From Schlesneria paludicola DSM 18645 (GTDB lineage Bacteria; Planctomycetota; Planctomycetia; Planctomycetales; Planctomycetaceae), in assembly GCA_945876035.1 (NCBI GenBank), contig CAMCMU010000019.1, forward strand, positions 1 through 64,000: 64,000 bases of DNA. The letters run 5' to 3'. This document shows, piece by piece, positions 1 through 64,000 of the stretch. The stretch's first letter is position 1. The number at the start of each line of letters is the position of its first letter. The notes under the pieces were generated by a model. It made no database searches. It had not been told where the DNA came from and saw only the letters and a program-made list of their open reading frames with translations. The position numbers and the translations under genes are program-made.

Positions 1-144
1 CGGCACAACGACGACCAGATCGGCGGGACTCTTGTTGAAGCCGTTCGTCGAGATGACCAACGCCGGACGTTTGCCCGCCTGTTCCCGACCCCGCGTCGGG
101 TCGAGGTCTATCAACCACACTTCGCCGCGCAGCGGAGTTGTCAT
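1..144 (-). CDS. MazF/PemK-family toxin, partial at window edge
   Basis: Only the first 48 codons are inside the window; the gene continues beyond base 1. The N-terminus reads RGEVWLIDLDPTRGREQAGK followed by RPALVIS, the typical opening of the MazF/PemK/CcdB-fold endoribonuclease toxins, which cut mRNA when their antitoxin is lost. The start ATG (144-142) lies 2 bases after the stop of the upstream antitoxin gene, so the two are almost certainly one transcript. Catalytic residues further downstream cannot be seen. Confidence 0.85.
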   Translation of the reverse strand, partial: MTTPLRGEVWLIDLDPTRGREQAGKRPALVISTNGFNKSPADLVVVVP

Positions 145-146
145 CG

Positions 147-392
147 TCAGTCCTTTCCGAGTCCGTCCTTGAGTGTCTTGTCCCACGCCTTGCGTTCCGC
201 CTGTTCGGCAGCCCACGCCTTCTTGTCGCTCCGCAGTTCGCCATACGCCCGCGATGCCTGCTCTAAAAACCGTTCTCGACGAAGCGATTCAATCGCCTGT
301 TCCAAGACAGTGGGCATCGACGCCCCCAACTCTTCAGCCAGTGTTTTCAATTTCCGGTGGCTCTCCGGGTTGATGCGAACGGTGGCAGACAT
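147..392 (-). CDS. Antitoxin of the MazEF/PemIK-type module
   Basis: An 81-residue protein placed directly upstream of the toxin gene, in the antitoxin-first order usual for these modules. The first 35 residues (SATVRINPESHRKLKTLAEE and on) look like a ribbon-helix-helix DNA-binding segment: a short beta strand with alternating residues, then two helices. The C-terminal half is charged and helical, as expected of a toxin-wrapping tail. A purine-rich GGAGCGAG ribosome site lies just before the ATG. By family knowledge it should neutralise the toxin and repress its own promoter; the assignment to ribbon-helix-helix is inferred from residue pattern. Confidence 0.75.
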   Translation of the reverse strand: MSATVRINPESHRKLKTLAEELGASMPTVLEQAIESLRRERFLEQASRAYGELRSDKKAWAAEQAERKAWDKTLKDGLGKD

Positions 393-969
393 GCTCTCGC
401 TCCGTGAAGGAATCCAGTCGTGACAACAAAAGTGAACGCGACCGAGTATACATCGGCGTATTCACTTCGTCACGCACAATCCGAACGACGGGAGCGCGGC
501 GATGGGCGGACGAAATGGCCGAGACCCGGCGGAGAATCTTTACCAGCGTGTCACTGACTCATCACCTTCCCGCTCTGCTTGCCCGGCAACGAACTGAGAT
601 CGATCGCCTGCGGGCGGCTCGTGACGCGAAGGGGCTCGAATACCAGATTCGAAACTACTATCCGCACCCGATCGCCTTACGCTGTGACCTGCCCCCATGA
701 ATCACGCCGCCAAAACGAGGCTGGTCGTGAGATGATTCCAGCCCTTGCAAGCGGCCAGAAAAAGTTCTACAAAGTTCTGCCCACTCGACTATTGAAAAAT
801 AGCTGTCGACGCATACGCCGACAGCTATTTTTTTACAGCCGGAGTGGTTCGCCCGCGGACAACTTCTCGAAAAATGGCGTTTGCAGTAATCGCTTCCGGA
901 TTTCCCGTTGGCCTCGATTTCGCGATTTTTCAGCCTGTGCCTCTTATGTATATAGATAGATTGATCAGC
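393..969. other. Gene-free stretch upstream of the first large gene
   Basis: No convincing gene. Short open frames exist on both strands but none has a ribosome site or a recognisable product. It holds the promoter region of the toxin-antitoxin pair (leftward) and the long hairpin at 795-832. Confidence 0.5.
795..832. terminator. Perfect 14-bp stem hairpin with T tracts, bidirectional terminator-like
   Basis: AAAAATAGCTGTCG at 795-808 pairs perfectly with CGACAGCTATTTTT at 819-832, with a 10-base loop. A run of seven T follows on the plus strand and five T on the minus strand, so it could end transcription both ways. No intact gene reads into it: the toxin-antitoxin pair is transcribed away and the next plus gene begins at 970. 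It may mark the end of a lost plus-strand gene. Confidence 0.7.
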
Positions 970-3345
970 ATGTTTAAGCCGATTTCGAAAAAACGCAGAA
1001 TTAGAAGGTGGATCCTCGTTTTTTTGTTTGTGGGAATCATCGGCGGTCTGTCGGCAACCGGTCAGTGTTCTGAGCCTGTCGCGTCGTGGGATTTTACTCA
1101 AGGGAATCAGAGTTGGACCGCAAACAGATTGGTGACGAACGTAAGTCATTCGATTGACGGCTGGTCGATGAATGTACAGGGCCCCGATCCCTATCTGACG
1201 AGTCCGCCGGTCGACTGCCCGGCGGATCAGTTTCTGGTGCTGAGTCTGAGAATGCGTTCGACGGCGAGTGCTGTCGGAGCCGTCTATTTTGGCAAAGAAT
1301 TCTCCGAACAAGACAGCCGTCAATTCGTCGTCGATAATGATGGCCAATGGCACGTTTATCGGATATCGCTTCCGGCCCAAGGTTTTGGCGTCCGGTTCCG
1401 CCTCGATCCCAGTCACATGGATGGTATGGTCTCGGTAGCTTGGGTTCGCATCGAAGCGTTTGCCGAGTACCCCAGCGAGCCGTGGGCTAGTCCGCACGAA
1501 GTGCGTTTCAAGAAATCGATTGGTGGGGGGTTGTATACCACGCATGGCGAGGACACCGCAATCACGCCTCGATTTCTTGCCACACATCCTGAATTTGTCG
1601 AGTCTTACCCGTTCGACGGAATTGTTTTGCCGGCCCTTCTTTCGAAGGAGTGGGTCGCGAGTCTTGGCTTGAAAAAAAAGACGCCGACAGGTGAGATCCC
1701 TTGGGAACCGTTACTACTCCACCACTTTCTTTGGAATACGATCAGCATACCCGATGAGGCCGTTGCTCAAACAATCTCCGATCTCAATACGATGCGGCGT
1801 GGGAGCCTGACCGACAATTTCCTCATTTATGGAATGCTCGAAGGATCGCGCGGCCGCGATATCCCCGACCTGACCGATGATCATGATTGGTCAATCATCG
1901 AAAACAATGCGAGGCTTGCCGCGCGGATTTGCCGTAAGGGCAAACTGAAGGGATTTTGGCTAGATACCGAGCAGTACACATTCTACCGTTGGCGTGCGGA
2001 ATCCGGTCCCTTGGAAATGGACCCTGAAAAGTCCAAGGATCTTCATTTTCCGCTGGGAAAAGATAAGGATAATCCGGAACTCCTCCGACGACGGGGAGCT
2101 CAGTGGATCAAAGCGGTTCAAGCGGAATTTCCTGAGATCAAGATCATGACCACTTTTGCGTGGTCGGAAGATTCCATCAGTTATGGACCGTTGATGGGAG
2201 TCATTCCTTTCTTGGATGGAGTTCTCGCAGGGATAGAATCTCCAGGACAGATTATTCATGGTCATGAGAATACGTTCTATTTCGGTCATGCCGCAGGGAC
2301 AGTTCATGCGCCGACAGGGTTTCTTGGCGACCGTAGCCGATACGCGTGGGCCCGGTCTGCGATTCGAGGCTGGCGGGCTCTGAGCAATAACCCCGCACGT
2401 TATGATTCGTTTGTCAGGGTTGGTATGGCCGCGTGGGTGGAGGACCATCCTTGGGGAGCGCCACCAGGCACGGCCATCGGAACCAAGCAGACGTTATGGT
2501 CCAACTTGCCGCTGGCTCTTGCTTATTCGGACGAATATGTTTGGGTCTGGTCGGAGTTTAGCCATTATGGAAAAAATTCCCCACCTCTGATCAACCCCTT
2601 TCTAGCTTCCTTAAACAATCAAACATTCAATACAGGGGCGGAAGCTGCGGCAACATTCCACGAGGACTTTGCTGCAGATCCACTGCTACGGGGTTGGTAC
2701 TTCGACTTTGACATGTTGGCCATCGGTCGCAAGACAACACCGGAGCAACAAGCGCCGGCGATGAGCACTGACACTTTGCCCTACGTCTGGAACCAACAGG
2801 CACAGGTCTTGATGGTCAAAGGCGACAATCCGTCGCGACTTGACGGCCAGCGTCGCCGCTTTGTGCGACCACTCATGGCCGATGCAATGCGTACCGGTTT
2901 TCAGACGGCGATCGACTTTCGAGTAGAATCCTTCGGCTCCGACGATCACAACCCGATGGTCCTCGGTTTGTTCAACAGCGGCTTGCCACTGAAAGAGTTT
3001 TCGATGGCCTTACAAATTACCAGCCCCGAAAAGATCACCCTGGAAATCGTCTCCAATGGAACATCGCTGACACGGCCCATGACGATCCCGGGAGGCATGA
3101 AAGTCGGTCAGACGTATCAATGGGCGTTGCACTATTCTTCGGCGACGAGGAGTCTTCAATCAACACTGACGGCAATGGCACGACATGCGGTGCCTTCCGC
3201 CGAGGTCAGTTACCTTCTTCCGGCCAGTATGGGCCCAATCGCGGCGGACGAACTGGGAATCGCCATCTACGAAACGTCGCCAAGCAAAGTTATGACGGAT
3301 GAACCGTACCGCTATTCCGTCCAAAAAGTAATTTTCAACCCTTGA
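970..3345 (+). CDS. Large secreted protein, putative glycoside-hydrolase-like
   Basis: A 791-residue protein if the ATG at 970 is used. It then starts with a classic signal peptide (FKPISKKRRIRR, then a hydrophobic core ending near ATGQCSEP); the frame is open upstream to 844, but that extension would bury the signal. After it, residues of about 30-150 have the alternating pattern of a beta-sandwich (ASWDFTQGNQSW). The middle holds TIM-barrel-like features (KGFWLDTEQYTFYRW, then IKIMTTFAWSED), a pattern seen in secreted glycosidase-like proteins. The last 200 residues again look like a beta-sandwich. Family and substrate are not recognised; export is confident, enzymatic role is inference. 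It stands alone. Confidence 0.6.
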   Translation: MFKPISKKRRIRRWILVFLFVGIIGGLSATGQCSEPVASWDFTQGNQSWTANRLVTNVSHSIDGWSMNVQGPDPYLTSPPVDCPADQFLVLSLRMRSTASAVGAVYFGKEFSEQDSRQFVVDNDGQWHVYRISLPAQGFGVRFRLDPSHMDGMVSVAWVRIEAFAEYPSEPWASPHEVRFKKSIGGGLYTTHGEDTAITPRFLATHPEFVESYPFDGIVLPALLSKEWVASLGLKKKTPTGEIPWEPLLLHHFLWNTISIPDEAVAQTISDLNTMRRGSLTDNFLIYGMLEGSRGRDIPDLTDDHDWSIIENNARLAARICRKGKLKGFWLDTEQYTFYRWRAESGPLEMDPEKSKDLHFPLGKDKDNPELLRRRGAQWIKAVQAEFPEIKIMTTFAWSEDSISYGPLMGVIPFLDGVLAGIESPGQIIHGHENTFYFGHAAGTVHAPTGFLGDRSRYAWARSAIRGWRALSNNPARYDSFVRVGMAAWVEDHPWGAPPGTAIGTKQTLWSNLPLALAYSDEYVWVWSEFSHYGKNSPPLINPFLASLNNQTFNTGAEAAATFHEDFAADPLLRGWYFDFDMLAIGRKTTPEQQAPAMSTDTLPYVWNQQAQVLMVKGDNPSRLDGQRRRFVRPLMADAMRTGFQTAIDFRVESFGSDDHNPMVLGLFNSGLPLKEFSMALQITSPEKITLEIVSNGTSLTRPMTIPGGMKVGQTYQWALHYSSATRSLQSTLTAMARHAVPSAEVSYLLPASMGPIAADELGIAIYETSPSKVMTDEPYRYSVQKVIFNP

Positions 3346-3873
3346 ACATGCGGTATCTGATAGCCAGTCCCGCGCAGCGGTTGCGATCCTCGACGCAGCG
3401 ACCACAGGATGGGCCATCGGTCGCTCCCTTTTGACCGAACGCGGAGGAGAAAAAGCAGCGAATTTCGACTATGAGGGACTGACTGAGGGCGATGGGCGCA
3501 CAGCCGTCTGATCTGCCGTTTGGAATACGATACCGGTAAGGCACGGGTCCTGTTCCGCTTTGATCTCAATGATCCGCTATGACGGATCCCCGAACGGATG
3601 GAAGTCACCACTTGCGGAGTTGCAAGAAACATCAAGGGGGAGAGCTTTCGGGGCGTAAATCTCCCTCGATCAGGCCCGAGGGAATGGGAAGTCACCCAAC
3701 CACAAACTCTTAGCGTCTCCCCGGCAATTGCCTGAAACGGGTTAAATATTTCAGCAATTGCGGCAGTGAATTGCAGACGCTGCAATGAGTTCTGTATTCT
3801 GTCGGGCTGATCCTTGGTGCGTGCTACGTTGATGTACACCCCCGACATGATTCCTCATATCCCGATGGCCGAG
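3346..3873. other. Gene-free stretch before pyruvate carboxylase
   Basis: About 530 bases with no supported gene. Antisense open frames here have no ribosome site and atypical composition. It should contain the promoter of the carboxylase, but no box could be identified with confidence. Confidence 0.5.
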
Positions 3874-6800
3874 ATGACGATGCCCGTTCAAATAAAGCCT
3901 ATCCGAAAACTGCTTGTTGCCAATCGTAGTGAAATCGCCATTCGAATCTTTCGATCCGCCCACGAACTCGGAGTGCGGACCGTCGCGATCTATACCCAAG
4001 AAGATCGATACGCGTTGCATCGTTTTAAGGCGGACGAGGCCTATCAGATCGGTCACGGGGGAGAACCGATCAGGGCCTATCTCGACATCAAGGCCCTGAT
4101 CCGTATTGCCAAGGAGGCGGGTGTCGATGCCATTCATCCGGGTTACGGATTTTTATCAGAGAACCCGGCCCTCGCGCAGGCGTGCGCCGATGCCGAGATC
4201 GTTTTCGTCGGGCCGACGGTCAAGGTACTGGAGCAACTCGGGAACAAAATTACGGCTCGCGAGTTGGCTCGTGCGGCGGGTGTTCCCGTGTTGGGAGGAA
4301 GTTCTAAGCCGATCGCCGATGTTGCCGACGGGGAGAATTTGGCACGATCGCTAGGGTATCCAGTGATTCTCAAGGCGGCCAATGGTGGTGGTGGTCGCGG
4401 GATGCGTGTCGTGCTGAAACCCGAAGATCTCGCAGGGCACTTCGAGTCGGCTCAACGGGAATCGATGTCAGCCTTCGGATCGCCCGATATTTTCGTCGAA
4501 AAATTCATTCCTCAGCCTCGGCATATTGAAGTCCAGTTGCTGGGCGATAAGCATGGGAATCTGGTCCACCTGTTTGAGCGAGACTGCTCGGTTCAGCGTC
4601 GGCATCAGAAAGTCGTCGAGATCGCCCCGGCACCGTTCCTCGACGTAAAAATTCGCGATGCCATCTGCGCGGCAGCAATCACAATTGGCAAGGCCGTCGG
4701 CTACCAAAATGCCGGGACGGTGGAGTTCTTGTTTGATACCGATCAGAACACGTTTTATTTCATTGAGGTTAATCCACGGATTCAGGTCGAACATACCGTG
4801 ACCGAAGAAGTGACCGGAATCGACATCGTGAAGTCTCAAATTTTGGTGGCGCAGGGAACACCTCTGTCGGATCCGGAGATTAATCTCGGGTCTCAAGCGG
4901 AGATCAAAACCAATGGGTTTGCGGTCCAGTGTCGCGTCACCACCGAAGACCCCGCCAACAACTTTATGCCCGATTATGGTCGTATCTCGCACTATCGCTC
5001 TGCCGGTGGAGCGGGCGTGCGTCTTGACGGGGGGAGTGCTTTCTCGGGAGCGGTGATCAACCCGTTCTACGATTCACTGCTCGTCAAGGTGTCTGTTCGA
5101 GGCCGTCGCTTTCAAGATGCGACAGCACGCATGGAGCGAGTTCTACAAGAGTTCCGCGTTCGGGGCGTGAAGACGAATCTGCCGTTTCTGATCAAAGTCA
5201 TGACTCACCCGAAATTCGTCGCGGGTGGCTTCACGACGAGATTCATTGACGAAACCCCCGAGCTATTTCAGTTTGCTGCTCGAAAAGATCGTGCGACCAA
5301 GGTCTTGTCGTTCTTGGCCGACACGATTTTGAACTCCGGAAAAGTACATACGGCCTCGGCTAAGAATGTCGATCGAGCACCAGCACCGCTTCCAGATCTG
5401 GATCTCTACACACCCATTCCTGACGGTACAAAAACGCGACTAGAGTCCCTTCGGAAAGAGTTCGGGAATGCTCAGGCCGCGACGAAGTTTGCCGAGTGGG
5501 TTCGTGTGGAAAAACGATTACTGATCACCGACACGACGATGCGAGATGCTCACCAATCGCTTTTGGCCACTCGATTCCGCACTCACGATTTGCTGAACAT
5601 CGCCAGCGCCTATGCCAGACTTTGTCCGCAGTTTTTCTCGCTGGAAATGTGGGGCGGAGCCACATTCGACACGGCGATGCGTTTCAACAAGGAATGCCCG
5701 TGGGACCGCTTGTCTCAATTGCGTGAGAAAGTTCCGAATATTCTGTTCCAAATGCTACTGCGCGCGTCGAACGCCGTGGGTTACACAAATTATCCAGATA
5801 ACATCGTCGTCGAATTTGTGAAGGAGGCGGCCGCTGCGGGTATGGACATTTTCCGCGTGTTCGATTCGCTCAACTGGGCTCCGAACATGAAGGTTGCGAT
5901 GGATGCTGTCATCGAAACCGGAATGATCTGCGAAGCCGCCATTTGCTACACGGGTGACATTCTCAATCCCCACCGAACAAAGTACGACCTGAAGTACTAC
6001 GTGAATCTTGCCAAGCAATTGGAGAAAATGGGAGCACATATGCTCGCCATTAAGGACATGGCAGGACTTTGCAAGCCGGCCGCAGCAGCCCAATTGGTCA
6101 AGACCTTGAAACAAGAGATCGGTATCCCGATCCACTTTCATACGCACGATACCGCGGGGATTCAGGCGGCCTCGATCCTTCAAGCCAGCGGTGTCGGCTT
6201 GGATGTCGCAGATGCGGCTCTTGCCCCGATGTCGGGAGGAACATCACAACCGAATCTCAATGCCATCGTCGAGGCCCTGCGGTTCTCCGATCGCGATTCA
6301 GGACTTCAGACGGAGCATCTCGATTCACTGGCACGCTATTGGGAAGTTGTCCGGCAGTACTACAAGCCGTTTGAAACGGTGATGCTCCCGGCCACTGCGG
6401 ACCTCTACCAACATGAAATGCCGGGAGGGCAGTATACGAATCTCTATCAACAGGCTAAAGCGTTGGGGATGGCGGAACGCTGGCCAGAAATTTGTCGAAT
6501 CTACGCGGAAGTGAATCAGCTTTTTGGAGACATCGTCAAAGTCACGCCCAGTTCCAAAAGCGTGGGCGACATGGCCCTGTTCATGGTGGCGAACGAATTG
6601 ACGTCTGCCGATATTCTTGACGACCAGAAGGACCTTTCATTTCCCGAATCGGTGATTGATCTCATGAGCGGCAAGATGGGACAACCGCCGGGAGGCTTTC
6701 CACTTCAGGTGCAACGCCGGATCCTCCGTGATCGACCGGTCGTTGTTGGTCGACCGGGAGAGAGTCTGTTGCCTGCCGACCTTCAGGCGGCTGCGAATAA

Positions 6801-7359
6801 GGTCCGTCACATTCTCCAAGACGAACCGTCGAATCGAGACGTCATCACATGGCTGCTGTATCCGAAAGTTTACGAAGAATTTGTGGCACACGTTCAAAAG
6901 AACTCCGACACGAGCGGTTTGCCGACTCCCGTTTTTTTCTATGGCCAGGCTCCCGGTGAAGAGATTGCTGTTGATATCGAACCGGGCAAGCGTCTGATCG
7001 TTAAATTTCTGTCGATCAGCGATCCTCATGCGGACGGCAAGAGGACCGTCTTCTTCGAATTGAACGGCCAGCCTCGCGATGTCACGGTTGTCGACAAATC
7101 GCTGGAGCCCCAAGCCTCCTCCAACATTAAAGCGGATACATCCAACCCGAAACACGTCGGCACAGCGATGCCCGGGATGATTTCAACAATCGCCGTTCAG
7201 GCGGGCGATAAAGTTTCCAAGAATCAAAAACTGCTCAGTTTGGAAGCGATGAAGATGGAAACCAATATCACATCCGATCGCGAAGGAGTTATTGCGCAGG
7301 TCTTGGTGAAACGTGGAACCCCGGTTGAGGCAGGCGACTTGCTGATGACATTTGAATGA
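3874..7359 (+). CDS. pyc: Pyruvate carboxylase
   Basis: A full-length single-chain carboxylase (1161 residues from 3874, near the family's usual 1150). It makes oxaloacetate from pyruvate, bicarbonate and ATP in the cytoplasm. The biotin carboxylase part comes first (KLLVANRSEIAIRIFRSAHE, ATP-grasp glycine loop NGGGGRGMR, EVNPRIQVEHTVTEE). The carboxyltransferase follows (ITDTTMRDAHQSLLATRFR, ending with FHTHDT). The biotinyl domain is last, with the acceptor lysine in EAMKMETN (codon at 7252-7254). The frame is open back to 3814; ATG at 3847, 3865, 3874 and 3880 are all possible starts. I prefer 3874 or 3880 because homology to the family begins with MPVQIKPIRKLLVANR. No strong ribosome site decides it. 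It appears to be a single-gene unit. Confidence 0.96.
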   Translation: MTMPVQIKPIRKLLVANRSEIAIRIFRSAHELGVRTVAIYTQEDRYALHRFKADEAYQIGHGGEPIRAYLDIKALIRIAKEAGVDAIHPGYGFLSENPALAQACADAEIVFVGPTVKVLEQLGNKITARELARAAGVPVLGGSSKPIADVADGENLARSLGYPVILKAANGGGGRGMRVVLKPEDLAGHFESAQRESMSAFGSPDIFVEKFIPQPRHIEVQLLGDKHGNLVHLFERDCSVQRRHQKVVEIAPAPFLDVKIRDAICAAAITIGKAVGYQNAGTVEFLFDTDQNTFYFIEVNPRIQVEHTVTEEVTGIDIVKSQILVAQGTPLSDPEINLGSQAEIKTNGFAVQCRVTTEDPANNFMPDYGRISHYRSAGGAGVRLDGGSAFSGAVINPFYDSLLVKVSVRGRRFQDATARMERVLQEFRVRGVKTNLPFLIKVMTHPKFVAGGFTTRFIDETPELFQFAARKDRATKVLSFLADTILNSGKVHTASAKNVDRAPAPLPDLDLYTPIPDGTKTRLESLRKEFGNAQAATKFAEWVRVEKRLLITDTTMRDAHQSLLATRFRTHDLLNIASAYARLCPQFFSLEMWGGATFDTAMRFNKECPWDRLSQLREKVPNILFQMLLRASNAVGYTNYPDNIVVEFVKEAAAAGMDIFRVFDSLNWAPNMKVAMDAVIETGMICEAAICYTGDILNPHRTKYDLKYYVNLAKQLEKMGAHMLAIKDMAGLCKPAAAAQLVKTLKQEIGIPIHFHTHDTAGIQAASILQASGVGLDVADAALAPMSGGTSQPNLNAIVEALRFSDRDSGLQTEHLDSLARYWEVVRQYYKPFETVMLPATADLYQHEMPGGQYTNLYQQAKALGMAERWPEICRIYAEVNQLFGDIVKVTPSSKSVGDMALFMVANELTSADILDDQKDLSFPESVIDLMSGKMGQPPGGFPLQVQRRILRDRPVVVGRPGESLLPADLQAAANKVRHILQDEPSNRDVITWLLYPKVYEEFVAHVQKNSDTSGLPTPVFFYGQAPGEEIAVDIEPGKRLIVKFLSISDPHADGKRTVFFELNGQPRDVTVVDKSLEPQASSNIKADTSNPKHVGTAMPGMISTIAVQAGDKVSKNQKLLSLEAMKMETNITSDREGVIAQVLVKRGTPVEAGDLLMTFE

Positions 7360-7703
7360 TCGCTCATTCAGTCCCGATGTCACTTGTGGCCTGCGACTTG
7401 TTTCTGAAGACAGGGAGACACACCCGGCTAAGCCTCGTAATCGGTCCTCGACATTCCGCAGTCGCCACAAGGCCCGGGCTTGGACGTCATGGCACGGCCA
7501 GCAAGCCATGTCCTGCTGTCCCATTTTTTGAAACGGGAATGAATCAGTATGAGATGCGATGGGCTCGGAGACGCCTTCTAGCGAGTCTGATGTGAATTGT
7601 CACCTCGAAGTTCACGCCCGCGGACTGTCGGGCCTCGACAGCAGGACTAGCGCGGGGTCAAATTTTCATGGCAGCAAGGTATCAGAGAGTCGTTAGGCCT
7701 TTT
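7360..7703. other. Gene-free stretch between convergent genes
   Basis: About 340 bases between the ends of pyc and the permease gene. Nothing coding is supported and no clear intrinsic terminator was found. Confidence 0.5.
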
Positions 7704-9344
7704 TTATCGCGATCCGCGCAGTCTCGGGTCGGCTGCATCGCGTAACGCCTCACCCACCAGATTGTAGGACGTGATCGTGATGAAAATCGCCAGTCCTGGA
7801 AAATGAATCAGCCACGGGGCTCGTAAGAGAGCCTGCCGACCATCGGCGAGAATCCCACCCCAAGACGGGGTTGGAACCGTAATTCCCAACCCGAGAAAAG
7901 ACAAGGCACTCTCCGTAAGGATTGCACCGGCAATCCCAAACGTTGCAGAGACCAATACGGGAGCCATGGCGTTGGGTAAGACATGCCGAAAAATGATGCG
8001 TAGCGGCGAATATCCCAGAGCCCGACTGGCCAACACAAAATCCTGATCGACCAATCGCAGAAACTCACTGCGCACTAAGCGTGCAATACCCGTCCAACCG
8101 GTCAAACCAATGACGATCATGATGTTCAACAAACCGGGTCCGATCAGCGCGACAATGGTCAGAATCAGAAAGAAGGCTGGAAAGCAAATCACCACTTCGA
8201 TGATGCGTGACACAATCAAATCGCAAACTCCACGAAAGTAGCCTGCCAAGGAGCCGACAACGATGCCAATTGACACATAAATGGCCACGGCGACCATGCC
8301 CACGGAGAGGCTGATTCGTCCACCCCAAATCATCCGGCAGAGAATATCCCGGCCGAGTTCGTCCGTTCCCAGCCAATGGGCACCGTTCCACCGCGAGGTC
8401 GGTTTGACGACTCCCACGGATGGTTTTTGTGGATACCAGGCCGGTGCTCGTGTCTTATCGGCCAAATCGTTTTCATCCACGCCAAACGGTATCGGCGGCC
8501 ACAGGACAGAGTGGAACACCACGGCCGCTTTTTTGTCTGAATCATCACTCCTTAAAACCGCTAATTTGTAGTTGGTCCGATCCACTCTTTGGGGAACACA
8601 GCACCACCACGTCAAACCGCCGATCAACGGAATACCCAGGAGGATTGCCAAGTTCCATCGTAACTTGAGGCCACCCTCCTTCCCTGCGTTGGATCGGCGG
8701 TAGACCCAGTTCCCAATCGGCCAGAAAAGGGCGAGGCTATTTGCCAGAATCAATGCGACGTCGCTCCAAACCAATGAAGCGATGGCGGGCCAACGAGAGC
8801 GAGTCAGCAAATTTTCGTCATGTCCGACGAATGCTGATCTCAACTCCCTTTGAAGATCGGTCAATTCTGTGATCGATTCAGAGCGATCTGTTTTTAGTGC
8901 ACTCTGTTGCAGACGCTCACCAAGACGGCGAAGTTGTTGGGAATTTTCATCTCGTAATTCCGAAGACATAAGCTGGACTTGCCGCCCGGCTGTCTGCAAC
9001 AGTTCAGTGACCTTGGAGACGACAAGTGACTCTTTTGAGCGAGTGTTGATCAATTGACTGATCACACCTCGAAGAGTGCGTACGGACTCTTGATATTCAA
9101 ACCGGTTAAATCCAAAGTAATAAATTGGCCGGTCGTTCGCCAAAAATGGGGCAAAAACACTAATTGTTGCCAGAGTTACAATGGCCAGAGATGCGGCCAA
9201 GGCGAGACGCCGTTTACAAAACTCGTGTGCGATCAATTCCCACTGACTCTGTCCGAGGGGTGCTGGCCGGATTAGGGCTGCTTTTGTCACCTCATTCACT
9301 TTGGAAATCCTTTCCGAACGTGTCACACGCGAATTGAGCGTCAC
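7704..9344 (-). CDS. ABC transporter permease, DppC/OppC family, oversized
   Basis: A 546-residue inner-membrane permease of the oligopeptide/dipeptide importer type; ordinary members have about 300. The C-terminal 280 residues carry the family signatures: HWLGTDELGRDILCRMIWGG before the transmembrane domain, and the ATPase-coupling EAA loop around ASRALGYSPLRIIFRHVLPN, ending DAADPRLRG. Between the first membrane helix (about residue 50) and that domain lies an extra region of roughly 200 residues with an acidic/basic helical, coiled-coil-like stretch and two more hydrophobic segments. The start is GTG at 9344. No DppB, DppD/F or binding-protein gene is adjacent, so partners must be elsewhere. 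Substrate unknown. Confidence 0.88.
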   Translation of the reverse strand: MTLNSRVTRSERISKVNEVTKAALIRPAPLGQSQWELIAHEFCKRRLALAASLAIVTLATISVFAPFLANDRPIYYFGFNRFEYQESVRTLRGVISQLINTRSKESLVVSKVTELLQTAGRQVQLMSSELRDENSQQLRRLGERLQQSALKTDRSESITELTDLQRELRSAFVGHDENLLTRSRWPAIASLVWSDVALILANSLALFWPIGNWVYRRSNAGKEGGLKLRWNLAILLGIPLIGGLTWWCCVPQRVDRTNYKLAVLRSDDSDKKAAVVFHSVLWPPIPFGVDENDLADKTRAPAWYPQKPSVGVVKPTSRWNGAHWLGTDELGRDILCRMIWGGRISLSVGMVAVAIYVSIGIVVGSLAGYFRGVCDLIVSRIIEVVICFPAFFLILTIVALIGPGLLNIMIVIGLTGWTGIARLVRSEFLRLVDQDFVLASRALGYSPLRIIFRHVLPNAMAPVLVSATFGIAGAILTESALSFLGLGITVPTPSWGGILADGRQALLRAPWLIHFPGLAIFITITSYNLVGEALRDAADPRLRGSR

Positions 9345-9828
9345 GCCTGATCTGACGGGAAACCTCGATGTGTCGCTGTTTGAACGAATGGGCTTTGTTA
9401 TTCACTAAATAGCATTTGATACTGAAACCCCCGCATCTTGACCAGAGGTGGTCGCCGCGCGGCTTTTATGCATCCCTTCGTCAGTCTACCAAACTTGTTG
9501 CCACGATTCGAACGCCGATCCGCAACTTTGCCCATCGAAAACAGCCTGAGGTTTTTCAGAGCAGGTATCTTGCCGACGACGATGGAGATCGCCGATCGCT
9601 CTCCACCAGACGGCGACATTGAGACTGACAGCCCGAACAGAGATCGATACACTCTGTCTCATGACAGGTCGCTGGCGGCAGAAATTTCGGGAAAGAGATG
9701 CGATGCGGGCACGTCTGCGACTTGTTATGCGGCAGCCGAACACGATGAACGCGTTCCTTCAGACCGCCAGCAATCACATCTCTCGTCGGATGTTTTGTGC
9801 TGCAAGAACTCTCTGTGTTTCTTTCGAG
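9345..9828. other. Divergent intergenic stretch
   Basis: Separates the leftward permease from the rightward repeat protein. The rightward frame is open from 9619, so part of this could be coding if an upstream start is used; nothing else is visible. Confidence 0.4.
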
Positions 9829-12396
9829 ATGCGCAGGGCGCTGCTGTGTGCCATGGGGTTAATAACCGCTGCGGCCGTACAAGACATCGTTCTCAAAGCC
9901 GATGAAACACATGCTCGATACTTTGAGCAACTTCGGTCTCGGAGCCTGTTTTCTCTGGCCGAAGGCTACGCTATTTTCCGACTGTCGCAGTCGAACCTCT
10001 CCCCGTCTCTTCAGACGGAACTGACGGTCGAGTTGTCGCGAACGCTTGCCGAGCACGCCTGTTTTTTGCCCGAAGATCAACAGCAGGAGTTTTGGAGGCG
10101 CGCTCGGGCAACTGTTGACGACAGACGCACAAAAGACGAGACAAGTCCGGAGGTCCCGTTACTCGCGATTCAATCCGCAATGGTCACCGTTTGCGAGGTG
10201 GAATGGCTGAAGATCGAATGTGAATTGCAGCCTCTCAATGAACAGCAGAAGAGTCGCACTCAGGCCGCATGTGCCACTGCGATCCAACAACTCCAAGAGT
10301 CCGAAGGTTTGCTGGGCAGTTCTCCGCGACTGAATTCAAACACCCTGGGTCGAACGCAGGGACGGCCGTCGTCCTACGAAATCGGTGCACAGTTGCATCG
10401 TGTTCGATTTCACGTGGCTTTGATGTTACGAGTTCGTGCCGAACTCTTCCCGGCCATGACTCGTGATCGGCAGAGCGATGTGATCGAGGCCGAACGATTG
10501 CTTCGCAAGCTGATTAGTGTTGCGGATGAGCCCTTGCGGTCTCTGGCCAAGATCCATTTGGCGGCCTGTTCGCGCCTCGCGGGGAGTTTGGAACGGGCAC
10601 AACAAATGCTTACCGATGTCGACAAAACCAATCCGCAAGCAAGCGACGAAGTCCGTGACACATTGGTTGAAGAACAGGTCAGGCTACTTTTGAGCCGCGA
10701 TCGTGGACCGGATGCCGTCGAGTTGATCGTTAAAACACGCTCGCAACGCAAAAGTCTGAGTGGCGCATTATGGTACCTTCAGATTCAATCACTGCGTGCC
10801 ATACGAGAAAAGACACTGGAGCAGTTGGACGACACATTGTCGTCAGAGATTTCTGAGAATGCCGAAATCACGCTGCAACGTTGCGAGGATCAAGTCGGAG
10901 GATTCTGGAGCCGCCGCTGTCGAGAATTATGGCGATCCATTATCGCGGCAGACAAGCTGGGCCCGGAACTCGATACGCTGTTACAAATCGCCCGTTCCGA
11001 GTTTTTATCGGGTCGGATCGAGTCGGCGTTGGAAAAGTACGCGCATGCCGAAAAAATGGCAACTGCCTCGAATCACATCGATCTTGCCATGGACTCCGGA
11101 TATACGAAATCTTCAATCTTATTGCAGTCCAAGCGGTATCAGTCAGCGGCGGAGGAGTTCCTTCGACTGTCGGACGAGTATCCAACACATTCCCGCGCTC
11201 CAGCCGCTCATCTCAACGGCGTTTACAGTCTCGGTCGTTTGTACCAAGAGGCGAATTCTGATGATCGACGCGTTGCTTACAGCCGAGCAATCGATCGACA
11301 CATCGAATTATACGCCAGCGATGTGACGATCGATGACGCGCGGTTTTTTAAGGCAATTCTTGAGGAGCAGCAAAGTCGGTTTTCGTCAGCCGTGTCACAC
11401 TATCGACAGATCGCCAAGGGCCATGCCCGTTCTGACGAAGCGTACTGCGGTGCGGCTCGATGTTTTGAAGCCATGCTCAAGGGACTGCGTGCCGACAACA
11501 AAAACACGACACAGTTGATGCGAGATGCCGTGGAAACGTTGTCGCCTTTTTTGAAAACGGCGGAGAAGTATGAAGTCGAATGGACGGCTCCTGTCGCCGA
11601 AGTTGCTTTACAGCTATCGTCGTTTTTGCTGCAGACGGAACCGCTACAACTCGAGCAGACACAGGCATGGATCGATTCCGCCATGGCGAGGGCGAAGCGA
11701 GTTTCCCACGAAGATCCAGAATTAGAACGCTGGAAGAGGATTGGGCAATGGGCGTTAGTTCTGCGAGTCGTCTGGTTGTCCGAAAGCGGCCAAACGATTG
11801 CTTCAGAGCAACAATTGAAATCACTCGATGCAGCCACGCCACGCGATCTGCTGAACGTTGTTGAACAGTTTGCGCCCTATCTGGAATCCACGGACCGACA
11901 ACGTCGGAGGAGATTCGCCGACTTGCAATCATGGGTCGCGGAACGGCTGAACCAGCAACGCAATTTGCTCACGGCCACGGACCAACAGTCCGTAGATCAG
12001 TATCTGGGCTTCGCTGCTCTGGCAAGCGAACAACCCCTGAAGGCCCTGGCCGTGCTCAAGCCGTTGTCAGAGCAATCTCCAACAAACGTCCGTCTTCAAA
12101 CACAAATTGGCTCCGCAGTCGAAGCCTTCGACGATTTTGAATGTCTGACGTTTTCCAAACAATGTTGGCGGAGAGCGGAGAGATCCACGAAACCGGGATC
12201 GGTCGAATGGTTGTCCGCTCGGCTCGGAGTCCTTCGTGTCACCATCAATCTCCAACAACTCGACGAAGCGAGAAAGTTATACGACGTTACTCAGTTGCTT
12301 TATCCCGATCTGGGTAATCCCGAATTGCGGTTGCAGTTTCTGGAACTGCAACGACAACTGAAATCCGGGGGAGCCCCGAGTGGCACTCGCGATTGA
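9829..12396 (+). CDS. Exported helical-repeat (TPR-like) protein
   Basis: About 855 residues from the ATG at 9829. The frame is open to 9619, but this ATG gives a signal-like N-terminus (RRALLCAMGLITAAAV) and removes an atypical arginine-rich stretch. The rest is almost entirely helical and shows tetratricopeptide-like spacing: SGRIESALEKYAHAEKMA, then a helix ending SKRYQSAAEEFLRLSDEYP, then RFSSAVSHYRQIAKG. TPR solenoids usually act as scaffolds for protein partners; none can be named. Located between an ABC permease and a cluster of exported proteins, probably facing the periplasm. Confidence 0.65.
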   Translation: MRRALLCAMGLITAAAVQDIVLKADETHARYFEQLRSRSLFSLAEGYAIFRLSQSNLSPSLQTELTVELSRTLAEHACFLPEDQQQEFWRRARATVDDRRTKDETSPEVPLLAIQSAMVTVCEVEWLKIECELQPLNEQQKSRTQAACATAIQQLQESEGLLGSSPRLNSNTLGRTQGRPSSYEIGAQLHRVRFHVALMLRVRAELFPAMTRDRQSDVIEAERLLRKLISVADEPLRSLAKIHLAACSRLAGSLERAQQMLTDVDKTNPQASDEVRDTLVEEQVRLLLSRDRGPDAVELIVKTRSQRKSLSGALWYLQIQSLRAIREKTLEQLDDTLSSEISENAEITLQRCEDQVGGFWSRRCRELWRSIIAADKLGPELDTLLQIARSEFLSGRIESALEKYAHAEKMATASNHIDLAMDSGYTKSSILLQSKRYQSAAEEFLRLSDEYPTHSRAPAAHLNGVYSLGRLYQEANSDDRRVAYSRAIDRHIELYASDVTIDDARFFKAILEEQQSRFSSAVSHYRQIAKGHARSDEAYCGAARCFEAMLKGLRADNKNTTQLMRDAVETLSPFLKTAEKYEVEWTAPVAEVALQLSSFLLQTEPLQLEQTQAWIDSAMARAKRVSHEDPELERWKRIGQWALVLRVVWLSESGQTIASEQQLKSLDAATPRDLLNVVEQFAPYLESTDRQRRRRFADLQSWVAERLNQQRNLLTATDQQSVDQYLGFAALASEQPLKALAVLKPLSEQSPTNVRLQTQIGSAVEAFDDFECLTFSKQCWRRAERSTKPGSVEWLSARLGVLRVTINLQQLDEARKLYDVTQLLYPDLGNPELRLQFLELQRQLKSGGAPSGTRD

Positions 12397-12469
12397 CCTT
12401 GCACCGGACGCCGAGGAATTGGTCGAGATACGTATTCAGGCCGTGCCTCAACGATCACATGATCTCGAC

Positions 12470-13333
12470 TTAAAATCCGGCGTCAATAATGACATCCACG
12501 ACCCCAGTGGTTTGAACCACTCGTCGAAGGCGAGACCAACCAGTGGCTCGATTTTGCGGTTGTGAACGTGATGCTTCCGGGGCGTTGTTCAATGGGGTCG
12601 GTGCTTCCGGGAGGATTGTTGCCGGAGCTAGTGGAACGTCAGTCTCTTCAGAATTTTCCGTGCGATTCATCGAGCCTCCCTGAGGGGAGGTGATTTCGGA
12701 TCCGGGAGCGATCTGGTACTCCATGGCACCATATCGACAGGCACCGTGATAACAATCGCAGGGTGAGTTGTAAGGCGGGGCGACGATGTGCCACTGTGCA
12801 GGAACCGGACGTTTTGGCACCATATTAGGATTGGGTTGCCAGTACGGAACATGCTGATAAGTGAACCCTAGTTGGGTTGTATCGGTAGGCTGGTACACCA
12901 TCGGGTAGCCGCCGGCCAATCCCCCGCCTGGTTGTCCGTACCATTGCTGGGGATAATAGGATTTGTACTCGACGCCTCGGCGATGAAGTGGATATTTCGC
13001 AGGTGGCGAATAGCCATAGTCGGGAGACTTTGTCCCGTAGTGCTCCTGAAACAATCCATCGCAGAGGTGGCCTCGGCATCGCCTGTCCGGGCAATTGCCG
13101 GTATCGCATTGTTCTTGATACTCAATTCCACTGCCTTGAGATTCGGAAACTTGTTGATCTCCTGAAAATCGCGGGTTGCGGAACGATGCCGGATGCGCCG
13201 TCGTTCGTGGCCTGGAATCTGAAATGCGCACCATTCCCGGCGCGGCTGTCTCCTGTGCCCCAGCCAGAGGCATCAGCGTTGACAACACAACGATTGAAGC
13301 GGTTAACGTCAAATTCAGTTTCAATGAGATCAT
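12470..13333 (-). CDS. Secreted protein rich in Pro, Tyr, Gln and Gly
   Basis: 287 residues with a clear signal peptide (ISLKLNLTLTASIVVLSTLM, cleavage probably after PLAGAQ). The mature part is low in hydrophobic residues and rich in Y, P, Q and G, with scattered Cys pairs (CDTGNCPDRRCRGHLC and CDCYHGAC) that suggest disulfides. It is the last of four minus-strand genes for small exported proteins (15550 to 12470), each separated by about 90-140 bases. Similar Tyr/Pro-rich exported proteins are common in planctomycetes and are often guessed to be envelope or extracellular matrix components; no function is established. Confidence 0.7.
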   Translation of the reverse strand: MISLKLNLTLTASIVVLSTLMPLAGAQETAAPGMVRISDSRPRTTAHPASFRNPRFSGDQQVSESQGSGIEYQEQCDTGNCPDRRCRGHLCDGLFQEHYGTKSPDYGYSPPAKYPLHRRGVEYKSYYPQQWYGQPGGGLAGGYPMVYQPTDTTQLGFTYQHVPYWQPNPNMVPKRPVPAQWHIVAPPYNSPCDCYHGACRYGAMEYQIAPGSEITSPQGGSMNRTENSEETDVPLAPATILPEAPTPLNNAPEASRSQPQNRATGWSRLRRVVQTTGVVDVIIDAGF

Positions 13334-13426
13334 TTCTTCTGTCCTTCAAACGCGAGAGCCAACATGTTTGCAATTTCTAAACCAGAAATAAGACCACCAC
13401 TGTTTTTTAAGGATCTGGATCGAGTG

Positions 13427-14311
13427 CTAGTAGGCGGGATGCGAAATGGGAGTCAATCGGCTCGAGGGAATTCCCACACCATAGTTGAACGAGTGGCCCA
13501 CGACGGGAGCGAGTGGAACGGCCATTGGAGCACCGTAGCCTTGAGCCGCCCAAATTTCGCCGTCGCGTTGGTCGAAATAGTGCGGATCCTGTGGATAGAC
13601 TCGGGAGTATTTTCCGACTAACGGCACGCCGGCACCGCCTGCACCCGAAGGAATGAAGTAGCCGAACTTACTCCGAAGATAGCAGCACATCGCCTGCCCC
13701 GTCTGATTGTGGTTACACAGGCCCGGCTGACATCGCATCGAATGGCATCGTTGTTCCCTCATTGACGGACAGTGACGAGAAAAACGCTGACGGCAGTCAG
13801 CTTGGAAATAGTCTTCGGTCGCCGCCTGTCCGACTGTGGTCTCTGAGCGTCTGTCCAAAACCGGGTCATTTTGAACAACCGCAAAACCTTCCGAATGGTC
13901 TTCGGTCGTTACTGCTTGAATGATCGTAGCGGCGGGTTTCGTTTTTGGAATTGGTGCAGCTTGAGCGACCGTAGCGGCGGGCTTCCTTTTTGGAATTGGT
14001 GTAGCTTGAGCGACCGTAGCGGCGGGCTTCGTTTCAAAATGGCTACCGCCATAACCCACCATCACGACACGCCCCTCCTCAGCCGGATGAAGTGAGGTTC
14101 GCAACACCGGATTCGTCAGGGGATTGCTTTTTGGAGCGGGTTTCCTAGATCGCGGCGATTGTTGAACTGCGGTAACGATGTTCCTCTGACCGCTGACCCT
14201 GACGGTGCTCGGAGTTTCGTCGGCCCCAGTTGCTGGCCCGGCCCCTAGTCCCAATCCCATGGCGATTGATGCCTGAACAAATTTGCAGAAAATTGGCTTC
14301 ATAATTTGCAA
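13427..14311 (-). CDS. Secreted protein with 15-residue tandem repeats
   Basis: 294 residues from ATG 14311 (a second ATG, at 14302, is equally good). The signal peptide ends near GLGAGPATGAD. Residues of about 93-130 contain 2.7 copies of a 15-residue unit of the form KPAATVAQATPIPKR, visible as 45-bp DNA repeats at about 13918-14033. The second half is Cys-rich (CRQRFSRHCPSMREQRCHSM) and then Gly/Pro/Tyr-rich. It shares overall style with its neighbours at 12470 and 14930, suggesting a common envelope location. Function unknown. Confidence 0.7.
   Translation of the reverse strand: MQIMKPIFCKFVQASIAMGLGLGAGPATGADETPSTVRVSGQRNIVTAVQQSPRSRKPAPKSNPLTNPVLRTSLHPAEEGRVVMVGYGGSHFETKPAATVAQATPIPKRKPAATVAQAAPIPKTKPAATIIQAVTTEDHSEGFAVVQNDPVLDRRSETTVGQAATEDYFQADCRQRFSRHCPSMREQRCHSMRCQPGLCNHNQTGQAMCCYLRSKFGYFIPSGAGGAGVPLVGKYSRVYPQDPHYFDQRDGEIWAAQGYGAPMAVPLAPVVGHSFNYGVGIPSSRLTPISHPAY
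13918..14033 (-). repeat. 45-bp tandem coding repeat, 2.7 copies
   Basis: Three near-identical blocks centred on GACCGTAGCGGCGGGCTTC (plus-strand reading) encode KPAATV-type units. The two 5'-most copies in the gene differ at only a few bases, so the expansion looks recent. Confidence 0.8.
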
Positions 14312-14453
14312 CCTCCCTTAGACGCCGATCGACGGCGGAACTCGTCTCAATTCGATACTCCCCGTTGGGAATGTTCCCAGACGAGTGACTGCGGTTGATT
14401 GTGACAGCGGAGTATTCGCCTTTCCGCATCCTGAAAACACGAACACTAAACCT

Positions 14454-14798
14454 TCACCAACAAACGCGGCCAGGTGGTCGCTCGTGTATCGCCGGTCCGA
14501 CACCACGGATATAGTAATGCCAAGCCTCTTTCTGGAGGCTCAGCGACTGCGTTGCTGCATGCAGGCGCCCACCGAGGCGGCGTTCGTCCCACTGATGTGT
14601 TCGCCAGTTTTTCGCTTCCCGGTTCGATAGTTCCTCATTGTTTTGAGTCGTTCCATAGCGGAGTTCTTGTCGAACAAGTTCCACGGGAATCCGAGGCACG
14701 GTTGACCTCGGTTCACCGCTATCAACTTTGGGCAAAACAGACGTCCCGTGCGTCAGAAGCAGCAGCGTCCACAAGACGTTTCGTTGAAAACTCAACAC
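14454..14798 (-). CDS. Small putative exported protein
   Basis: 114 residues starting with GTG at 14798, preceded by an AAAGGT ribosome site. The N-terminus (LSFQRNVLWTLLLLTHGTSV) could be a signal peptide. The rest is polar, with no recognised domain. Support comes mainly from its place in a run of four same-strand genes for exported proteins and from the ribosome site; it could also be a non-coding frame. Confidence 0.45.
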   Translation of the reverse strand: MLSFQRNVLWTLLLLTHGTSVLPKVDSGEPRSTVPRIPVELVRQELRYGTTQNNEELSNREAKNWRTHQWDERRLGGRLHAATQSLSLQKEAWHYYIRGVGPAIHERPPGRVCW

Positions 14799-14929
14799 TG
14801 ATTTTACCTTTTTAAAATTTCAGCCGATGCGATCCGCCTGAAGAGATCACGTCTCACAGCATCAACCGTCCTACGCAAGGCATCGGCTTGGCCGTGATCG
14901 TCACACATCCCCCGATCGGAAATCGAAAG

Positions 14930-15550
14930 TCAGTATCCACGTCCGCCAAAATGGGATGTCATCGGCGGATGCCAAGCCCCGTGCAGCAAGCCTGGATATT
15001 GAGAGCGATATTTCACCTGAACTTGAGTTCCTTGGAGTTCCCAATGCTCGTGAGAACGTACGCCAAAAGGTGTCACGATCCATTTCCCTTTCACGCGGTG
15101 ATAGAAGGGGGGGTAAATTGCTCGATACGTATGGGGATACAGCATCTCGTGCGGTGCAAATGCTTGATTGGTGATCATTGTCGAACCGGTCCAGCTTGGA
15201 ATGTTGGGTCGCGGTGACGGGTAGAGTGGTGCGTTGAGTTGAGGGTAGCCCGCTTGTAGCGGAGCGGCCGGGGGTGCGGAGTTGCTGCCGGCCACGTGCC
15301 TTGGTTGAACGGGCGAAATCGGGAGTGCTTCGCTTTGAGAGATGACGGCGGGTGCGGTGTTGTAAGAGGAGTCCCCGGCCACCAATATTGGGCCCTCTCG
15401 AACAATGGTCTCTTCTTCAACGCCAGTGGCTGAAGCTACGAACGCAAAACCGGATGAATCCGCTTCGAGCTCAGCGGCTCGGGATGTCGGCAGCATTAAT
15501 GCGGTTAAGACAACGCAACACGAGGCCGCTAAAACTTTGTACCGTTTCAT
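14930..15550 (-). CDS. Secreted protein of the Tyr/Pro-rich planctomycete type
   Basis: 206 residues with a textbook signal peptide (KRYKVLAASCCVVLTALMLP, cut after TSRA). The middle is Pro/Ala-rich; the C-terminal 80 residues are Tyr/His/Trp-rich (LYPHTYRAIYPPFYHRVKGK, then TPFGVRSHEHWELQGTQVQV), conserved-looking and probably folded. It is the first gene of the four-gene minus-strand array and has a strong GGAGGGA ribosome site. Function unknown; exported location is confident. Confidence 0.75.
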   Translation of the reverse strand: MKRYKVLAASCCVVLTALMLPTSRAAELEADSSGFAFVASATGVEEETIVREGPILVAGDSSYNTAPAVISQSEALPISPVQPRHVAGSNSAPPAAPLQAGYPQLNAPLYPSPRPNIPSWTGSTMITNQAFAPHEMLYPHTYRAIYPPFYHRVKGKWIVTPFGVRSHEHWELQGTQVQVKYRSQYPGLLHGAWHPPMTSHFGGRGY

Positions 15551-15983
15551 TTGATCCCTCCCTGGATTCCGCTCGGCTGTTCGCGATAAGGTTAGAGTCC
15601 ACTTCTAATCTTGCCCTCCGTCGCACCGGCTAATGAAGGTTTCGGCTAAAAAGGTCTGTTTGGATGAGTCATTCGATGTGCCTCTGGACGTATGTCTTGT
15701 TTTTGTTAAGTATTTGTTGTGTAAAGGCTTAAGGTTGGTTGAAAATTTTCTGCAAACCGTGTAAACGGTAGCTTTGCCAAAGTTTTCGGAACCTGCAAAG
15801 TCTCCGTATGTTGACGAGTCGAATTACTTCGCTGTCTCCTTGGATAGGAAAAGTGACATTGGACTTGGTACAGACGAGCCGTAGTAATATTTGGTAAACG
15901 GACAAAAGCAAATTTGAGGGATCTGTGATGCGGACTCTCAATGGCCAATCGAATCAGTCATACAAAAAATCTGGGAGGCCGCG
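15551..15983. other. Divergent promoter region
   Basis: About 430 bases between the leftward exported-protein array and the rightward topoisomerase operon. An AT-rich core lies at about 15690-15760. It contains a short inverted repeat, ACCGT-GTAA-ACGGT (about 15758-15771), which could be a binding site. No gene seen. Confidence 0.5.
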
Positions 15984-18365
15984 TTGGCGAAGCACAAATC
16001 AGGTATGACCGGTGCCAAGAGCACTCGTGGAGATATGGAAGATCGAATCAAATATGTGCCGCTGGGTCAGGAGACACGCCGTCGATATCTCAACTATGCA
16101 ATGTCCGTCATTTCCTCACGGGCCTTGCCCGATGTCCGAGACGGATTAAAGCCCGTTCAACGCCGAATTCTTTACGTTATGTTTGAAGGCCTTCGGCTGA
16201 CGGCCGACAGCAAGCCCTATAAGTGCGCAAAAATTGCCGGTGATACCAGCGGTGATTATCATCCCCATGGCCCGTCGGCGATTTATGACGCTTTGGTCCG
16301 GATGGCGCAGGACTTCACGTTGCGATATCCGCTGATTCATCCACAGGGCAATTTTGGCTCGATCATGGGTCTGCCGGCAGCGGCGGATCGATACACGGAG
16401 GCTCGGCTGACAGCGGTTTCCGAACAGTTGATGACGGAACTCCGATACCAAACAGTGGACATGCGTCCTAATTACGATGGTCGAAAAAATGAGCCTGTCG
16501 TGCTGCCTGCCCAGTTCCCCAATCTGCTCGTCAATGGAGCAACCGGAATCGCAGTCGGCATGGCCACCAACATTCCTCCGCATAATCTCGGTGAGGTCAT
16601 CGCCGCGTGTGTGCATCTCATCGAGAATCCGGAGTCCAAAACTCACGACCTGTTAAAATATATCAAGGGCCCCGACTTTCCATTGGGAGGGCGGCTGGTC
16701 ACAGATCGCAAGGAACTGCGAACGATCTACGAAAACGGTCGCGGCAGCATGAAGGTCAGGAGTGAATGGCGGCTGGACAAAGATCGTCAGGGAGTCATCG
16801 AGAATAGGATTGTCATTTATTCGCTCCCTTACGGAGTGGATTCCGGACCGGTTGCTGCCGAAATCGGTGCCATCGTGAATAGTAAAAAGATTCCTCAGCT
16901 GATTGATTCCAACGACGAAACCGACGACAAAAATGGACTGCGGGTTGTGTTGGAACTCCGGCCGGGATCGGATCCGGAAAAGGTGATGGCTTATCTCTAT
17001 AAGCACACGGCCTTGGAGCAGAACTTTGCCTATAATCCGACCTGTCTCGTGCCAGACGACGCCAATATTCTCGGTCCCGCGCGACTCAGTTTGGTCGATA
17101 TGATCCGGCACTTCCTCGCCTTCCGGCTGAAGACGGTTCGACGCCGATTAGATTTTCAACTGCGGCAGCACGAACAGCGAATTCATCTCTTGGACGGTTT
17201 TGCTGTCCTCTTCAATGATCTTGACCGGGCTCTCCAAATCATCCGATCTAGCAGCGGAAAGAGAGACGCGGCCGATCGACTGATGCATGCCTTTCCGCTG
17301 GATGAAGAGCAGACGATGGCAATACTGGAGCTGCAGCTCTATCGACTGTCTTCTTTGGAAATCAATACCATTCTAGCGGATTTGGGGGATCAGCAGCAGC
17401 AGGCTGAGCGGATTCGGAAATTGCTCGCCAGTGAGAAAAAACTCTGGAATCTCGTGCAAACAGAGTTAGGAGTGTTTGCTCAACAGCACTCGAACAAACG
17501 CCGAACTGCGATTGGCAGCAGTGAGGAAATCGTGGAGTTTGATGCGTCGACTTACATTGTAAAAGAAAACACGAACGTTGTGATCACGACAGAGGGTTGG
17601 ATTAAGCGTGTTGGGCGATTGCAAAGTGTTGCGACGACACGCGTTCGCGAAGGAGATTCTGTTCTCGATGTCATACCGGGGAGTACGACCGATGCGGTCA
17701 TCTTTTTTGCCTCCGATGGAATTGCCTATACACTGGGGATTTCCGAGATCTCACCTTCTTCGGGTTACGGAGAGCCAATCTCAAAGCATGTGAAGCTCGG
17801 TGATGGAATCAGCATTGTGGCTTCGATCACGACGGATCAACGGTTCACGCCCGTTGATGAGGATCCCGGTGGTGAATTGCCCTCGACTCCCTACTTCTTG
17901 GCGCTGACGTTGCGCGGCCAGATCATGCGTTTGCCGCTGTCGTCATTTCGCGTCCCCTCGACCAAGTCTGGACGAAAGTACTGTCGTTTGTCTGGTGCTG
18001 ATCGAGTTGTTTGGGTGGAACTGGTGCGCGCCGCGACGTCGATTTTTGTCGTGACGCGTCAAGCACGTGTGACGCACTTTGCGATTGACGACGTCCCGGT
18101 ACTCTCGGGTGCCGGAAAAGGGGTTCGGGGGATCAAGTTGGTGGACTCCACCGATGAAGTTCTCGGTGCAGCACAAATGGCGAGACCCAGCGACTGTCTT
18201 CGAGTTCAGACAAGCGCTGACAAGATACTGGTGTTTGGGCAAATGAAATATGAAATCTCCGCTCGCGGTGGCAAGGGGATTCGTGCTGCACAACGTAGTA
18301 CTTTCACGGAAATTGTTCGCCCGGAGATCTCGCTCGTTGACTGGGCCGCAATGGAACAGGAATAG
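15984..18365 (+). CDS. Type IIA DNA topoisomerase subunit A (ParC/GyrA-like)
   Basis: 793 residues. This is the DNA-cleaving subunit: [20 protein letters not shown] and [19 protein letters not shown] open the winged-helix domain, and the catalytic tyrosine is Y137 in [13 protein letters not shown] at 15984 is the likely start because GGGAGG lies 5 bases upstream; ATG at 16005 and 16035 are alternatives. The C-terminal third should form the beta-pinwheel; the only GyrA-box-like motif, ARGGKG, sits near the very end rather than in the first blade. With the short B subunit next door this suggests a topoisomerase IV-type decatenase rather than the main gyrase, but gyrase cannot be excluded. Confidence 0.9.
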
Positions 18366-18469
18366 ACGTTGTGTCGTGGTGTTGAAACGGGCATCTTTGT
18401 GCGTTGGCTGCTGACCGAAGATCGGCATTGACGTTCATGATGCGCAACATTTTTTAAAAGTCGAATTGC

Positions 18470-20386
18470 ATGTCTCATGAAGCGAAAACATATACCGCCA
18501 ACGATATCGAGGTCATGGAGGGACTCGACGCTGTCAGGCGTCGACCATCGATGTACATCGGCGGCGTCGATGTCCGGGGATTGCACCACCTACTGTGGGA
18601 AATCGTCGACAACAGTATCGACGAACACATTGTTGGGCACTGCCACGAGATTATCGTCACACTGCACAAGGATGGAGCGTCGTGTTCCGTTCAGGACGAT
18701 GGGCGGGGAATTCCGGTCGATCTGCACGCAAAAACGAAGAAGCCCGCTCTGGAAACGATTTTGACGACGCTTCACTCCGGAGGCAAATTTTCCAGCCAAG
18801 CGTATGCACGCAGTGGCGGTTTGCATGGTGTTGGTTCATCGGTGGTCAACGCCCTGTCCAAGGACATGGAGGCAACCGTCTATCGCGATGGCTTCGAGTG
18901 GTCACAGCGATACAAACGCGGGAAGCCCACGACGCCTGTAAAACAAGTGCGACCCTTTCGAGGTCGGGGGACGACGATTTTTTTTCGGCCCGATGAGGAA
19001 ATATTTTCAAAAACAACATTCCATCCTGATACGATCCGGCAGCACCTTGAGGATATTTCGTTCATCCATGCCGGGTTGAAAATTGTGTTCTTCGACGAGG
19101 CGCGTAAGGAGAGAGTCGAGTACATCCATACCGACGGCATCGCTGCCTATCTCAATAAATTGCTCACCGAAGGGCAAAAAAAGGCGACGCACGAGCAAAT
19201 GTTTTCCGTCTCTCGTGATGATGGCAATGTGAAAATTGAAGCCGTCCTTCGATGGACCGAGGCGACAGACGAAGCCATTCGCAGCTATGTCAACGGTATT
19301 CGAACTCACGGCGGCGGGACTCATGAGTCCGGATTTCGTTCCGCGATTGGCAAGGCGGTGAAAAATTATATCGACGTGCATGACATCAAATTGAAGGGCG
19401 TCACAATCGAGAGTGGCGACATTCGCGAAGGGGTGCTGGGGATTCTGTCCGTCTTTCTTTCCGAACCGATGTTTCAGGGGCAAACGAAAGAAAAATTGAA
19501 TAATCCTGAAATGACGGCAGCGGTCGAAAGCCTGATTCGTCCAGCCATGGAGACATGGCTGAGCAGTAACCCTTCCGTTGCCGATTCAATCATCGGGCGG
19601 ATTGTTCTTGCGGCGCGAGCAAGGCAAGCCAGTCGCGAGGCCGCCAGTGAAGTTCGTCGAAAAACCTCCACCACACGACGGACCAACCTTCCTGGAAAAT
19701 TACTCGATTGCCGCTCAACCGATCCGGCTGACTCAGAGTTATTCATCGTCGAAGGCCAGTCCGCGGGTGGTTCTGCCGGAATGGGTCGCGATAGTCGCTT
19801 TCAGGCGGTGCTCCCTTTGAGAGGCAAGGTCCTCAATACGGAATCTCTCGCGATTTCCAAAGTCTTGGAAAATCAGGAACTGAAGGATTTGGTCGAGACG
19901 CTTGGAACAGGGATTGGCAATAATTTTGACATCCGTCGTCTGCGATATGATCGAATCATCCTGATGATGGATGCGGATAGCGATGGTTATCACATTAGCA
20001 CGCTGTTGTTGACGTTCTTTTTTCGTCACATGCGTGAACTGATTACCAGCAGAAAACTGTTCCTTGCTCAACCGCCGCTGTACCGCATTCAAGTGGGAAC
20101 GCAAACAACCTATGTGCAGGATGACGTTCAGAAGGAAGAATTTTTGGCCACACTCCCTTTGAACCGCAAGCATGAAATTCAGCGATTCAAAGGTCTGGGT
20201 GAGATGAATGCACAACAATTAAAAGAGACAACTCTTGACCCCAAGTTACGGACTTTGCTGGCCGTGGAAATTGAGAGTCTGGTCGAGACCGACCAAACGT
20301 TTTCGCAACTCCTCGGCAAGGACCCGAGTGAGCGATACCGCATCATTATGAATGAAGCGAATCTTGTGGATGATATCGACCTCTGA
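18470..20386 (+). CDS. Type IIA DNA topoisomerase subunit B (ParE/GyrB-like)
   Basis: 638 residues, the length of ParE (GyrB of many bacteria is about 800). The GHKL ATPase is clear: VRRRPSMYIGG, EIVDNSIDEH with the magnesium-binding Asn, DDGRGIP and GLHGVGSSVVNALS. The TOPRIM metal-binding motifs are EGQSAGG and MDADSDGYH. It supplies ATP-driven strand passage to the A subunit encoded 104 bases upstream on the same strand, so the two are probably co-transcribed, in the unusual A-then-B order. The absence of the TOPRIM insert seen in some GyrB proteins again favours a ParE-like role. Confidence 0.92.
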   Translation: MSHEAKTYTANDIEVMEGLDAVRRRPSMYIGGVDVRGLHHLLWEIVDNSIDEHIVGHCHEIIVTLHKDGASCSVQDDGRGIPVDLHAKTKKPALETILTTLHSGGKFSSQAYARSGGLHGVGSSVVNALSKDMEATVYRDGFEWSQRYKRGKPTTPVKQVRPFRGRGTTIFFRPDEEIFSKTTFHPDTIRQHLEDISFIHAGLKIVFFDEARKERVEYIHTDGIAAYLNKLLTEGQKKATHEQMFSVSRDDGNVKIEAVLRWTEATDEAIRSYVNGIRTHGGGTHESGFRSAIGKAVKNYIDVHDIKLKGVTIESGDIREGVLGILSVFLSEPMFQGQTKEKLNNPEMTAAVESLIRPAMETWLSSNPSVADSIIGRIVLAARARQASREAASEVRRKTSTTRRTNLPGKLLDCRSTDPADSELFIVEGQSAGGSAGMGRDSRFQAVLPLRGKVLNTESLAISKVLENQELKDLVETLGTGIGNNFDIRRLRYDRIILMMDADSDGYHISTLLLTFFFRHMRELITSRKLFLAQPPLYRIQVGTQTTYVQDDVQKEEFLATLPLNRKHEIQRFKGLGEMNAQQLKETTLDPKLRTLLAVEIESLVETDQTFSQLLGKDPSERYRIIMNEANLVDDIDL

Positions 20387-20561
20387 CCATGCCCGATTCT
20401 CGACCGACAGGAGAACATTGGAATGCTTGTGCCGCGACGGAATGTGGTACGACACTTTTGCAAAGAGTTGTTCTGTCGAGTTGGGAATGACGCCGTGCAG
20501 GCGGTAGAATCCAATCACGTGATCTGAACGCCGGTTTCCTTGTCCTTGTTGGTCGACGGTC

Positions 20562-20792
20562 TTGATGCAACTGGTTCCACTGGAATTGATGGCGACGGGC
20601 GAAAGCGGCATTGTCCGAGACGTGGAAGGGACGCCGGAAGTCGTTGTTCGGCTTCGTGAAATGGGACTCCGCGAGGGTGCTGAGATTCGAATGATCAAGA
20701 CCGGTTCGCCCTGTCTCTTGGCGGTAAACGATCAACGGTTTTTATGTCGAATTGACAAGACGGCAACCGTCTGGGTGGAACTATTGTCATGA
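20562..20792 (+). CDS. feoA: FeoA-family protein, first copy
   Basis: 76 residues (TTG at 20562, or 75 from the ATG at 20565) forming one SH3-like FeoA domain: ATGESGIVRDVEG, then VVVRLREMGLREGAEIRMIK and a C-terminal RFLCRIDKTATVWVEL strand. FeoA is a small cytoplasmic partner of the ferrous iron permease FeoB. Its stop overlaps the start of the second copy by 4 bases (ATGA), so translation is coupled. Two separate FeoA genes before feoB occur in several phyla. Confidence 0.9.
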   Translation: MMQLVPLELMATGESGIVRDVEGTPEVVVRLREMGLREGAEIRMIKTGSPCLLAVNDQRFLCRIDKTATVWVELLS

Positions 20793-21019
20793 GGACGCTG
20801 AACGAACTGCATCAGATTGGCGAACGGGTAAGGATCGTGGACATTATCGGGGACGATGCCATTAGCGTCCGATTGATGGAAATGGGACTGGTCGGTGGGG
20901 AAGAAATCGAACTGATCGGATTCGCTCCGTGGGGCGATCCTGTCGAATTTCGGATCCGTGGCTATCGTTTGTCACTTCGCAAGACCGAGGCCGCACGAGT
21001 TTCAATCGATCTTGCGTAG
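20789..21019 (+). CDS. feoA: FeoA-family protein, second copy
   Basis: 76 residues with the same single SH3-like domain: RVRIVDIIGDDAISVRLMEM, GLVGGEEIELIGFAPWGDPV and a final strand RLSLRKTEAARVSIDL. This copy has the standard FeoA motif GDP-x-x-F/Y more clearly than the first and is probably the orthodox FeoA. The ATGA overlap with the upstream copy shows coupling. feoB begins 287 bases downstream, a gap large enough for a separate promoter. Confidence 0.93.
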   Translation: MRTLNELHQIGERVRIVDIIGDDAISVRLMEMGLVGGEEIELIGFAPWGDPVEFRIRGYRLSLRKTEAARVSIDLA

Positions 21020-21306
21020 CCTTGTGTGTGGGAACGACCGACGTGAGGAAGGCAAGCGTAGGGTGTGCGATCCGTTATGAATGACAATTTATTCGAGGGC
21101 TCGGCACATCACGATCGGATTTCGGTCGACACGTTGTTTTTGCATTCCTCTGCCTACCCTCGAAAAGCGGTGCTTGTTTGGCTGCGAATTCTTTTTCTGC
21201 ACTCGATACAAATGCTTTCGGGTGTGACAGTCATCATTGATTCTGTGTTTTCTCCGACAAAATGGCCCTGTTTTTTGAAATCCGATTCAAGAAGGTTTTG
21301 ATTTGA

Positions 21307-23523
21307 ATGACCGTACCTAATTCAGTTTCAAAGCCGCTGACCGTCGCGTTGATTGGTAATCCCAATACGGGCAAAAGCACTCTTTTCAATGCACTCACCG
21401 GAATTCATTCGCACATTGGAAACTATCCAGGGGTGACCGTTGAAAAGAAAGTCGGTCGGCTCCTTCATCAGACGCGTGAAATTCTGCTCGTCGATCTGCC
21501 CGGAACATACAGCCTTTCGCCGCGTTCTCTGGATGAGATGGTCTCGGTGGATGTGTTGCTTGGTCGTCAGCCGGATCTTGGACAGATCGATGTTGTCGTC
21601 TGCATCGTGGATGCATCGAATCTGGAGCGTAATCTCTATCTCGTGAGTCAGGTTCTGGATCTCGGTTTGCCGACGGTGTTGGTCCTGAATAAGTGGGATG
21701 TGGCCGAAGAACGCGGCTTCCGTATCAACGTGGAGGACCTGAGTGATCGTCTAAACATTCCGGTGATTCGGAGCGAGGCGCATCGTCGTCGAAATCTCAA
21801 TGACGTCAAGGACGCTATCCTTGTGGTTGAAACGCATCCCACGCCGCCGTGTCCTCGCGTGTTTCCGATCGAATTTTATGAGGCGGCCAAGGAACTACAA
21901 TCTCGCCTGACAGAATGGGGGGAAGAGAATGTGCCACTCTATGTGGCAGAAAGACTTTTGATGGACGTTGGGGGGCAGATTGAATGTTCGTTTCTAAAAC
22001 GGTATCCCGAGGAGTTGCCCGCAGCGTTAATGACCTTTCGAGCGAACCTCCAATCCGTCGGGCTTCGTGTTCCGGCGGCAGAAGCGAAGTACCGCTATGC
22101 GTGGGCCCGCAAGGTGCTCGAGGGAGCGATGACAATTCCGACGGTTCGATCGGTAACGCGTGGTGACAGACTGGATCGAATACTGACTCACCAGATTTGG
22201 GGAATGATCGTTTTTTGTCTGGTGATGTTCGTTGTGTTTCAGTCGATTTCTGCTTTGGCAGAACCGTTGATGACACTTTGCGAAAGGGCTCAACAAGCGA
22301 TCGGTGCTCAGGTTGGATCACTGTTGCCTTACGGTCCCTTTCGTAGTTTGCTGGTTGATGGAGTGATTGCAGGGGTCGGCGGGATATTGGTGTTCCTCCC
22401 TCAAATTTGTTTTTTATTTTTTTTTATTGCACTTCTCGAAGACTGTGGCTATATGCCGCGAGCGGCATTTTTGATGGACAAATTGATGGTCATGGTTGGG
22501 CTGTCCGGAAAATCATTTGTTCCATTAATGTCGTCTTTTGCCTGCGCCATTCCAGGCATTATGGCAACACGCACAATCGAAAGCCGGCGAGATCGGATGG
22601 TGACGATCTTGGTGGCTCCCTTGATGAGCTGCTCGGCACGAGCCCCCGTCTATTCTCTGATGATCGCCGCCTTTTTCCCCCGTCTTCATTGGGCGGGAGG
22701 TTGGATTTCTCTACATGGCACAATGATGTTTGTGATGACGTTTTTTGGCGCAGTAGTTGCGATTCCCGTGGCATGGGTTTTTAAAAAGACACTTTTTCAG
22801 GGTGAAACCTCACCGTTCGTGATGGAACTACCCAGCTACAAGTGGCCTTCAGCAAGAATCGTGGCTTGCCGCGTTTATGATCGGGCTCAAGCTTTCGTTT
22901 TTCGGGCTGGGACTCTGATCTTCGCCACGTCCATTCTTATTTGGGCCGCATGTTATTTTCCGGGTGATCACACCGCCGAAAGGCATGTCTGTCAACAAAT
23001 CGAGCAGATCGAGTATCAGATCGATATCGATCCCGGACTCCGAACGGAGCGAGACGTCTTGATTGGACGACGCAATGAGCTTTCGGCGGCACTTCTGGAA
23101 GCGAGTTTTCTGGGGAGGTTTGGCAAAGGTCTTGAACCGATGGTTCGGCCGCTGGGATGGGACTGGAGAATTGGTGTTAGTGTTCTGGCCTCCTTTCCCG
23201 CCCGAGAAGTCATCGTGGCGACGCTCGGTACGATCTACGGTCTCGGAGGAGATGTCGACGAAACGCGTTCAGGGTTGCAGCAGGCACTGCGTGACTCAAT
23301 ACGGGCAGATGGCCGGCCGGTCTATTCCATCCCGGTTGCTCTTTCCATCATGTTTTTCTTCGCGCTTTGCGCGCAGTGCTCCTCGACATTGATGGTCATT
23401 CGACGTGAAACCAACTCCTGGGGTTGGTCATTATTTACATTCAGCTACATGACCACACTGGCCTACTTCAGCGCCTGGGCGGTCTACCAATTGAGTGTCT
23501 GGTGGATCGCCGAAAAAGTCTAG
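21307..23523 (+). CDS. feoB: Ferrous iron transport protein B
   Basis: 738 residues. The cytoplasmic G domain is intact: G1 GNPNTGKST (17-25), G2 region YPGVTVEKKVG, G3 DLPGTYSL, G4 NKWD. The C-terminal membrane part has the paired gate motifs (GGILVFLPQICFLFFF, CGYMPRAAFLMD and, in the second half, FPAREVIVATLGT). It imports Fe2+ across the inner membrane. A loop of about 70 residues (near 540-600) between membrane segments is charged and helical. Together with the two feoA genes it forms the complete core Feo system. Confidence 0.97.
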   Translation: MTVPNSVSKPLTVALIGNPNTGKSTLFNALTGIHSHIGNYPGVTVEKKVGRLLHQTREILLVDLPGTYSLSPRSLDEMVSVDVLLGRQPDLGQIDVVVCIVDASNLERNLYLVSQVLDLGLPTVLVLNKWDVAEERGFRINVEDLSDRLNIPVIRSEAHRRRNLNDVKDAILVVETHPTPPCPRVFPIEFYEAAKELQSRLTEWGEENVPLYVAERLLMDVGGQIECSFLKRYPEELPAALMTFRANLQSVGLRVPAAEAKYRYAWARKVLEGAMTIPTVRSVTRGDRLDRILTHQIWGMIVFCLVMFVVFQSISALAEPLMTLCERAQQAIGAQVGSLLPYGPFRSLLVDGVIAGVGGILVFLPQICFLFFFIALLEDCGYMPRAAFLMDKLMVMVGLSGKSFVPLMSSFACAIPGIMATRTIESRRDRMVTILVAPLMSCSARAPVYSLMIAAFFPRLHWAGGWISLHGTMMFVMTFFGAVVAIPVAWVFKKTLFQGETSPFVMELPSYKWPSARIVACRVYDRAQAFVFRAGTLIFATSILIWAACYFPGDHTAERHVCQQIEQIEYQIDIDPGLRTERDVLIGRRNELSAALLEASFLGRFGKGLEPMVRPLGWDWRIGVSVLASFPAREVIVATLGTIYGLGGDVDETRSGLQQALRDSIRADGRPVYSIPVALSIMFFFALCAQCSSTLMVIRRETNSWGWSLFTFSYMTTLAYFSAWAVYQLSVWWIAEKV

Positions 23524-23586
23524 TTTTCTTGGCGAGATCGATGATCCAAGACTCCTTGTTTTAAGGATCTTTTCCAAATGAAAAAA

Positions 23587-23616
23587 GGTGTCGGCTCCGA
23601 ACTCGGATCCGACACC
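23587..23616 (-). terminator. Strong hairpin, T-run on the minus strand
   Basis: GGTGTCGG (23587-23594) pairs with CCGACACC (23609-23616), and most of the inner bases continue the stem down to a 2-base loop. On the minus strand the stem is followed by six T, the classic intrinsic terminator form, so it fits leftward transcripts from the cysteine-rich gene; it may also stop feoB messages without a T-run. Confidence 0.75.
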
Positions 23617-23765
23617 TCTCATGATTTCAACAAGTTGTATTCGGCATTCGTCATCTTGCGGTCGTTGGGCGAGTGTTCAGCTCAGAAAGTAACGTTGTTT
23701 GATGTTCGCAGTGTGCGGCCACGAGTTGGTCAGACTTCATGTCACTTTTGTTACCGGCGAGACTT

Positions 23766-23794
23766 GTCTGGGGGAGTGTACTCCTCCCCCAGAC
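23766..23794. terminator. G/C-rich 11-bp hairpin
   Basis: GTCTGGGGGAG (23766-23776) pairs perfectly with CTCCCCCAGAC (23784-23794), 7-base loop. It lies 80 bases after the stop of the cysteine-rich gene. There is no T-run on either side, so a role as attenuator or 3' mRNA stabiliser is as likely as termination. Confidence 0.5.
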
Positions 23795-23873
23795 TTTGCC
23801 TCACGTTCCCGCTACCTGTCGTGATTTCATCGCATGTCTTCGACGAAGAGCGTGGTCATTCGTTCATCCACAC

Positions 23874-24338
23874 TCACCTGCAGCAAGCAGCTGGAGCGGC
23901 ACAAGTTGGTCCGCAAGCAGCTGGAGCGGCACAAGCTGGAGCGGCACAAGTTGGGGCGCAACCGCAACCCTTGTTGCAGCAACGAGACTTGCAGCAACGA
24001 ACTTTGCAGCAGCGAACTTTAGGGCAACGAATCTTGGGGCAATGAAGCTTTGGCATCTTGAAGCAGCAGGACTTTTTGCAGCAGCTGTTGCAACCTGTGT
24101 TGCAGCAGGTCGTCGCTGGTGCACAGCAGGTCGTCGCTGGTGCACAGCAGGTCGTCACTGGTGCACAGCAGGTCGGAGCGCAAGCTGCTGGGGCGGCACA
24201 GCAAGGTGCTGGAGCGGCGCACGACGCTGGAGCGCAACCACAACCACATTGATTGCGGTAGTTGTTGAACAGGCCAGCGTTGGCACTGTTGATGCTGGCA
24301 AAACAAACCAGCGCGGCGGTCATCCATACGAATTTCAT
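23874..24338 (-). CDS. Exported, extremely cysteine-rich repeat protein
   Basis: 154 residues from the ATG at 24338; the frame is open to 24422, but this start follows a GAGAGACTGAG ribosome site and yields a clean signal peptide (KFVWMTAALVCFASINSANA). By my count the mature chain has 36 cysteines in about 133 residues, mostly as CC pairs. Order: Ala/Pro/Cys block with three TTCCAPA repeats, a Lys/Arg-rich centre (KIRCPKVRCCKVRCCKSRCC), then a second Ala/Pro/Cys block mirroring the first. This could be a metal-binding or heavily disulfide-linked wall protein. Its position beside the Feo genes invites an iron-related guess, but nothing proves it. Confidence 0.75.
   Translation of the reverse strand: MKFVWMTAALVCFASINSANAGLFNNYRNQCGCGCAPASCAAPAPCCAAPAACAPTCCAPVTTCCAPATTCCAPATTCCNTGCNSCCKKSCCFKMPKLHCPKIRCPKVRCCKVRCCKSRCCNKGCGCAPTCAAPACAAPAACGPTCAAPAACCR
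24109..24172 (-). repeat. 21-bp tandem coding repeat, three copies
   Basis: GTCGTCGCTGGTGCACAGCAG is present three times head to tail (third copy with one change), encoding the TTCCAPA units of the cysteine-rich protein. Confidence 0.85.
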
Positions 24339-24577
24339 CTCAGTCTCTCTTTCAAAAGCGGGCCGTGGAACGTGAGGGACTATCGAGTTCCGTCCGGACA
24401 CATTGTTCGGTGGTCTCGACACATCCTTGGACGCAGGTGTGCATCACTACCCTAAGTTTTCGGATCACGTGAACTATTCTGCTCAGTCAAATGAATTCGA
24501 TTTGAAAAGATGCGTAGACTGTGCGACAACGTGAGCTCTGTAGTGATTAATCACCCTGTTTTAAGCAGTGATCCGAA

Positions 24578-25507
24578 GTGCCCCTTTCTTCAGTCATCAG
24601 TTTGCTAATCATTGTCGTCGGGCTGCCGTCGTTTTGTCGGATTTTTCGTCGTTCGCGTCAGGCCATCCGAGGGACGACACTAGTTTCCGCCTGGTGGTGG
24701 AGTTGGTGGGCCTTTCTGATGTGGACACTTTCCTATATGGGCGACCATGTGTTTAACAGTCTGTCTAAACCGGTGGCCGATCATTTGTGGTACGGTGCGG
24801 CTGTATTGGGATTGTGCCCGCTGATCGCCGTCCTCGGTTCTCGACGCCCGGGCTCCCGTGTCTGGACGTGGTTCATCCAGATTCCGTTACTTCTCGTACT
24901 GGAGTGGCCCGTATTTTCGCTCTGGCTGCAGGGAACTGAGATCCGGGGTCTCGAGTTGGAATCGCCTCACTTGGTGGGTTACATCATGGTTCTCATCATG
25001 GGCGTCGGAAACTATTTTGGAACGCGGTTTACGTTTTCCGGGATCACCTATGGATCGGCCTGTTCTCTGCTCGTCATCTCTACTTCGGCGTCCTGTCCGT
25101 GGTGGCTGGCGGATCGCTGGTCGGTACGACTTTGGGCAACCTGTTTAATGATGTTGGCCCTGATGCTCATCGATCGTGGCAATCTCAAGCAGCCCATGAA
25201 AGTCGATCGCTTTGATCGACTTTGGCTCGACTTCTTTGACACTTTTGGAGTTGTTTGGGGGAGGCGTATTCAGGATCGGATCAACATCATCGCCGAAAAG
25301 GAAGACTGGCCTGTCCGACTCGCGCTGAACGGATTCACGTGGTCGACATCACGCTCGTCGGAGTCTGTTCGTGTTGCGACAGAATTACGCATGGAACATG
25401 CTTTTCGTTGGTTATTCCGACGTTTTGTCGATCGGTCTTGGGTTGATGAACGACTTGGATCTGTGGCGGGGGAATCCGTTGACCGTGTTCTGCCGCTGGA
25501 TTCGTAA
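24578..25507 (+). CDS. Multi-spanning membrane protein of unknown function
   Basis: 309 residues from GTG at 24578. The first 200 residues contain about six hydrophobic segments (for example SSVISLLIIVVGLPSF, then IPLLLVLEWPVFSLWL); the last 100 are soluble and charged (DRFDRLWLDFFDTFGVVWGR), probably cytoplasmic. Trp is unusually frequent. No family recognised. It is followed after 121 bases by the decayed GAF-phosphatase gene on the same strand. Confidence 0.6.
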   Translation: MPLSSVISLLIIVVGLPSFCRIFRRSRQAIRGTTLVSAWWWSWWAFLMWTLSYMGDHVFNSLSKPVADHLWYGAAVLGLCPLIAVLGSRRPGSRVWTWFIQIPLLLVLEWPVFSLWLQGTEIRGLELESPHLVGYIMVLIMGVGNYFGTRFTFSGITYGSACSLLVISTSASCPWWLADRWSVRLWATCLMMLALMLIDRGNLKQPMKVDRFDRLWLDFFDTFGVVWGRRIQDRINIIAEKEDWPVRLALNGFTWSTSRSSESVRVATELRMEHAFRWLFRRFVDRSWVDERLGSVAGESVDRVLPLDS

Positions 25508-25628
25508 TCAGGTCTTGATCGAACGCAGTCTTGTCTTAACCCCCACATCTCACCGGTCATGTTCGAGGGAATGCGTTGTCCATAGCCAACTCGATACCGC
25601 ACCACCGTGAGTACGTACTTTAACACAC

Positions 25629-26893
25629 GTGGACTTAACATATCCCAACAACTACGCGGCGTTGTCTCGTCTGCTCGATGTTGCTTTACTGCCCGCCGCC
25701 GAAAATGATCTCCCACGAATTTTACAGATCGTCATCAGCGATGTGCGCGACACCGTTGGCTGCGAACGGGTCCGTTGGTTCGTCATTGACGACGTGACTC
25801 AAGAGCTCTACACCCGAGTCGCCACGGAATTGGAAAACAGCGAAATACGACACAAGCTCGGCAAGGGCATTACGGGCCGGGTCGCTCAACATCGGCAGCA
25901 GACCCATGTGCCTCACCCGAGCGGCGAAGAACGTTGGGATCCAACAACCGACCACCGCACCGGCTTCGTGACACGAAATCTATTATGTGTGCCGGTCATC
26001 TCGAGTGTTGATCAGCGACTGGTCGGCGGGTTGCCGTTGCTCAATAAGTCGGGTACGGGACTCAGCACTTTCGACGAGCAATTGATTCAGACATTTTCGG
26101 CCCACGCGGCGACGGCCTTAGAGCGTCGACGACTTCAAGAAGAGGCAAGTCACTCGAAGTAACTCGAAAATGCGATGAGTCCGGGCAGACGGATTCAGCG
26201 GAACGTTCTCCTGGAAAATCGGCCAAGTATTACCGGTGATGAGCTCGCGGCATGGTGGTCGCCCGCTGAATTTGTCGCCGCGGACGATATACGACGGTCT
26301 TCCGCTGATCGATAGTTGGATAGGTTTTGCCATCGGAGATGTGAGCGGCCAAGGATTGGGAGCGTCGCTGATTATGGCCCCCGTTCGCGCTATGGAGCAC
26401 GTCCTTGCCCGGACGATTTCAAGGCCGAGTCGTATTGTGGACCTGTAAAATCAGTCAAAAGCGTCCGATCTCAATCAATTTCACTTCATCACGTTCGTGC
26501 TGGTTTCACTCAACGCGCAAAGTCATGAGATTTGTTTTGCCAATGCGGGACACGGGCCCGATCTCTATTTCGAAGCCGCAACCACATCGTTTCGAACATT
26601 GAACGCGACGCGAACTCCACGAGGATTTCCGGACTCGTCAAGGAAAAAAAGAAATACGGTTGACGCTCTCTGCACGCGATCTGCTTGTTTTGGCCACGGA
26701 GGGACGCATTGAGGTTCGTGATTCCAACGGATCGATGTTCGGTGTTGATCGTCTGCAGAAGTTGATTTCGGAAAATCAAGACGAATCTGCGGCGGTGACC
26801 GCCAACGTCCTTCCAGACGCACGGCAAGGGTTTCATCGACGATCCCACCCGCTGGATGACTCGACAGTGCCGATCATCAAACGCAATCTCTGA
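25629..26893 (+). pseudogene. Decayed GAF-SpoIIE (PP2C-type) phosphatase gene
   Basis: Pieces of one RsbU-like regulator can be read in order across three frames. 25629-26162: intact GAF domain and the start of a linker helix. After an in-frame TAA (26160-26162) the same frame continues LENAM, GRRIQRNVL and ELAAWWSPAEFVAADD. A one-base shift near 26287 leads to YDGLPL and IGDVSGQGLGASLIMAPVRA, the metal-binding SpoIIE core. A second TAA (26446-26448) interrupts before FITFVLVSLNAQSHEICFAN and AGHGPDLYF. A shift near the A7 run at 26644-26650 then gives DLLVLATEGRIEVRDSNGSM and a DDSTVPIIKR end. Four lesions in a gene otherwise full of family motifs argue for pseudogenisation; sequencing error could explain some shifts but hardly both stops. 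Confidence 0.85.
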
Positions 26894-27139
26894 CAGATTT
26901 GCGGAGACAGGAAGGATCGTGGATCCCGGTGGCCAGAAGTCGTAAATCGTTGTTTCGCCGTCATAAGACCGCAAAACGGAGCGCATCGATTTAATCTGAC
27001 AATGTCCGATCGATCGTCGATCTTGTCATCGGGCCACCCCTCGACTAGTACTCCGTGGGTCGTACGTTTATGTTTAGGGAAAAGGCGGTTAGCATTCACC
27101 GCTGGCCAATTGAAATATTCTGACCGAGGGTGACAATCG

Positions 27140-27664
27140 ATGAAATTGCTACCGATAATCTTCGCCTTGTTAACCGGAATTTTTTGGGGGACATACGGCC
27201 CGACTCTGGCTCAAGCCCGCCTCTTCGAAAAAAGTGCTTTTAAGCCATACGTCATGATTGGAATAGCGTACCTTGTCTGGGGAATCCTCGGCGGCTTGGC
27301 GGGCATGGCCTATACACAGAAGCCCGGCGAGGCCTTGATAAGCTTCACAAAGCAGGGGATCTTTTGGGGGTTCGCGGCAGGATCGCTGGGGGCGTGGGGG
27401 GCTTTAACTCTCACACTGGCAATGTTTACAGGTGGCACGGCGATGCCGCAGATCGTCATGCCCATTGTGTTTGGGACAGCAGTTTCGGTCAGTGCGGTGT
27501 GTGCCGTTTTCATTACCAAAGCCGAGGTCAATCCCATGCTCTGGGTCGGCATTGCGGGCATGGCCGTTTGCATTGTCGTCGTCGGGTATTTCACCCCTCA
27601 TTCTGGGCCGGCTCACCCAGCAAATCCGGCGGGTGCATTACCGTCCCCCCGTTCCAAGACGTAA
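27140..27664 (+). CDS. Small membrane protein, DMT-transporter-like
   Basis: 174 residues with about five hydrophobic helices (LPIIFALLTGIFWGTYGPTL, then MIGIAYLVWGILGGLAG, FAAGSLGAWGALTLTLAMF, IVMPIVFGTAVSVSAVCAVF, WVGIAGMAVCIVVVGYF) and a short Pro-rich tail. The G-x-x-W-G-x-Y/G pattern and helix count resemble half-size members of the drug/metabolite transporter group. Substrate unknown. The symporter gene starts 16 bases after its stop, so the two are probably co-transcribed. Confidence 0.65.
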   Translation: MKLLPIIFALLTGIFWGTYGPTLAQARLFEKSAFKPYVMIGIAYLVWGILGGLAGMAYTQKPGEALISFTKQGIFWGFAAGSLGAWGALTLTLAMFTGGTAMPQIVMPIVFGTAVSVSAVCAVFITKAEVNPMLWVGIAGMAVCIVVVGYFTPHSGPAHPANPAGALPSPRSKT

Positions 27665-27680
27665 TTTCATTGGCGGTAGG

Positions 27681-29087
27681 ATGGTCTCATCAGACGATAG
27701 GCAAAATTCGCAGACGGATTCCGCTACGGAATTGTCGATGATTTGCGCTCGGCGTCGGTCCTCATGGTTTCCGTCTGAGTGGCCCATGTACTTGCGGGTT
27801 GTGCTGAGTGTCCTCGCGGGAGCGACGGTGGGATTAACGTTTGGTCAAAAGTCGATCGCCTTCGGATGGACGACGGCGGAATGCGGTCTGTTTTCGAGCC
27901 TCTATATCCAGTTACTGACGACCCTCGCGACTCCGCTGATTTTTTTTGCAATTCTGGATGCGTTTGTTCGGACGCACATTTCTGGGCGTCAGGGACTGAA
28001 GATGCTCCTGATCTGTTGTCTGAACGTGACAGTCGCATTTGCCATTGGTCTGGCGATTATCAATCTCTGGCAGCCTGGCCTGGCGTGGCAAGAACTTTTG
28101 GCAGAACGAAGTAAGGAACTCGCCCGATCGACGCTCGGCCATCAGACAGTCAACGACGGTGACATGGCGGAAAAGGCCAAGAAAATATCGCTTTCTCCCC
28201 TAGAGATCCTGCGAACGTACATTCCCAAAAGCGTGGTTCAACCCTTTTCTGAAAACACGGTTTTGACCGTCGCATTACTGGCAATCCTGATTGGAGCCGC
28301 CATGCGATCACTCAAAAAGAGGACTTCTGATAGAGAATTAACCGCCGCGATTGAGTTGTTTGAGCACATGATCATTGCAACCTATCAAATCGTCTTGAAA
28401 CTTTTGAGCTGGATTATCGAATTCGCCCCGGTCGCCATTTTTCTGGCGGTCGCCAGTGTGGTCGGTGCCACCGGGCCGATGGTCTTTGGGCTTGTGGGAA
28501 TTTTTCTGTTGACGGTTGTCGCGGCGCTCGGCCTTCATTCCATGGGATATTATCTGCTTTCCACGTGGATCATCGGCGGAAAGTCACCGTATCTGTTCCT
28601 TCGTGAGGGCTTCACGGCCATCGTGACAGGATTCTCGATCAACAGTAGTCTCGCAACAGCTCCGCTGACTCTGGAAGCATTGAAACGGCTGAAAGTCAGT
28701 GATTCTTCTGCTCGTCTTTCCGCCTGCATCGGGACCAATTTCAATAACGATGGAATCACTCTTTACGAGGCCATTACGGCATTGTTTATCGCTCAAGCCG
28801 CAGGAATGCTCCTTCCGCTTGGCCAGCAGCTCACGATCCTGATGGCCGCCTTAGCAGGTAGCGTGGGGATCGCTGGAATTCCGAATTCGGGGTTGATTAT
28901 CTTAACGCTCGTGCTAAAAGCGGCGGAATTACCGGAAGAAACGGTGCAGCTCGCCTTACCCATTGTCTACAGTATTGACTTCCTCAATGCGCGCTTCCGA
29001 TCGGCCGTCAACGTCATGGGGGACATGCAAGTTGCCATCCTTCTTGACGCAGGGACCGTTGCGAAACAATCACGATTTGAGCCATGA
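27681..29087 (+). CDS. Dicarboxylate/amino-acid:cation symporter (SDF family)
   Basis: 468 residues from ATG 27681, which directly follows GGCGGTAGG; the longer open frame upstream overlaps the preceding gene and is not needed. It is an inner-membrane importer of the GltP/DctA type using H+ or Na+. The two substrate/ion motifs of the family are recognisable: the serine-rich hairpin as INSSLATAPLTLEAL and the helix 7 motif as GTNFNNDGITLYEA, in place of the usual SSSxATLP and NMDGT. These changes suggest an unusual substrate. The N-terminal 30 residues are polar and cytoplasmic. Confidence 0.88.
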   Translation: MVSSDDRQNSQTDSATELSMICARRRSSWFPSEWPMYLRVVLSVLAGATVGLTFGQKSIAFGWTTAECGLFSSLYIQLLTTLATPLIFFAILDAFVRTHISGRQGLKMLLICCLNVTVAFAIGLAIINLWQPGLAWQELLAERSKELARSTLGHQTVNDGDMAEKAKKISLSPLEILRTYIPKSVVQPFSENTVLTVALLAILIGAAMRSLKKRTSDRELTAAIELFEHMIIATYQIVLKLLSWIIEFAPVAIFLAVASVVGATGPMVFGLVGIFLLTVVAALGLHSMGYYLLSTWIIGGKSPYLFLREGFTAIVTGFSINSSLATAPLTLEALKRLKVSDSSARLSACIGTNFNNDGITLYEAITALFIAQAAGMLLPLGQQLTILMAALAGSVGIAGIPNSGLIILTLVLKAAELPEETVQLALPIVYSIDFLNARFRSAVNVMGDMQVAILLDAGTVAKQSRFEP

Positions 29088-29374
29088 GAACTGACGTCAT
29101 ACAGGCAGTTTCTGTCACACGGACAGCTCGAAAAATAGCCACACAAAGGCGCGATAACAGGCCATTAAAAAAGTCTGTTTATTTTCAGTGGCCTGCCGGA
29201 GAACGTGCGTGATGTCTGTGATCTGTTTTCAAAAAGGTGGTATGCCTGTCACCGGTATAGTGGATTGCTCTTGCTTAGGATGGTAGATTAGGGCTCTCCT
29301 TTGCATCGTTTTTTGTGTAATCCATGGAACGCATCAAGCAACGGAAATTACGTGCGAATGGTTCGCTCGACTCA

Positions 29375-29458
29375 GCGAGAGTGGCGAAATTGGCAGACGC
29401 GCTGGACTTAGGATCCAGTGCCTTAATCGGCGTGGGGGTTCGACTCCCCCCTCTCGCA
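29375..29458 (+). tRNA. tRNA-Leu (anticodon UAG)
   Basis: An 84-base class II tRNA. The acceptor stem GCGAGAG (29375-29381) pairs with CTCTCGC (29451-29457), discriminator A at 29458. The anticodon arm is CTGGA-CTTAGGA-TCCAG, giving anticodon TAG, which reads CUA and other CUN codons. The long variable arm (about 29419-29433) and the T-arm GGGGGTTCGACTCCCCC are present. CCA is not encoded. It begins 287 bases after the symporter gene. Confidence 0.97.
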
Positions 29459-29525
29459 TTCAATTCTGATCGGCAATATTGTCCTGGTTCCGTGGCACGG
29501 AATGAAATAGAAGGCAATCGAATTC

Positions 29526-30710
29526 ATGACGACGTCTATTCCTAGTCCAGTCGCTCCGCCACGACGCCTCTTGATGGGGCCCGGTCCCAGTGACATTGAT
29601 CCACGTGTCCTGCTCGCTATGGCGGCACACACGGTCGGACATCTTGACCCGTACTTTTTGAAGATCATGGATGAAACTCAGTCGATGTTACGACAGGTCT
29701 TCCGGACCCAAAATACACTGACGCTTGCCATCAGTGGTACCGGAAGTGCCGGCATGGAAGCGGTCGTATCCAATTTGATCGAACCGGGCGATAAGATGAT
29801 GGTCTGCGTCAACGGAGTTTTCGGCGGAAGAATGGCCGATGTCGCCGATCGATGCGGTGCTAATGTCATTAAATTGGAACGTGCTTTCGGAGAAATCTTC
29901 ACATCCGAAGAGGTTGAGACTGCCGTGAAGCAACATCGCCCCAAATTGCTGGGCATCGTGAACGCCGAAACTTCTACCGGTGCGTCTCAACCCGTCGCTG
30001 AGATCTCCCGTATCTGCCACGAGAATGACTCATTGATCGCCGTTGACTGCGTGACCTCGCTCGGGGGACAGCCGGTTGAAGTGGATGAATGGGAATTGGA
30101 TGCCGTTTACAGTGGTACTCAGAAATGCCTGAGCTGTCCTCCAGGGCTATCGCCGGTGACGTTCAGTGAACGCGCTGTGGCCACCATTGACGCGAGAAGA
30201 ACGAAGATCCAGAGTTGGTATTTAGACATGCAGATGGTCAAAAATTATTGGGGCAACAATCGCGCCTATCACCATACGGCACCGATCAATATGAATTATG
30301 GCTTGCACGAGGCGTTACGAATCGTGTTGGAAGAGGGATTGGAGGCTCGTTTTGCTCGCCATCAGCGGAATCATCTTGCTCTCAAGGCGGGACTGAAGGC
30401 CATGGGTTTAAAGTATGCCGTCAAAGAAGGGCAACAACTCCCGATGCTTAATGCCGTTTTTATTCCGGAAGGAGCGGATGATGTCGCCGTACGCCAACAA
30501 TTACTTAACGAGTTTGGCATCGAAATCGGAGGGGGCCTCGGTCCTTTGAGAGGAAAGACATGGCGTATCGGATTGATGGGTGCCGCTAGCAGTCCCTCCA
30601 ATGTGCTCGTGTTCCTTGCGGCATTGGAAAAATGTCTGCTCGATCAGGGACTGGCGATTGTTCCCGGCGCGGGTGTCGGTGCTGCGAATACAGCGTATCG
30701 AGCCAACTGA
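29526..30710 (+). CDS. Class V aminotransferase, alanine/serine-glyoxylate type
   Basis: 394 residues of the PLP-dependent alanine-glyoxylate/serine-glyoxylate/serine-pyruvate aminotransferase family. Landmarks: [18 protein letters not shown] near the N-terminus, phosphate-binding [26 protein letters not shown] with the cofactor Asp, and the Schiff-base lysine K200 in [13 protein letters not shown]. The likely role is transfer of an amino group to glyoxylate, forming glycine. The ATG at 29526 is 67 bases after the tRNA. Exact amino donor cannot be decided from sequence. Confidence 0.92.
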
Positions 30711-30990
30711 AATTTCGTCTCCCCGTATTCCGCTGTCAATAGGAAGAGGGATGTTTGTGGTCAGCCCATTCGGCCGGCTGCCATAACTTTAAAGCAGGGT
30801 CTTTAATCGACAGCAAACAGGAATCTGTTGAAACGTGAGACAGTGAAAGTCTCCCATTTTTTTGCGGGGTAGTGTGTGCTGGCGAGCGCGCGCCTCTGGC
30901 GATACAATGTCTCAGCGTTCGTGGGAAAATGCCGGTCCGCAAATTCTCCACGTTCAACCCACCGGAAAAAGAGGGCTTTTAGGAACGACG

Positions 30991-31428
30991 ATGGCTCGCA
31001 AATCACCAAGTCGACTGGAATTAAGAAAACAAGTTGAAGCAGTCGCAGCAAAGGACGAATCGGCGGCGAAGGTAAAGAAGCCCCGAAAGGTGGCCGCACC
31101 ACGCGTCAAAAAGACAAAAGAAAAGACGCAGATCCGAAAACGTCTGGTCTGGGTTGTCTATAGTGGGAGCATGAAAGAGGAAGGGCGTTTCGCCTACGGT
31201 GATCGCGCAGCCGCCGAGGAAAAAATCGAACAGCTGAAGCTGAAATCTAAAAAAATGTATTTCATTCAGCCGCTCAAAGAGATCATTGGCGAGGATGGTA
31301 CTGCTATTCCTCTGACCCCGATCAGCATCGATCTTGACGACGAGCCGGTCAAGGTTAAGAAGAAAGCTGCCAAAAGCGACGACGATGATGACGAGGACGC
31401 AAACGCGGACGATGATGACGATGAATGA
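30991..31428 (+). CDS. Small protein with basic N-terminus and acidic tail
   Basis: 145 residues from ATG 30991, preceded by AGGAA; the frame extends upstream to 30862 without support. Three parts: Lys/Arg-rich residues 1-50 (KVKKPRKVAAPRVKKTKEK), a folded core of about 60 residues (LVWVVYSGSMKEEGRFAYGD, then AAEEKIEQLKLKSKKMYFIQ), and a C-terminal tract of nearly pure Asp/Glu. The basic arm suggests nucleic-acid contact and the acid tail charge-mimicry; both are inferences. No family recognised. Confidence 0.65.
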   Translation: MARKSPSRLELRKQVEAVAAKDESAAKVKKPRKVAAPRVKKTKEKTQIRKRLVWVVYSGSMKEEGRFAYGDRAAAEEKIEQLKLKSKKMYFIQPLKEIIGEDGTAIPLTPISIDLDDEPVKVKKKAAKSDDDDDEDANADDDDDE

Positions 31429-31669
31429 TTCGAAGCCAAAAGCTCCGTGATCGCCACTCCTCAAAAAAGATCGCGTATTCAAAATAATTACAGCGGGGTC
31501 AGGGGTTGCTGGCCCGTTTGTTTTGATTGACGTTTTGATTGGCTCTGAGTTCGTAACCAAATGTGCTCGAGCGTTAGGCTGTGGTTTTTGTCATCGCCTG
31601 CCCGTCTGTACCCATACCAGCGGGGGGACGTGGTCACGATAATTTTCGGGATCTGAGTTCACTCGCGTT

Positions 31670-33450
31670 TTAAAATCGATTTCGAATGGATGAAATCGAT
31701 TTCAAATATGTATCAACTTTGGCTTGCTCTCTGGAGAACACACGGACCTGTTCTTCGATGTCTGGGAAAAGGCTTTCACCGATTGTGAGTTTGGCTAATT
31801 CTTCAGCTAACGATTCAACCCGTTGTCGCAGACCTCGTCGCAATCGACGGTCAAAGGACATAACCAGTGTTCCCGCGGAAAGTACGAGGATGATCGCAGC
31901 GGGAATGTAAAACGTCGTGTCCAGATACGGACGATCAAAAATGAATGTGTCATAAAAAAAGTTTTTGCCGACACGATAGAGCAGAAACAAGGGAAGGACG
32001 GCGAACACGATCTCATAGTCGAATCTCGCCAACCAATGCGAGTTTCGCATTGTTAATTGCAGTATGAGTTCATCAATTCGGAGTGCAGCATCGGACAGAA
32101 ACTCGCCTTGAAGACTGGTCTCTGCTTGACGAAGCCGCTCGAGTGAGATGTCGCTGGACTCCGGTCGGTGCGGGTGAGCATTCCGGACATGTGCTGAAAT
32201 AACGATCTCTCGTTCACGAAGTTCTACATCAGTAAGACTCAGCAATGCGATCTCGTTGAATCGTTGATCCGATGCGCGTTGCGACTGATTTGATGCCAGC
32301 CGGCGCGATCCGTGGACCATTCCGACGAGTGCCACTTGGGCGGTTGTATGGGAACTCATCAGTGACAACGAGGCGAGCAGAGTTGATTGGCTGTGCCACA
32401 ATCGCAACACGAAGGCGAAGGGGCTATATCCCCAGAGTTGGGTGACCTGACCAAGCATCCGCTGCTCCCACAGTCCTCGGCTGACCAACAATTCGTCACG
32501 CAATCGGATCGCCATTCGAGCGGTCGCGCGTCGTCGTTGGTCGATCAATGCCCGTTGAAGTCCGGCTACGAGAGGTGCTTGTTCGAGGAATGACTTTCTG
32601 GAGTGATCGAGGACTTCATGTGCCAATCCCAGCAGGTTGCATTGTCGAATTCGCAGCCGTTAAGCGGCGGACAGTTCTCGTTGCAAAAGATCGATCAGCC
32701 GTGCAAGATCATCCGTGGGTCGCACACCGGAGTTTTGTTCCTCCATCGCCCGCTTCGAGTCCACGAAAAACAGGTCCACGACGTGAAACTTGAGATTCCG
32801 CTGCCTCCGCAAGTCGTCACGAATATCCTCATCAGAATCAGAATCGGAATGGGACTGAACAAAAACCATTCGACAGCCGCAGGCAGCCTGTAGCAACTCG
32901 TCGCCTACGCGGGAGGAACGATATTTTGTTGAGTGCTGACGTACAACAGGACATCACATACCGGCAGCAATTGATGCGGTTTTGCCAGATTGCTGCCGGC
33001 GGTTTCGGATTCGCTGGTGTCAGGATCCGGACAGTCAATCAGGACACGGTCGCTAGCAAGGGAGTATCAATACGGACGACCTGTAGTTCCGAGCCCCATC
33101 TTTCCCGTCCGCCCATGTTGTCCCCTGTTCCAGGGCTTTGCGTCTTGGGGAATGGCCTCGGTAAACCGAGTGCGGTGAGATTTGTGTGCGGATGAGCAAC
33201 GACGATGGGCATTGTCGTTGTCGGACGCCAACACGCTTTTTCCGACTCCTGTTCCTCCAAACGCCGCAACGACCAGAGGCGTTTCCACTCGTGCTTGCAT
33301 TGGTTCAAGTCGTTGGACCAATTGGCGAACGATCTGTTTTTCTTGGCGGACAGGTTCCCAATCTGTCCGCTCCATCGACCAGTGTGACAATTGCTGAACA
33401 CGCTCATCGACGCTCGTCAACAGTTCAAGGTGTGTCAGCTCAGTGGTCAT
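31670..33450 (-). pseudogene. Second of two tandem dynamin-like/P-loop GTPase genes, broken
   Basis: The protein can be followed from ATG 33450 across several frames. The first segment carries helix VDERVQQLSHWSMERTDWEP and P-loop AAFGGTGVGKS (near 33258-33235). A deletion and shift near 33230 leads to RPTTTMPIVVAHPHTNLTAL; a shift near 33055 to DRVLIDCPDPDTSES (switch II-type motif) and CDVLLYVSTQQ; a shift near 32921 to RMVFVQSHSDSDSDEDIRDD and LARLIDLLQRELSAA. An in-frame TAA follows at 32660-32662, after which the same frame runs on as RLRIRQCNLLGLAHEVLDHS to 31670, with helical segments and two hydrophobic stretches (LFLLYRVGKNFFY; FYIPAAIILVLSAGTLVM). The 957-base tail alone is open from 32626. 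At least four lesions: a pseudogene. Confidence 0.8.
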
Positions 33451-34187
33451 GACTTGCTTGTTTTCCTTTCCTCCAACATCGCTTGAGTTCTGCGACTGTT
33501 TCCGCGACTGCAGCGAACTCCTTTGACGAGCGGATGTTCGCACCGGCTTTCAATTCCAGAACTACGTCGCCCAGCAAATGCGTCATCAATTGATTGACGA
33601 GCCATATTTCGCGTTCCATCTTAAATTTGTCGTGAAGTCGCAAAAGCCGCGTTCTTGGCTTGGCCAAGAACGCCACTCGCAACGTCCACGACGAGTTCAC
33701 CTCCAACGGTTGTTACCGCCGCACCGGTGGCATCGAACGCAATATGAGTCAGTGATTGCTACCCAGGGTCGCAATTCAAATCCGGGAAACATTTTTTTAA
33801 GCCGTGTTGCTCATCAAAGTGACTCGAAATGAGGCAGACGGGATGCTTGGTTCCCGATGCGAGGGGACTACTCGCACTGGCTCGAAAACCGGCGATGTGA
33901 TTAAACAGCACGCTCTTTCCGATGTTCGTACCGCCCATTACTGCGACGATCAGGTGGGGATTGTCTTCCAGTTGCGGAATCAGTTTGCGAGTCAGCAGTT
34001 CGAACCATGAGCGACCGGCGAGTGGTTCCAAGGTCCATGGTTTGGCAATGCACTCCAGACGTGTCAGCGAGTCTCTTAACTGAAGAACGAGTTTCAAGAC
34101 GTGGGAACTCTGATCCGAATTGTCCTCCACGAGCGACAGAGGACTTTCCGGCGAGCGGAAATCGGCGGAGGTTGACCCGCGTGTCAC
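33440..34187 (-). pseudogene. First of two tandem P-loop GTPase genes, broken and internally deleted
   Basis: From about 34187 the frame reads a helical lead-in, then LEDNPHLIVAVMGGTNIGKS with an intact P-loop and VLFNHIAGFRASASSPLASG, up to a stop at 33759. The C-terminal part survives in another frame (33706-33440: LRVAFLAKPRTRLLRLHDKF, then LMTHLLGDVVLELKAGANIR). The central switch and base-recognition region of a normal GTPase is missing, so there is a deletion as well as a frame change. Its end (TGA 33440-33442) overlaps the start of the second GTPase gene by 11 bases, showing that the two were once a translationally coupled pair. Confidence 0.78.
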
Positions 34188-34384
34188 AAGGAATCCCGTT
34201 TGTACCCGCGATCGCGATCAAAAGTGGATAATAGACCACAATTCAGAATTCGAAGACTCGGTCTTTGAACCGCACGGAACATCGAAGAGGTGCTGTTTTC
34301 ATGGAAAATGGGGGGAGCGAGGGCTCTTGCTACACATCAACATCACGGCAGATGGCTCCTGTGACGTGTTCATTTCTGACGGCG

Positions 34385-34537
34385 TTAAAAGTGATCATTC
34401 AACACCTGTAGAAGGTCCGCCGATGAGGCGTTTTCTGGATCAGACATGCGATACGTTGTCCTCATCACGGCGGGCTGAATCAGATCTCGCACCAGACTCG
34501 TCATTTCGGAGAATTCGGGGGATGTCAATTGGCCCTA
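34385..34537 (-). pseudogene. Possible 3' remnant of a lost minus-strand gene
   Basis: About 50 codons read QLTSPEFSEMTSLVRDLIQP and then TTYRMSDPENASSADLLQVL to a TAA at 34387-34385. The composition looks like real helical protein, there is an internal ATG (start of MTSLVRDLIQP), and a stop lies just upstream. No family is recognised. It lies directly upstream of the two broken GTPase genes, on the same strand, so it may be the tail of a third member of the old operon. Weak evidence. Confidence 0.25.
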
Positions 34538-34610
34538 CGATCCCCGGTTTTTAAAACAAGGTTCTCTTCGTAAATTCAATCAATGCCCACAATCGGCGTG
34601 ATGTCAAAAA

Positions 34611-34628
34611 CACGCTAAAGTTAGCGTG
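34611..34628 (-). terminator. Palindromic hairpin with minus-strand T-run
   Basis: CACGCTAA (34611-34618) and TTAGCGTG (34621-34628) are perfect inverted repeats with a 2-base centre. Read on the minus strand it is followed by five T, so it resembles a leftward terminator; it could equally be an operator upstream of the gene at 34710. Confidence 0.4.
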
Positions 34629-34709
34629 GCACAGAACTCGCGTTGACCTTTCAAAGTCACGAATGCTACAAGTCAACCACTTGTTAAGCAATATTTCAAG
34701 GAGATTGTC

Positions 34710-35066
34710 GTGGCGAAACGATGGATCGGAGTTGCTGCTCTTGTCTGCTTGGGCGTCGGATTTCTGACAGCCGAGGAGCAGAAGCCGCGTGGTCAACGAG
34801 TTTCCCCGTCACTCTTGAGGGAGTCACTCATTTCGCAGCCGGTCGCGGCTTCCGCATTACCACCATCGCTTGGACATTCGATTCAGGATCTGCGTGCTCT
34901 GGTGGCAGATCTGATGAAAGCGGGCCATCAAAGTGAAGCCGAACGCTTGGTATCCATCATCAAACATCTGACTCGACTTGCCGAATCACGGTACCACGAG
35001 AAAAAAGATCAACTTGATAAGTTGCAGAGCGAATTGGAAGAGTTGCACTGGGCCTCGGAACGCTGA
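34710..35066 (+). CDS. Small exported coiled-coil protein
   Basis: 118 residues from GTG 34710, which follows a good AAGGAGA ribosome site. A signal peptide (AKRWIGVAALVCLGVGFLTA) is followed by a short linker and a helical C-terminus with heptad-like spacing (HEKKDQLDKLQSELEELHWA). No family recognised. The DUF1573 gene follows 19 bases downstream, so they are likely one operon. Confidence 0.65.
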   Translation: MAKRWIGVAALVCLGVGFLTAEEQKPRGQRVSPSLLRESLISQPVAASALPPSLGHSIQDLRALVADLMKAGHQSEAERLVSIIKHLTRLAESRYHEKKDQLDKLQSELEELHWASER

Positions 35067-35085
35067 ATGATGGAGGAGATTCGAG

Positions 35086-35937
35086 GTGAAAGGGATTTCT
35101 AAACCATCCTTTGGAGTTGTGGCGTGGACCGTGGCGATCGTGCCTTTGGCCTGCTCCGTCGTTGTTCATTCGAGCCGGACACCGGTTCCGATGGCGATCG
35201 CAGCACCAGACCGTCCGGCCCTCTGTTTTCGGCAGTATGCCGTCGATCTTGGTCCGATTCGGACAACGACCGAAGCCCGAGCGGTCTTCGTCTTTGTCAA
35301 TCGGGGACGTGAGGCCGTGGAGATCAAATCCGTCGAACCAAGTTGCAGTTGTCTTGTCCCGGATCTGGAACAGAAACGATTCGAGCCAGGTGACGACGGC
35401 CGTCTGATCCTGCGAGTTCAGCCGGCGAACGAGAAATCGGGCATCAAAGAACTGTTTGCGGATGTGCACTATACGGATCCTGAGCCGCGAGAAGTGCGTC
35501 TGACCTTCAAACTCCAAATTCCCGACCGTCAAATGACGGTCACACCCAAGGCTCTGATGATTTTCCATCCCGAGGGAAGCGATCAAACCGAGGCGACCTT
35601 CACGGTCGCCGATGCGCGTCCGCTCCCCTTTGAAATTGTCGATGTGCAATCGACGTCGGATTTGGTCTCGACTAATATCGGCGAACGACAAGTCTCCACG
35701 GAGGGCGTGTGGCAGCAAACAATTCACGTGACCGTGCCCGGCAAGATTCCACGAGGAAAGAATCAGGTGCTGCTGCGAATTCTGACAACCAGCAAAGACA
35801 CTCCCGAGTTACGAGTGCCGCTGATGTTACAGGGGCCTCCTGACCTGAGCGGACCGCTTGCAGAGGATGATGGGTCCTCACATGTCCCGCCAGAAGCGAA
35901 TCTTTTGCCCGCTGCTCCCATTGAAACAAGCCCCTGA
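35086..35937 (+). CDS. DUF1573 domain exported protein
   Basis: 283 residues from GTG 35086, preceded by GGAGGAG. An N-terminal hydrophobic segment acts as signal or anchor. Residues of about 45-140 match DUF1573, an Ig-like beta-sandwich: VDLGPIRTTTEARAVFVFVN, EIKSVEPSCSCLVPDL with the hallmark CxC, and FEPGDDGRLILRVQP. A second beta-rich half (MTVTPKALMIFHPEGSDQTE) follows and a Pro-rich tail. These proteins are common in Bacteroidetes and planctomycetes; their role is unknown. Sits between the small coiled-coil protein and the hydrolase with short gaps. Confidence 0.82.
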   Translation: MKGISKPSFGVVAWTVAIVPLACSVVVHSSRTPVPMAIAAPDRPALCFRQYAVDLGPIRTTTEARAVFVFVNRGREAVEIKSVEPSCSCLVPDLEQKRFEPGDDGRLILRVQPANEKSGIKELFADVHYTDPEPREVRLTFKLQIPDRQMTVTPKALMIFHPEGSDQTEATFTVADARPLPFEIVDVQSTSDLVSTNIGERQVSTEGVWQQTIHVTVPGKIPRGKNQVLLRILTTSKDTPELRVPLMLQGPPDLSGPLAEDDGSSHVPPEANLLPAAPIETSP

Positions 35938-35942
35938 GCCGA

Positions 35943-36833
35943 ATGATCGTCCGTTCCCACAGCCACGAAATCAAATGGTCATCGCCTTCCGTCACACGCC
36001 GGACGCGATTGTGGCGAGGCGTCGTTTGCTGGCTCACATTTCTCGTGACTCCCCTCGGTTGGTTTTGTTATGGCCGACTGATTAGACGGATGGAGCCTGA
36101 ACGACTCGACAAGGGCTTAATCCTTGTCCTCACCGGAATTGAGGGTCACAGTTTCCTCAACGTGGCAATCGTGGGTGGGTTGATCGACGCCTGCCTAGGA
36201 CACGCGGTGGACATTGTGGATTGGACGACCGGAAACAAATTTTTGAGCCTTTACCATTTGCGTGGCTGGCAAAGAAACATTGGTGCCGCAGAAAAACTAG
36301 CCCGTCGCATTGTTGATTATCAAATGCAATATCCTAGCCGACCCGTGTGGCTTGTTGGGCATTCCGGTGGAGGTGGACTCGCGTTGCTCACGGCAGCCGC
36401 TTTGCCCGAGGGTCACCGTGTGACGGGTGTTGTGCTGCTTGCCGCTGCGGTCTCTCCTGGCTTCGACATCCGCCCTGCGGCGGCGCGGGTGGAGCGGGCG
36501 ATTTGGAACTATCATTCAAAATTCGACTGGTTTTTTCTGGTTTTTGGCACCACGATTCTGGGAACGATGGACGGTCGTCACGTTCCCGCGGCCGGTGCGT
36601 ACGGGTTTCGAGGACCGTCCTCTGCGATCGCACAATCCTCGGGACGCCTGATCCAATGTCCGTGGAACTGGCGGATGCTCGGAAAATTTAATCTAGGTGA
36701 GCATTTTGGGTGTGTCCATCGCGTCTTCGTGGCGGAGGAAATTGCCCCTTTAATCGGATTGGAGACCAACGCCGGTCCCTCCGAGGAAGAGATTTCTTGT
36801 TCCCCCAGATTGGATGTCTCAACGACTCCCTGA
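35943..36833 (+). CDS. Alpha/beta hydrolase fold protein
   Basis: 296 residues starting 5 bases after the DUF1573 gene. A hydrophobic N-terminal segment (VVCWLTFLVTPLGWFCYGRL) probably anchors it to the membrane. The fold is shown by LILVLTGIEGHSFLN (oxyanion strand), the nucleophile elbow VWLVGHSGGGGLALL with the catalytic serine, and VTGVVLLAAAVSPGFD. A late histidine that could complete the triad lies in GEHFGCVHRVF. Substrate unknown; lipase or esterase activity is a guess. ATG at 36090 is a possible shorter start. Confidence 0.75.
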   Translation: MIVRSHSHEIKWSSPSVTRRTRLWRGVVCWLTFLVTPLGWFCYGRLIRRMEPERLDKGLILVLTGIEGHSFLNVAIVGGLIDACLGHAVDIVDWTTGNKFLSLYHLRGWQRNIGAAEKLARRIVDYQMQYPSRPVWLVGHSGGGGLALLTAAALPEGHRVTGVVLLAAAVSPGFDIRPAAARVERAIWNYHSKFDWFFLVFGTTILGTMDGRHVPAAGAYGFRGPSSAIAQSSGRLIQCPWNWRMLGKFNLGEHFGCVHRVFVAEEIAPLIGLETNAGPSEEEISCSPRLDVSTTP

Positions 36834-36928
36834 GCGTGTCTCTGAGCCGACTCAACGCTGACGTGGTGACTTTCGGGCGAAGTGATTCGCTCAAACCGTT
36901 CGCGTGTTGCCAACCGAAGGGATGAGGC

Positions 36929-38128
36929 TCACGACAACTGTGAGGCCAATCGATCGACGATCAAGCGACCCACATTGAGGGAAGCGGTCGCGGCTGGACT
37001 GGGCGCATTACAGACATTGATGACGAGGTCATTTTGCAGGATCAGAAAGTCATCAACGAGGTGACCGTCGCGCGTGATCGCTTGCGCTCGGACTCCTGAT
37101 GGTGCAGGCACGAGATGCTCAGCGCGGATTTCCGGCACCAAGCGTTGCACGGATTCAACGAACGCAGATTTGTTGAGCGAACGCCACATTTCACTCATTC
37201 CCGCTCGCCAATGCTTCCACGCCAAGCGAAGAAATCCAGGATACGTCAAGGATTCCAACGTGTCCAATAGGCTGAAACTGGTCTTGTAATAACCCTCCCG
37301 AGAAAATGCCAAAACGGCATTCGGACCACACTCGACACCGCCGTGAATCATCTTTGTAAAATGGATACCCAGAAACGGAAACGCCGGATCGGGAACTGGG
37401 TAAATTAATCCCCGGCACAGATGCTGTGCCGATGGCTTGAGTTCAAAGTACTCGCCTCGAAAGGGAATGATCTGAGCATCCGGCCGCTGTCCCGACATCC
37501 ACGTCATCCGATCGGAGTGAAGTCCCGCGCAGTTCACCACGAGTTTCGATTCGATTTCGCCGGCGTCATTGCTGACAATCATTCGATTGTCCCGCCGAAA
37601 CATTCCGGTCACCTTGGCGCTGGTCTTGATCGTTCCCCCCGCTTCGAGAATCCGTTGCAACAACCGTTCACAAACCTGGCGATAATCGACGATGCCGGCC
37701 TCGGGAATATGTACCGCCTGAATCCCTGCCGCATGCGGTTCGATCTCCCGGAGTCGTTCGCCATGGATCATCTGGCAAGCAATTCCATTTGCCAGACCTC
37801 TTTCGTAGATTCGCTCTAATTGTAGAAGCTCCTCTCGTGTTGTGGCCACAATGACCTTGCCACATCGTTCGAACGCAATCTGTTCCTTTTCACAGAAAGC
37901 TTCCATCGCCAGTTTTCCCTCACGGCAGTTGATGGCGCGAAGAGAACCCGGCTTATAGTAGATCCCCGAATGAAGTACTCCTGAGTTATGTCCGGATTGA
38001 TGCTGCGCAATCTCCCGTTCTTTCTCAAGAATCACAACCTTTTTTCCGGGAAATCGTTCCAACAACCGATAGGCTGTGGCTAAGCCCACGATCCCGCCAC
38101 CAATGATCGCGACATCTACCTGCTGCAT
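36929..38128 (-). CDS. lhgO: L-2-hydroxyglutarate oxidase
   Basis: 399 residues of the FAD-dependent DAO superfamily, closely matching LhgO. The Rossmann nucleotide motif is DVAIIGGGIVGLATAYRLLE, followed by EKEREIAQHQSGHNSGVLHS and GIYYKPGSLRAINCREGK, the diagnostic LhgO start. The C-terminus has VRAQAITRDGHLVDDFLI and NAPSPAATASL. It oxidises L-2-hydroxyglutarate to 2-oxoglutarate, usually passing electrons to the membrane quinone pool. It is divergent from the dehydrogenase at 38482, which also yields 2-oxoglutarate. Confidence 0.93.
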   Translation of the reverse strand: MQQVDVAIIGGGIVGLATAYRLLERFPGKKVVILEKEREIAQHQSGHNSGVLHSGIYYKPGSLRAINCREGKLAMEAFCEKEQIAFERCGKVIVATTREELLQLERIYERGLANGIACQMIHGERLREIEPHAAGIQAVHIPEAGIVDYRQVCERLLQRILEAGGTIKTSAKVTGMFRRDNRMIVSNDAGEIESKLVVNCAGLHSDRMTWMSGQRPDAQIIPFRGEYFELKPSAQHLCRGLIYPVPDPAFPFLGIHFTKMIHGGVECGPNAVLAFSREGYYKTSFSLLDTLESLTYPGFLRLAWKHWRAGMSEMWRSLNKSAFVESVQRLVPEIRAEHLVPAPSGVRAQAITRDGHLVDDFLILQNDLVINVCNAPSPAATASLNVGRLIVDRLASQLS

Positions 38129-38481
38129 GAGTCAAGATCCGCCTGTTCTAGGATTTTGGAAACTGCGTCACCGGTAGTTTGGCATGAGCGGCACCGCGAC
38201 AGAAACGAAAAAAGAAACGCTCTGTGTGACATGCTCCCCCCCCACGACACTCCGGGTGAATTCGATTCCACCCCGCGGGTCAGTTCATGGGGGCTTCGAC
38301 TTCCGCCAAGTATAGTCGACGTCCCCGTCTCAACAAGACAGACAACGGTGGTGACGACTGGAACGAAGTGGGAATGCCGCGATTGCGGTCCGCAGGTTTT
38401 TGTCGGTGCAATACGGTTGAACAGTACGGATCACAACGCGATGATCGGATATCCGACAATCCTATTTTGAAAGGTGAAACG

Positions 38482-40062
38482 ATGGTTGTACAGCCGGTGT
38501 TGATCGACGGAGAGTGGACGAAATCGATCGGAACAGCGACGTTTCAGCCCACCAATCCTCTGACAAGGGAACCGCTGCCGGAACGATATCCCGTCAGTCC
38601 ATGGGCCGAAGTGGAGCAAGCGATCCAGGCGGCACACCGCGTGGCGGAAGTGGTTCGGGGTTGGCCCGGTGAACGGTTTGCCGCGTTTCTTGACAGGCTT
38701 GCCGATCGGATTGATGCTCGTTCCGCAGATCTGGTCGCCATCGCGTCGCTGGAAACAGCTCTCCCCGTGCAACCGCGACTGAAGGATGTCGAGCTGCCAC
38801 GGACGTCTAACCAACTTCGACAGGCGGCTCGTGCTGGACGAGAGGGTTCCTGGGCGATGCCGACAATTGACGCGGCCTCGAACATCCGATCGGTCCTCGG
38901 ACCGATCGGCCCGGTTGTTGTCTTCGGACCAAATAATTTTCCATTCGCTTATAACGGAGCGGCTGGCGGAGATTTCGCCGCTGCGGTTGCCGCTGGGAAT
39001 CCCGTGATCGCGAAAGGCCACTCATCGCACCCTGGAACGACGCGTTTGTTGGCGGAAGAGGCTCAACGAGCGGCGACTGAAACGGGGATGCCAGCCGGTT
39101 TCGTACAGTTGATTTACCGAACCAGTCACGAAGATGGTCAACGCCTGGTGGCTCATCCATTGATCGGAGCCTCAGGCTATACCGGATCGCGGTCAGCGGG
39201 ATTGCAACTGAAGCAAGCTGCCGATCGCGTGGGAAAGCCCATCTATCTGGAACTCTCCAGCATCAATCCGGTCTATGTTCTGCCCGGTGCACTCCGCGAA
39301 CGGGGTCGTGAGATCGCCGAACAGTTCGCCATAAGTTGCTTGATGGGAACCGGACAGTTCTGCACAAACCCCGGTCTGGTGGTTTTGCAATCCTCACCCC
39401 AAGCCGAAGATTTTATCAAGCAGGTGACCGATCGGTTCGCCGCTGCACCCGTCGGAACGCTTCTCGGGGCGGGAGTCCTGTCATATCTGGCGGCCGGTTT
39501 GAAGACGCTGATCGCCAATGGTGCCACGCGACTGACGGGCGGTTTGCCAGGCGGTGGAACGGGTTTTTGCTGCCAGAATACGCTGCTGCGCGTCACGGGA
39601 AAACAATTTGTTTCGGCAGCGGAATGGCTGCAAACCGAAATGTTTGGTAATGCATCTCTGATCGTTGTGGCCGAGACAGACGACGAAATCATCGCTGTGA
39701 CGCGGGCACTCGAGGGGAATCTGACAGGTTGCCTCTATACGGCCAACGACGGCGCGGATGAACTGCTATACGATCGAGTCTCGCTGATTCTGAGACAGAA
39801 GGTGGGGCGCCTACTGAACGATAAGATGCCGACCGGTGTGGCGGTCGTCTCCTCGATGAACCACGGTGGACCGTTTCCCGCAACGGGACATCCCGGCTTC
39901 ACGGCTGTTGGGTTCCCAGCGTCTGTGCGGCGGTTTGCTATGCTCCACTGCTACGACGGAGTCCGTCCTCATCGACTTCCCGACGTCTTGCGCAATAAAA
40001 ATCCCACCGGCTGCGTCTGGCGTTTAATCGACGGTCAGTTCTCACAGGGTGACGTTGGCTAG
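38482..40062 (+). CDS. Aldehyde dehydrogenase, 2-oxoglutarate semialdehyde type
   Basis: 526 residues from ATG 38482 (AAAGGTGAAACG upstream); the frame is open to 38287 but homology begins at VLIDGEWTKS. The NAD(P)-binding strand VVVFGPNNFPFAYNGAAGGD, general base Glu257 in YLELSSINPV and nucleophile Cys294 in GTGQFCTNPG are intact. The N-terminal and substrate-loop style fits alpha-ketoglutarate semialdehyde (2,5-dioxovalerate) dehydrogenases, the last step of non-phosphorylating sugar-acid degradation. Part of this gene (39462-39616) is copied at 40302-40456. Sub-family assignment is by pattern recognition. Confidence 0.85.
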   Translation: MVVQPVLIDGEWTKSIGTATFQPTNPLTREPLPERYPVSPWAEVEQAIQAAHRVAEVVRGWPGERFAAFLDRLADRIDARSADLVAIASLETALPVQPRLKDVELPRTSNQLRQAARAGREGSWAMPTIDAASNIRSVLGPIGPVVVFGPNNFPFAYNGAAGGDFAAAVAAGNPVIAKGHSSHPGTTRLLAEEAQRAATETGMPAGFVQLIYRTSHEDGQRLVAHPLIGASGYTGSRSAGLQLKQAADRVGKPIYLELSSINPVYVLPGALRERGREIAEQFAISCLMGTGQFCTNPGLVVLQSSPQAEDFIKQVTDRFAAAPVGTLLGAGVLSYLAAGLKTLIANGATRLTGGLPGGGTGFCCQNTLLRVTGKQFVSAAEWLQTEMFGNASLIVVAETDDEIIAVTRALEGNLTGCLYTANDGADELLYDRVSLILRQKVGRLLNDKMPTGVAVVSSMNHGGPFPATGHPGFTAVGFPASVRRFAMLHCYDGVRPHRLPDVLRNKNPTGCVWRLIDGQFSQGDVG

Positions 40063-40435
40063 GCGTAGACATTTTTTTTAGAGTGAGTCAGCGCCCAGAT
40101 CAGCAGAGATCACTCCAGATTTGACCGCCAATGTCCGGGGACATGAAACCGTTTCTTGGCGGTCAAAGGACTGTTCGACGAACTGAGTCACCGGATGACC
40201 TTAACTGGAGCGAGCCGCTGGGTCGCTGATGATTCTGCGTCGCAGTAGTGGAAAATCCTCGCAGCCGATGTGTTTCGGCGGCATCAACGTCGGGGTACGA
40301 CTCTCGGGGCGGGAGTCCTGTCATATTTGGCGGCCGGTTTGAAGACGCTGATCGCCAATGGTGCCACGCGACTGACGTGCGGTTTGCTAGGCGGTGGACC
40401 GGATTTTTGCTGCCAGAATACACTGCTGCGCGTCA
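40063..40435. other. Chimeric gene-debris patch
   Basis: No intact gene. From 40203 it is made of two joined fragments copied from genes in this window (separate entries below). 40063-40202 shows nothing. Confidence 0.7.
40203..40296 (+). pseudogene. C-terminal fragment of a lost SUMF1/glycosidase-type gene
   Basis: 94 bases that match 43629-43722 with about 8 differences (roughly 91% identical). One frame reads MCFGGINVGV, paralogous to MCFGDVNVWVIPKA at the end of the intact gene at 43799-46060. The match stops abruptly at 40296, six bases before the next copied fragment starts. Confidence 0.8.
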
Positions 40436-40456
40436 CTAGAAAACAATTCGTTTCGG
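40302..40456 (+). pseudogene. Copied internal fragment of the aldehyde dehydrogenase gene
   Basis: 155 bases aligned without gaps to 39462-39616, exactly 840 bases upstream, with 9 differences (about 94% identical). It encodes GAGVLSYLAAGLKTLIANGA and onward to FCCQNTLLRVTRKQFVS, but has no start and soon runs into a stop at 40480. Several substitutions are non-synonymous, consistent with loss of constraint after copying. Confidence 0.92.
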
Positions 40457-41926
40457 ATTTGGCGTGGTTGGTCGAGTTCTAGGCACGCTGTAAAATCTGA
40501 AAGCCCTTCTGAATTGGGTCAACAAATAACCCCCAGTGTTCGAGGTCGCTCCAGTGACCTTTGCTGCCGTATATGCCTGCAGGGGTGTGTTTCCTTCGAC
40601 GTAAACAGTCAATCCCCATAGCGTTAAGCTATCATTGAAGCCATCGGTGCTACCGAAGTCTGTTTCAATTGTTCCACTAGAAAACTGTGTTAACAAATTT
40701 GTTTCTACGGTTTGGCGATTTGAATATGGCAGAGTCGAGTCTCCTGCGAGCGCCAAAAGGCCGGCCGCCGTATAATTCTGCGTCGTGACCTTACCATTTT
40801 GAACGAAGGGGGACCAAATGTTTATTTGGTTTGTCAGGTGATAACTATTTCCGAGATAAGTAGAGCCGAGTGCAGACAATATCGAATTGGCGATACCCGA
40901 CATACTGGAGTCGTAATTTTCCAGAGCATTCACGTAATTCATCAAACGTATTGGCATTCGACTACAATCTGTCTCGTAAACAGAGGCGGTTCTTGATGCC
41001 GAAACGCTAGAATAATTGGACGAAAAAGTGAGGCCCGCATAAGTAGCGTTGCTCAGCCACACATTGTATAGGGACGATTGGATGGTTGAAGTCGGCTGGT
41101 TTTTCCATGTGGTGCGAGGATCGTCACTCCCAAAATCAAAAACAGCCTTCCATGCCGCTTTCGTATAGGTGATCGCTGACTGCCAGAAATTGGCATAGCT
41201 GGTGTCATAATTTGCGAACAACTGGTAGGCACGAATATCAGAGTAGTCTGGATGCCAACTATAGATGTCGCCCGTCGCAGCTTGGTCCGAGCCATCCGTC
41301 AAGATATATTTGTTTGCTGTATTCGAGGCGGAAGAAGCAAAATCTCTGGTGCGAATGGCTTGAATATAATTGGTCGCCATTTGTTTGTAACTCAACGTGC
41401 TGCCTTGTGTGGGCTTTGTTGGCCAACCATAAACGGCTGATGCATTGTCAGCATAGATGTACGCAAGTGCGATATTGATATCGGCATCGCTGGCCGAACT
41501 TGCACCGCTCTTTAGGGCAAAAGTTCCAGCGGTTGAAGATTGCGTCCAAGTCCAAGGGAGTAAGTTTGTCTTGATGTTTGTCGGGGTCAGACCGGACAGG
41601 ATCCCTGCTTGGACCGTCGCGGAAAGTTTATCAAAGGTGTCTTGGTCATCATAAAGAGCAGCCAAGATCATGGCATAACCCATAGTCTCGCTGACGATGT
41701 TCAAGTTGCCTGCCGTATCCTTATTGAAAATGCCCAACCCATTCGGAACGGCGATGCCGTTCATTTTCGTTACGGTGACCCAATACTCTCCTGCTTGGTA
41801 ACCTTGGTAATAATACTCGTACTTGGAAGCCATTGCCGTGGCGGGAGAAGCCGCGCCCACTTGGCTGGTGAGCAATAAACAGAATGACAGGCCCCGCGCT
41901 ATGACGTGTCGTGAGGTTCGTTGCAT
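40436..41926 (-). CDS. Glycoside hydrolase family 8 enzyme, secreted
   Basis: 496 residues with a signal peptide (RHVIARGLSFCLLLTSQVGA). GH8 enzymes (endoglucanase, chitosanase, xylanase) are inverting (alpha/alpha)6 barrels. The acid Glu is E80 in NIVSETMGYAMILAALYDDQ, and the conserved Asp motif is ASDADINIALAYIYAD (147-149). Later motifs include ETDCSRMPIRLMNYV. The last five or six residues (PKRIVF region) and the stop are read from the opposite strand of the copied dehydrogenase fragment, so the C-terminus may be altered. Ser/Thr/Asn-rich and AT-richer codon use than its neighbours hints at transfer. Substrate is not decided. Confidence 0.88.
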   Translation of the reverse strand: MQRTSRHVIARGLSFCLLLTSQVGAASPATAMASKYEYYYQGYQAGEYWVTVTKMNGIAVPNGLGIFNKDTAGNLNIVSETMGYAMILAALYDDQDTFDKLSATVQAGILSGLTPTNIKTNLLPWTWTQSSTAGTFALKSGASSASDADINIALAYIYADNASAVYGWPTKPTQGSTLSYKQMATNYIQAIRTRDFASSASNTANKYILTDGSDQAATGDIYSWHPDYSDIRAYQLFANYDTSYANFWQSAITYTKAAWKAVFDFGSDDPRTTWKNQPTSTIQSSLYNVWLSNATYAGLTFSSNYSSVSASRTASVYETDCSRMPIRLMNYVNALENYDSSMSGIANSILSALGSTYLGNSYHLTNQINIWSPFVQNGKVTTQNYTAAGLLALAGDSTLPYSNRQTVETNLLTQFSSGTIETDFGSTDGFNDSLTLWGLTVYVEGNTPLQAYTAAKVTGATSNTGGYLLTQFRRAFRFYSVPRTRPTTPNPKRIVF

Positions 41927-42351
41927 TTCTTAGAGTTTCTAAATTTAATTTTGACTTGATCACCCGTGTTCCAATATCAGGGAAACAGACGCATGAAATG
42001 ATACAACGAGTGTCAGGCCGTGTGTTATCAAAAACGGCCTAAAAAACTTTTTTTATTTAGCAATCAGCTGTTACGATATGAAGGCACTGATGTTCGTTTG
42101 TTGTGTTTAATCTACGGACGGCGTCGAGCGACTTCCTTTCGATCATTGTTCCAATTCTCATTCCCTTGGGTTCTCAAATCTCGCGGGAAAAATTCCTCGC
42201 CGTGTGAGAGCACAAAACGTCGAATCGGATGTGGATCAGCGGGGTGCGTGCCTGCCCTCTTGTAACAGGCTGACACCCGTCGGATTTTATCGGAGACTCA
42301 ATCTTCAACGGATCGTCGACATCATTTAATAACCGATCGATATTTGGCGTT
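41927..42351. other. AT-rich divergent intergenic stretch
   Basis: Lies between the leftward GH8 gene and the rightward gene at 42352. It includes an A/T-rich run at about 42041-42060. No gene is supported; the rightward frame is open from 42274 without a standard start codon. Confidence 0.5.
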
Positions 42352-42999
42352 GTGACGCTGTGGGCGGTGTTCAACGGCATGCCTGCATCGGCGGAGGGCC
42401 CGATCTATGTTTCCTACGCAGACGTTGCGGCGTCAGATGTTCCATCCATCACGTTGCTGAAGGTCATCGCCCGCGATGGGAAGTCAAAGCGATATGAGGA
42501 CCTTCTTCCGCTGGATGGTGGCACTGTCGGCATCGCCCATTTTGCAGTGGGTGGGTTAGCTCCACTGTACCGCCACATGGATACGAAGAAGTATTTTAAT
42601 AAGTCGCCTGAAGAGATGATCGCGAGTTTCTCTTCGGGGTGCCGTCCACAAGGACAATCGGGTCACGATACTGGATGGGGCTGCTTTTCGAAGCCGTGGT
42701 GGCATGACGGCATGAAGGCATTCCTCGCGAGCGAAGAGAGTCAGCGAGTCCAAAATGAGGCATGGACCGAAATGATGCAACCGGTCATCGAACAGGCCTT
42801 GTCGAACGGTTGGAAGGATGCGAGAAGCATAGCCATCGCTCTTGGTGTGGCAAACTCGATCGGTAGGGGTGGATTTGCCTCACTGGCCAAGACACATCAC
42901 TGGAAAGCGGAAGAGGTGTTAGCCGCCTATGTCGGGACAAATGAACACAGGCGGCGGCGTCAGCAGGCCCTGAATGAAAACTTCCCCAAGCCCCAATGA
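42352..42999 (+). CDS. Lysozyme/chitosanase-fold-like secreted protein
   Basis: 215 residues from GTG 42352. The N-terminus (LWAVFNGMPASAEGPIYV) looks like the end of a signal peptide, but the positive start is missing; the frame is open upstream to 42274 with no ATG, GTG or TTG, so the 5' end may be damaged. The core has the helical pattern of lysozyme-superfamily hydrolases: LLPLDGGTVGIAHFAVGGLA, EAWTEMMQPVIEQALSNGW, and ARSIAIALGVANSIGRGGFA. This resembles GH46 chitosanase-type or related phage lysozyme-like domains, but I cannot assign a family. It is divergent from GH8, itself a possible chitosanase family. Confidence 0.55.
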   Translation: MTLWAVFNGMPASAEGPIYVSYADVAASDVPSITLLKVIARDGKSKRYEDLLPLDGGTVGIAHFAVGGLAPLYRHMDTKKYFNKSPEEMIASFSSGCRPQGQSGHDTGWGCFSKPWWHDGMKAFLASEESQRVQNEAWTEMMQPVIEQALSNGWKDARSIAIALGVANSIGRGGFASLAKTHHWKAEEVLAAYVGTNEHRRRRQQALNENFPKPQ

Positions 43000-43529
43000 T
43001 AGAGCGGGTACTGGGCTGAAAAACGCAACGCGATTTCCGCGTTTGCCCCATCACAGGTGTTCGCCGATCGACAAGTGATCCGATGGGGATTGACAGGGGA
43101 TGAATCGCGCCGTCTCCTCGGTAAAGTCTCCTTTCGGCCACTGGTGATCCTTTTCTTGATGGTCAGAAGAGAGGCTGGTTTGACCTCGACTGCGGTGCCC
43201 GTCGATATTTTCACAGGGACCGATCATGAGTCTTCAAAAAAACGTCTCCGAAGAATCAGGCCGTGGCTCAGCGGGGCTCGGTTTCACGGCTTTCCACGGA
43301 TCCACCATTCACGGTGACTCAGCTCGACCGCACGAAAATACTTGACGGACAGCATTCCTGATCTGAGCAGCCCGTGGAGCCAGGTCTTGAGCGAGCGAGA
43401 AGTTTCCGTGGAGCGGCGATCAATAAGAGACTTTTGATACGGGTGCGGCTTGGCGGGAGCCTCGCGCTCCCTCTTTCGAGCACTCTCGGACTCGAATTCG
43501 AAGACGGCAACGACTAGTATTCAACCGCT
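43000..43529. other. Gene-free stretch
   Basis: About 530 bases with no supported gene, followed by the gene fragment starting near 43530. Short open frames lack ribosome sites. Confidence 0.45.
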
Positions 43530-43786
43530 CAAATACGAGCGGAACCTTTGAAGACGTTCTGTTCACTGTGGAAATCGCCGCAGAGGCAACGTCAACAGGT
43601 TCTTCGCATCATGACGGTTATGAACGAAAACTGGAGCGAGCCGCTGGGTTGCTGGTGATCCTGCAACGCAGGAGTGGAAAAACCTCGCAGCCGATGTGTT
43701 TCGGCGGCATCAACGTCGGAGTGATTCCCAAGGCGGCTCCGGCAATCAGAATGGAACGTAGAGAGTGTGTCACCCTGAGTGAGTAA
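43530..43786 (+). pseudogene. C-terminal fragment paralogous to the next gene
   Basis: Reads (with frame changes) a segment like TFEDVLFTVEI, then NENWSEPLGCW, then SQPMCFGGINVGVIPKAAP and a stop after 43783. These correspond in order to FKNVQFRMKL, NEDWSRSLTYDA and MCFGDVNVWVIPKAVK at the C-terminus of the protein at 43799-46060. It therefore looks like the surviving 3' end of a lost tandem paralog that stood just upstream. A piece of it is repeated at 40203-40296. Confidence 0.75.
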
Positions 43787-43798
43787 CGAGGTCTTCCG

Positions 43799-46060
43799 AT
43801 GGCGACAAAAATCGCGGTCAACGCTCTGATCGCCTTATTATTCGTGACCATCCCCGTACGGGGGGACGTCTTTCAAATGCCAGCCGGTCTCCGCAGTCTG
43901 GAGATGATCACCGTCGGCGATCCCGAAAACCCGCCTGACGACAACGGCTTCGGTGCAGTCTCGTCTCCCTACAAGATCGGGAAATTTGAGGTCACCACCG
44001 GGCAGTACGTGGAGTTTCTCAACACCAAAGGGAAGTCCAGCCCGGATGGGAGCCTGTGGTTCAACGACATGGACCTTGTCACTCAAGGACCCGGCGTTCG
44101 CTGTGGCATTGAGCGGACCGGTGAACTGGGCAGCTATGTCCATCGGGTCTCCCCGGAACGGGCCAATCGGCCCGTCAATTACGTTAGCTTTTGGGATGCG
44201 TGCCGCTTCTGTAACTGGCTCCACAATGGTCAAGGGGACGGTGACACAGAAACCGGTGCCTACACTCTGAATGGGTACGCCGGCACCGATGGCCGACGCG
44301 TCCAACGAAATCCCGGGGCGAGATGGTTCGTACCAACCGATAACGAGTGGTACAAAGCGGCATACTATGATTCCCAAAAGCAGGGCGGGGCGGGTTATTG
44401 GGACTACCCGACGCGTAGCGATGCCAAACCCAGCCGGGACATGGCTGGCGCGAACGCCGCCAACTACTACGATGGCTCCTATCTCGTTCCCGTCGACTAT
44501 TTCACAGACAGCGGCGCCTTTGCGGCATCCGTTGGCCCTTATGGAACCTTTGATCAGGCCGGCAATGTGTTTGAATGGACCGAAGGCCTTCGCCCCCCGT
44601 TGCTCCGCAATTTATGGGGCGGATCCTATGGATCTGATGATGGTGGTCGCAATGTTCCCGCAGCCCATCAAGATCTGAGCTCCAAGTCGGATACCCCGCA
44701 CGCCGGATTTCGTATCGCTGGTGCTGTGTCTGGTACAACGTCGAGGGTGATCCAGCCCACCGACGTGACCGTCACCAAACCGTCCGCATCGTCGGACTTC
44801 CCACGCAGACCGTGGCGCAATCCAGAGACCGGAAAACAGTTCTTCCCGATGGCCTGGTACTGCTATTTGAGCGATGAAACGGACCTCGATGAAATTGCCA
44901 AGGAGGGAGCCAACCTTGTGCTGTTCATTGCCTCCTACAGCGATGTGGACGACGAGGATAAACTCATTGTCGATATTCAACGGATGTTGAAATATTTGGA
45001 CGAAGCTCATAAACGGGATCTCAAAGTCCATGTCCAGTTGGCCAGCTGGTACGGTCCGTATATTAATCATGATTTGGCTGCGATCGATCGTCAGCGGCGA
45101 TGGGTTGAGGCGGTCAGCCACCATCCGGCCTTTTTTGGATATCAGCTGTACGACGAACCGGAATATCACTCAGGGGGCGGACTCGGCGTCCAAGACCAAC
45201 GGGAGTTGAAAGCTTTTGTCGAGGCTCTCCAACAGAACCGAGATAACATCCGCAAATGGGATTCCAACCCCGACCATTCCATCCAGGTCGTCTTTAATCT
45301 GGTTCCATTATCGAGTTGGACCGCGTATCTGCCGGTGATTGATTCTTTTCAAGTTGACCGCTATCCCTGCGATGCAACGCAGGCCTATTTTGGGCACCAA
45401 GGGGATTGGGGCCCGTTAATCATGGCCTGGTCGATGGCGCATGGCGTCGCCGCTCTGCATGACATGCCGCATCTCCACAACCCGTCCCCGTGCCTGCAAG
45501 GTGTCGGTCCGGCTCACCGCGAGGGCACGACTTTGGGGCTCTGGAGAAACCCTCTGTATGAAGAATCACGCTACATGGCCTATTCGTCTCTGACTGTCGG
45601 AAGTTGGGGGGTGTTCCATTGGATTCGCAATATTGGCCATCCCAACTCATCAACAATTATGAGGAATGTCGGACGATTATACGCCGAATTGAGACAATTG
45701 CTGCCAGCCTTCGAACAGAGTTACGAGCACCCACCCTTTACGGTCCGGCACGATCACCAGGGGATCACACGCGATTTTCTGACCGATACGGTTTCCGATA
45801 TTACGACATTGGCATTGGAGGATGGGGAAAATTATTACATCATCGCCGCCGACAACAGTAGTTTGTTCAAGAACGTTCAATTTCGGATGAAGCTCCCGCA
45901 GATGCAAGGAACGTTTGAAAACCGCGAAGCGCATGTACTGAACGAAGATTGGTCGCGAAGCCTGACCTACGATGCCGCCACCGAAGAGTGGCAAATCGCG
46001 TCTCACCACATGTGTTTCGGAGACGTCAATGTGTGGGTCATTCCGAAAGCCGTGAAGTAG
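43799..46060 (+). CDS. SUMF1-domain protein fused to a glycosidase-like barrel
   Basis: 753 residues, secreted (signal ATKIAVNALIALLFVTIPVR, cut before GDVFQ). Residues of about 35-310 match the formylglycine-generating enzyme/SUMF1 fold: YKIGKFEVTTGQYVEFLN, PVNYVSFWDACRFCNWLHNG, RWFVPTDNEWYKAAYYD, GNVFEWTE and AGFRIAG; this is the common planctomycete PEP-type relative, and the paired catalytic cysteines of true FGE are not evident. After a linker (330-345) a TIM-barrel-like domain follows: FFPMAWYCYLSDETDLDEIA, VHVQLASWYGPYINHD, GYQLYDEPEYH with a candidate acid Glu, and a final beta-sandwich ending MCFGDVNVWVIPKAVK. A carbohydrate-acting role is inferred. Confidence 0.75.
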   Translation: MATKIAVNALIALLFVTIPVRGDVFQMPAGLRSLEMITVGDPENPPDDNGFGAVSSPYKIGKFEVTTGQYVEFLNTKGKSSPDGSLWFNDMDLVTQGPGVRCGIERTGELGSYVHRVSPERANRPVNYVSFWDACRFCNWLHNGQGDGDTETGAYTLNGYAGTDGRRVQRNPGARWFVPTDNEWYKAAYYDSQKQGGAGYWDYPTRSDAKPSRDMAGANAANYYDGSYLVPVDYFTDSGAFAASVGPYGTFDQAGNVFEWTEGLRPPLLRNLWGGSYGSDDGGRNVPAAHQDLSSKSDTPHAGFRIAGAVSGTTSRVIQPTDVTVTKPSASSDFPRRPWRNPETGKQFFPMAWYCYLSDETDLDEIAKEGANLVLFIASYSDVDDEDKLIVDIQRMLKYLDEAHKRDLKVHVQLASWYGPYINHDLAAIDRQRRWVEAVSHHPAFFGYQLYDEPEYHSGGGLGVQDQRELKAFVEALQQNRDNIRKWDSNPDHSIQVVFNLVPLSSWTAYLPVIDSFQVDRYPCDATQAYFGHQGDWGPLIMAWSMAHGVAALHDMPHLHNPSPCLQGVGPAHREGTTLGLWRNPLYEESRYMAYSSLTVGSWGVFHWIRNIGHPNSSTIMRNVGRLYAELRQLLPAFEQSYEHPPFTVRHDHQGITRDFLTDTVSDITTLALEDGENYYIIAADNSSLFKNVQFRMKLPQMQGTFENREAHVLNEDWSRSLTYDAATEEWQIASHHMCFGDVNVWVIPKAVK

Positions 46061-46352
46061 TCGAGACGGAAAAAATGAAAACTACACGGGGGGGTTGCAA
46101 CCACAGGAGAGTCACGAAGAGTCGCACCACACACACGGGACTGAGGCAACACGTTTCACGAAAAAACTCTGTCGACCACTGAGTTCCCTCGTCCTTCGTG
46201 AAATACTTTTTTCAAGATCAACAGCGGCTTATCGCTGGCTGATGATGGGGGTTAATCGAGACAATGCGTTTGAGGATTGCTAGTCTATCGAACGTGGTAA
46301 CGTAAATAACGCCGATTCCGTGTTGAAGCTGCTCGTAATTGGGAAGACGAAC

Positions 46353-47318
46353 ATGCTGATTTTTCAGAGAACTCCATCGGTAAACTGGGAGCCGGTGCCG
46401 GTCGATCACACCGGTCAAAGGATGGTCTGGGCGTGGTTTCGTCCGGCGACGGTTCCGACTGGAATGATGTTCGTGATTCCCGAGGCGTTATTTGTTGACG
46501 GCGTCGGACTTTCGGTCAGGTGGTTGGTCGCGTGTGCCGGACTCGATCCGGCACAAGTCCACTGCTGGACCATCCAAGGCATGAATTTTGACGCGGTCGG
46601 CGGAACATCGGGACTGCTGGATCAAAGTCTGCCGAGTCCTCCGAACGGAGGGGACTTAGAAGTTTCAATCTGGATGGTCGTTATCTCGCAGCCAGGATGG
46701 CCGGGGGTGTCCACCCACTCGGCGGAATATTCTGCGCCAGCGGTGGCCTATCCGGGATACGGTGCTGCGTCTATTTCGAGTGAAGATCAACTGCTTTTAA
46801 ACGCGATCGAGTCCAATTGGAGAGACGTGCTCGCCTTGGATGTTCGAATCATATCACTTCGAAAAGAGATTGGTTCGGTCTCGTCGCGGCTCAGTTCACT
46901 CAACCGCGATTTGACGTCCCACGAGCGTCTCATCTGCACGTCGAAAGACGTGGGGGATTGGGCCGATTGCCGTCGAGCCTTACGCGATGCGATTATGGTC
47001 ATGGCGCGTTCGGTGAAGGAAATCGATTTGGGGACGACAAGTGGCGCAGGGCGACGGCATCAATTTGAGGAAATCCACCAAAACCATGTTGTTTTACGGA
47101 TTCCCTTTCCAGGGATCCGGCAGGCGGTGAATGAATTCGAAACCTATCGAAAAATCCTGCAAAGTGTTATTGGATCAGCGCAGGCCAGCCTGTCTCGCGG
47201 CGGCCGCGATGCCGAAACACGTGCCAATTCGTTTCTCCAACGAATTCAGGCGAAGGCGATGACAAAGCGGAAAGCGGGAAAAGTTTTGTTTTCAAAATCG
47301 TTCCCGCCGCCCGGATAA
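46353..47318 (+). CDS. Hypothetical cytoplasmic protein
   Basis: 321 residues from ATG 46353 (GGGAAG ribosome site); the frame is open to GTG 46320. The N-terminal 140 residues are beta-rich (VNWEPVPVDHTGQRMVWAWF) with Trp/Pro; the C-terminal 170 form a long helical, coiled-coil-like region (LDVRIISLRKEIGSVSSRLS, then RRALRDAIMVMARSVKEIDL). No signal peptide and no family recognised. Confidence 0.6.
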   Translation: MLIFQRTPSVNWEPVPVDHTGQRMVWAWFRPATVPTGMMFVIPEALFVDGVGLSVRWLVACAGLDPAQVHCWTIQGMNFDAVGGTSGLLDQSLPSPPNGGDLEVSIWMVVISQPGWPGVSTHSAEYSAPAVAYPGYGAASISSEDQLLLNAIESNWRDVLALDVRIISLRKEIGSVSSRLSSLNRDLTSHERLICTSKDVGDWADCRRALRDAIMVMARSVKEIDLGTTSGAGRRHQFEEIHQNHVVLRIPFPGIRQAVNEFETYRKILQSVIGSAQASLSRGGRDAETRANSFLQRIQAKAMTKRKAGKVLFSKSFPPPG

Positions 47319-47575
47319 GCCACAACGAAATGCCGCATCTGAGGCGGCGAGGCTGGCCTCGCCGTCGCTCTGTCTGCCGTCAACCGATGATAACCACCAC
47401 GGACTGCGTTTTTCGTGGCCTTCCTTAGCCGCAGCCAGAGGAACGACCATGCTGAGGCTCTCTCCGTGACTTTCGGATGACTGTTGGTCGGAATCAACGT
47501 CGTGTTTGCTGAGCGTTTTTCTGGGGCCTCTGCCGCGATCATCAGATCTCTGGTGAAGTCCACCGCATGCTCCAT
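47246..47575 (-). CDS. Hypothetical small protein
   Basis: 109 residues from ATG 47575, chosen because AGGAG lies 7 bases before it. The first 60 residues (EHAVDFTRDLMIAAEAPEKR, then WSFLWLRLRKATKNAVRGGY) look protein-like. The 3' 73 bases overlap the end of the plus-strand gene at 46353, unusual for two real genes. It may be a truncated gene. No family recognised. Confidence 0.35.
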   Translation of the reverse strand: MEHAVDFTRDLMIAAEAPEKRSANTTLIPTNSHPKVTERASAWSFLWLRLRKATKNAVRGGYHRLTADRATARPASPPQMRHFVVAYPGGGNDFENKTFPAFRFVIAFA

Positions 47576-47616
47576 GTTGTTGCTCCTCAGAAGAGTGCGG
47601 CTCTCCCTTTTCTTTA

Positions 47617-47916
47617 TCAGGCTAGGAATCCGAATCGCTCTCTGAGTTTGACGCATCGTTCAACGCCTTTTTGTGACCGCTTTTCTTTGCCGGAGGCTTT
47701 CCCGATCAACAGAAAGATCCCGCCGTCGACTTCGATCAGCAACCGGTCTCCGATGCAGGAGAGACGGACGTGATCGGGACTCGCCTCGGTCACCACAGAC
47801 AGGTTCGCCGCGATCGACCGCAATTTGAGCCAAGGATCAAACCCGGTGTCCCACAGCATGTTGTCGAGTTGCTGCGAAAATACATCTTTCGAGCCCGATC
47901 CGCACGGGAGCCGCAA
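47617..47916 (-). CDS. Hypothetical small protein, possibly truncated
   Basis: 99 residues at most, with only a TTG start at 47916. The body reads well (LDNMLWDTGFDPWLKLRSIA, then DHVRLSCIGDRLLIEVDGGI): mixed alpha/beta, regular hydrophobic spacing. Its stop is 40 bases before the next minus-strand start, fitting a small operon. The lack of a good start suggests a missing 5' part. Function unknown. Confidence 0.4.
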   Translation of the reverse strand: MRLPCGSGSKDVFSQQLDNMLWDTGFDPWLKLRSIAANLSVVTEASPDHVRLSCIGDRLLIEVDGGIFLLIGKASGKEKRSQKGVERCVKLRERFGFLA

Positions 47917-48166
47917 TAGTTACCACGGCGACGAGTCACCGCAACACTTTCTGGTCGCCTCCGACGATACGGCTGCTTGATGTCGCAAATACCGAGGCAA
48001 TCGACAGTCGCACTCGTTCGGGAGTTTAAGACAGGATCTGCGGTGTATGTGCTGAGGCCCGATCAATCGTAGGATGCTTGCTACTTGACCGGCGGTGTGG
48101 AGAGTTAAGATGATGCAGGACAGAGTGAGGGCGATTCGCCGTTGTACTTCCCTAAGGACTGCAAGA

Positions 48167-49672
48167 ATGTTCAGAGTCTCGCGGTTGAGACGTCAAACCG
48201 TTTCTTGGTCGATCGCGTTATGGCTCGGTTGTCTGCGTTTCGAGTCCGTTCAGGCAGCGAGTGTTGAGGTCACTGTACCGTTTGAAGGGATCCGGCATAT
48301 CCATCGGACGACGACCGTTCCTCGCCAACTCGATATGCATGTTATTGAAATCGATCTCACGGCGATCGGAATTGATTTTGCAATCACGCCCTCCAATGGC
48401 CAGGGTGTCGGCGCGACGGATGGCCAGACGACACGTGAATTCGTGACACAAAAAAATGCGCAGATTGGCCTCAATGGCTCTTTTTCCTCATTCCGCAGCA
48501 AGGCCTGGATTGTGGAAGGGATTGCTGCCACGCAGGGACAGGTTTACTCGCCGTTTGAGCAATTTCGGCGTACCGCTCTCAATATCTCGGTCGACAAGGT
48601 TGCGACCATCATTCGGTCCATCGATACCGGCACGAAGACCGGTACGGCCTACACGCCGGAGATACCGCTTTACAACACGCTCGGAGGTGAAGCGGGTTTG
48701 CTGAAAAATGGAACCAATGTCGCCCCCTCGGCTAAAGAGTCTCTCCACCCGCGGACGGCAGCGGGCGTGTCGCTGGATGGGAGAAAGTTACTCTTGATGA
48801 CAGTCGATGGCCGCCGTCCGGGGCATAGCCTCGGGGTAACTCGCCCTGAGTTAGCCGACCTGCTGAAAGAATACGGAGCTTGGAACGCCATAAATCTGGA
48901 TGGCGGAGGATCAACAACACTCGTCTTTTCCGATCCTGTGCCCCGGGTCGTCAACATTCCTTCGGATACCAACGCCAGCCGATCGAGCGTGGAACGTACG
49001 GTAGGGAGTAATCTTGCCGTGTTTGCGAACCTTCCCCCGCAGCTCTCCAGCAGCCATTTTACGTACGACGACTTCGAAGCGGGGGACGAAGGCAATTTTG
49101 GTTATTCGCTCAGTATTTCCGCGAGCACACACGGCATCAACGCCGCCGGTTCGTCGGCGACTGCGGTGAACACGGCAGGGCATGGCGGCCAGTGGTCACA
49201 ACAACTGGTGATTCAGGGCGACCCGAATACCACGGTCCGTGGAGACAATCCACAGAGCAGATGGTCTGTACGTCATTTCTCTGGCGATCGGATCGCCGCG
49301 TCTCCAGCGACACGCAGGGCGAACACAATCCGCCCGGCTCACGGGCGAGTCGGGTTGTGGGCCATGACCACCGACCGAGGATTGCAGATCTCCTTGGCCA
49401 TCGTTGGGAGATCTGAAACCAAGGCAGACCGTGGCACCCCCCAGTCTCTGATCGCCGACGGCCAGTGGCATCTTTACGAATGGAATCTTGATCAGTCGCA
49501 GATGTGGCAGGTTTCGTTCCAAGAAACAGGGGTCATCAGCGATCCGGAGTTTACCCTCGACTCGATTCAGATTTTTGGGTCCCCATCCAGCGCCACCGTA
49601 TTTCTCGATGACATCTTTCACGAAATTCGGCCACGAGATTCGGCCAACGCGTATCAGTCCCTTCGAGACTGA
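48167..49672 (+). CDS. Phosphodiester glycosidase (NAGPA/DUF2233) family, secreted
   Basis: 501 residues from ATG 48167, which gives a signal peptide (FRVSRLRRQTVSWSIALWLG) and has AAGGA upstream; 48110 and 48113 are longer options. The NAGPA domain is unmistakable: AQIGLNGSFSSF, HPRTAAGVSLDGRKLLLMTV, DGRRPGHSLGVTRPELADLL and NAINLDGGGSTTLV. Known members remove N-acetylglucosamine from phosphodiester-linked sugars or act on related cell-surface polymers. The C-terminal 190 residues (YDDFEAGDEGNFGYSLSISA to VFLDDIFHE) look like a carbohydrate-binding beta-sandwich. Stands alone. Confidence 0.88.
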   Translation: MFRVSRLRRQTVSWSIALWLGCLRFESVQAASVEVTVPFEGIRHIHRTTTVPRQLDMHVIEIDLTAIGIDFAITPSNGQGVGATDGQTTREFVTQKNAQIGLNGSFSSFRSKAWIVEGIAATQGQVYSPFEQFRRTALNISVDKVATIIRSIDTGTKTGTAYTPEIPLYNTLGGEAGLLKNGTNVAPSAKESLHPRTAAGVSLDGRKLLLMTVDGRRPGHSLGVTRPELADLLKEYGAWNAINLDGGGSTTLVFSDPVPRVVNIPSDTNASRSSVERTVGSNLAVFANLPPQLSSSHFTYDDFEAGDEGNFGYSLSISASTHGINAAGSSATAVNTAGHGGQWSQQLVIQGDPNTTVRGDNPQSRWSVRHFSGDRIAASPATRRANTIRPAHGRVGLWAMTTDRGLQISLAIVGRSETKADRGTPQSLIADGQWHLYEWNLDQSQMWQVSFQETGVISDPEFTLDSIQIFGSPSSATVFLDDIFHEIRPRDSANAYQSLRD

Positions 49673-49982
49673 CACAAATTCGCTTGCCAGCAATAACGTG
49701 AGAAAGTGGGCCGCGTCCACGATGGAGGCAACGGCAGTCCGTGGTCAATCCCATGGAACCGTCTCAAGCATCTCTTCTTTGCTTTCGACAGGCGTCGCTA
49801 TCGTGACTCGACGGACTCCATAAATAACCGACAGCGTTGCGGAATCCCCAGTGGAGAACAGGAAGATGTTGATCGTTGCAATTCTTGACAATACCGGCAA
49901 ACCCGCCGCCGGACGATTCGAAGCACGACCACTGCCGCCGCCTCTCACCCGTTCAACAGAAGTCCGGTTGGGGATTCAGGGT
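49673..49982. other. Convergent gene-free stretch
   Basis: About 310 bases between the stops of the phosphodiester glycosidase and the DUF1501 gene. No gene or clear terminator seen. Confidence 0.5.
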
Positions 49983-51287
49983 TTAGCCGATGAGCTCTTT
50001 GATGGGCACTCCTCCGTTGGCAATTTTCATCGGCCGGCCTAGTTTTGACGTATGGATTGTGCTCAAGGGAATGCCAAGCGCATGGGCGGCCGTGGCCCAG
50101 ATGTCACCAGGTTGGTAGATCTGGCTGCTGACAACCGACATTCCTTCTTGGTCAGTCTCACCGACGGCAATTCCGCCTTGAAGACCACCACCGCCGATCA
50201 TCGCAGCCCAACTGGTGGCCCAGTGATCTCGGCCGCTGTTCTGGTTGATGCGTGGCGTTCGACCGAATTCGCCCATCCACACCAAGACGACATCGTCCAA
50301 CATTCCACGTTGTTTGAGGTCGCTCGTCAGAGCCGCAAGACCCGCATCGAGTGCGGGTAATCGCTGGTTTTTCAGCGAATCAAAGATATTTGCGTGCAGG
50401 TCCCAGCCTCCGAAATCGACCTCGACGAACGGCACACCTGCTTCAACGAGACGACGTGCCATGAGTAGACTGCGTCCAAACTGGCCCCGATCACCGTTGA
50501 CGCGGCCTTGTGCGGGTGCACCCGTATAAGCGTCGAGAACCTCTGGTTTTTCGTCGCTGATTCGAAATGCGGACATTTGTTTAGAAGACATCAGGTGCGT
50601 CGCCTTGCGATAGACATCCTTATGAGACTGACCAGAATCGCCGCGGTTTGAACCGATAAAGGTGTCCTCGATCGTCCCGAGCAGGCTCATCCGCTGGCTG
50701 AGTCGCTCCGGAGACAGACCTCCAAAATCGGTATCTCGAATCTTGCCGCTGTTGTCGATCAGGAACGGTGCGTGAGCCATGCCCATGTAACCAGGGCTGC
50801 TTCCACTTCCGCCAATCGAGACGAATGCTGGTATCTCCAAGTCTTGGCGTTTTGTGCCGAGTTCATAACTCACAACGGAACCGAAGCCCGGATGAACCAC
50901 AGTGGGGTTGGGGATATAAGCCGTACGCATATAGTAACGGCCGCGACCATGGTCTGCCTCACGAGTGCTCATCGCTCGAACTAGCGACAGGCTTTTCATG
51001 ATCTGAGCGGTTTTGGGGAGATGTTCGCTGATCTGCATCGCACCGCTGGTGGCGATCGGCTTGAACTCGCCCCCCGTCTTGGAATCGGGCTTCAAATCCC
51101 AGATATCGATGCTCGGCGGCCCGCCGCTCATCCACATCAGAATGCATGCCTTCTGCTTGCGTTTCAGTTCTTGAGCGTGCGTTTGCAGGTGTGAAATGAA
51201 ATCGATCGCCGGCAACGTCGCCGCACCAGCCGACAAGTGTTGCAGGAAATGCCGCCGAGTCATCTCCCCCAGACATGTGCGGTGCAT
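49983..51287 (-). CDS. DUF1501 family exported protein
   Basis: 434 residues. A twin-arginine-like signal ([20 protein letters not shown]) indicates export of a folded protein. DUF1501 is distantly related to sulfatases/alkaline phosphatases; landmarks here are [41 protein letters not shown] and [14 protein letters not shown]. The gene follows the DUF1549/DUF1553 gene by 27 bases on the same strand, the very common planctomycete two-gene arrangement; the pair is thought to act together on an unknown external substrate. Confidence 0.93.
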
Positions 51288-51314
51288 GTTCGCTCCCCCT
51301 CTGCGTGACTTGCG

Positions 51315-53006
51315 TCAGTGATTAAAAATGAATTCGTTTGAGTTCAGCAATGCCCAAAACACGTCTTGAAATACCGTTCGTTGGTCTGAGGCCCCCTTCA
51401 GGCAGAGCTGGATTTTTTTGAGTTCGATTTTAGTCGGTGGACGCCCCAATACGGTCAGAAACAGTCGTTTTGTTTTTTGAAGATCGTTCCCTTTTTGAGA
51501 GAGCAGCTCGAACAGATGGCTTCCCTCTTGCAGACGGCATGCTTCGTTGACCAATTCGCCGTTCATCATCATCAGCGCCTGAGGTATCGTTCCATCAAAG
51601 GAGTTTGACTCCTCACCATCGTCAGTACCAAATTCACGAATAAATTGTTGAAGCCATTTCTGGCGTTGTTGTTCCGAGTTTTCCCAACCGGTTCGTGTGG
51701 ATCGATGCGCGTTTGTGGCAACAATTAGTGAGTCGTAAAGTTGTTCGGCCGTCATCGCTTTGACAGACGGGTGCGAAAACAACGCAGGCTCCCCAGCGGC
51801 AGGGTTGTCTTGTTCATTTTTCTTCGTCCGTGAACTGGTCAGATGATAGGCCTCCGTATTTGTGATCCAACGGATCAGTCGCCGACAGTCATAGCCGCTG
51901 GTGACGAATTCCGTGGCAAGTCGCTCAGCCAATTCGGGATTTGAGGGGGGGTTGTGAATCCCCCAGTCATCGATTGGATGAGTAAATCCATATCCAAAAA
52001 AATGGCACCACATGCGATTCACGAAAGCCACGGCGACCAAAGGTTTCTGACCAGCAATCATCAACTTGGCCAATTCTTTACGTCGTTCGATGGAATCGGC
52101 CGGATCGACTTCAATGCCAAAATAGTTCGGGTAGGCGACCTGCATCAGCCCGTTTCGCTTCTCGAAGTAAACCGGTCCTGCGTAGTCTCGCTCCACGATC
52201 TCGGAGAAGTCCTCGTCCATACGACCGGTCGCTGGATTGTATTTCCGATGATCAATCTTGGCCGTCTGCTTGAAAAAACTGTTGAACTGCCAAAATTGAT
52301 CCTGCTTGAACTTGTTGAAGGGATGGTCGTGACACTGAGTGCACTGCACTTGCATGCCGAGGAACAGACGCGTTGTTTTGGCCGTCATTTGGACGCCGTC
52401 ATCCTGATCCTGCATTTGGGCAAGCAGGAAGTTAACGGCTCCACTGTGTTCATAGTGACCCTCCGCCGCGACGAGGTCAAAGACAACCTCGTTCCACGGG
52501 CGATTCTTGCGAAATGCATCGCGGAAAAATTTCTGCATTCCGCCGCGACTGACTCGACGAGGCGTCTTCTGGCCAATACAGAGATTGGACCAAATCGTGG
52601 TCCAGTGACGCACGTACGCGGGATCCTCTAGTAGCCGGTCAATGAGCTTTGATCGCTTGAGTTTGTCCTTGTCGGCAAGGAATGTTTCCACATCGTCAAG
52701 AGCCGGAATATGCCCATTGATGTCCAGAGTGACTCGTCTCAACCATTCGGCGTCATCGGCGACGGGAGAGGGTTCAACGTTATTGTCCGTCCATCCTTTC
52801 CGAATCAAGTCGTTAATTTCTTGAACCATCGGATCCGGTGTCGACACACGATCGACCGAGGTCGCCACCAGAGAGGACTCGCGACTGCTGGCCGCAAATG
52901 GTGCGAGGCACGATCCCAGCAGAATTAACAGAACCGCGCTGCTGGAGTGGAAGCGTCTTTCCTGTGAGGGCTTGCTTCGACAAATTTCCTGACGAAATCG
53001 GATCAT
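51315..53006 (-). CDS. DUF1549/DUF1553 family exported protein
   Basis: 563 residues from ATG 53006 (open frame to 53096). A membrane signal (SSSAVLLILLGSCLAPFAAS) is followed by DUF1549 (INDLIRKGWTDNNVEPSPVA, RRVTLDINGHIPALDDVETF, and the cytochrome-like CTQCHDHPFNKFKQDQFW) and then DUF1553 (FVNRMWCHFFGYGFTHPIDD, NPELAERLATEF, RRLIRWITNTEAYHLTS, ALLNSNEFIFNH). No cytochrome c head domain is present at the N-terminus. Usually paired with DUF1501, as here. Confidence 0.93.
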   Translation of the reverse strand: MIRFRQEICRSKPSQERRFHSSSAVLLILLGSCLAPFAASSRESSLVATSVDRVSTPDPMVQEINDLIRKGWTDNNVEPSPVADDAEWLRRVTLDINGHIPALDDVETFLADKDKLKRSKLIDRLLEDPAYVRHWTTIWSNLCIGQKTPRRVSRGGMQKFFRDAFRKNRPWNEVVFDLVAAEGHYEHSGAVNFLLAQMQDQDDGVQMTAKTTRLFLGMQVQCTQCHDHPFNKFKQDQFWQFNSFFKQTAKIDHRKYNPATGRMDEDFSEIVERDYAGPVYFEKRNGLMQVAYPNYFGIEVDPADSIERRKELAKLMIAGQKPLVAVAFVNRMWCHFFGYGFTHPIDDWGIHNPPSNPELAERLATEFVTSGYDCRRLIRWITNTEAYHLTSSRTKKNEQDNPAAGEPALFSHPSVKAMTAEQLYDSLIVATNAHRSTRTGWENSEQQRQKWLQQFIREFGTDDGEESNSFDGTIPQALMMMNGELVNEACRLQEGSHLFELLSQKGNDLQKTKRLFLTVLGRPPTKIELKKIQLCLKGASDQRTVFQDVFWALLNSNEFIFNH

Positions 53007-53411
53007 CAAACCGTCGTCCTTCCCATCATCTGTTCGCCGCATGGCGGACATCACATCAACAGCAAAATTCAGGGGACACGGAGTCCATCGCTGCAAATTG
53101 TATCAGAAAAAAGACGCGTCTCCAAAACCGTATGTGGGATCGATTCTGCCAACCGACTTTGGTTCCCTTGTGCGGCCCCAATGACACGTTATCCGGAGCC
53201 CACCCAGCAGGCACCGATTGACCGGCTGTGAATGCCCCTCCGCAAAATTCACATGTCCGCACAATTCTATCTGTGGAACATCTCATTTGAGAGACGTCTT
53301 TGCCTGATCCTTGTTCGCGTTGTAAGATGTGCCTTGGTTTTTTCTGTTGTCAAACGTTCGGCTGATCAAACTGTTTACAAACCGAGTTTATCTTTCACAG
53401 GATGTGTATCA

Positions 53412-56003
53412 ATGACCGTTCGAACTTCGGAACGCGGTTCGTCGTGGAGCGATATTGTTTGTTTTAGTCTGCTGGCCTGCTGGACGGTGGTGGCCAGTGC
53501 TCAAACCGAAGGCCCGCAGGTTCTTAACAGTCTGAAACCCAAAACGGGTCGCGAAACTAAGCCAAATTTTGCGATCACGCTGACACCATCGAATGCCAAA
53601 CCAATCGCTGCCGTAACGCCAGGGGATGAGATCACCCTCTCGGTCTCCGTGACATTGCCCGCGGGGTACTACATCTATGGCACTGACGGAAACTTTGGCG
53701 GTCGCACTCGGATCACGTTGATCGAGACAGGCCTCGTACCAGTCGATGCCGACTGGGTTCCTGACCGTCCGGCGAAGAAAAGTTTTGAGCCGGTGTTTCA
53801 GCAACAACTCTCCAAATTCCACGATCACGTGATCTGGAAAAAAAAGTATCGGATCGAACAGGATGCTGACCTGACGCAGGTTTCGATCGCCGGCGAATTG
53901 AGCGGTCAATACTGCAGCGAAGGAGTGAACGGCGATGGGCAATGTGTTCCGATCATTCCGTCTCACACATTTCGCGTGGCACTGACCGGTGATGCCCATG
54001 CGACCGATGATGCGGTTGTTCCTTCGGTGCGATTTGAATACGAAGAACGCCCTCAACGAGGAAAGACGAATCCCGCCCTGCTGCGATTTAAACTCGAGCC
54101 ACCAAATGCGTCGCCCGGTGATACTGTCACATTATCGATCGCGATGGAGCTCGATGAACGGTGGCACACGTTTTCGCTGACACAGAAGGGCGAAGGGGGG
54201 GTCCCGACGCAAATCGTCCTCGAACGAATCGCGGGTTTGAAGCCGCTGGAAAACAGTTTTTTCCCGGATCACAGTCCCGAATGCGAGCAGCCAGAGCCCA
54301 ATCTCTTACTCGAAGTTCATCACGACCGTGTCACTTGGTCGCGCGAGTTTGAAGTTTTGCCGGGAGTAGCGGATGGGGCGATTGGGGTGAGTGGGTTAAT
54401 CGTCTATCAGACGTGTAAGACGAGTTGTTTGCCTGCTCGAGAAGTCCCCTTTTCACTGGGGGATATTTCCTCCGCTGTGGCCTTCTCCGATAGGGTTCCC
54501 GAGGCGGATGGAACACAGGTGTTGCCATTAAAAGAGGATGTCTCCCCGGATTTTGCGAAACCGCAGGATCGGGGAATGATGGCATTCTTGTTGACAGCCG
54601 TCGGGTTCGGATTCATTTCCTTGCTGACACCGTGTGTCTTTCCGATTGTGCCGATCACCGTCAGCTTTTTTCTCAAGCAAAGCGAATCGCAACAGAGTCG
54701 GCCGTTACTCACGGCGCTCGTGTTTTGCGGATCGATTGTGGCCACGTTCACGGTTTTGGGTGTTGGCATTTCCGCACTTTTTGGAGCGGCCAAGCTGAAT
54801 CAGATCGCTAATAATCCTTGGCTGAACGTCGCTATTGGCGCGGTGTTTGTCGCCTTCGCTTTCAACATGCTCGGCCTGTTCGAAATTCGTATCCCGAGTC
54901 GTCTTTTAAGTTTCACCTCCAACAAGGAGTCGGTCGGTGGTTACTTGGGTGCGGTGTTCATGGCGATCACGTTTACATTGACCTCATTCACCTGCACATT
55001 TGCCTTCGCCGGGACATTGCTGATTGCTGCCGCACGAGGTGAATATTATTGGCCGATCATCGGGATGATCGCCTTCGGGACGGCATTCGCTTCGCCATTC
55101 TTCTTTCTCGCACTCGTACCTAGCCTGCTGAAGAAACTCCCGAAAAGCGGTGGATGGATGAACTCGCTGAAGGTGGTGATGGGACTGATCGAGATCGGTG
55201 CTGCGGTCAAGTTCTTCAGCGTGGCGGACCTGGTTTGGAACAACGTTCCGGTGTTGTTTGATTTTGTCTTCGTAATGCTGGCTTGGTTGGTTCTGGCGTT
55301 GTGTATCGCGTTCTATCTTTTGGGGATTTTCCGGCTGGCTCACGACGGTCCCTCCCAGGGAATTTCCGTGTTTCGCTTCGTGCTCGCCATGTCCTTTTTG
55401 GGACTGAGCGGCTATTTGGGTTTGGGAGTCTTGAATCATGAACGGGGGGGCGCCTGGATTATGGACCAGATCATCGCCTTTGCGCCGCCACAATTTGAAA
55501 AAGTACCCGTTGGAATGGAACGAGCCGCAGCAACGGATGATGGTTTGCCTGAGCCAACGATCGTGCATCATGGACTGCGTTTCGCGATGGACGTGGATAA
55601 GGCGATTGCATTTGCCTCCCAAAAGCAGCAACCGATGGTCTTCGACTTTACAGGAGTTAACTGTGTCAACTGTCGGCTGATGGAGAAGAAACTCGTGGAA
55701 TCTCACAACTTGCGACTGCTCCAAAAGTTCGTTCTGGTGCAACTCTATGCGGATGCGGTTCCGACGATCGCGGATGCTGCCGAACGAATGCGTTTGCTGA
55801 ATCGAAATCGCCAACTGCAGACCGAATGGTTTGAAGAAGTGACCTTGCCTGCTTATGCTGTCGTGACGCCAGACGGAAAAACAGTCCTCTCGAGCTACTT
55901 CGGACTGGAACAGAAAGAAGGCGAGTTCGCTTCATTTTTGGAGCAAGGATGGGAAAAATGGCAGAGCGTCAACGCCGCGAACGAGAGGCTTGAGAAGCCG
56001 TGA
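53412..56003 (+). CDS. dsbD: Thiol:disulfide interchange protein DsbD
   Basis: 863 residues from ATG 53412 (open frame from 53232). It moves reducing power from cytoplasmic thioredoxin to the periplasm. Two N-terminal DsbD-alpha-like domains carry cysteines in QYCSEGVNGDGQCVPI and in YQTCKTSCLPA. The eight-helix membrane domain has its redox pair at LLTPCVFPIVPI and SFTCTFAFAGTLL. The C-terminal thioredoxin-like domain has the active site GVNCVNCRLMEKK. The doubled N-terminal domain makes it longer than the E. coli protein (about 565). Divergent from the DUF1549 gene. Confidence 0.93.
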   Translation: MTVRTSERGSSWSDIVCFSLLACWTVVASAQTEGPQVLNSLKPKTGRETKPNFAITLTPSNAKPIAAVTPGDEITLSVSVTLPAGYYIYGTDGNFGGRTRITLIETGLVPVDADWVPDRPAKKSFEPVFQQQLSKFHDHVIWKKKYRIEQDADLTQVSIAGELSGQYCSEGVNGDGQCVPIIPSHTFRVALTGDAHATDDAVVPSVRFEYEERPQRGKTNPALLRFKLEPPNASPGDTVTLSIAMELDERWHTFSLTQKGEGGVPTQIVLERIAGLKPLENSFFPDHSPECEQPEPNLLLEVHHDRVTWSREFEVLPGVADGAIGVSGLIVYQTCKTSCLPAREVPFSLGDISSAVAFSDRVPEADGTQVLPLKEDVSPDFAKPQDRGMMAFLLTAVGFGFISLLTPCVFPIVPITVSFFLKQSESQQSRPLLTALVFCGSIVATFTVLGVGISALFGAAKLNQIANNPWLNVAIGAVFVAFAFNMLGLFEIRIPSRLLSFTSNKESVGGYLGAVFMAITFTLTSFTCTFAFAGTLLIAAARGEYYWPIIGMIAFGTAFASPFFFLALVPSLLKKLPKSGGWMNSLKVVMGLIEIGAAVKFFSVADLVWNNVPVLFDFVFVMLAWLVLALCIAFYLLGIFRLAHDGPSQGISVFRFVLAMSFLGLSGYLGLGVLNHERGGAWIMDQIIAFAPPQFEKVPVGMERAAATDDGLPEPTIVHHGLRFAMDVDKAIAFASQKQQPMVFDFTGVNCVNCRLMEKKLVESHNLRLLQKFVLVQLYADAVPTIADAAERMRLLNRNRQLQTEWFEEVTLPAYAVVTPDGKTVLSSYFGLEQKEGEFASFLEQGWEKWQSVNAANERLEKP

Positions 56004-56097
56004 TATTTCGGGATCGCGAGGGAATGCAAGGCCCTTTTGTTTATTAGATTTGCGTTACTGTCAATCAAAAAATACCCGTGCGTGAAAGGGGTATGAA

Positions 56098-57054
56098 ATG
56101 ATTAAGACATTTTTGGTCGTTGGAATTTTCTTGGTTTCTACGCAATCGATTCTCAACGCGGTTGAGCCTAAAGTTGAGTTTCGTGGTTCACTGAACTCTG
56201 AGTTGGGCGTTACTCGGAGTGGAAATGTTTACGCGCCGGAAATTCGTCGCGTCAAAAGTCTTTGGTTTATGTGGTATGGCGGTCAAGGATTGGACGGACA
56301 CGACCGAATCCATCTTGCCACATCAGTCGATTTAAAGGCTTGGACAAAAAAAGGTGTGGTTCTCGTGGAAACGGGCGTGAATCACCAGAACGATCCGAGT
56401 TGCGTCAATGTCGGCGGTGTCTGGTGGATGTTTTACACGCGGGCCGCACAGGGGATCAATGATGAGATTGCGGCAGCCACATCGGCCGACGGAATCAATT
56501 GGACTCGCCGCGGAGTCGTCTTTCGACCAAGCTCCGGAAGTGGGTGGGATTCGCTGGTCGTCAGTCGACCTTCCGTGCTGTATGAAAGTGGCATTTACAA
56601 GTTGTGGTACGATGCGCGGGGCCTGAAACCGGGTGCCGTACGTCCAACCACAACCACGCCAGAAGATCTACTCGCGGTCGCTGGTCCTCGAGCCATCGGA
56701 TACGCAGAGTCGAACGATGGGCTCACCTGGCGTCGCTATGGTCAGACGTCGGTATTTGGTGAGGGAGCTGGAGCCATTCACGTCAAACACCTTCCGGATG
56801 GTTATGTCATGCTCTATGAATCGCAGCAGGGAACGAAATGGGCATCCAGTTCTGATGGTCGGGCATGGACAGTCCGTGGGTTGCTGGCTCCGGTCAGCGG
56901 ATCAGCCATTGATAGCGGTGGTCATGTCACGCCGTGGCTTTATGCACCGGAAAATACGAGCCAATGGGCGATCTACTTCGGTTGCAATTCCGGTGACTGG
57001 TCGAAAAATCTGATGGCATCGATTCCGATTACACGGTTTCAAGCCGCTCCCTGA
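56098..57054 (+). CDS. Secreted beta-propeller, GH32/43-like
   Basis: 318 residues with a signal peptide (IKTFLVVGIFLVSTQSILNA). Repeated blade motifs typical of five-bladed glycosidase propellers: LWFMWYGGQGLDGHDRIHLA, TSVDLKAWTKKG, QNDPSCVNVGGVWWMFYT, TSADGINWTRRG, YKLWYDARG, YAESNDGLTWRRYG and SSSDGRAWTVRG. Catalytic residues cannot be placed with certainty. Similar proteins act on arabinan, xylan or fructan, or only bind sugars. Stands alone 94 bases after dsbD. Confidence 0.75.
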   Translation: MIKTFLVVGIFLVSTQSILNAVEPKVEFRGSLNSELGVTRSGNVYAPEIRRVKSLWFMWYGGQGLDGHDRIHLATSVDLKAWTKKGVVLVETGVNHQNDPSCVNVGGVWWMFYTRAAQGINDEIAAATSADGINWTRRGVVFRPSSGSGWDSLVVSRPSVLYESGIYKLWYDARGLKPGAVRPTTTTPEDLLAVAGPRAIGYAESNDGLTWRRYGQTSVFGEGAGAIHVKHLPDGYVMLYESQQGTKWASSSDGRAWTVRGLLAPVSGSAIDSGGHVTPWLYAPENTSQWAIYFGCNSGDWSKNLMASIPITRFQAAP

Positions 57055-57731
57055 TAAAAGCAGGTTTTCGACGATTCCTGTCATTCAGAGCCGATCGAAT
57101 TTCATCGAATGAGGCTCGGTTTTTGAGAGGTGCAGCAGGAATCATTGGCCGTGGTTTTCGAGGTCTTCCCTACAAGGTCTGGACCGTAACCCACACGCTG
57201 TCGGGAGGCACCGATGTGCCGCTGTTATCAGTCACTTTTCTCCTGCGGCTGCTCAGCAACCGGACGTCTCGCAGGTACGGCGTGTCTCCACCGTCCCCGT
57301 GTTCCCGAGACCACCCTTCCTGCATCGTCTCGAGTTGACGACGCTCATCAAACCTCGGAAGATTAATCTCCATCCTGTTCCTCGAGAACGACACGGAGAG
57401 GGTCGGATCGAAACCGTTGTGACCGTCCCTCGACGTCTTCGTCATGAACAAGAATCTGCCCAAAAAAAGAAAATTGATTGCGGAGGTTCGCGAACAGCCG
57501 GTTAAGAAAACACCGCGCCGTCCAAGGTCTCTCTGATCTGCCACACACGAGGTGAGCAGCGTCACGTACCCGGCTTGTCCGGAATCGTGCTCTTCCGTTT
57601 TTAACAACCGGCGAAGGATTCAAATCCAGCAGATAAAAGCGACACATTTCTTGACGCAAGAGAGGCAACCGTCTCGTGCGTTAACCGAAGATTCGAACGC
57701 ACCGCTCAGAAACGGAACGGAATTGAGCATC
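57055..57731. other. Long gene-free stretch
   Basis: About 680 bases. A leftward open frame of 145 codons (57170-57607) has no ribosome site and no recognisable product, so it is left out. The rightward frame of the next gene is open from 57552, but homology begins only after 57732. Confidence 0.45.
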
Positions 57732-59054
57732 ATGAGTCTACCAGACCTCGCATCGTCGATTGATTATTTGGCGCGCGCATCGAGCCCTTCACAGTGTCAT
57801 GCGTTTCGAGACGGTCCACGGATTGTTGCCATTGAAACCGTGATTCCTCACGATCTGGCCGCCGGTTTGCTCCTGCTGCGAATTCATACCGACGCGGGAA
57901 CGATTGATGGAGAGCCTGTCATTGGTCACGGCGAGACCTATTATGTTCCACATGCGGTCGCGGCAACGATTCATGACTGGATGTGCCGGCGATTGCTCGG
58001 TTCCACGGTGACCGCGATCGAGAGTCATTGGCGTTTTTTTTATGAGCGAGGAATCGCATTCGGCGTCAAGGGATGTGAGTTGCGCGCGATCTCGGCGATT
58101 GATTTGGCCCTGTGGGATATCTTGGGGCAACTGACACGGCAGCCGATTTGGAGACTACTCGGCGGTCCGATTCGAGATGCGATTCCGGTCTACAACAGCA
58201 GCGGCGGTCCGAGTTACGGTCGTCGCGACAAGGATGCTGCCGACGCACAAGGTTGGCCGGGACACGGAGATGTCGGTCGGCCAGGACCTCTGGAAGACAA
58301 CTATAACAGCATTTATCACTCGGGTGATCTGGCTGAAGAGTTGCTTTCCGAGGGATATTCGGCCATGAAATTGTGGCCCTTGGACAGGGCCTATCAACGC
58401 TCTGGCGGGCATCGAATTTCGTGGGCGGATGTGGAAGAAGGATTGCGCCCTTTTCATGAGATCCGAGAGAGAGTCGGAATGGACATGGAAATCATGCTCG
58501 ACGGTCACGGCTTTTTTTCTCTTCCGGCCGCGCTTCGCATTGCTGAAGCGATGCGAGAATTGCAGCCGCTGTGGGTGGAAGATGTGATCCGCCCCGATTG
58601 CGTGGAGACGATCGCGGACTTTCGAGAACGCGCGGGAGTCCCCATCGCCGTGAGTGAAATGCTGGTCAGTCGTGAAGAATACCGCCAGGTCTTGCAACGT
58701 CACGCCGCCGACTATGTCATGATTGATCCGACGTGGGTTGGAGGTATCAGCGAAACTCGACGGGTAGCCGAGTTGGCTCAATTATTCAACGTTCCGGCTT
58801 TAATGCATGATTGTACCGGTCCGCTGACTCTCTTCGCCGGTCTCCATATCGCGGCGTCGTGTGCGAATGTCACCTATCAGGAGACGGTTCGTGCTCACCT
58901 GAAGACGCTCTATCCGTTGCTTGTGGATGACACCGTCTGCGTTCACGAGGGGCATTTGCCATTGCCCAAACGAAGCGGATTGGGAATTCGTCTGCTGCCA
59001 GAATTGTTTTCGCCAGATCGGCCGGGTTATCGGGTGACTCGACTCCAGAAGTAA
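57732..59054 (+). CDS. Enolase-superfamily dehydratase (mandelate racemase subgroup)
   Basis: 440 residues from ATG 57732. The N-terminal capping domain ends at VKGCELRAISAIDLALWDIL, followed by the barrel start LLGGPIRDAIPVYNSSGGPS. Metal ligands fit MLDGHGFFSLPAALRIAEAM, LWVEDVIRPDCVETI and IAVSEMLVSREEYRQVL, with the barrel-end His in MHDCTGPLTLFAG. These enzymes abstract a proton next to a carboxylate; in this subgroup most are sugar-acid dehydratases (galactonate, rhamnonate, mannonate types). Substrate not decided. An insertion rich in Gly/Asp (about 160-195) is typical of the mannonate/galactonate branch. Confidence 0.85.
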   Translation: MSLPDLASSIDYLARASSPSQCHAFRDGPRIVAIETVIPHDLAAGLLLLRIHTDAGTIDGEPVIGHGETYYVPHAVAATIHDWMCRRLLGSTVTAIESHWRFFYERGIAFGVKGCELRAISAIDLALWDILGQLTRQPIWRLLGGPIRDAIPVYNSSGGPSYGRRDKDAADAQGWPGHGDVGRPGPLEDNYNSIYHSGDLAEELLSEGYSAMKLWPLDRAYQRSGGHRISWADVEEGLRPFHEIRERVGMDMEIMLDGHGFFSLPAALRIAEAMRELQPLWVEDVIRPDCVETIADFRERAGVPIAVSEMLVSREEYRQVLQRHAADYVMIDPTWVGGISETRRVAELAQLFNVPALMHDCTGPLTLFAGLHIAASCANVTYQETVRAHLKTLYPLLVDDTVCVHEGHLPLPKRSGLGIRLLPELFSPDRPGYRVTRLQK

Positions 59055-59343
59055 ACCACGTAAATCCACGTCCGTCGGTGACGAGCACCGGCGATGATTG
59101 AGGAACGGCGATCAACTCGGGAATCAAAATCAGCCGCAGAGATGCGGAACGGTTGCTCCACACGGAGTCGTCATCGGAGGTGTGAGCCGTTCAAGTTTCG
59201 AGCGGAGTTCTGTGGATCTTTCAAAAGCCCGCTGCTTGGTATTTGAGGTCGAGGGGAAACAATGGCCGATTCATCGGGCCCCATTCGCGGTTGGATCCCT
59301 GCTGATAGGCCACGCCGGTCCCCGATGTCTTGGCGTTGTTGGC
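59055..59343. other. Convergent intergenic stretch
   Basis: About 290 bases between the dehydratase and the ligase. A weak hairpin, CGTCGGTG-ACGAG-CACCGGCG, lies near 59069-59090. Nothing coding seen. Confidence 0.4.
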
Positions 59344-60747
59344 TTATTCGCGAAGCAGACGATTGGCCTTCATTTCGAAACGAGCCAAAGAACCTGCGGG
59401 GAGAATGGCAACGTGGGCATGAAATTGCAGACGTTGTTTGATCGCATTGGAAAGGCTTTCGGCAAGCAAGGCACACGATGGACCGTCGAGGGATGAGTCT
59501 GGTTCAATATCCAGTCGGACATGATTCATCTCCCGTCGTCGGGAGACCACGATCCGGAATTCGGCAATGTGTCGAAACTCCCGCACAATGACTTCGATGC
59601 TCGATGGAAAAACATTATTCCCTCGGATAATCAGCATGTCGTCAATCCGTCCGAGAATACCCGCCTCAAGTCGCAAGAAGGTTCTCCCTGAAGGGTGAGG
59701 CTGGGGGCTGGCGACCACCAAATCGCCGGTACGATATCGCATGACGGGCGAGCCGAGCCTGCCGAGGTTCGTGATAACCAGTTCACCGGGCGAGCCGACG
59801 GGGACAGGTGTGCCGCTGTTCGGATCGATAATCTCAGCGATACATTCGGTTTCAAGTACCGTCAAAAACCCGGGATCGTCCGCGCATTCATTGGCCAAAG
59901 GACCGATTTCCGTCATTCCCCAATGGTCGAAAACTCGGGCGCCCCAGGCTGTCTCAATCCGTGAACGAATGGCGGGAATCGAACCGCCGGGCTCGCCTGC
60001 CACAAGCACAGCACGGACCGAAGAGGATCTCAGATCGATTCCCTGAGATGCGGCCACGTCGGCCAAACGCAAGGCATAGGTGGGAGTGCAGCCCAGAAGA
60101 GTGACTTGATTTTCAAGGATCAACTGCAGCCGAGCCTCACTGCTCATGCCTCCGGCGGCAAGACACATGTGTCCCTGCTGCAGTGCCCCTTCAAATCCAG
60201 CCCAGAAACCGAGGAACGGTCCGAATGAAAAAGGAAAGCAGATGCGGTCGCTTGGCTCGAGCTTGATCCATCGAAAAAACGTCTTCCAACACTGCAGCAT
60301 CCAACTCCAACTCGAAGGAGTATCGAGCCAGCGTAACGGTTCGCCGGTTGATGTCCCCGATGTCTGATGCAGTCGAGAATACTCCGTGGATGCATATGTC
60401 AGGTTGCGTCCATAGGGTGGGTAATCTCGTTGCTCATCAACCAACTCGTTCTTGCTGGTCATCGGCAGTTGCAGTAAATCATCCACCGTGCGAATCGACC
60501 GCCAATCGACTCCAGCGGCATGGAACTTATCCGCCCAAAAGGGATTTGCAGGGACAACGATTTCGATCATGTTTTGCAGGCGTTGGGACTGCAACTGAGT
60601 CAGACGATGGCGATCGTTGAGAGCAATGTCTTGGCAGTGGTCCGGATTCATGAACAGCGCATTCTGTGGAGTTGGTAGTGGAATCCCTGCTTCTGATTGT
60701 TTTGAGGCATGTTCCTGTCGTGTTTTCCTGTCACCCAAGATCATCAT
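59344..60747 (-). CDS. Phenylacetate-CoA ligase-like AMP-dependent synthetase
   Basis: 467 residues of the ANL (adenylate-forming) superfamily, PaaK-like branch. Motifs in order: HQTSGTSTGEPLRWLDT (the ATP-binding P-loop, usually TSGTTG), FGPFLGFWAGFEGALQQ, VLVAGEPGGSIPAIRSRIET, VFDHWGMTEIGP, RYRTGDLVV and LGRIDDMLIIRGNNVFPSSI, then the small C-terminal domain. It should activate an aromatic or other acid with ATP to an acyl-AMP and then CoA thioester; substrate unknown. Its start overlaps the end of the methyltransferase gene by 4 bases, so it is the last gene of a coupled operon. Confidence 0.85.
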   Translation of the reverse strand: MMILGDRKTRQEHASKQSEAGIPLPTPQNALFMNPDHCQDIALNDRHRLTQLQSQRLQNMIEIVVPANPFWADKFHAAGVDWRSIRTVDDLLQLPMTSKNELVDEQRDYPPYGRNLTYASTEYSRLHQTSGTSTGEPLRWLDTPSSWSWMLQCWKTFFRWIKLEPSDRICFPFSFGPFLGFWAGFEGALQQGHMCLAAGGMSSEARLQLILENQVTLLGCTPTYALRLADVAASQGIDLRSSSVRAVLVAGEPGGSIPAIRSRIETAWGARVFDHWGMTEIGPLANECADDPGFLTVLETECIAEIIDPNSGTPVPVGSPGELVITNLGRLGSPVMRYRTGDLVVASPQPHPSGRTFLRLEAGILGRIDDMLIIRGNNVFPSSIEVIVREFRHIAEFRIVVSRRREMNHVRLDIEPDSSLDGPSCALLAESLSNAIKQRLQFHAHVAILPAGSLARFEMKANRLLRE

Positions 60748-61373
60748 CCGTGGTTCAGACTCTGGGGCGATGACTCATCGAACGGGGCCCGCCGAAATGT
60801 TCCGCTCGGAACCCGCTTTCTAACGACTCGAAGTCTCGGTGATGATGTGGAGATGCCCGCCGATGAGTATCTGGAGACTTCGAACGTTTCCGGGTCAAGA
60901 CGATTCAAGAGGCCTTCAATTGCCTCAGCTTCCACCGCTCCTCCAGATTGACCGAGATAGGCAATGAGTGTCAACACTCCACCTGGCCGGAGTAATTCGA
61001 GGCAGGCCTCAACAGCCGTCAGCGTTGTGGTGGCGAGAGTCGTCAACGATGGATCTCCGCCTGGCAAATATCCGAGGTTGAACATGACGACTGAAATATG
61101 GCCGTGATACTCATTCGGAATCAGGGACTTCAAATCGGCGTGGTTATTGTGTAGCAGACGGACATGCCCTCGCCGTGTCGGACCTAAGTTGAATGACGTT
61201 TGCTCGATCGCCGCCTGCTGGACATCAATGGCCCAGACAAGCCCGGTCTGGCCCACCAGGTCCGCAAGGTATCGGGTGTCATGTCCATTGCCCGCGGTGG
61301 CATCAATGGTCACGTCGCCTCGATGAACGATCTCTCGGACGATTGAATGAGCTAGTTCAGTCAAGGGTGGCAT
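60744..61373 (-). CDS. SAM-dependent methyltransferase, YtqB/rRNA-methylase-like
   Basis: 209 residues. Class I methyltransferase: SAM-binding motif I VTIDATAGNGHDTRYLADLV, motif II WAIDVQQAAIEQTSFNL, and the sub-family signature VVMFNLGYLPGGDPSL with TTTLTAVEACLELLRPGGVL. This matches the small YtqB group (Pfam rRNA methylase), at least some of which methylate tRNA or rRNA bases. The last 30 residues are a basic extension. The gene overlaps its upstream neighbour by 13 bases and its downstream neighbour by 4. Confidence 0.85.
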   Translation of the reverse strand: MPPLTELAHSIVREIVHRGDVTIDATAGNGHDTRYLADLVGQTGLVWAIDVQQAAIEQTSFNLGPTRRGHVRLLHNNHADLKSLIPNEYHGHISVVMFNLGYLPGGDPSLTTLATTTLTAVEACLELLRPGGVLTLIAYLGQSGGAVEAEAIEGLLNRLDPETFEVSRYSSAGISTSSPRLRVVRKRVPSGTFRRAPFDESSPQSLNHG

Positions 61374-62455
61374 CCGCGCAATTCCGCTCTGTGATTGAGA
61401 TCCACTTCGTGGTCGATGGTGATCCTACCGTAATCCCCTTGATGGGCCAAAAGGACTCGGGTCAAAAGATTCGCGAAATAGGGTGCTTGTAGAGTCCCTT
61501 TGGAGCCTAGTCCATTGAAGTACCCCAGACGTTCGTTATCTGGATGCAGGCCGATGACCGGATATTGATTGCGATGGATCGGTCGAATGGCCGCGTGCTG
61601 GTCGATGATTTCGAATGGAAGCCTCAGAAACAACGTCAGTCGCCGGACCAGTTCCTCACGCGTTTTTTCCGTTGGAACATTGTCGAGTTGATTCCACTCG
61701 TAGTTCGAGCCGACTCGATAGAGATCACGCTCCACATGCGCCAGCCAGATTCCACTGTGGATCACACGTTTTTCTAGCAACTCAGGAATCCGGACCGTTA
61801 AGATTTCGCCTTTCGCCGGCCGGAAGCGGACGGCGCGAAACCAGGGATTGCGTATGGCATCGATCCCCTGGCAGAAGATGACATGGCGTGCGTGTACCCC
61901 GATGCGAGGGACATCGATCCCGAATTCGTTGATTTTCAGATCGCGCTCAGGATCTAAATCCGCAGCAAGATAGCCGCGATCTCGTGCAAAGTAATTTCGC
62001 GAGGCTGCCAAATACTGAATCACGTTCAGCTGCCCACTAGTCGTCATTTCGAACTCGCCATGATCGCTTTTGAACGAGCTGCGGTCGAGTGGTGGTTGGG
62101 GTTCGCGGATCAGTCTCCGGAAGTCAGCCGCCATGACTCGTTCAGAAAACACCTCCGCTTCTGAGGAATTTGAAAACAACCGAGCCATCGGGATCTGATG
62201 GAAAAACAGGGAGCCGGATTCGATTTCAACGCGCCGGTAAAACGATTCCGCTGCGGGCCACAAATCGTCAAATCGCCAAGACTTGATCAGTCGTTGTCCC
62301 GTGATGGGAGTGATCAGCCCGGCAGCAATCTTGGACGACGTGATCCGTTCCTCGCGATCCACGACAAGAACGCGAACGCCGGTCCATCGCAGAAACCATG
62401 CGAGCGCGGTCCCGGCTAAACCCTGCCCGATCACAAGACAGTCGAATTCGACCAA
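61361..62455 (-). CDS. FAD-dependent oxidoreductase (DAO family)
   Basis: 364 residues. FAD-binding Rossmann motif FDCLVIGQGLAGTALAWFLR, then VVDREERITSSKIAAGLITP, a central substrate domain, and the C-terminal FAD motif IRPIHRNQYPVIGLHPDNER plus LGYFNGLGSKGTLQAPYFAN. Similar to glycine oxidase/MnmC-C-like DAO proteins, which oxidise secondary amines. First gene of the three-gene overlapped operon; a link to MnmC-type tRNA modification is possible because its partner is a nucleic-acid-type methyltransferase, but is inference. Confidence 0.85.
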   Translation of the reverse strand: MVEFDCLVIGQGLAGTALAWFLRWTGVRVLVVDREERITSSKIAAGLITPITGQRLIKSWRFDDLWPAAESFYRRVEIESGSLFFHQIPMARLFSNSSEAEVFSERVMAADFRRLIREPQPPLDRSSFKSDHGEFEMTTSGQLNVIQYLAASRNYFARDRGYLAADLDPERDLKINEFGIDVPRIGVHARHVIFCQGIDAIRNPWFRAVRFRPAKGEILTVRIPELLEKRVIHSGIWLAHVERDLYRVGSNYEWNQLDNVPTEKTREELVRRLTLFLRLPFEIIDQHAAIRPIHRNQYPVIGLHPDNERLGYFNGLGSKGTLQAPYFANLLTRVLLAHQGDYGRITIDHEVDLNHRAELRGCHP

Positions 62456-62967
62456 ACTGTCGCTCCTTCAGATCGTGGATGAGACGCAGAATTCACCGCC
62501 TGACTCCAGTTATTTTCAAACGGTCAACGGACAAAAATCACGTTTCACGTGAAACGGCGGAGTTTCGGAGACGGCGGATACTTGAGGGGTATGCGGGGGA
62601 TTGAGTTTTGGAGATTCGAGACAAATTTTCAAGAGATTCGTTCTGGAGCTTTTCCAGACCAAACAAATATCCGCAGGGGAACTGAACGGAGCGGTTGAAG
62701 GGTGCGGAGGTCCTTTCACATGTCGATCGAGTGGGCCTCGTCAATGGGCTTGACCGATTGCCGCTCGGTGAAGCGCAAACGTTTTTTTGGGGCCTGCAGG
62801 AAATATCATTTCGATGCGATTCTGGAAATCCGCAAGAAAATTGTACGAAAGTTGCGAACTCATGCCACTAACTATCGTAGTCGGTGCATGAGCGGATTGC
62901 ATTCCCGCCTTCGCCCGCATCCAAAAAACGACCTTCAGTGGCCGACACGAGGTCTTGGAGAACTCCC
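62456..62967. other. Divergent intergenic stretch containing the parS-like site
   Basis: About 510 bases between the leftward oxidoreductase operon and the rightward gene at 62968. Apart from the palindrome at 62541-62556, short open frames only; no supported gene. Confidence 0.6.
62541..62556. other. parS-like centromere site (ParB-binding palindrome)
   Basis: CGTTTCACGTGAAACG is a perfect 16-bp palindrome. Its inner 14 bases GTTTCACGTGAAAC equal the core of the general bacterial parS consensus (TGTTTCACGTGAAACA); only the outermost pair differs (C..G for T..A). A given 14-mer is expected about 0.0002 times in 64 kb. It lies in an intergenic region, 85 bases upstream of the oxidoreductase operon. 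By known biology ParB loads at parS near the replication origin to segregate chromosomes. Confidence 0.75.
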
Positions 62968-64000
62968 ATGATGAGACTGACGTTACGAACCTTGCTCGCT
63001 TATCTCGATGACGTGCTTGAGCCGTCGCAGGCAAAATTGATGGGCCAGAAGATTCAGGACAGCCCGGTGGCGGGAGTGCTTGTCAGTCGCATCCGCGAAG
63101 TGATGCGCCGTCGTCGGTTGTCCGCTCCTCATGTCAGCGGTGCCCAAATCGGGATTGACCCCAATATTGTTGCTCAGTATTTGGACAATTCGCTTCCACC
63201 GGATCAGGTAGCAAATGTCGAACGGGTGATTCTGGCATCAGATGAATTGCTGGCGGAGGCTGGAGCGTGCCATCAAATTTTGTCCTTGGTGATTGGAGAA
63301 CCATTAGAGATTTCCTGTAATAGCCGAGAGCGTCTCCACGCGCTCGGGCCGGTGGAGTCCGCCAATCGGCTTCGACTGGAAGGCGACTCAATCAATCAAA
63401 AGTTGGAGTCGACCGAAGTCGGTGTCATGGCAGCTGCAGATTTGGCAATCCGAGTCCAGAATCGAACGCGTGATCCACGGCCGCTGATCATGCCGGTCGA
63501 GGCAGATTTGTCCGACGAGTTGCCAGCGTATCTTCGCCCCAAGCCGTGGGCTCAGCGAGTCATGCCAGTCGCCGTTGTCGCGATCATTCTTCCCATTATC
63601 GTTGGTTTGTTTATCTCGGATCCCACTTTTAGAACCGGACTGTATCAAGCAAATTTCGAACTCGGGAAATCACGTAAGACGGTGGCACCGGAGGCAAGAA
63701 CTCCGCAGAGTGATCTGGATCCCGCGAGCCCTGATCTGATTGCAGACTCGGAATCAGAATCGAACGCGAATTCTTCCCTGCGAACGGTTGTTGGCAACTC
63801 TCCCGCCCAAGATCTGGCCGGTCTTGAAAAGACCACTTTGCCCCACGCGCCCCCCCCAAAAAACGAGACTGTATCAAATTCGGAATCGCCGCCCAGTCAA
63901 AGCAATCCGAGTGCTCGTCCTCAGGTCGTGGAGAGCCTGTCGCAAGAGCCCGTACCCGCTCTCCCCGACGCACCTCCACCGTTCCCAGAGTCCCCTGCTG
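62968..64000 (+). CDS. Membrane-anchored regulatory-type protein, partial
   Basis: The frame starts at ATG 62968 (or 62971) and is open to the window end, 344 codons visible. Residues 1-100 are helical and soluble (RLTLRTLLAYLDDVLEPSQA, then DPNIVAQYLDNSLPPDQVAN), a pattern like anti-sigma-factor or zinc-finger-type N-termini in planctomycetes but without cysteine ligands. One membrane helix lies at about residues 200-216 (VMPVAVVAIILPIIVGLFIS). The rest is Ser/Pro/Glu-rich and extended, probably periplasmic. Function unknown; a cytoplasmic sensor/anti-sigma arrangement is inference. Confidence 0.7.
   Translation, partial: MMRLTLRTLLAYLDDVLEPSQAKLMGQKIQDSPVAGVLVSRIREVMRRRRLSAPHVSGAQIGIDPNIVAQYLDNSLPPDQVANVERVILASDELLAEAGACHQILSLVIGEPLEISCNSRERLHALGPVESANRLRLEGDSINQKLESTEVGVMAAADLAIRVQNRTRDPRPLIMPVEADLSDELPAYLRPKPWAQRVMPVAVVAIILPIIVGLFISDPTFRTGLYQANFELGKSRKTVAPEARTPQSDLDPASPDLIADSESESNANSSLRTVVGNSPAQDLAGLEKTTLPHAPPPKNETVSNSESPPSQSNPSARPQVVESLSQEPVPALPDAPPPFPESPA

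Follow-up and report, generated by a model that had tools for sequence, protein, structure and literature searches.

Among the membrane GTPases with which the present locus may be compared, mitofusin has, close to its C-terminus, a membrane hairpin and then a returning helix, and its G3 motif reads DSPG. The IniA and LeoA/LeoBC proteins belong to other phyla and settings, and planctomycetes are bacteria with elaborate inner membranes that divide without FtsZ. The bacterial dynamins usually occur in tandem, according to two reports (PMC6104087, PMC4159319); the latter lists Nostoc BDLP1 in tandem with BDLP2, and the genes of IniA and of LeoA/LeoBC in the same tandem arrangement as the two genes described below. 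The C. jejuni proteins DLP1 and DLP2 form a 2:2 tetramer, the assembly of which triggers GTPase activity and lipid binding, as stated in PMC6104087.

The window (the whole stretch of DNA analysed here, 64,000 nucleotides of contig C19) contains at 31,670-34,187, on the minus strand, the remnants of two overlapping large-GTPase genes, the upstream gene A and the downstream gene B, recognised by three-frame reading and by tblastn with intact congener proteins. We consider it likely that an ancient two-gene unit of the Planctomycetota is present here as a decaying copy, inactivated probably not long ago, and that the unit encodes the paralogous dynamin-like GTPases A and B of the BDLP/mitofusin type.

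Layout and lesions of the decayed locus

The nearest congener, G009, provided the reference proteins (locus L002), an intact A of 655 aa and an intact B of 647 aa. Against intact congener proteins the remnants were found by tblastn at E values of 1.4e-44 (A) and 1.1e-165 (B), far beyond chance, with every piece on the minus strand. The N-terminal part of gene A (33,759-34,187; 69-73% identical to G009 A) contains the P-loop GGTNIGKS (33,912-33,935), residues 23-125 of the reference corresponding to 34,091-33,783 with 73% identity, and ends at an in-frame TAG (33,759-33,761) placed at the junction of a deletion that removed about 430 codons. Past this loss the reading continues in the frame of the N-terminal part (33,654-33,758; 74% identical to residues 557-591), and after one frame change the C-terminal part follows in another frame up to a TGA (33,440-33,676), its stretch 33,667-33,476 being 46-47% identical to residues 587-650.

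The end of A and the start of B overlap by 11 bases (33,440-33,450). Gene B is preserved over most of its length, in four frame segments with three frame changes, and has lost about 13 residues behind the P-loop. Its first segment (33,223-33,450; 63% identical to G009 B residues 1-76) comprises the N-terminal helices and the P-loop GGTGVGKS (33,235-33,258). The switch I piece RPTTTMPIVVAHPHTNLTALGLP stands in a shifted frame (33,159-33,227) and is 70% identical to residues 90-112 of B from G012; the RPTTTMPIVVAHP piece begins at 33,227, after the loss of the 13 or so residues and a frame change, and the frame changes again after the piece. The G3 piece DCPDPDTSES (32,923-33,060, with DCPDPD at 33,019-33,036), also in a shifted frame, is 76% identical to G009 B residues 174-219, and the remaining G domain with the helical stalk (31,670-32,932; 61-63% identical to G009 B) is interrupted by a TAA at 32,660-32,662 and runs to the frame stop at 31,670. 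Two hydrophobic stretches flanking GKNFFYD (31,850-32,023, limits approximate) would make a likely membrane hairpin, judging from the sequence and from the hydropathy of homologues. In the alignment, VQSHSDSDSDE of the B remnant occupies the place of VQTHADLDEDI in the intact relatives.

Neither gene is now able to make a complete protein. The earlier note on this DNA had described two coupled P-loop GTPase genes in decay, overlapping by 11 bases, with a deletion in the first and a deletion, at least three frame changes and a TAA in the second, all of which was borne out by the three-frame reading and tblastn, while the TAG and the frame change of gene A had been missed.

With the full-length proteins as queries, tblastn detected no second copy of A or B in the assembly. 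On contig C32, 47 residues matched the tail of B (E 1.7e-4 with the 318-aa query); this candidate was rejected, since the match was absent with full-length B and the fetched stretch was negative against A and B. The other Dynamin_N matches of the assembly are an HflX-like and an Era-like frame, so named by reading their sequences.

Adjoining the decayed pair, the plus strand of the window carries at 30,862-31,428 an ORF of 188 aa with a long Asp/Glu-rich tail and no Pfam match at 0.001. The intact B gene of G009 (5053-6993 of L002) contains an in-frame insert of about 50 residues, with repeat-like peptide, after residue ~114, where the remaining sequences of the B alignment A3 carry no more than a few residues.

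Family, fold and G3 motif of the two GTPases

The Pfam matches of A and B are confined to the G domain and belong to MMR_HSR1 and Dynamin_N. Dynamin_N was matched at E<=0.01 by 33/33 B, over the cut-off in the three with a score given, and by 23/29 A, where two of the given scores were 22.9 and 19.9 bits against a cut-off of 27 and one exceeded it (G009, 27.8 summed with neighbours). The G1 lysine and the switch-I threonine are invariant in alignments A3 and A4 (33 B and 29 A, respectively), and the features of a dynamin G domain (P-loop, switch-I Thr, Dynamin_N) are all present in B and partly in A. As judged by sequence, A is a paralogue of B over the G domain (HHalign 98.6%). By hydropathy, 32/33 B have a hydrophobic stretch beginning at about residue 503-536, while the first half of the pair, from about 466-488, passes the threshold in 12/33, and B likely carries a membrane hairpin; A has a weak stretch from residue 483-537 in 15/29.

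The AlphaFold model of B, computed for the G012 protein from 4 alignment rows (pLDDT 67, pTM 0.44, stalk residues ~351-441 under 50), comprises two N-terminal helices, the G domain and long C-terminal stalk helices. Its best fold matches are MFN1 (Z 24.1 over 304 residues at 3.1 A) and Fzo1 (22.5), followed by EHD2 (17.9), IniA (17.7), BDLP (16.6) and Era (15.1), IniA and BDLP being among several rows of the comparison with an rmsd of at least 9 A. The Foldseek list is headed by IniA, the mitofusins, BDLP and the CjDLP pair, at TM-scores to the dynamin-like proteins that are low (0.20-0.37 by query length, <=0.55 by MFN1 length). In profile searches of the PDB with a diverse B profile (19 rows), BDLP1 came first (3.2e-9), followed by Der (1.6e-8), CjDLP1 (1.4e-5) and MFN1 (2.6e-5). 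For A, modelling from 3 alignment rows gave no usable structure (pLDDT 39), and a helical neck or trunk around the G domain is seen for the B model only, part of its stalk having a pLDDT under 50. As modelled, the fold of B is mitofusin/Fzo1/BDLP-like. We therefore speak of "dynamin-like" proteins and of no strict superfamily members, since the canonical G3 is absent and the stalk is modelled for B only. The earlier proposal of a dynamin-like, membrane-type GTPase pair is upheld, and the fold match of B to mitofusin/Fzo1 (Z 24.1-22.2) lies well above that to Era.

The "ribosome-type" alternative of the same proposal fares worse. According to it, A and B would be Era/Der-type (ribosome-associated) GTPases with long helical tails and no dynamin-like pair, a reading that draws on the MMR_HSR1 scores above cut-off for both proteins, over the G domain only, and on the A profile, which among the PDB entries matches Der and Era best, within the P-loop region. 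Membership of Era or Der was not found with the NCBIfam models, which reach <=20.6 bits against cut-offs of >=116; moreover, the match of the B fold to MFN1/Fzo1 (Z 22-24) extends over about 300 residues including stalk helices, whereas that to Era (Z 15) is limited to the G domain. The B profile places BDLP1 ahead of a close Der, and Dynamin_N is matched by every B of the alignment. Thus, we regard an Era/Der identity as unlikely, and the dynamin-like pair is the reading kept below.

The G3 glycine normally contacts the gamma-phosphate. In the alignments G3 is D-x-P-D in 33/33 B and 29/29 A and is thus not the canonical DxxG. The same D-x-P-D was seen in 56/56 further ORFs placed by profile, 52 from other families and four from the own family (L171, L172), where the aligning profiles themselves carry DxPD and recruitment may slightly favour it; the P-loop was found in these ORFs wherever its region aligned. 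An apparent absence of the P-loop in many other-family A, together with two PG-type G3 motifs, turned out on profile alignment to be faults of the regular expressions. As controls, E. coli RdcA has DTPG, and two other GTPases of the own genome have DTPG and DTVG. Because the glycine that normally contacts the gamma-phosphate is replaced, an altered GTP cycle in A and B is likely, and DxPD in both partners poses a clean biochemical question. The motifs of the remnant, presented earlier as unusual, are instead signatures of the family, with G2 RPTT in B and G3 DxPD in both proteins.

Genuineness and age of the decay

One locus of 2.5 kb carries, besides the deletion of about 430 codons, four frame changes and two premature stops, a combination for which scattered read errors are an unlikely source. 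The mean ORF coverage was 0.82 both in the own genome and in the single-contig congener G003 (10 stretches each), and 0.56 at the locus; since the own coverage equals that of the finished congener, the decay looks local rather than an effect of sequencing quality. Genome-wide decay was rejected on the same ground, the own coverage being no lower, while other single pseudogenes may be present.

The age of the inactivation was approached by a three-point comparison, in which dN on the own branch relative to that on the G009 branch was 2.82 for B and 2.53 for the A N-terminal piece, while two intact genes gave 3.85 and 1.57. The surviving pieces have, therefore, no clear excess of amino-acid change over the intact genes, which suggests that the loss of function was probably recent on the time scale of the genus. 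At sites invariant in the other congeners, the B remnant was changed at 22/131 and G009 at 7/138; the same count for the intact genes gave 33/296 vs 5/301 and 10/281 vs 5/286. Relaxed selection on the B remnant was dropped as an explanation because the intact controls display a similar excess in the own lineage, which points to a lineage that is simply fast-evolving. The own branch exceeds the G009 branch in length for all four genes compared. The genome has 4.7 Mb, compared with 6.3-9.0 Mb in 14 congeners, and this small size suggests gene loss; many genes may have been lost in this fast-evolving lineage.

The same dN values bear on the idea that the cell still produces and uses a truncated B from the 3' part (318 aa, with the stalk and the membrane hairpin), in favour of which speak the frame open over 318 codons with a possible TTG start and an own-branch ratio that is not clearly raised relative to the intact genes. 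However, a recent inactivation predicts a like pattern, the A N-terminal piece behaves likewise, the fragment is without a P-loop, and among the relatives no stand-alone form occurs, the frames being at least 604 aa except one at a contig end. We consider such a use quite improbable. Although the genome is an assembly of 102 contigs and one genome per species was sampled, hence a single strain, it is very improbable that the cell has two intact genes and that the lesions arose as an artefact of read errors or collapsed assembly, in view of the density of the lesions, the ORF coverage equal to that of G003, the completeness of 96.85%, and two further genes in the window, at 1 kb and 17 kb from the locus, that are open and align with congeners at 375/394 and 509/593 positions. 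Local and probably recent inactivation of the pair is the reading retained.

Elsewhere in the window, on the minus strand, an ORF of 496 aa at 40,439-41,926 matches glycosyl hydrolase family 8 over residues 69-163 only and has an unusual codon-position GC (GC1 0.43), being possibly another damaged or divergent gene; the 593-aa protein encoded at 51,315-53,096 has 83 matches in the own genome and represents a very large paralogous family; and four short ORFs (85-116 aa) stand in a row on one strand at 62,741-63,979.

Distribution, history and comparison with known systems

Intact A and B were searched for in 58 other genomes, 36 from the same family, including 14 of the own genus, and 22 from outside it, the 318-aa 3' part of B serving as the B query. 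B was present in 34/36 of the other family genomes, the two without it being 89% and 78% complete, and in 2/22 of those outside, both of f2. In these 36 genomes the matched B stretches have no stop at all. At a completeness of 90% or more, B was found in 30/30 family genomes and A in 28/30, counting three with a partial A match (G014, G025, G034); G026 gave no A match and G031 a weak one only. The intact adjacent pairs that had been suggested as a check do exist: of the 36 genomes in which B occurs (34 of the family and two of f2), 17 have A directly upstream of B on one strand, 16 have it on another contig or more than 1 Mb from B, and the search for A gave no match in the remaining 3. The spacing between A and B ranges from a 4-base overlap to 366 bases (24 loci; start codons assigned by rule). 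Neighbour clustering revealed no neighbour shared widely across genera; the groups comprised at most 7 loci, mostly from within the genus, and no function could therefore be read from gene context.

Seven of the congeners (G001-G003, G005-G008) retain both A and B, although apart. There, a gene of 491-496 aa is the next one downstream of A in 5/7, and one other gene family (804-840 aa, one member cut by a contig end) stands next upstream of B in 6/7.

The phylum was sampled evenly with 149 genomes, the own one included and mostly the best 8 candidates per genome being scored; B was matched at 1e-10 in at least 27/149 and A in at least 26/149; of the 28 other genomes that gave any match, 17 have two such genes adjacent on one strand. 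A tree was built from 74 G domains of 37 A-then-B tandem pairs, out of 44 adjacent pairs, from 17 planctomycete families. It takes 12/17 of the f1 and f2 pairs (L002, L004, L043, L057 and L064 were left out) and omits L171 and L172 as near copies; the G domains were cut out by an expression demanding D.PD, a step in which no pair was lost. A single branch of the tree parts the upstream from the downstream partners, with 1 label change compared with 25.1 after shuffling and 0/500 shuffles as low, the separating branch itself being poorly supported (48/69; one change in 48% of the bootstrap trees). The long branches of L100 and L167 (both partners) and of the upstream partner of L175 are flagged as unsure. 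This split by a single branch suggests that the pair goes back probably to one ancient duplication, with the gene order kept since then, and the pair is old and widespread in planctomycetes.

By analogy with C. jejuni DLP1/2, A and B are best read as a heteromeric membrane-tethering or membrane-remodelling pair that would form a hetero-oligomer on the inner membrane. B would be anchored in the membrane by the predicted hairpin and A might dock via its weakly hydrophobic, paddle-like segment, while GTP-dependent dimerisation of the G domains and bending of the stalk would tether or remodel the inner membrane; in the own lineage the unit has probably been lost from use. We put forward as a tentative suggestion, rather doubtful in its full extent, that an ancestral, vertically kept mitofusin-like heteromer, with Gly replaced by Asp in both G3 motifs and an altered, partner-dependent GTPase cycle, may shape or mend inner membranes or join in the FtsZ-free budding, the own lineage then being a natural loss mutant. 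Judging from the broken copy, this lineage can probably do without the pair; that it would be non-essential in at least one lineage argues against its being the general replacement for FtsZ. The words "dynamin" and "GTPase" are absent from the main text of the P. limnophila essential-gene paper (PMC10632474). The A/B pair, present in almost every genome sampled from the own family, is a concrete candidate for membrane remodelling in planctomycetes.

Of the known systems, mitofusin 1 and Fzo1 are the best fold matches of B, which is also likened to mitofusin in the putative hairpin near the C-terminus and the returning helix; these are eukaryotic organelle proteins, and the likeness lies in the fold. 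E. coli RdcA (b4109), which we take to be CrfC/YjdA, is, like A and B, a large dynamin-like GTPase, and rdcB overlaps the end of rdcA; B weakly matches the NCBIfam CrfC model, but the DTPG of RdcA differs from the DxPD of A and B. Mycobacterial IniA is the top Foldseek match of the B model, and PADLOC, run on 4 proteins, returned weak LeoA/LeoBC matches (E 3.3e-5 to 0.023) over short P-loop or G3 stretches, which do not establish a defence role for the pair; no close sequence relation of A or B to IniA or LeoA/LeoBC was seen in these comparisons. Nostoc BDLP1 (PDB 2j68/2j69; PMC2862293), the best PDB sequence match of the B profile, has a paddle where B would have a hydrophobic hairpin, and only short stretches align by sequence. 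The C. jejuni DLP1/DLP2 pair (PDB 5owv/5oxf) resembles A/B in that two dynamin-like genes are adjacent in one operon (PMC6104087), homologous genes standing side by side in both cases, and its chains are among the fold matches of B, with CjDLP1 also found by the profile; unlike this pair, A and B of the planctomycetes have DxPD in G3, and B is likely to bear a membrane hairpin in its C-terminal part.

The earlier note had supposed an undescribed two-component system of planctomycetes. This stands for the family, no description of which was found in the titles and abstract openings of the open-licence literature or in passages of PMC4164004, but not for the paired bacterial dynamin system as such, which is already well described, as PMC6104087 and PMC4159319 make clear. 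Thus, the pairing and the fold are of known kinds, and what is new here in comparison with the described systems is the phylum-wide family, the DxPD in both partners and the natural loss in one lineage.
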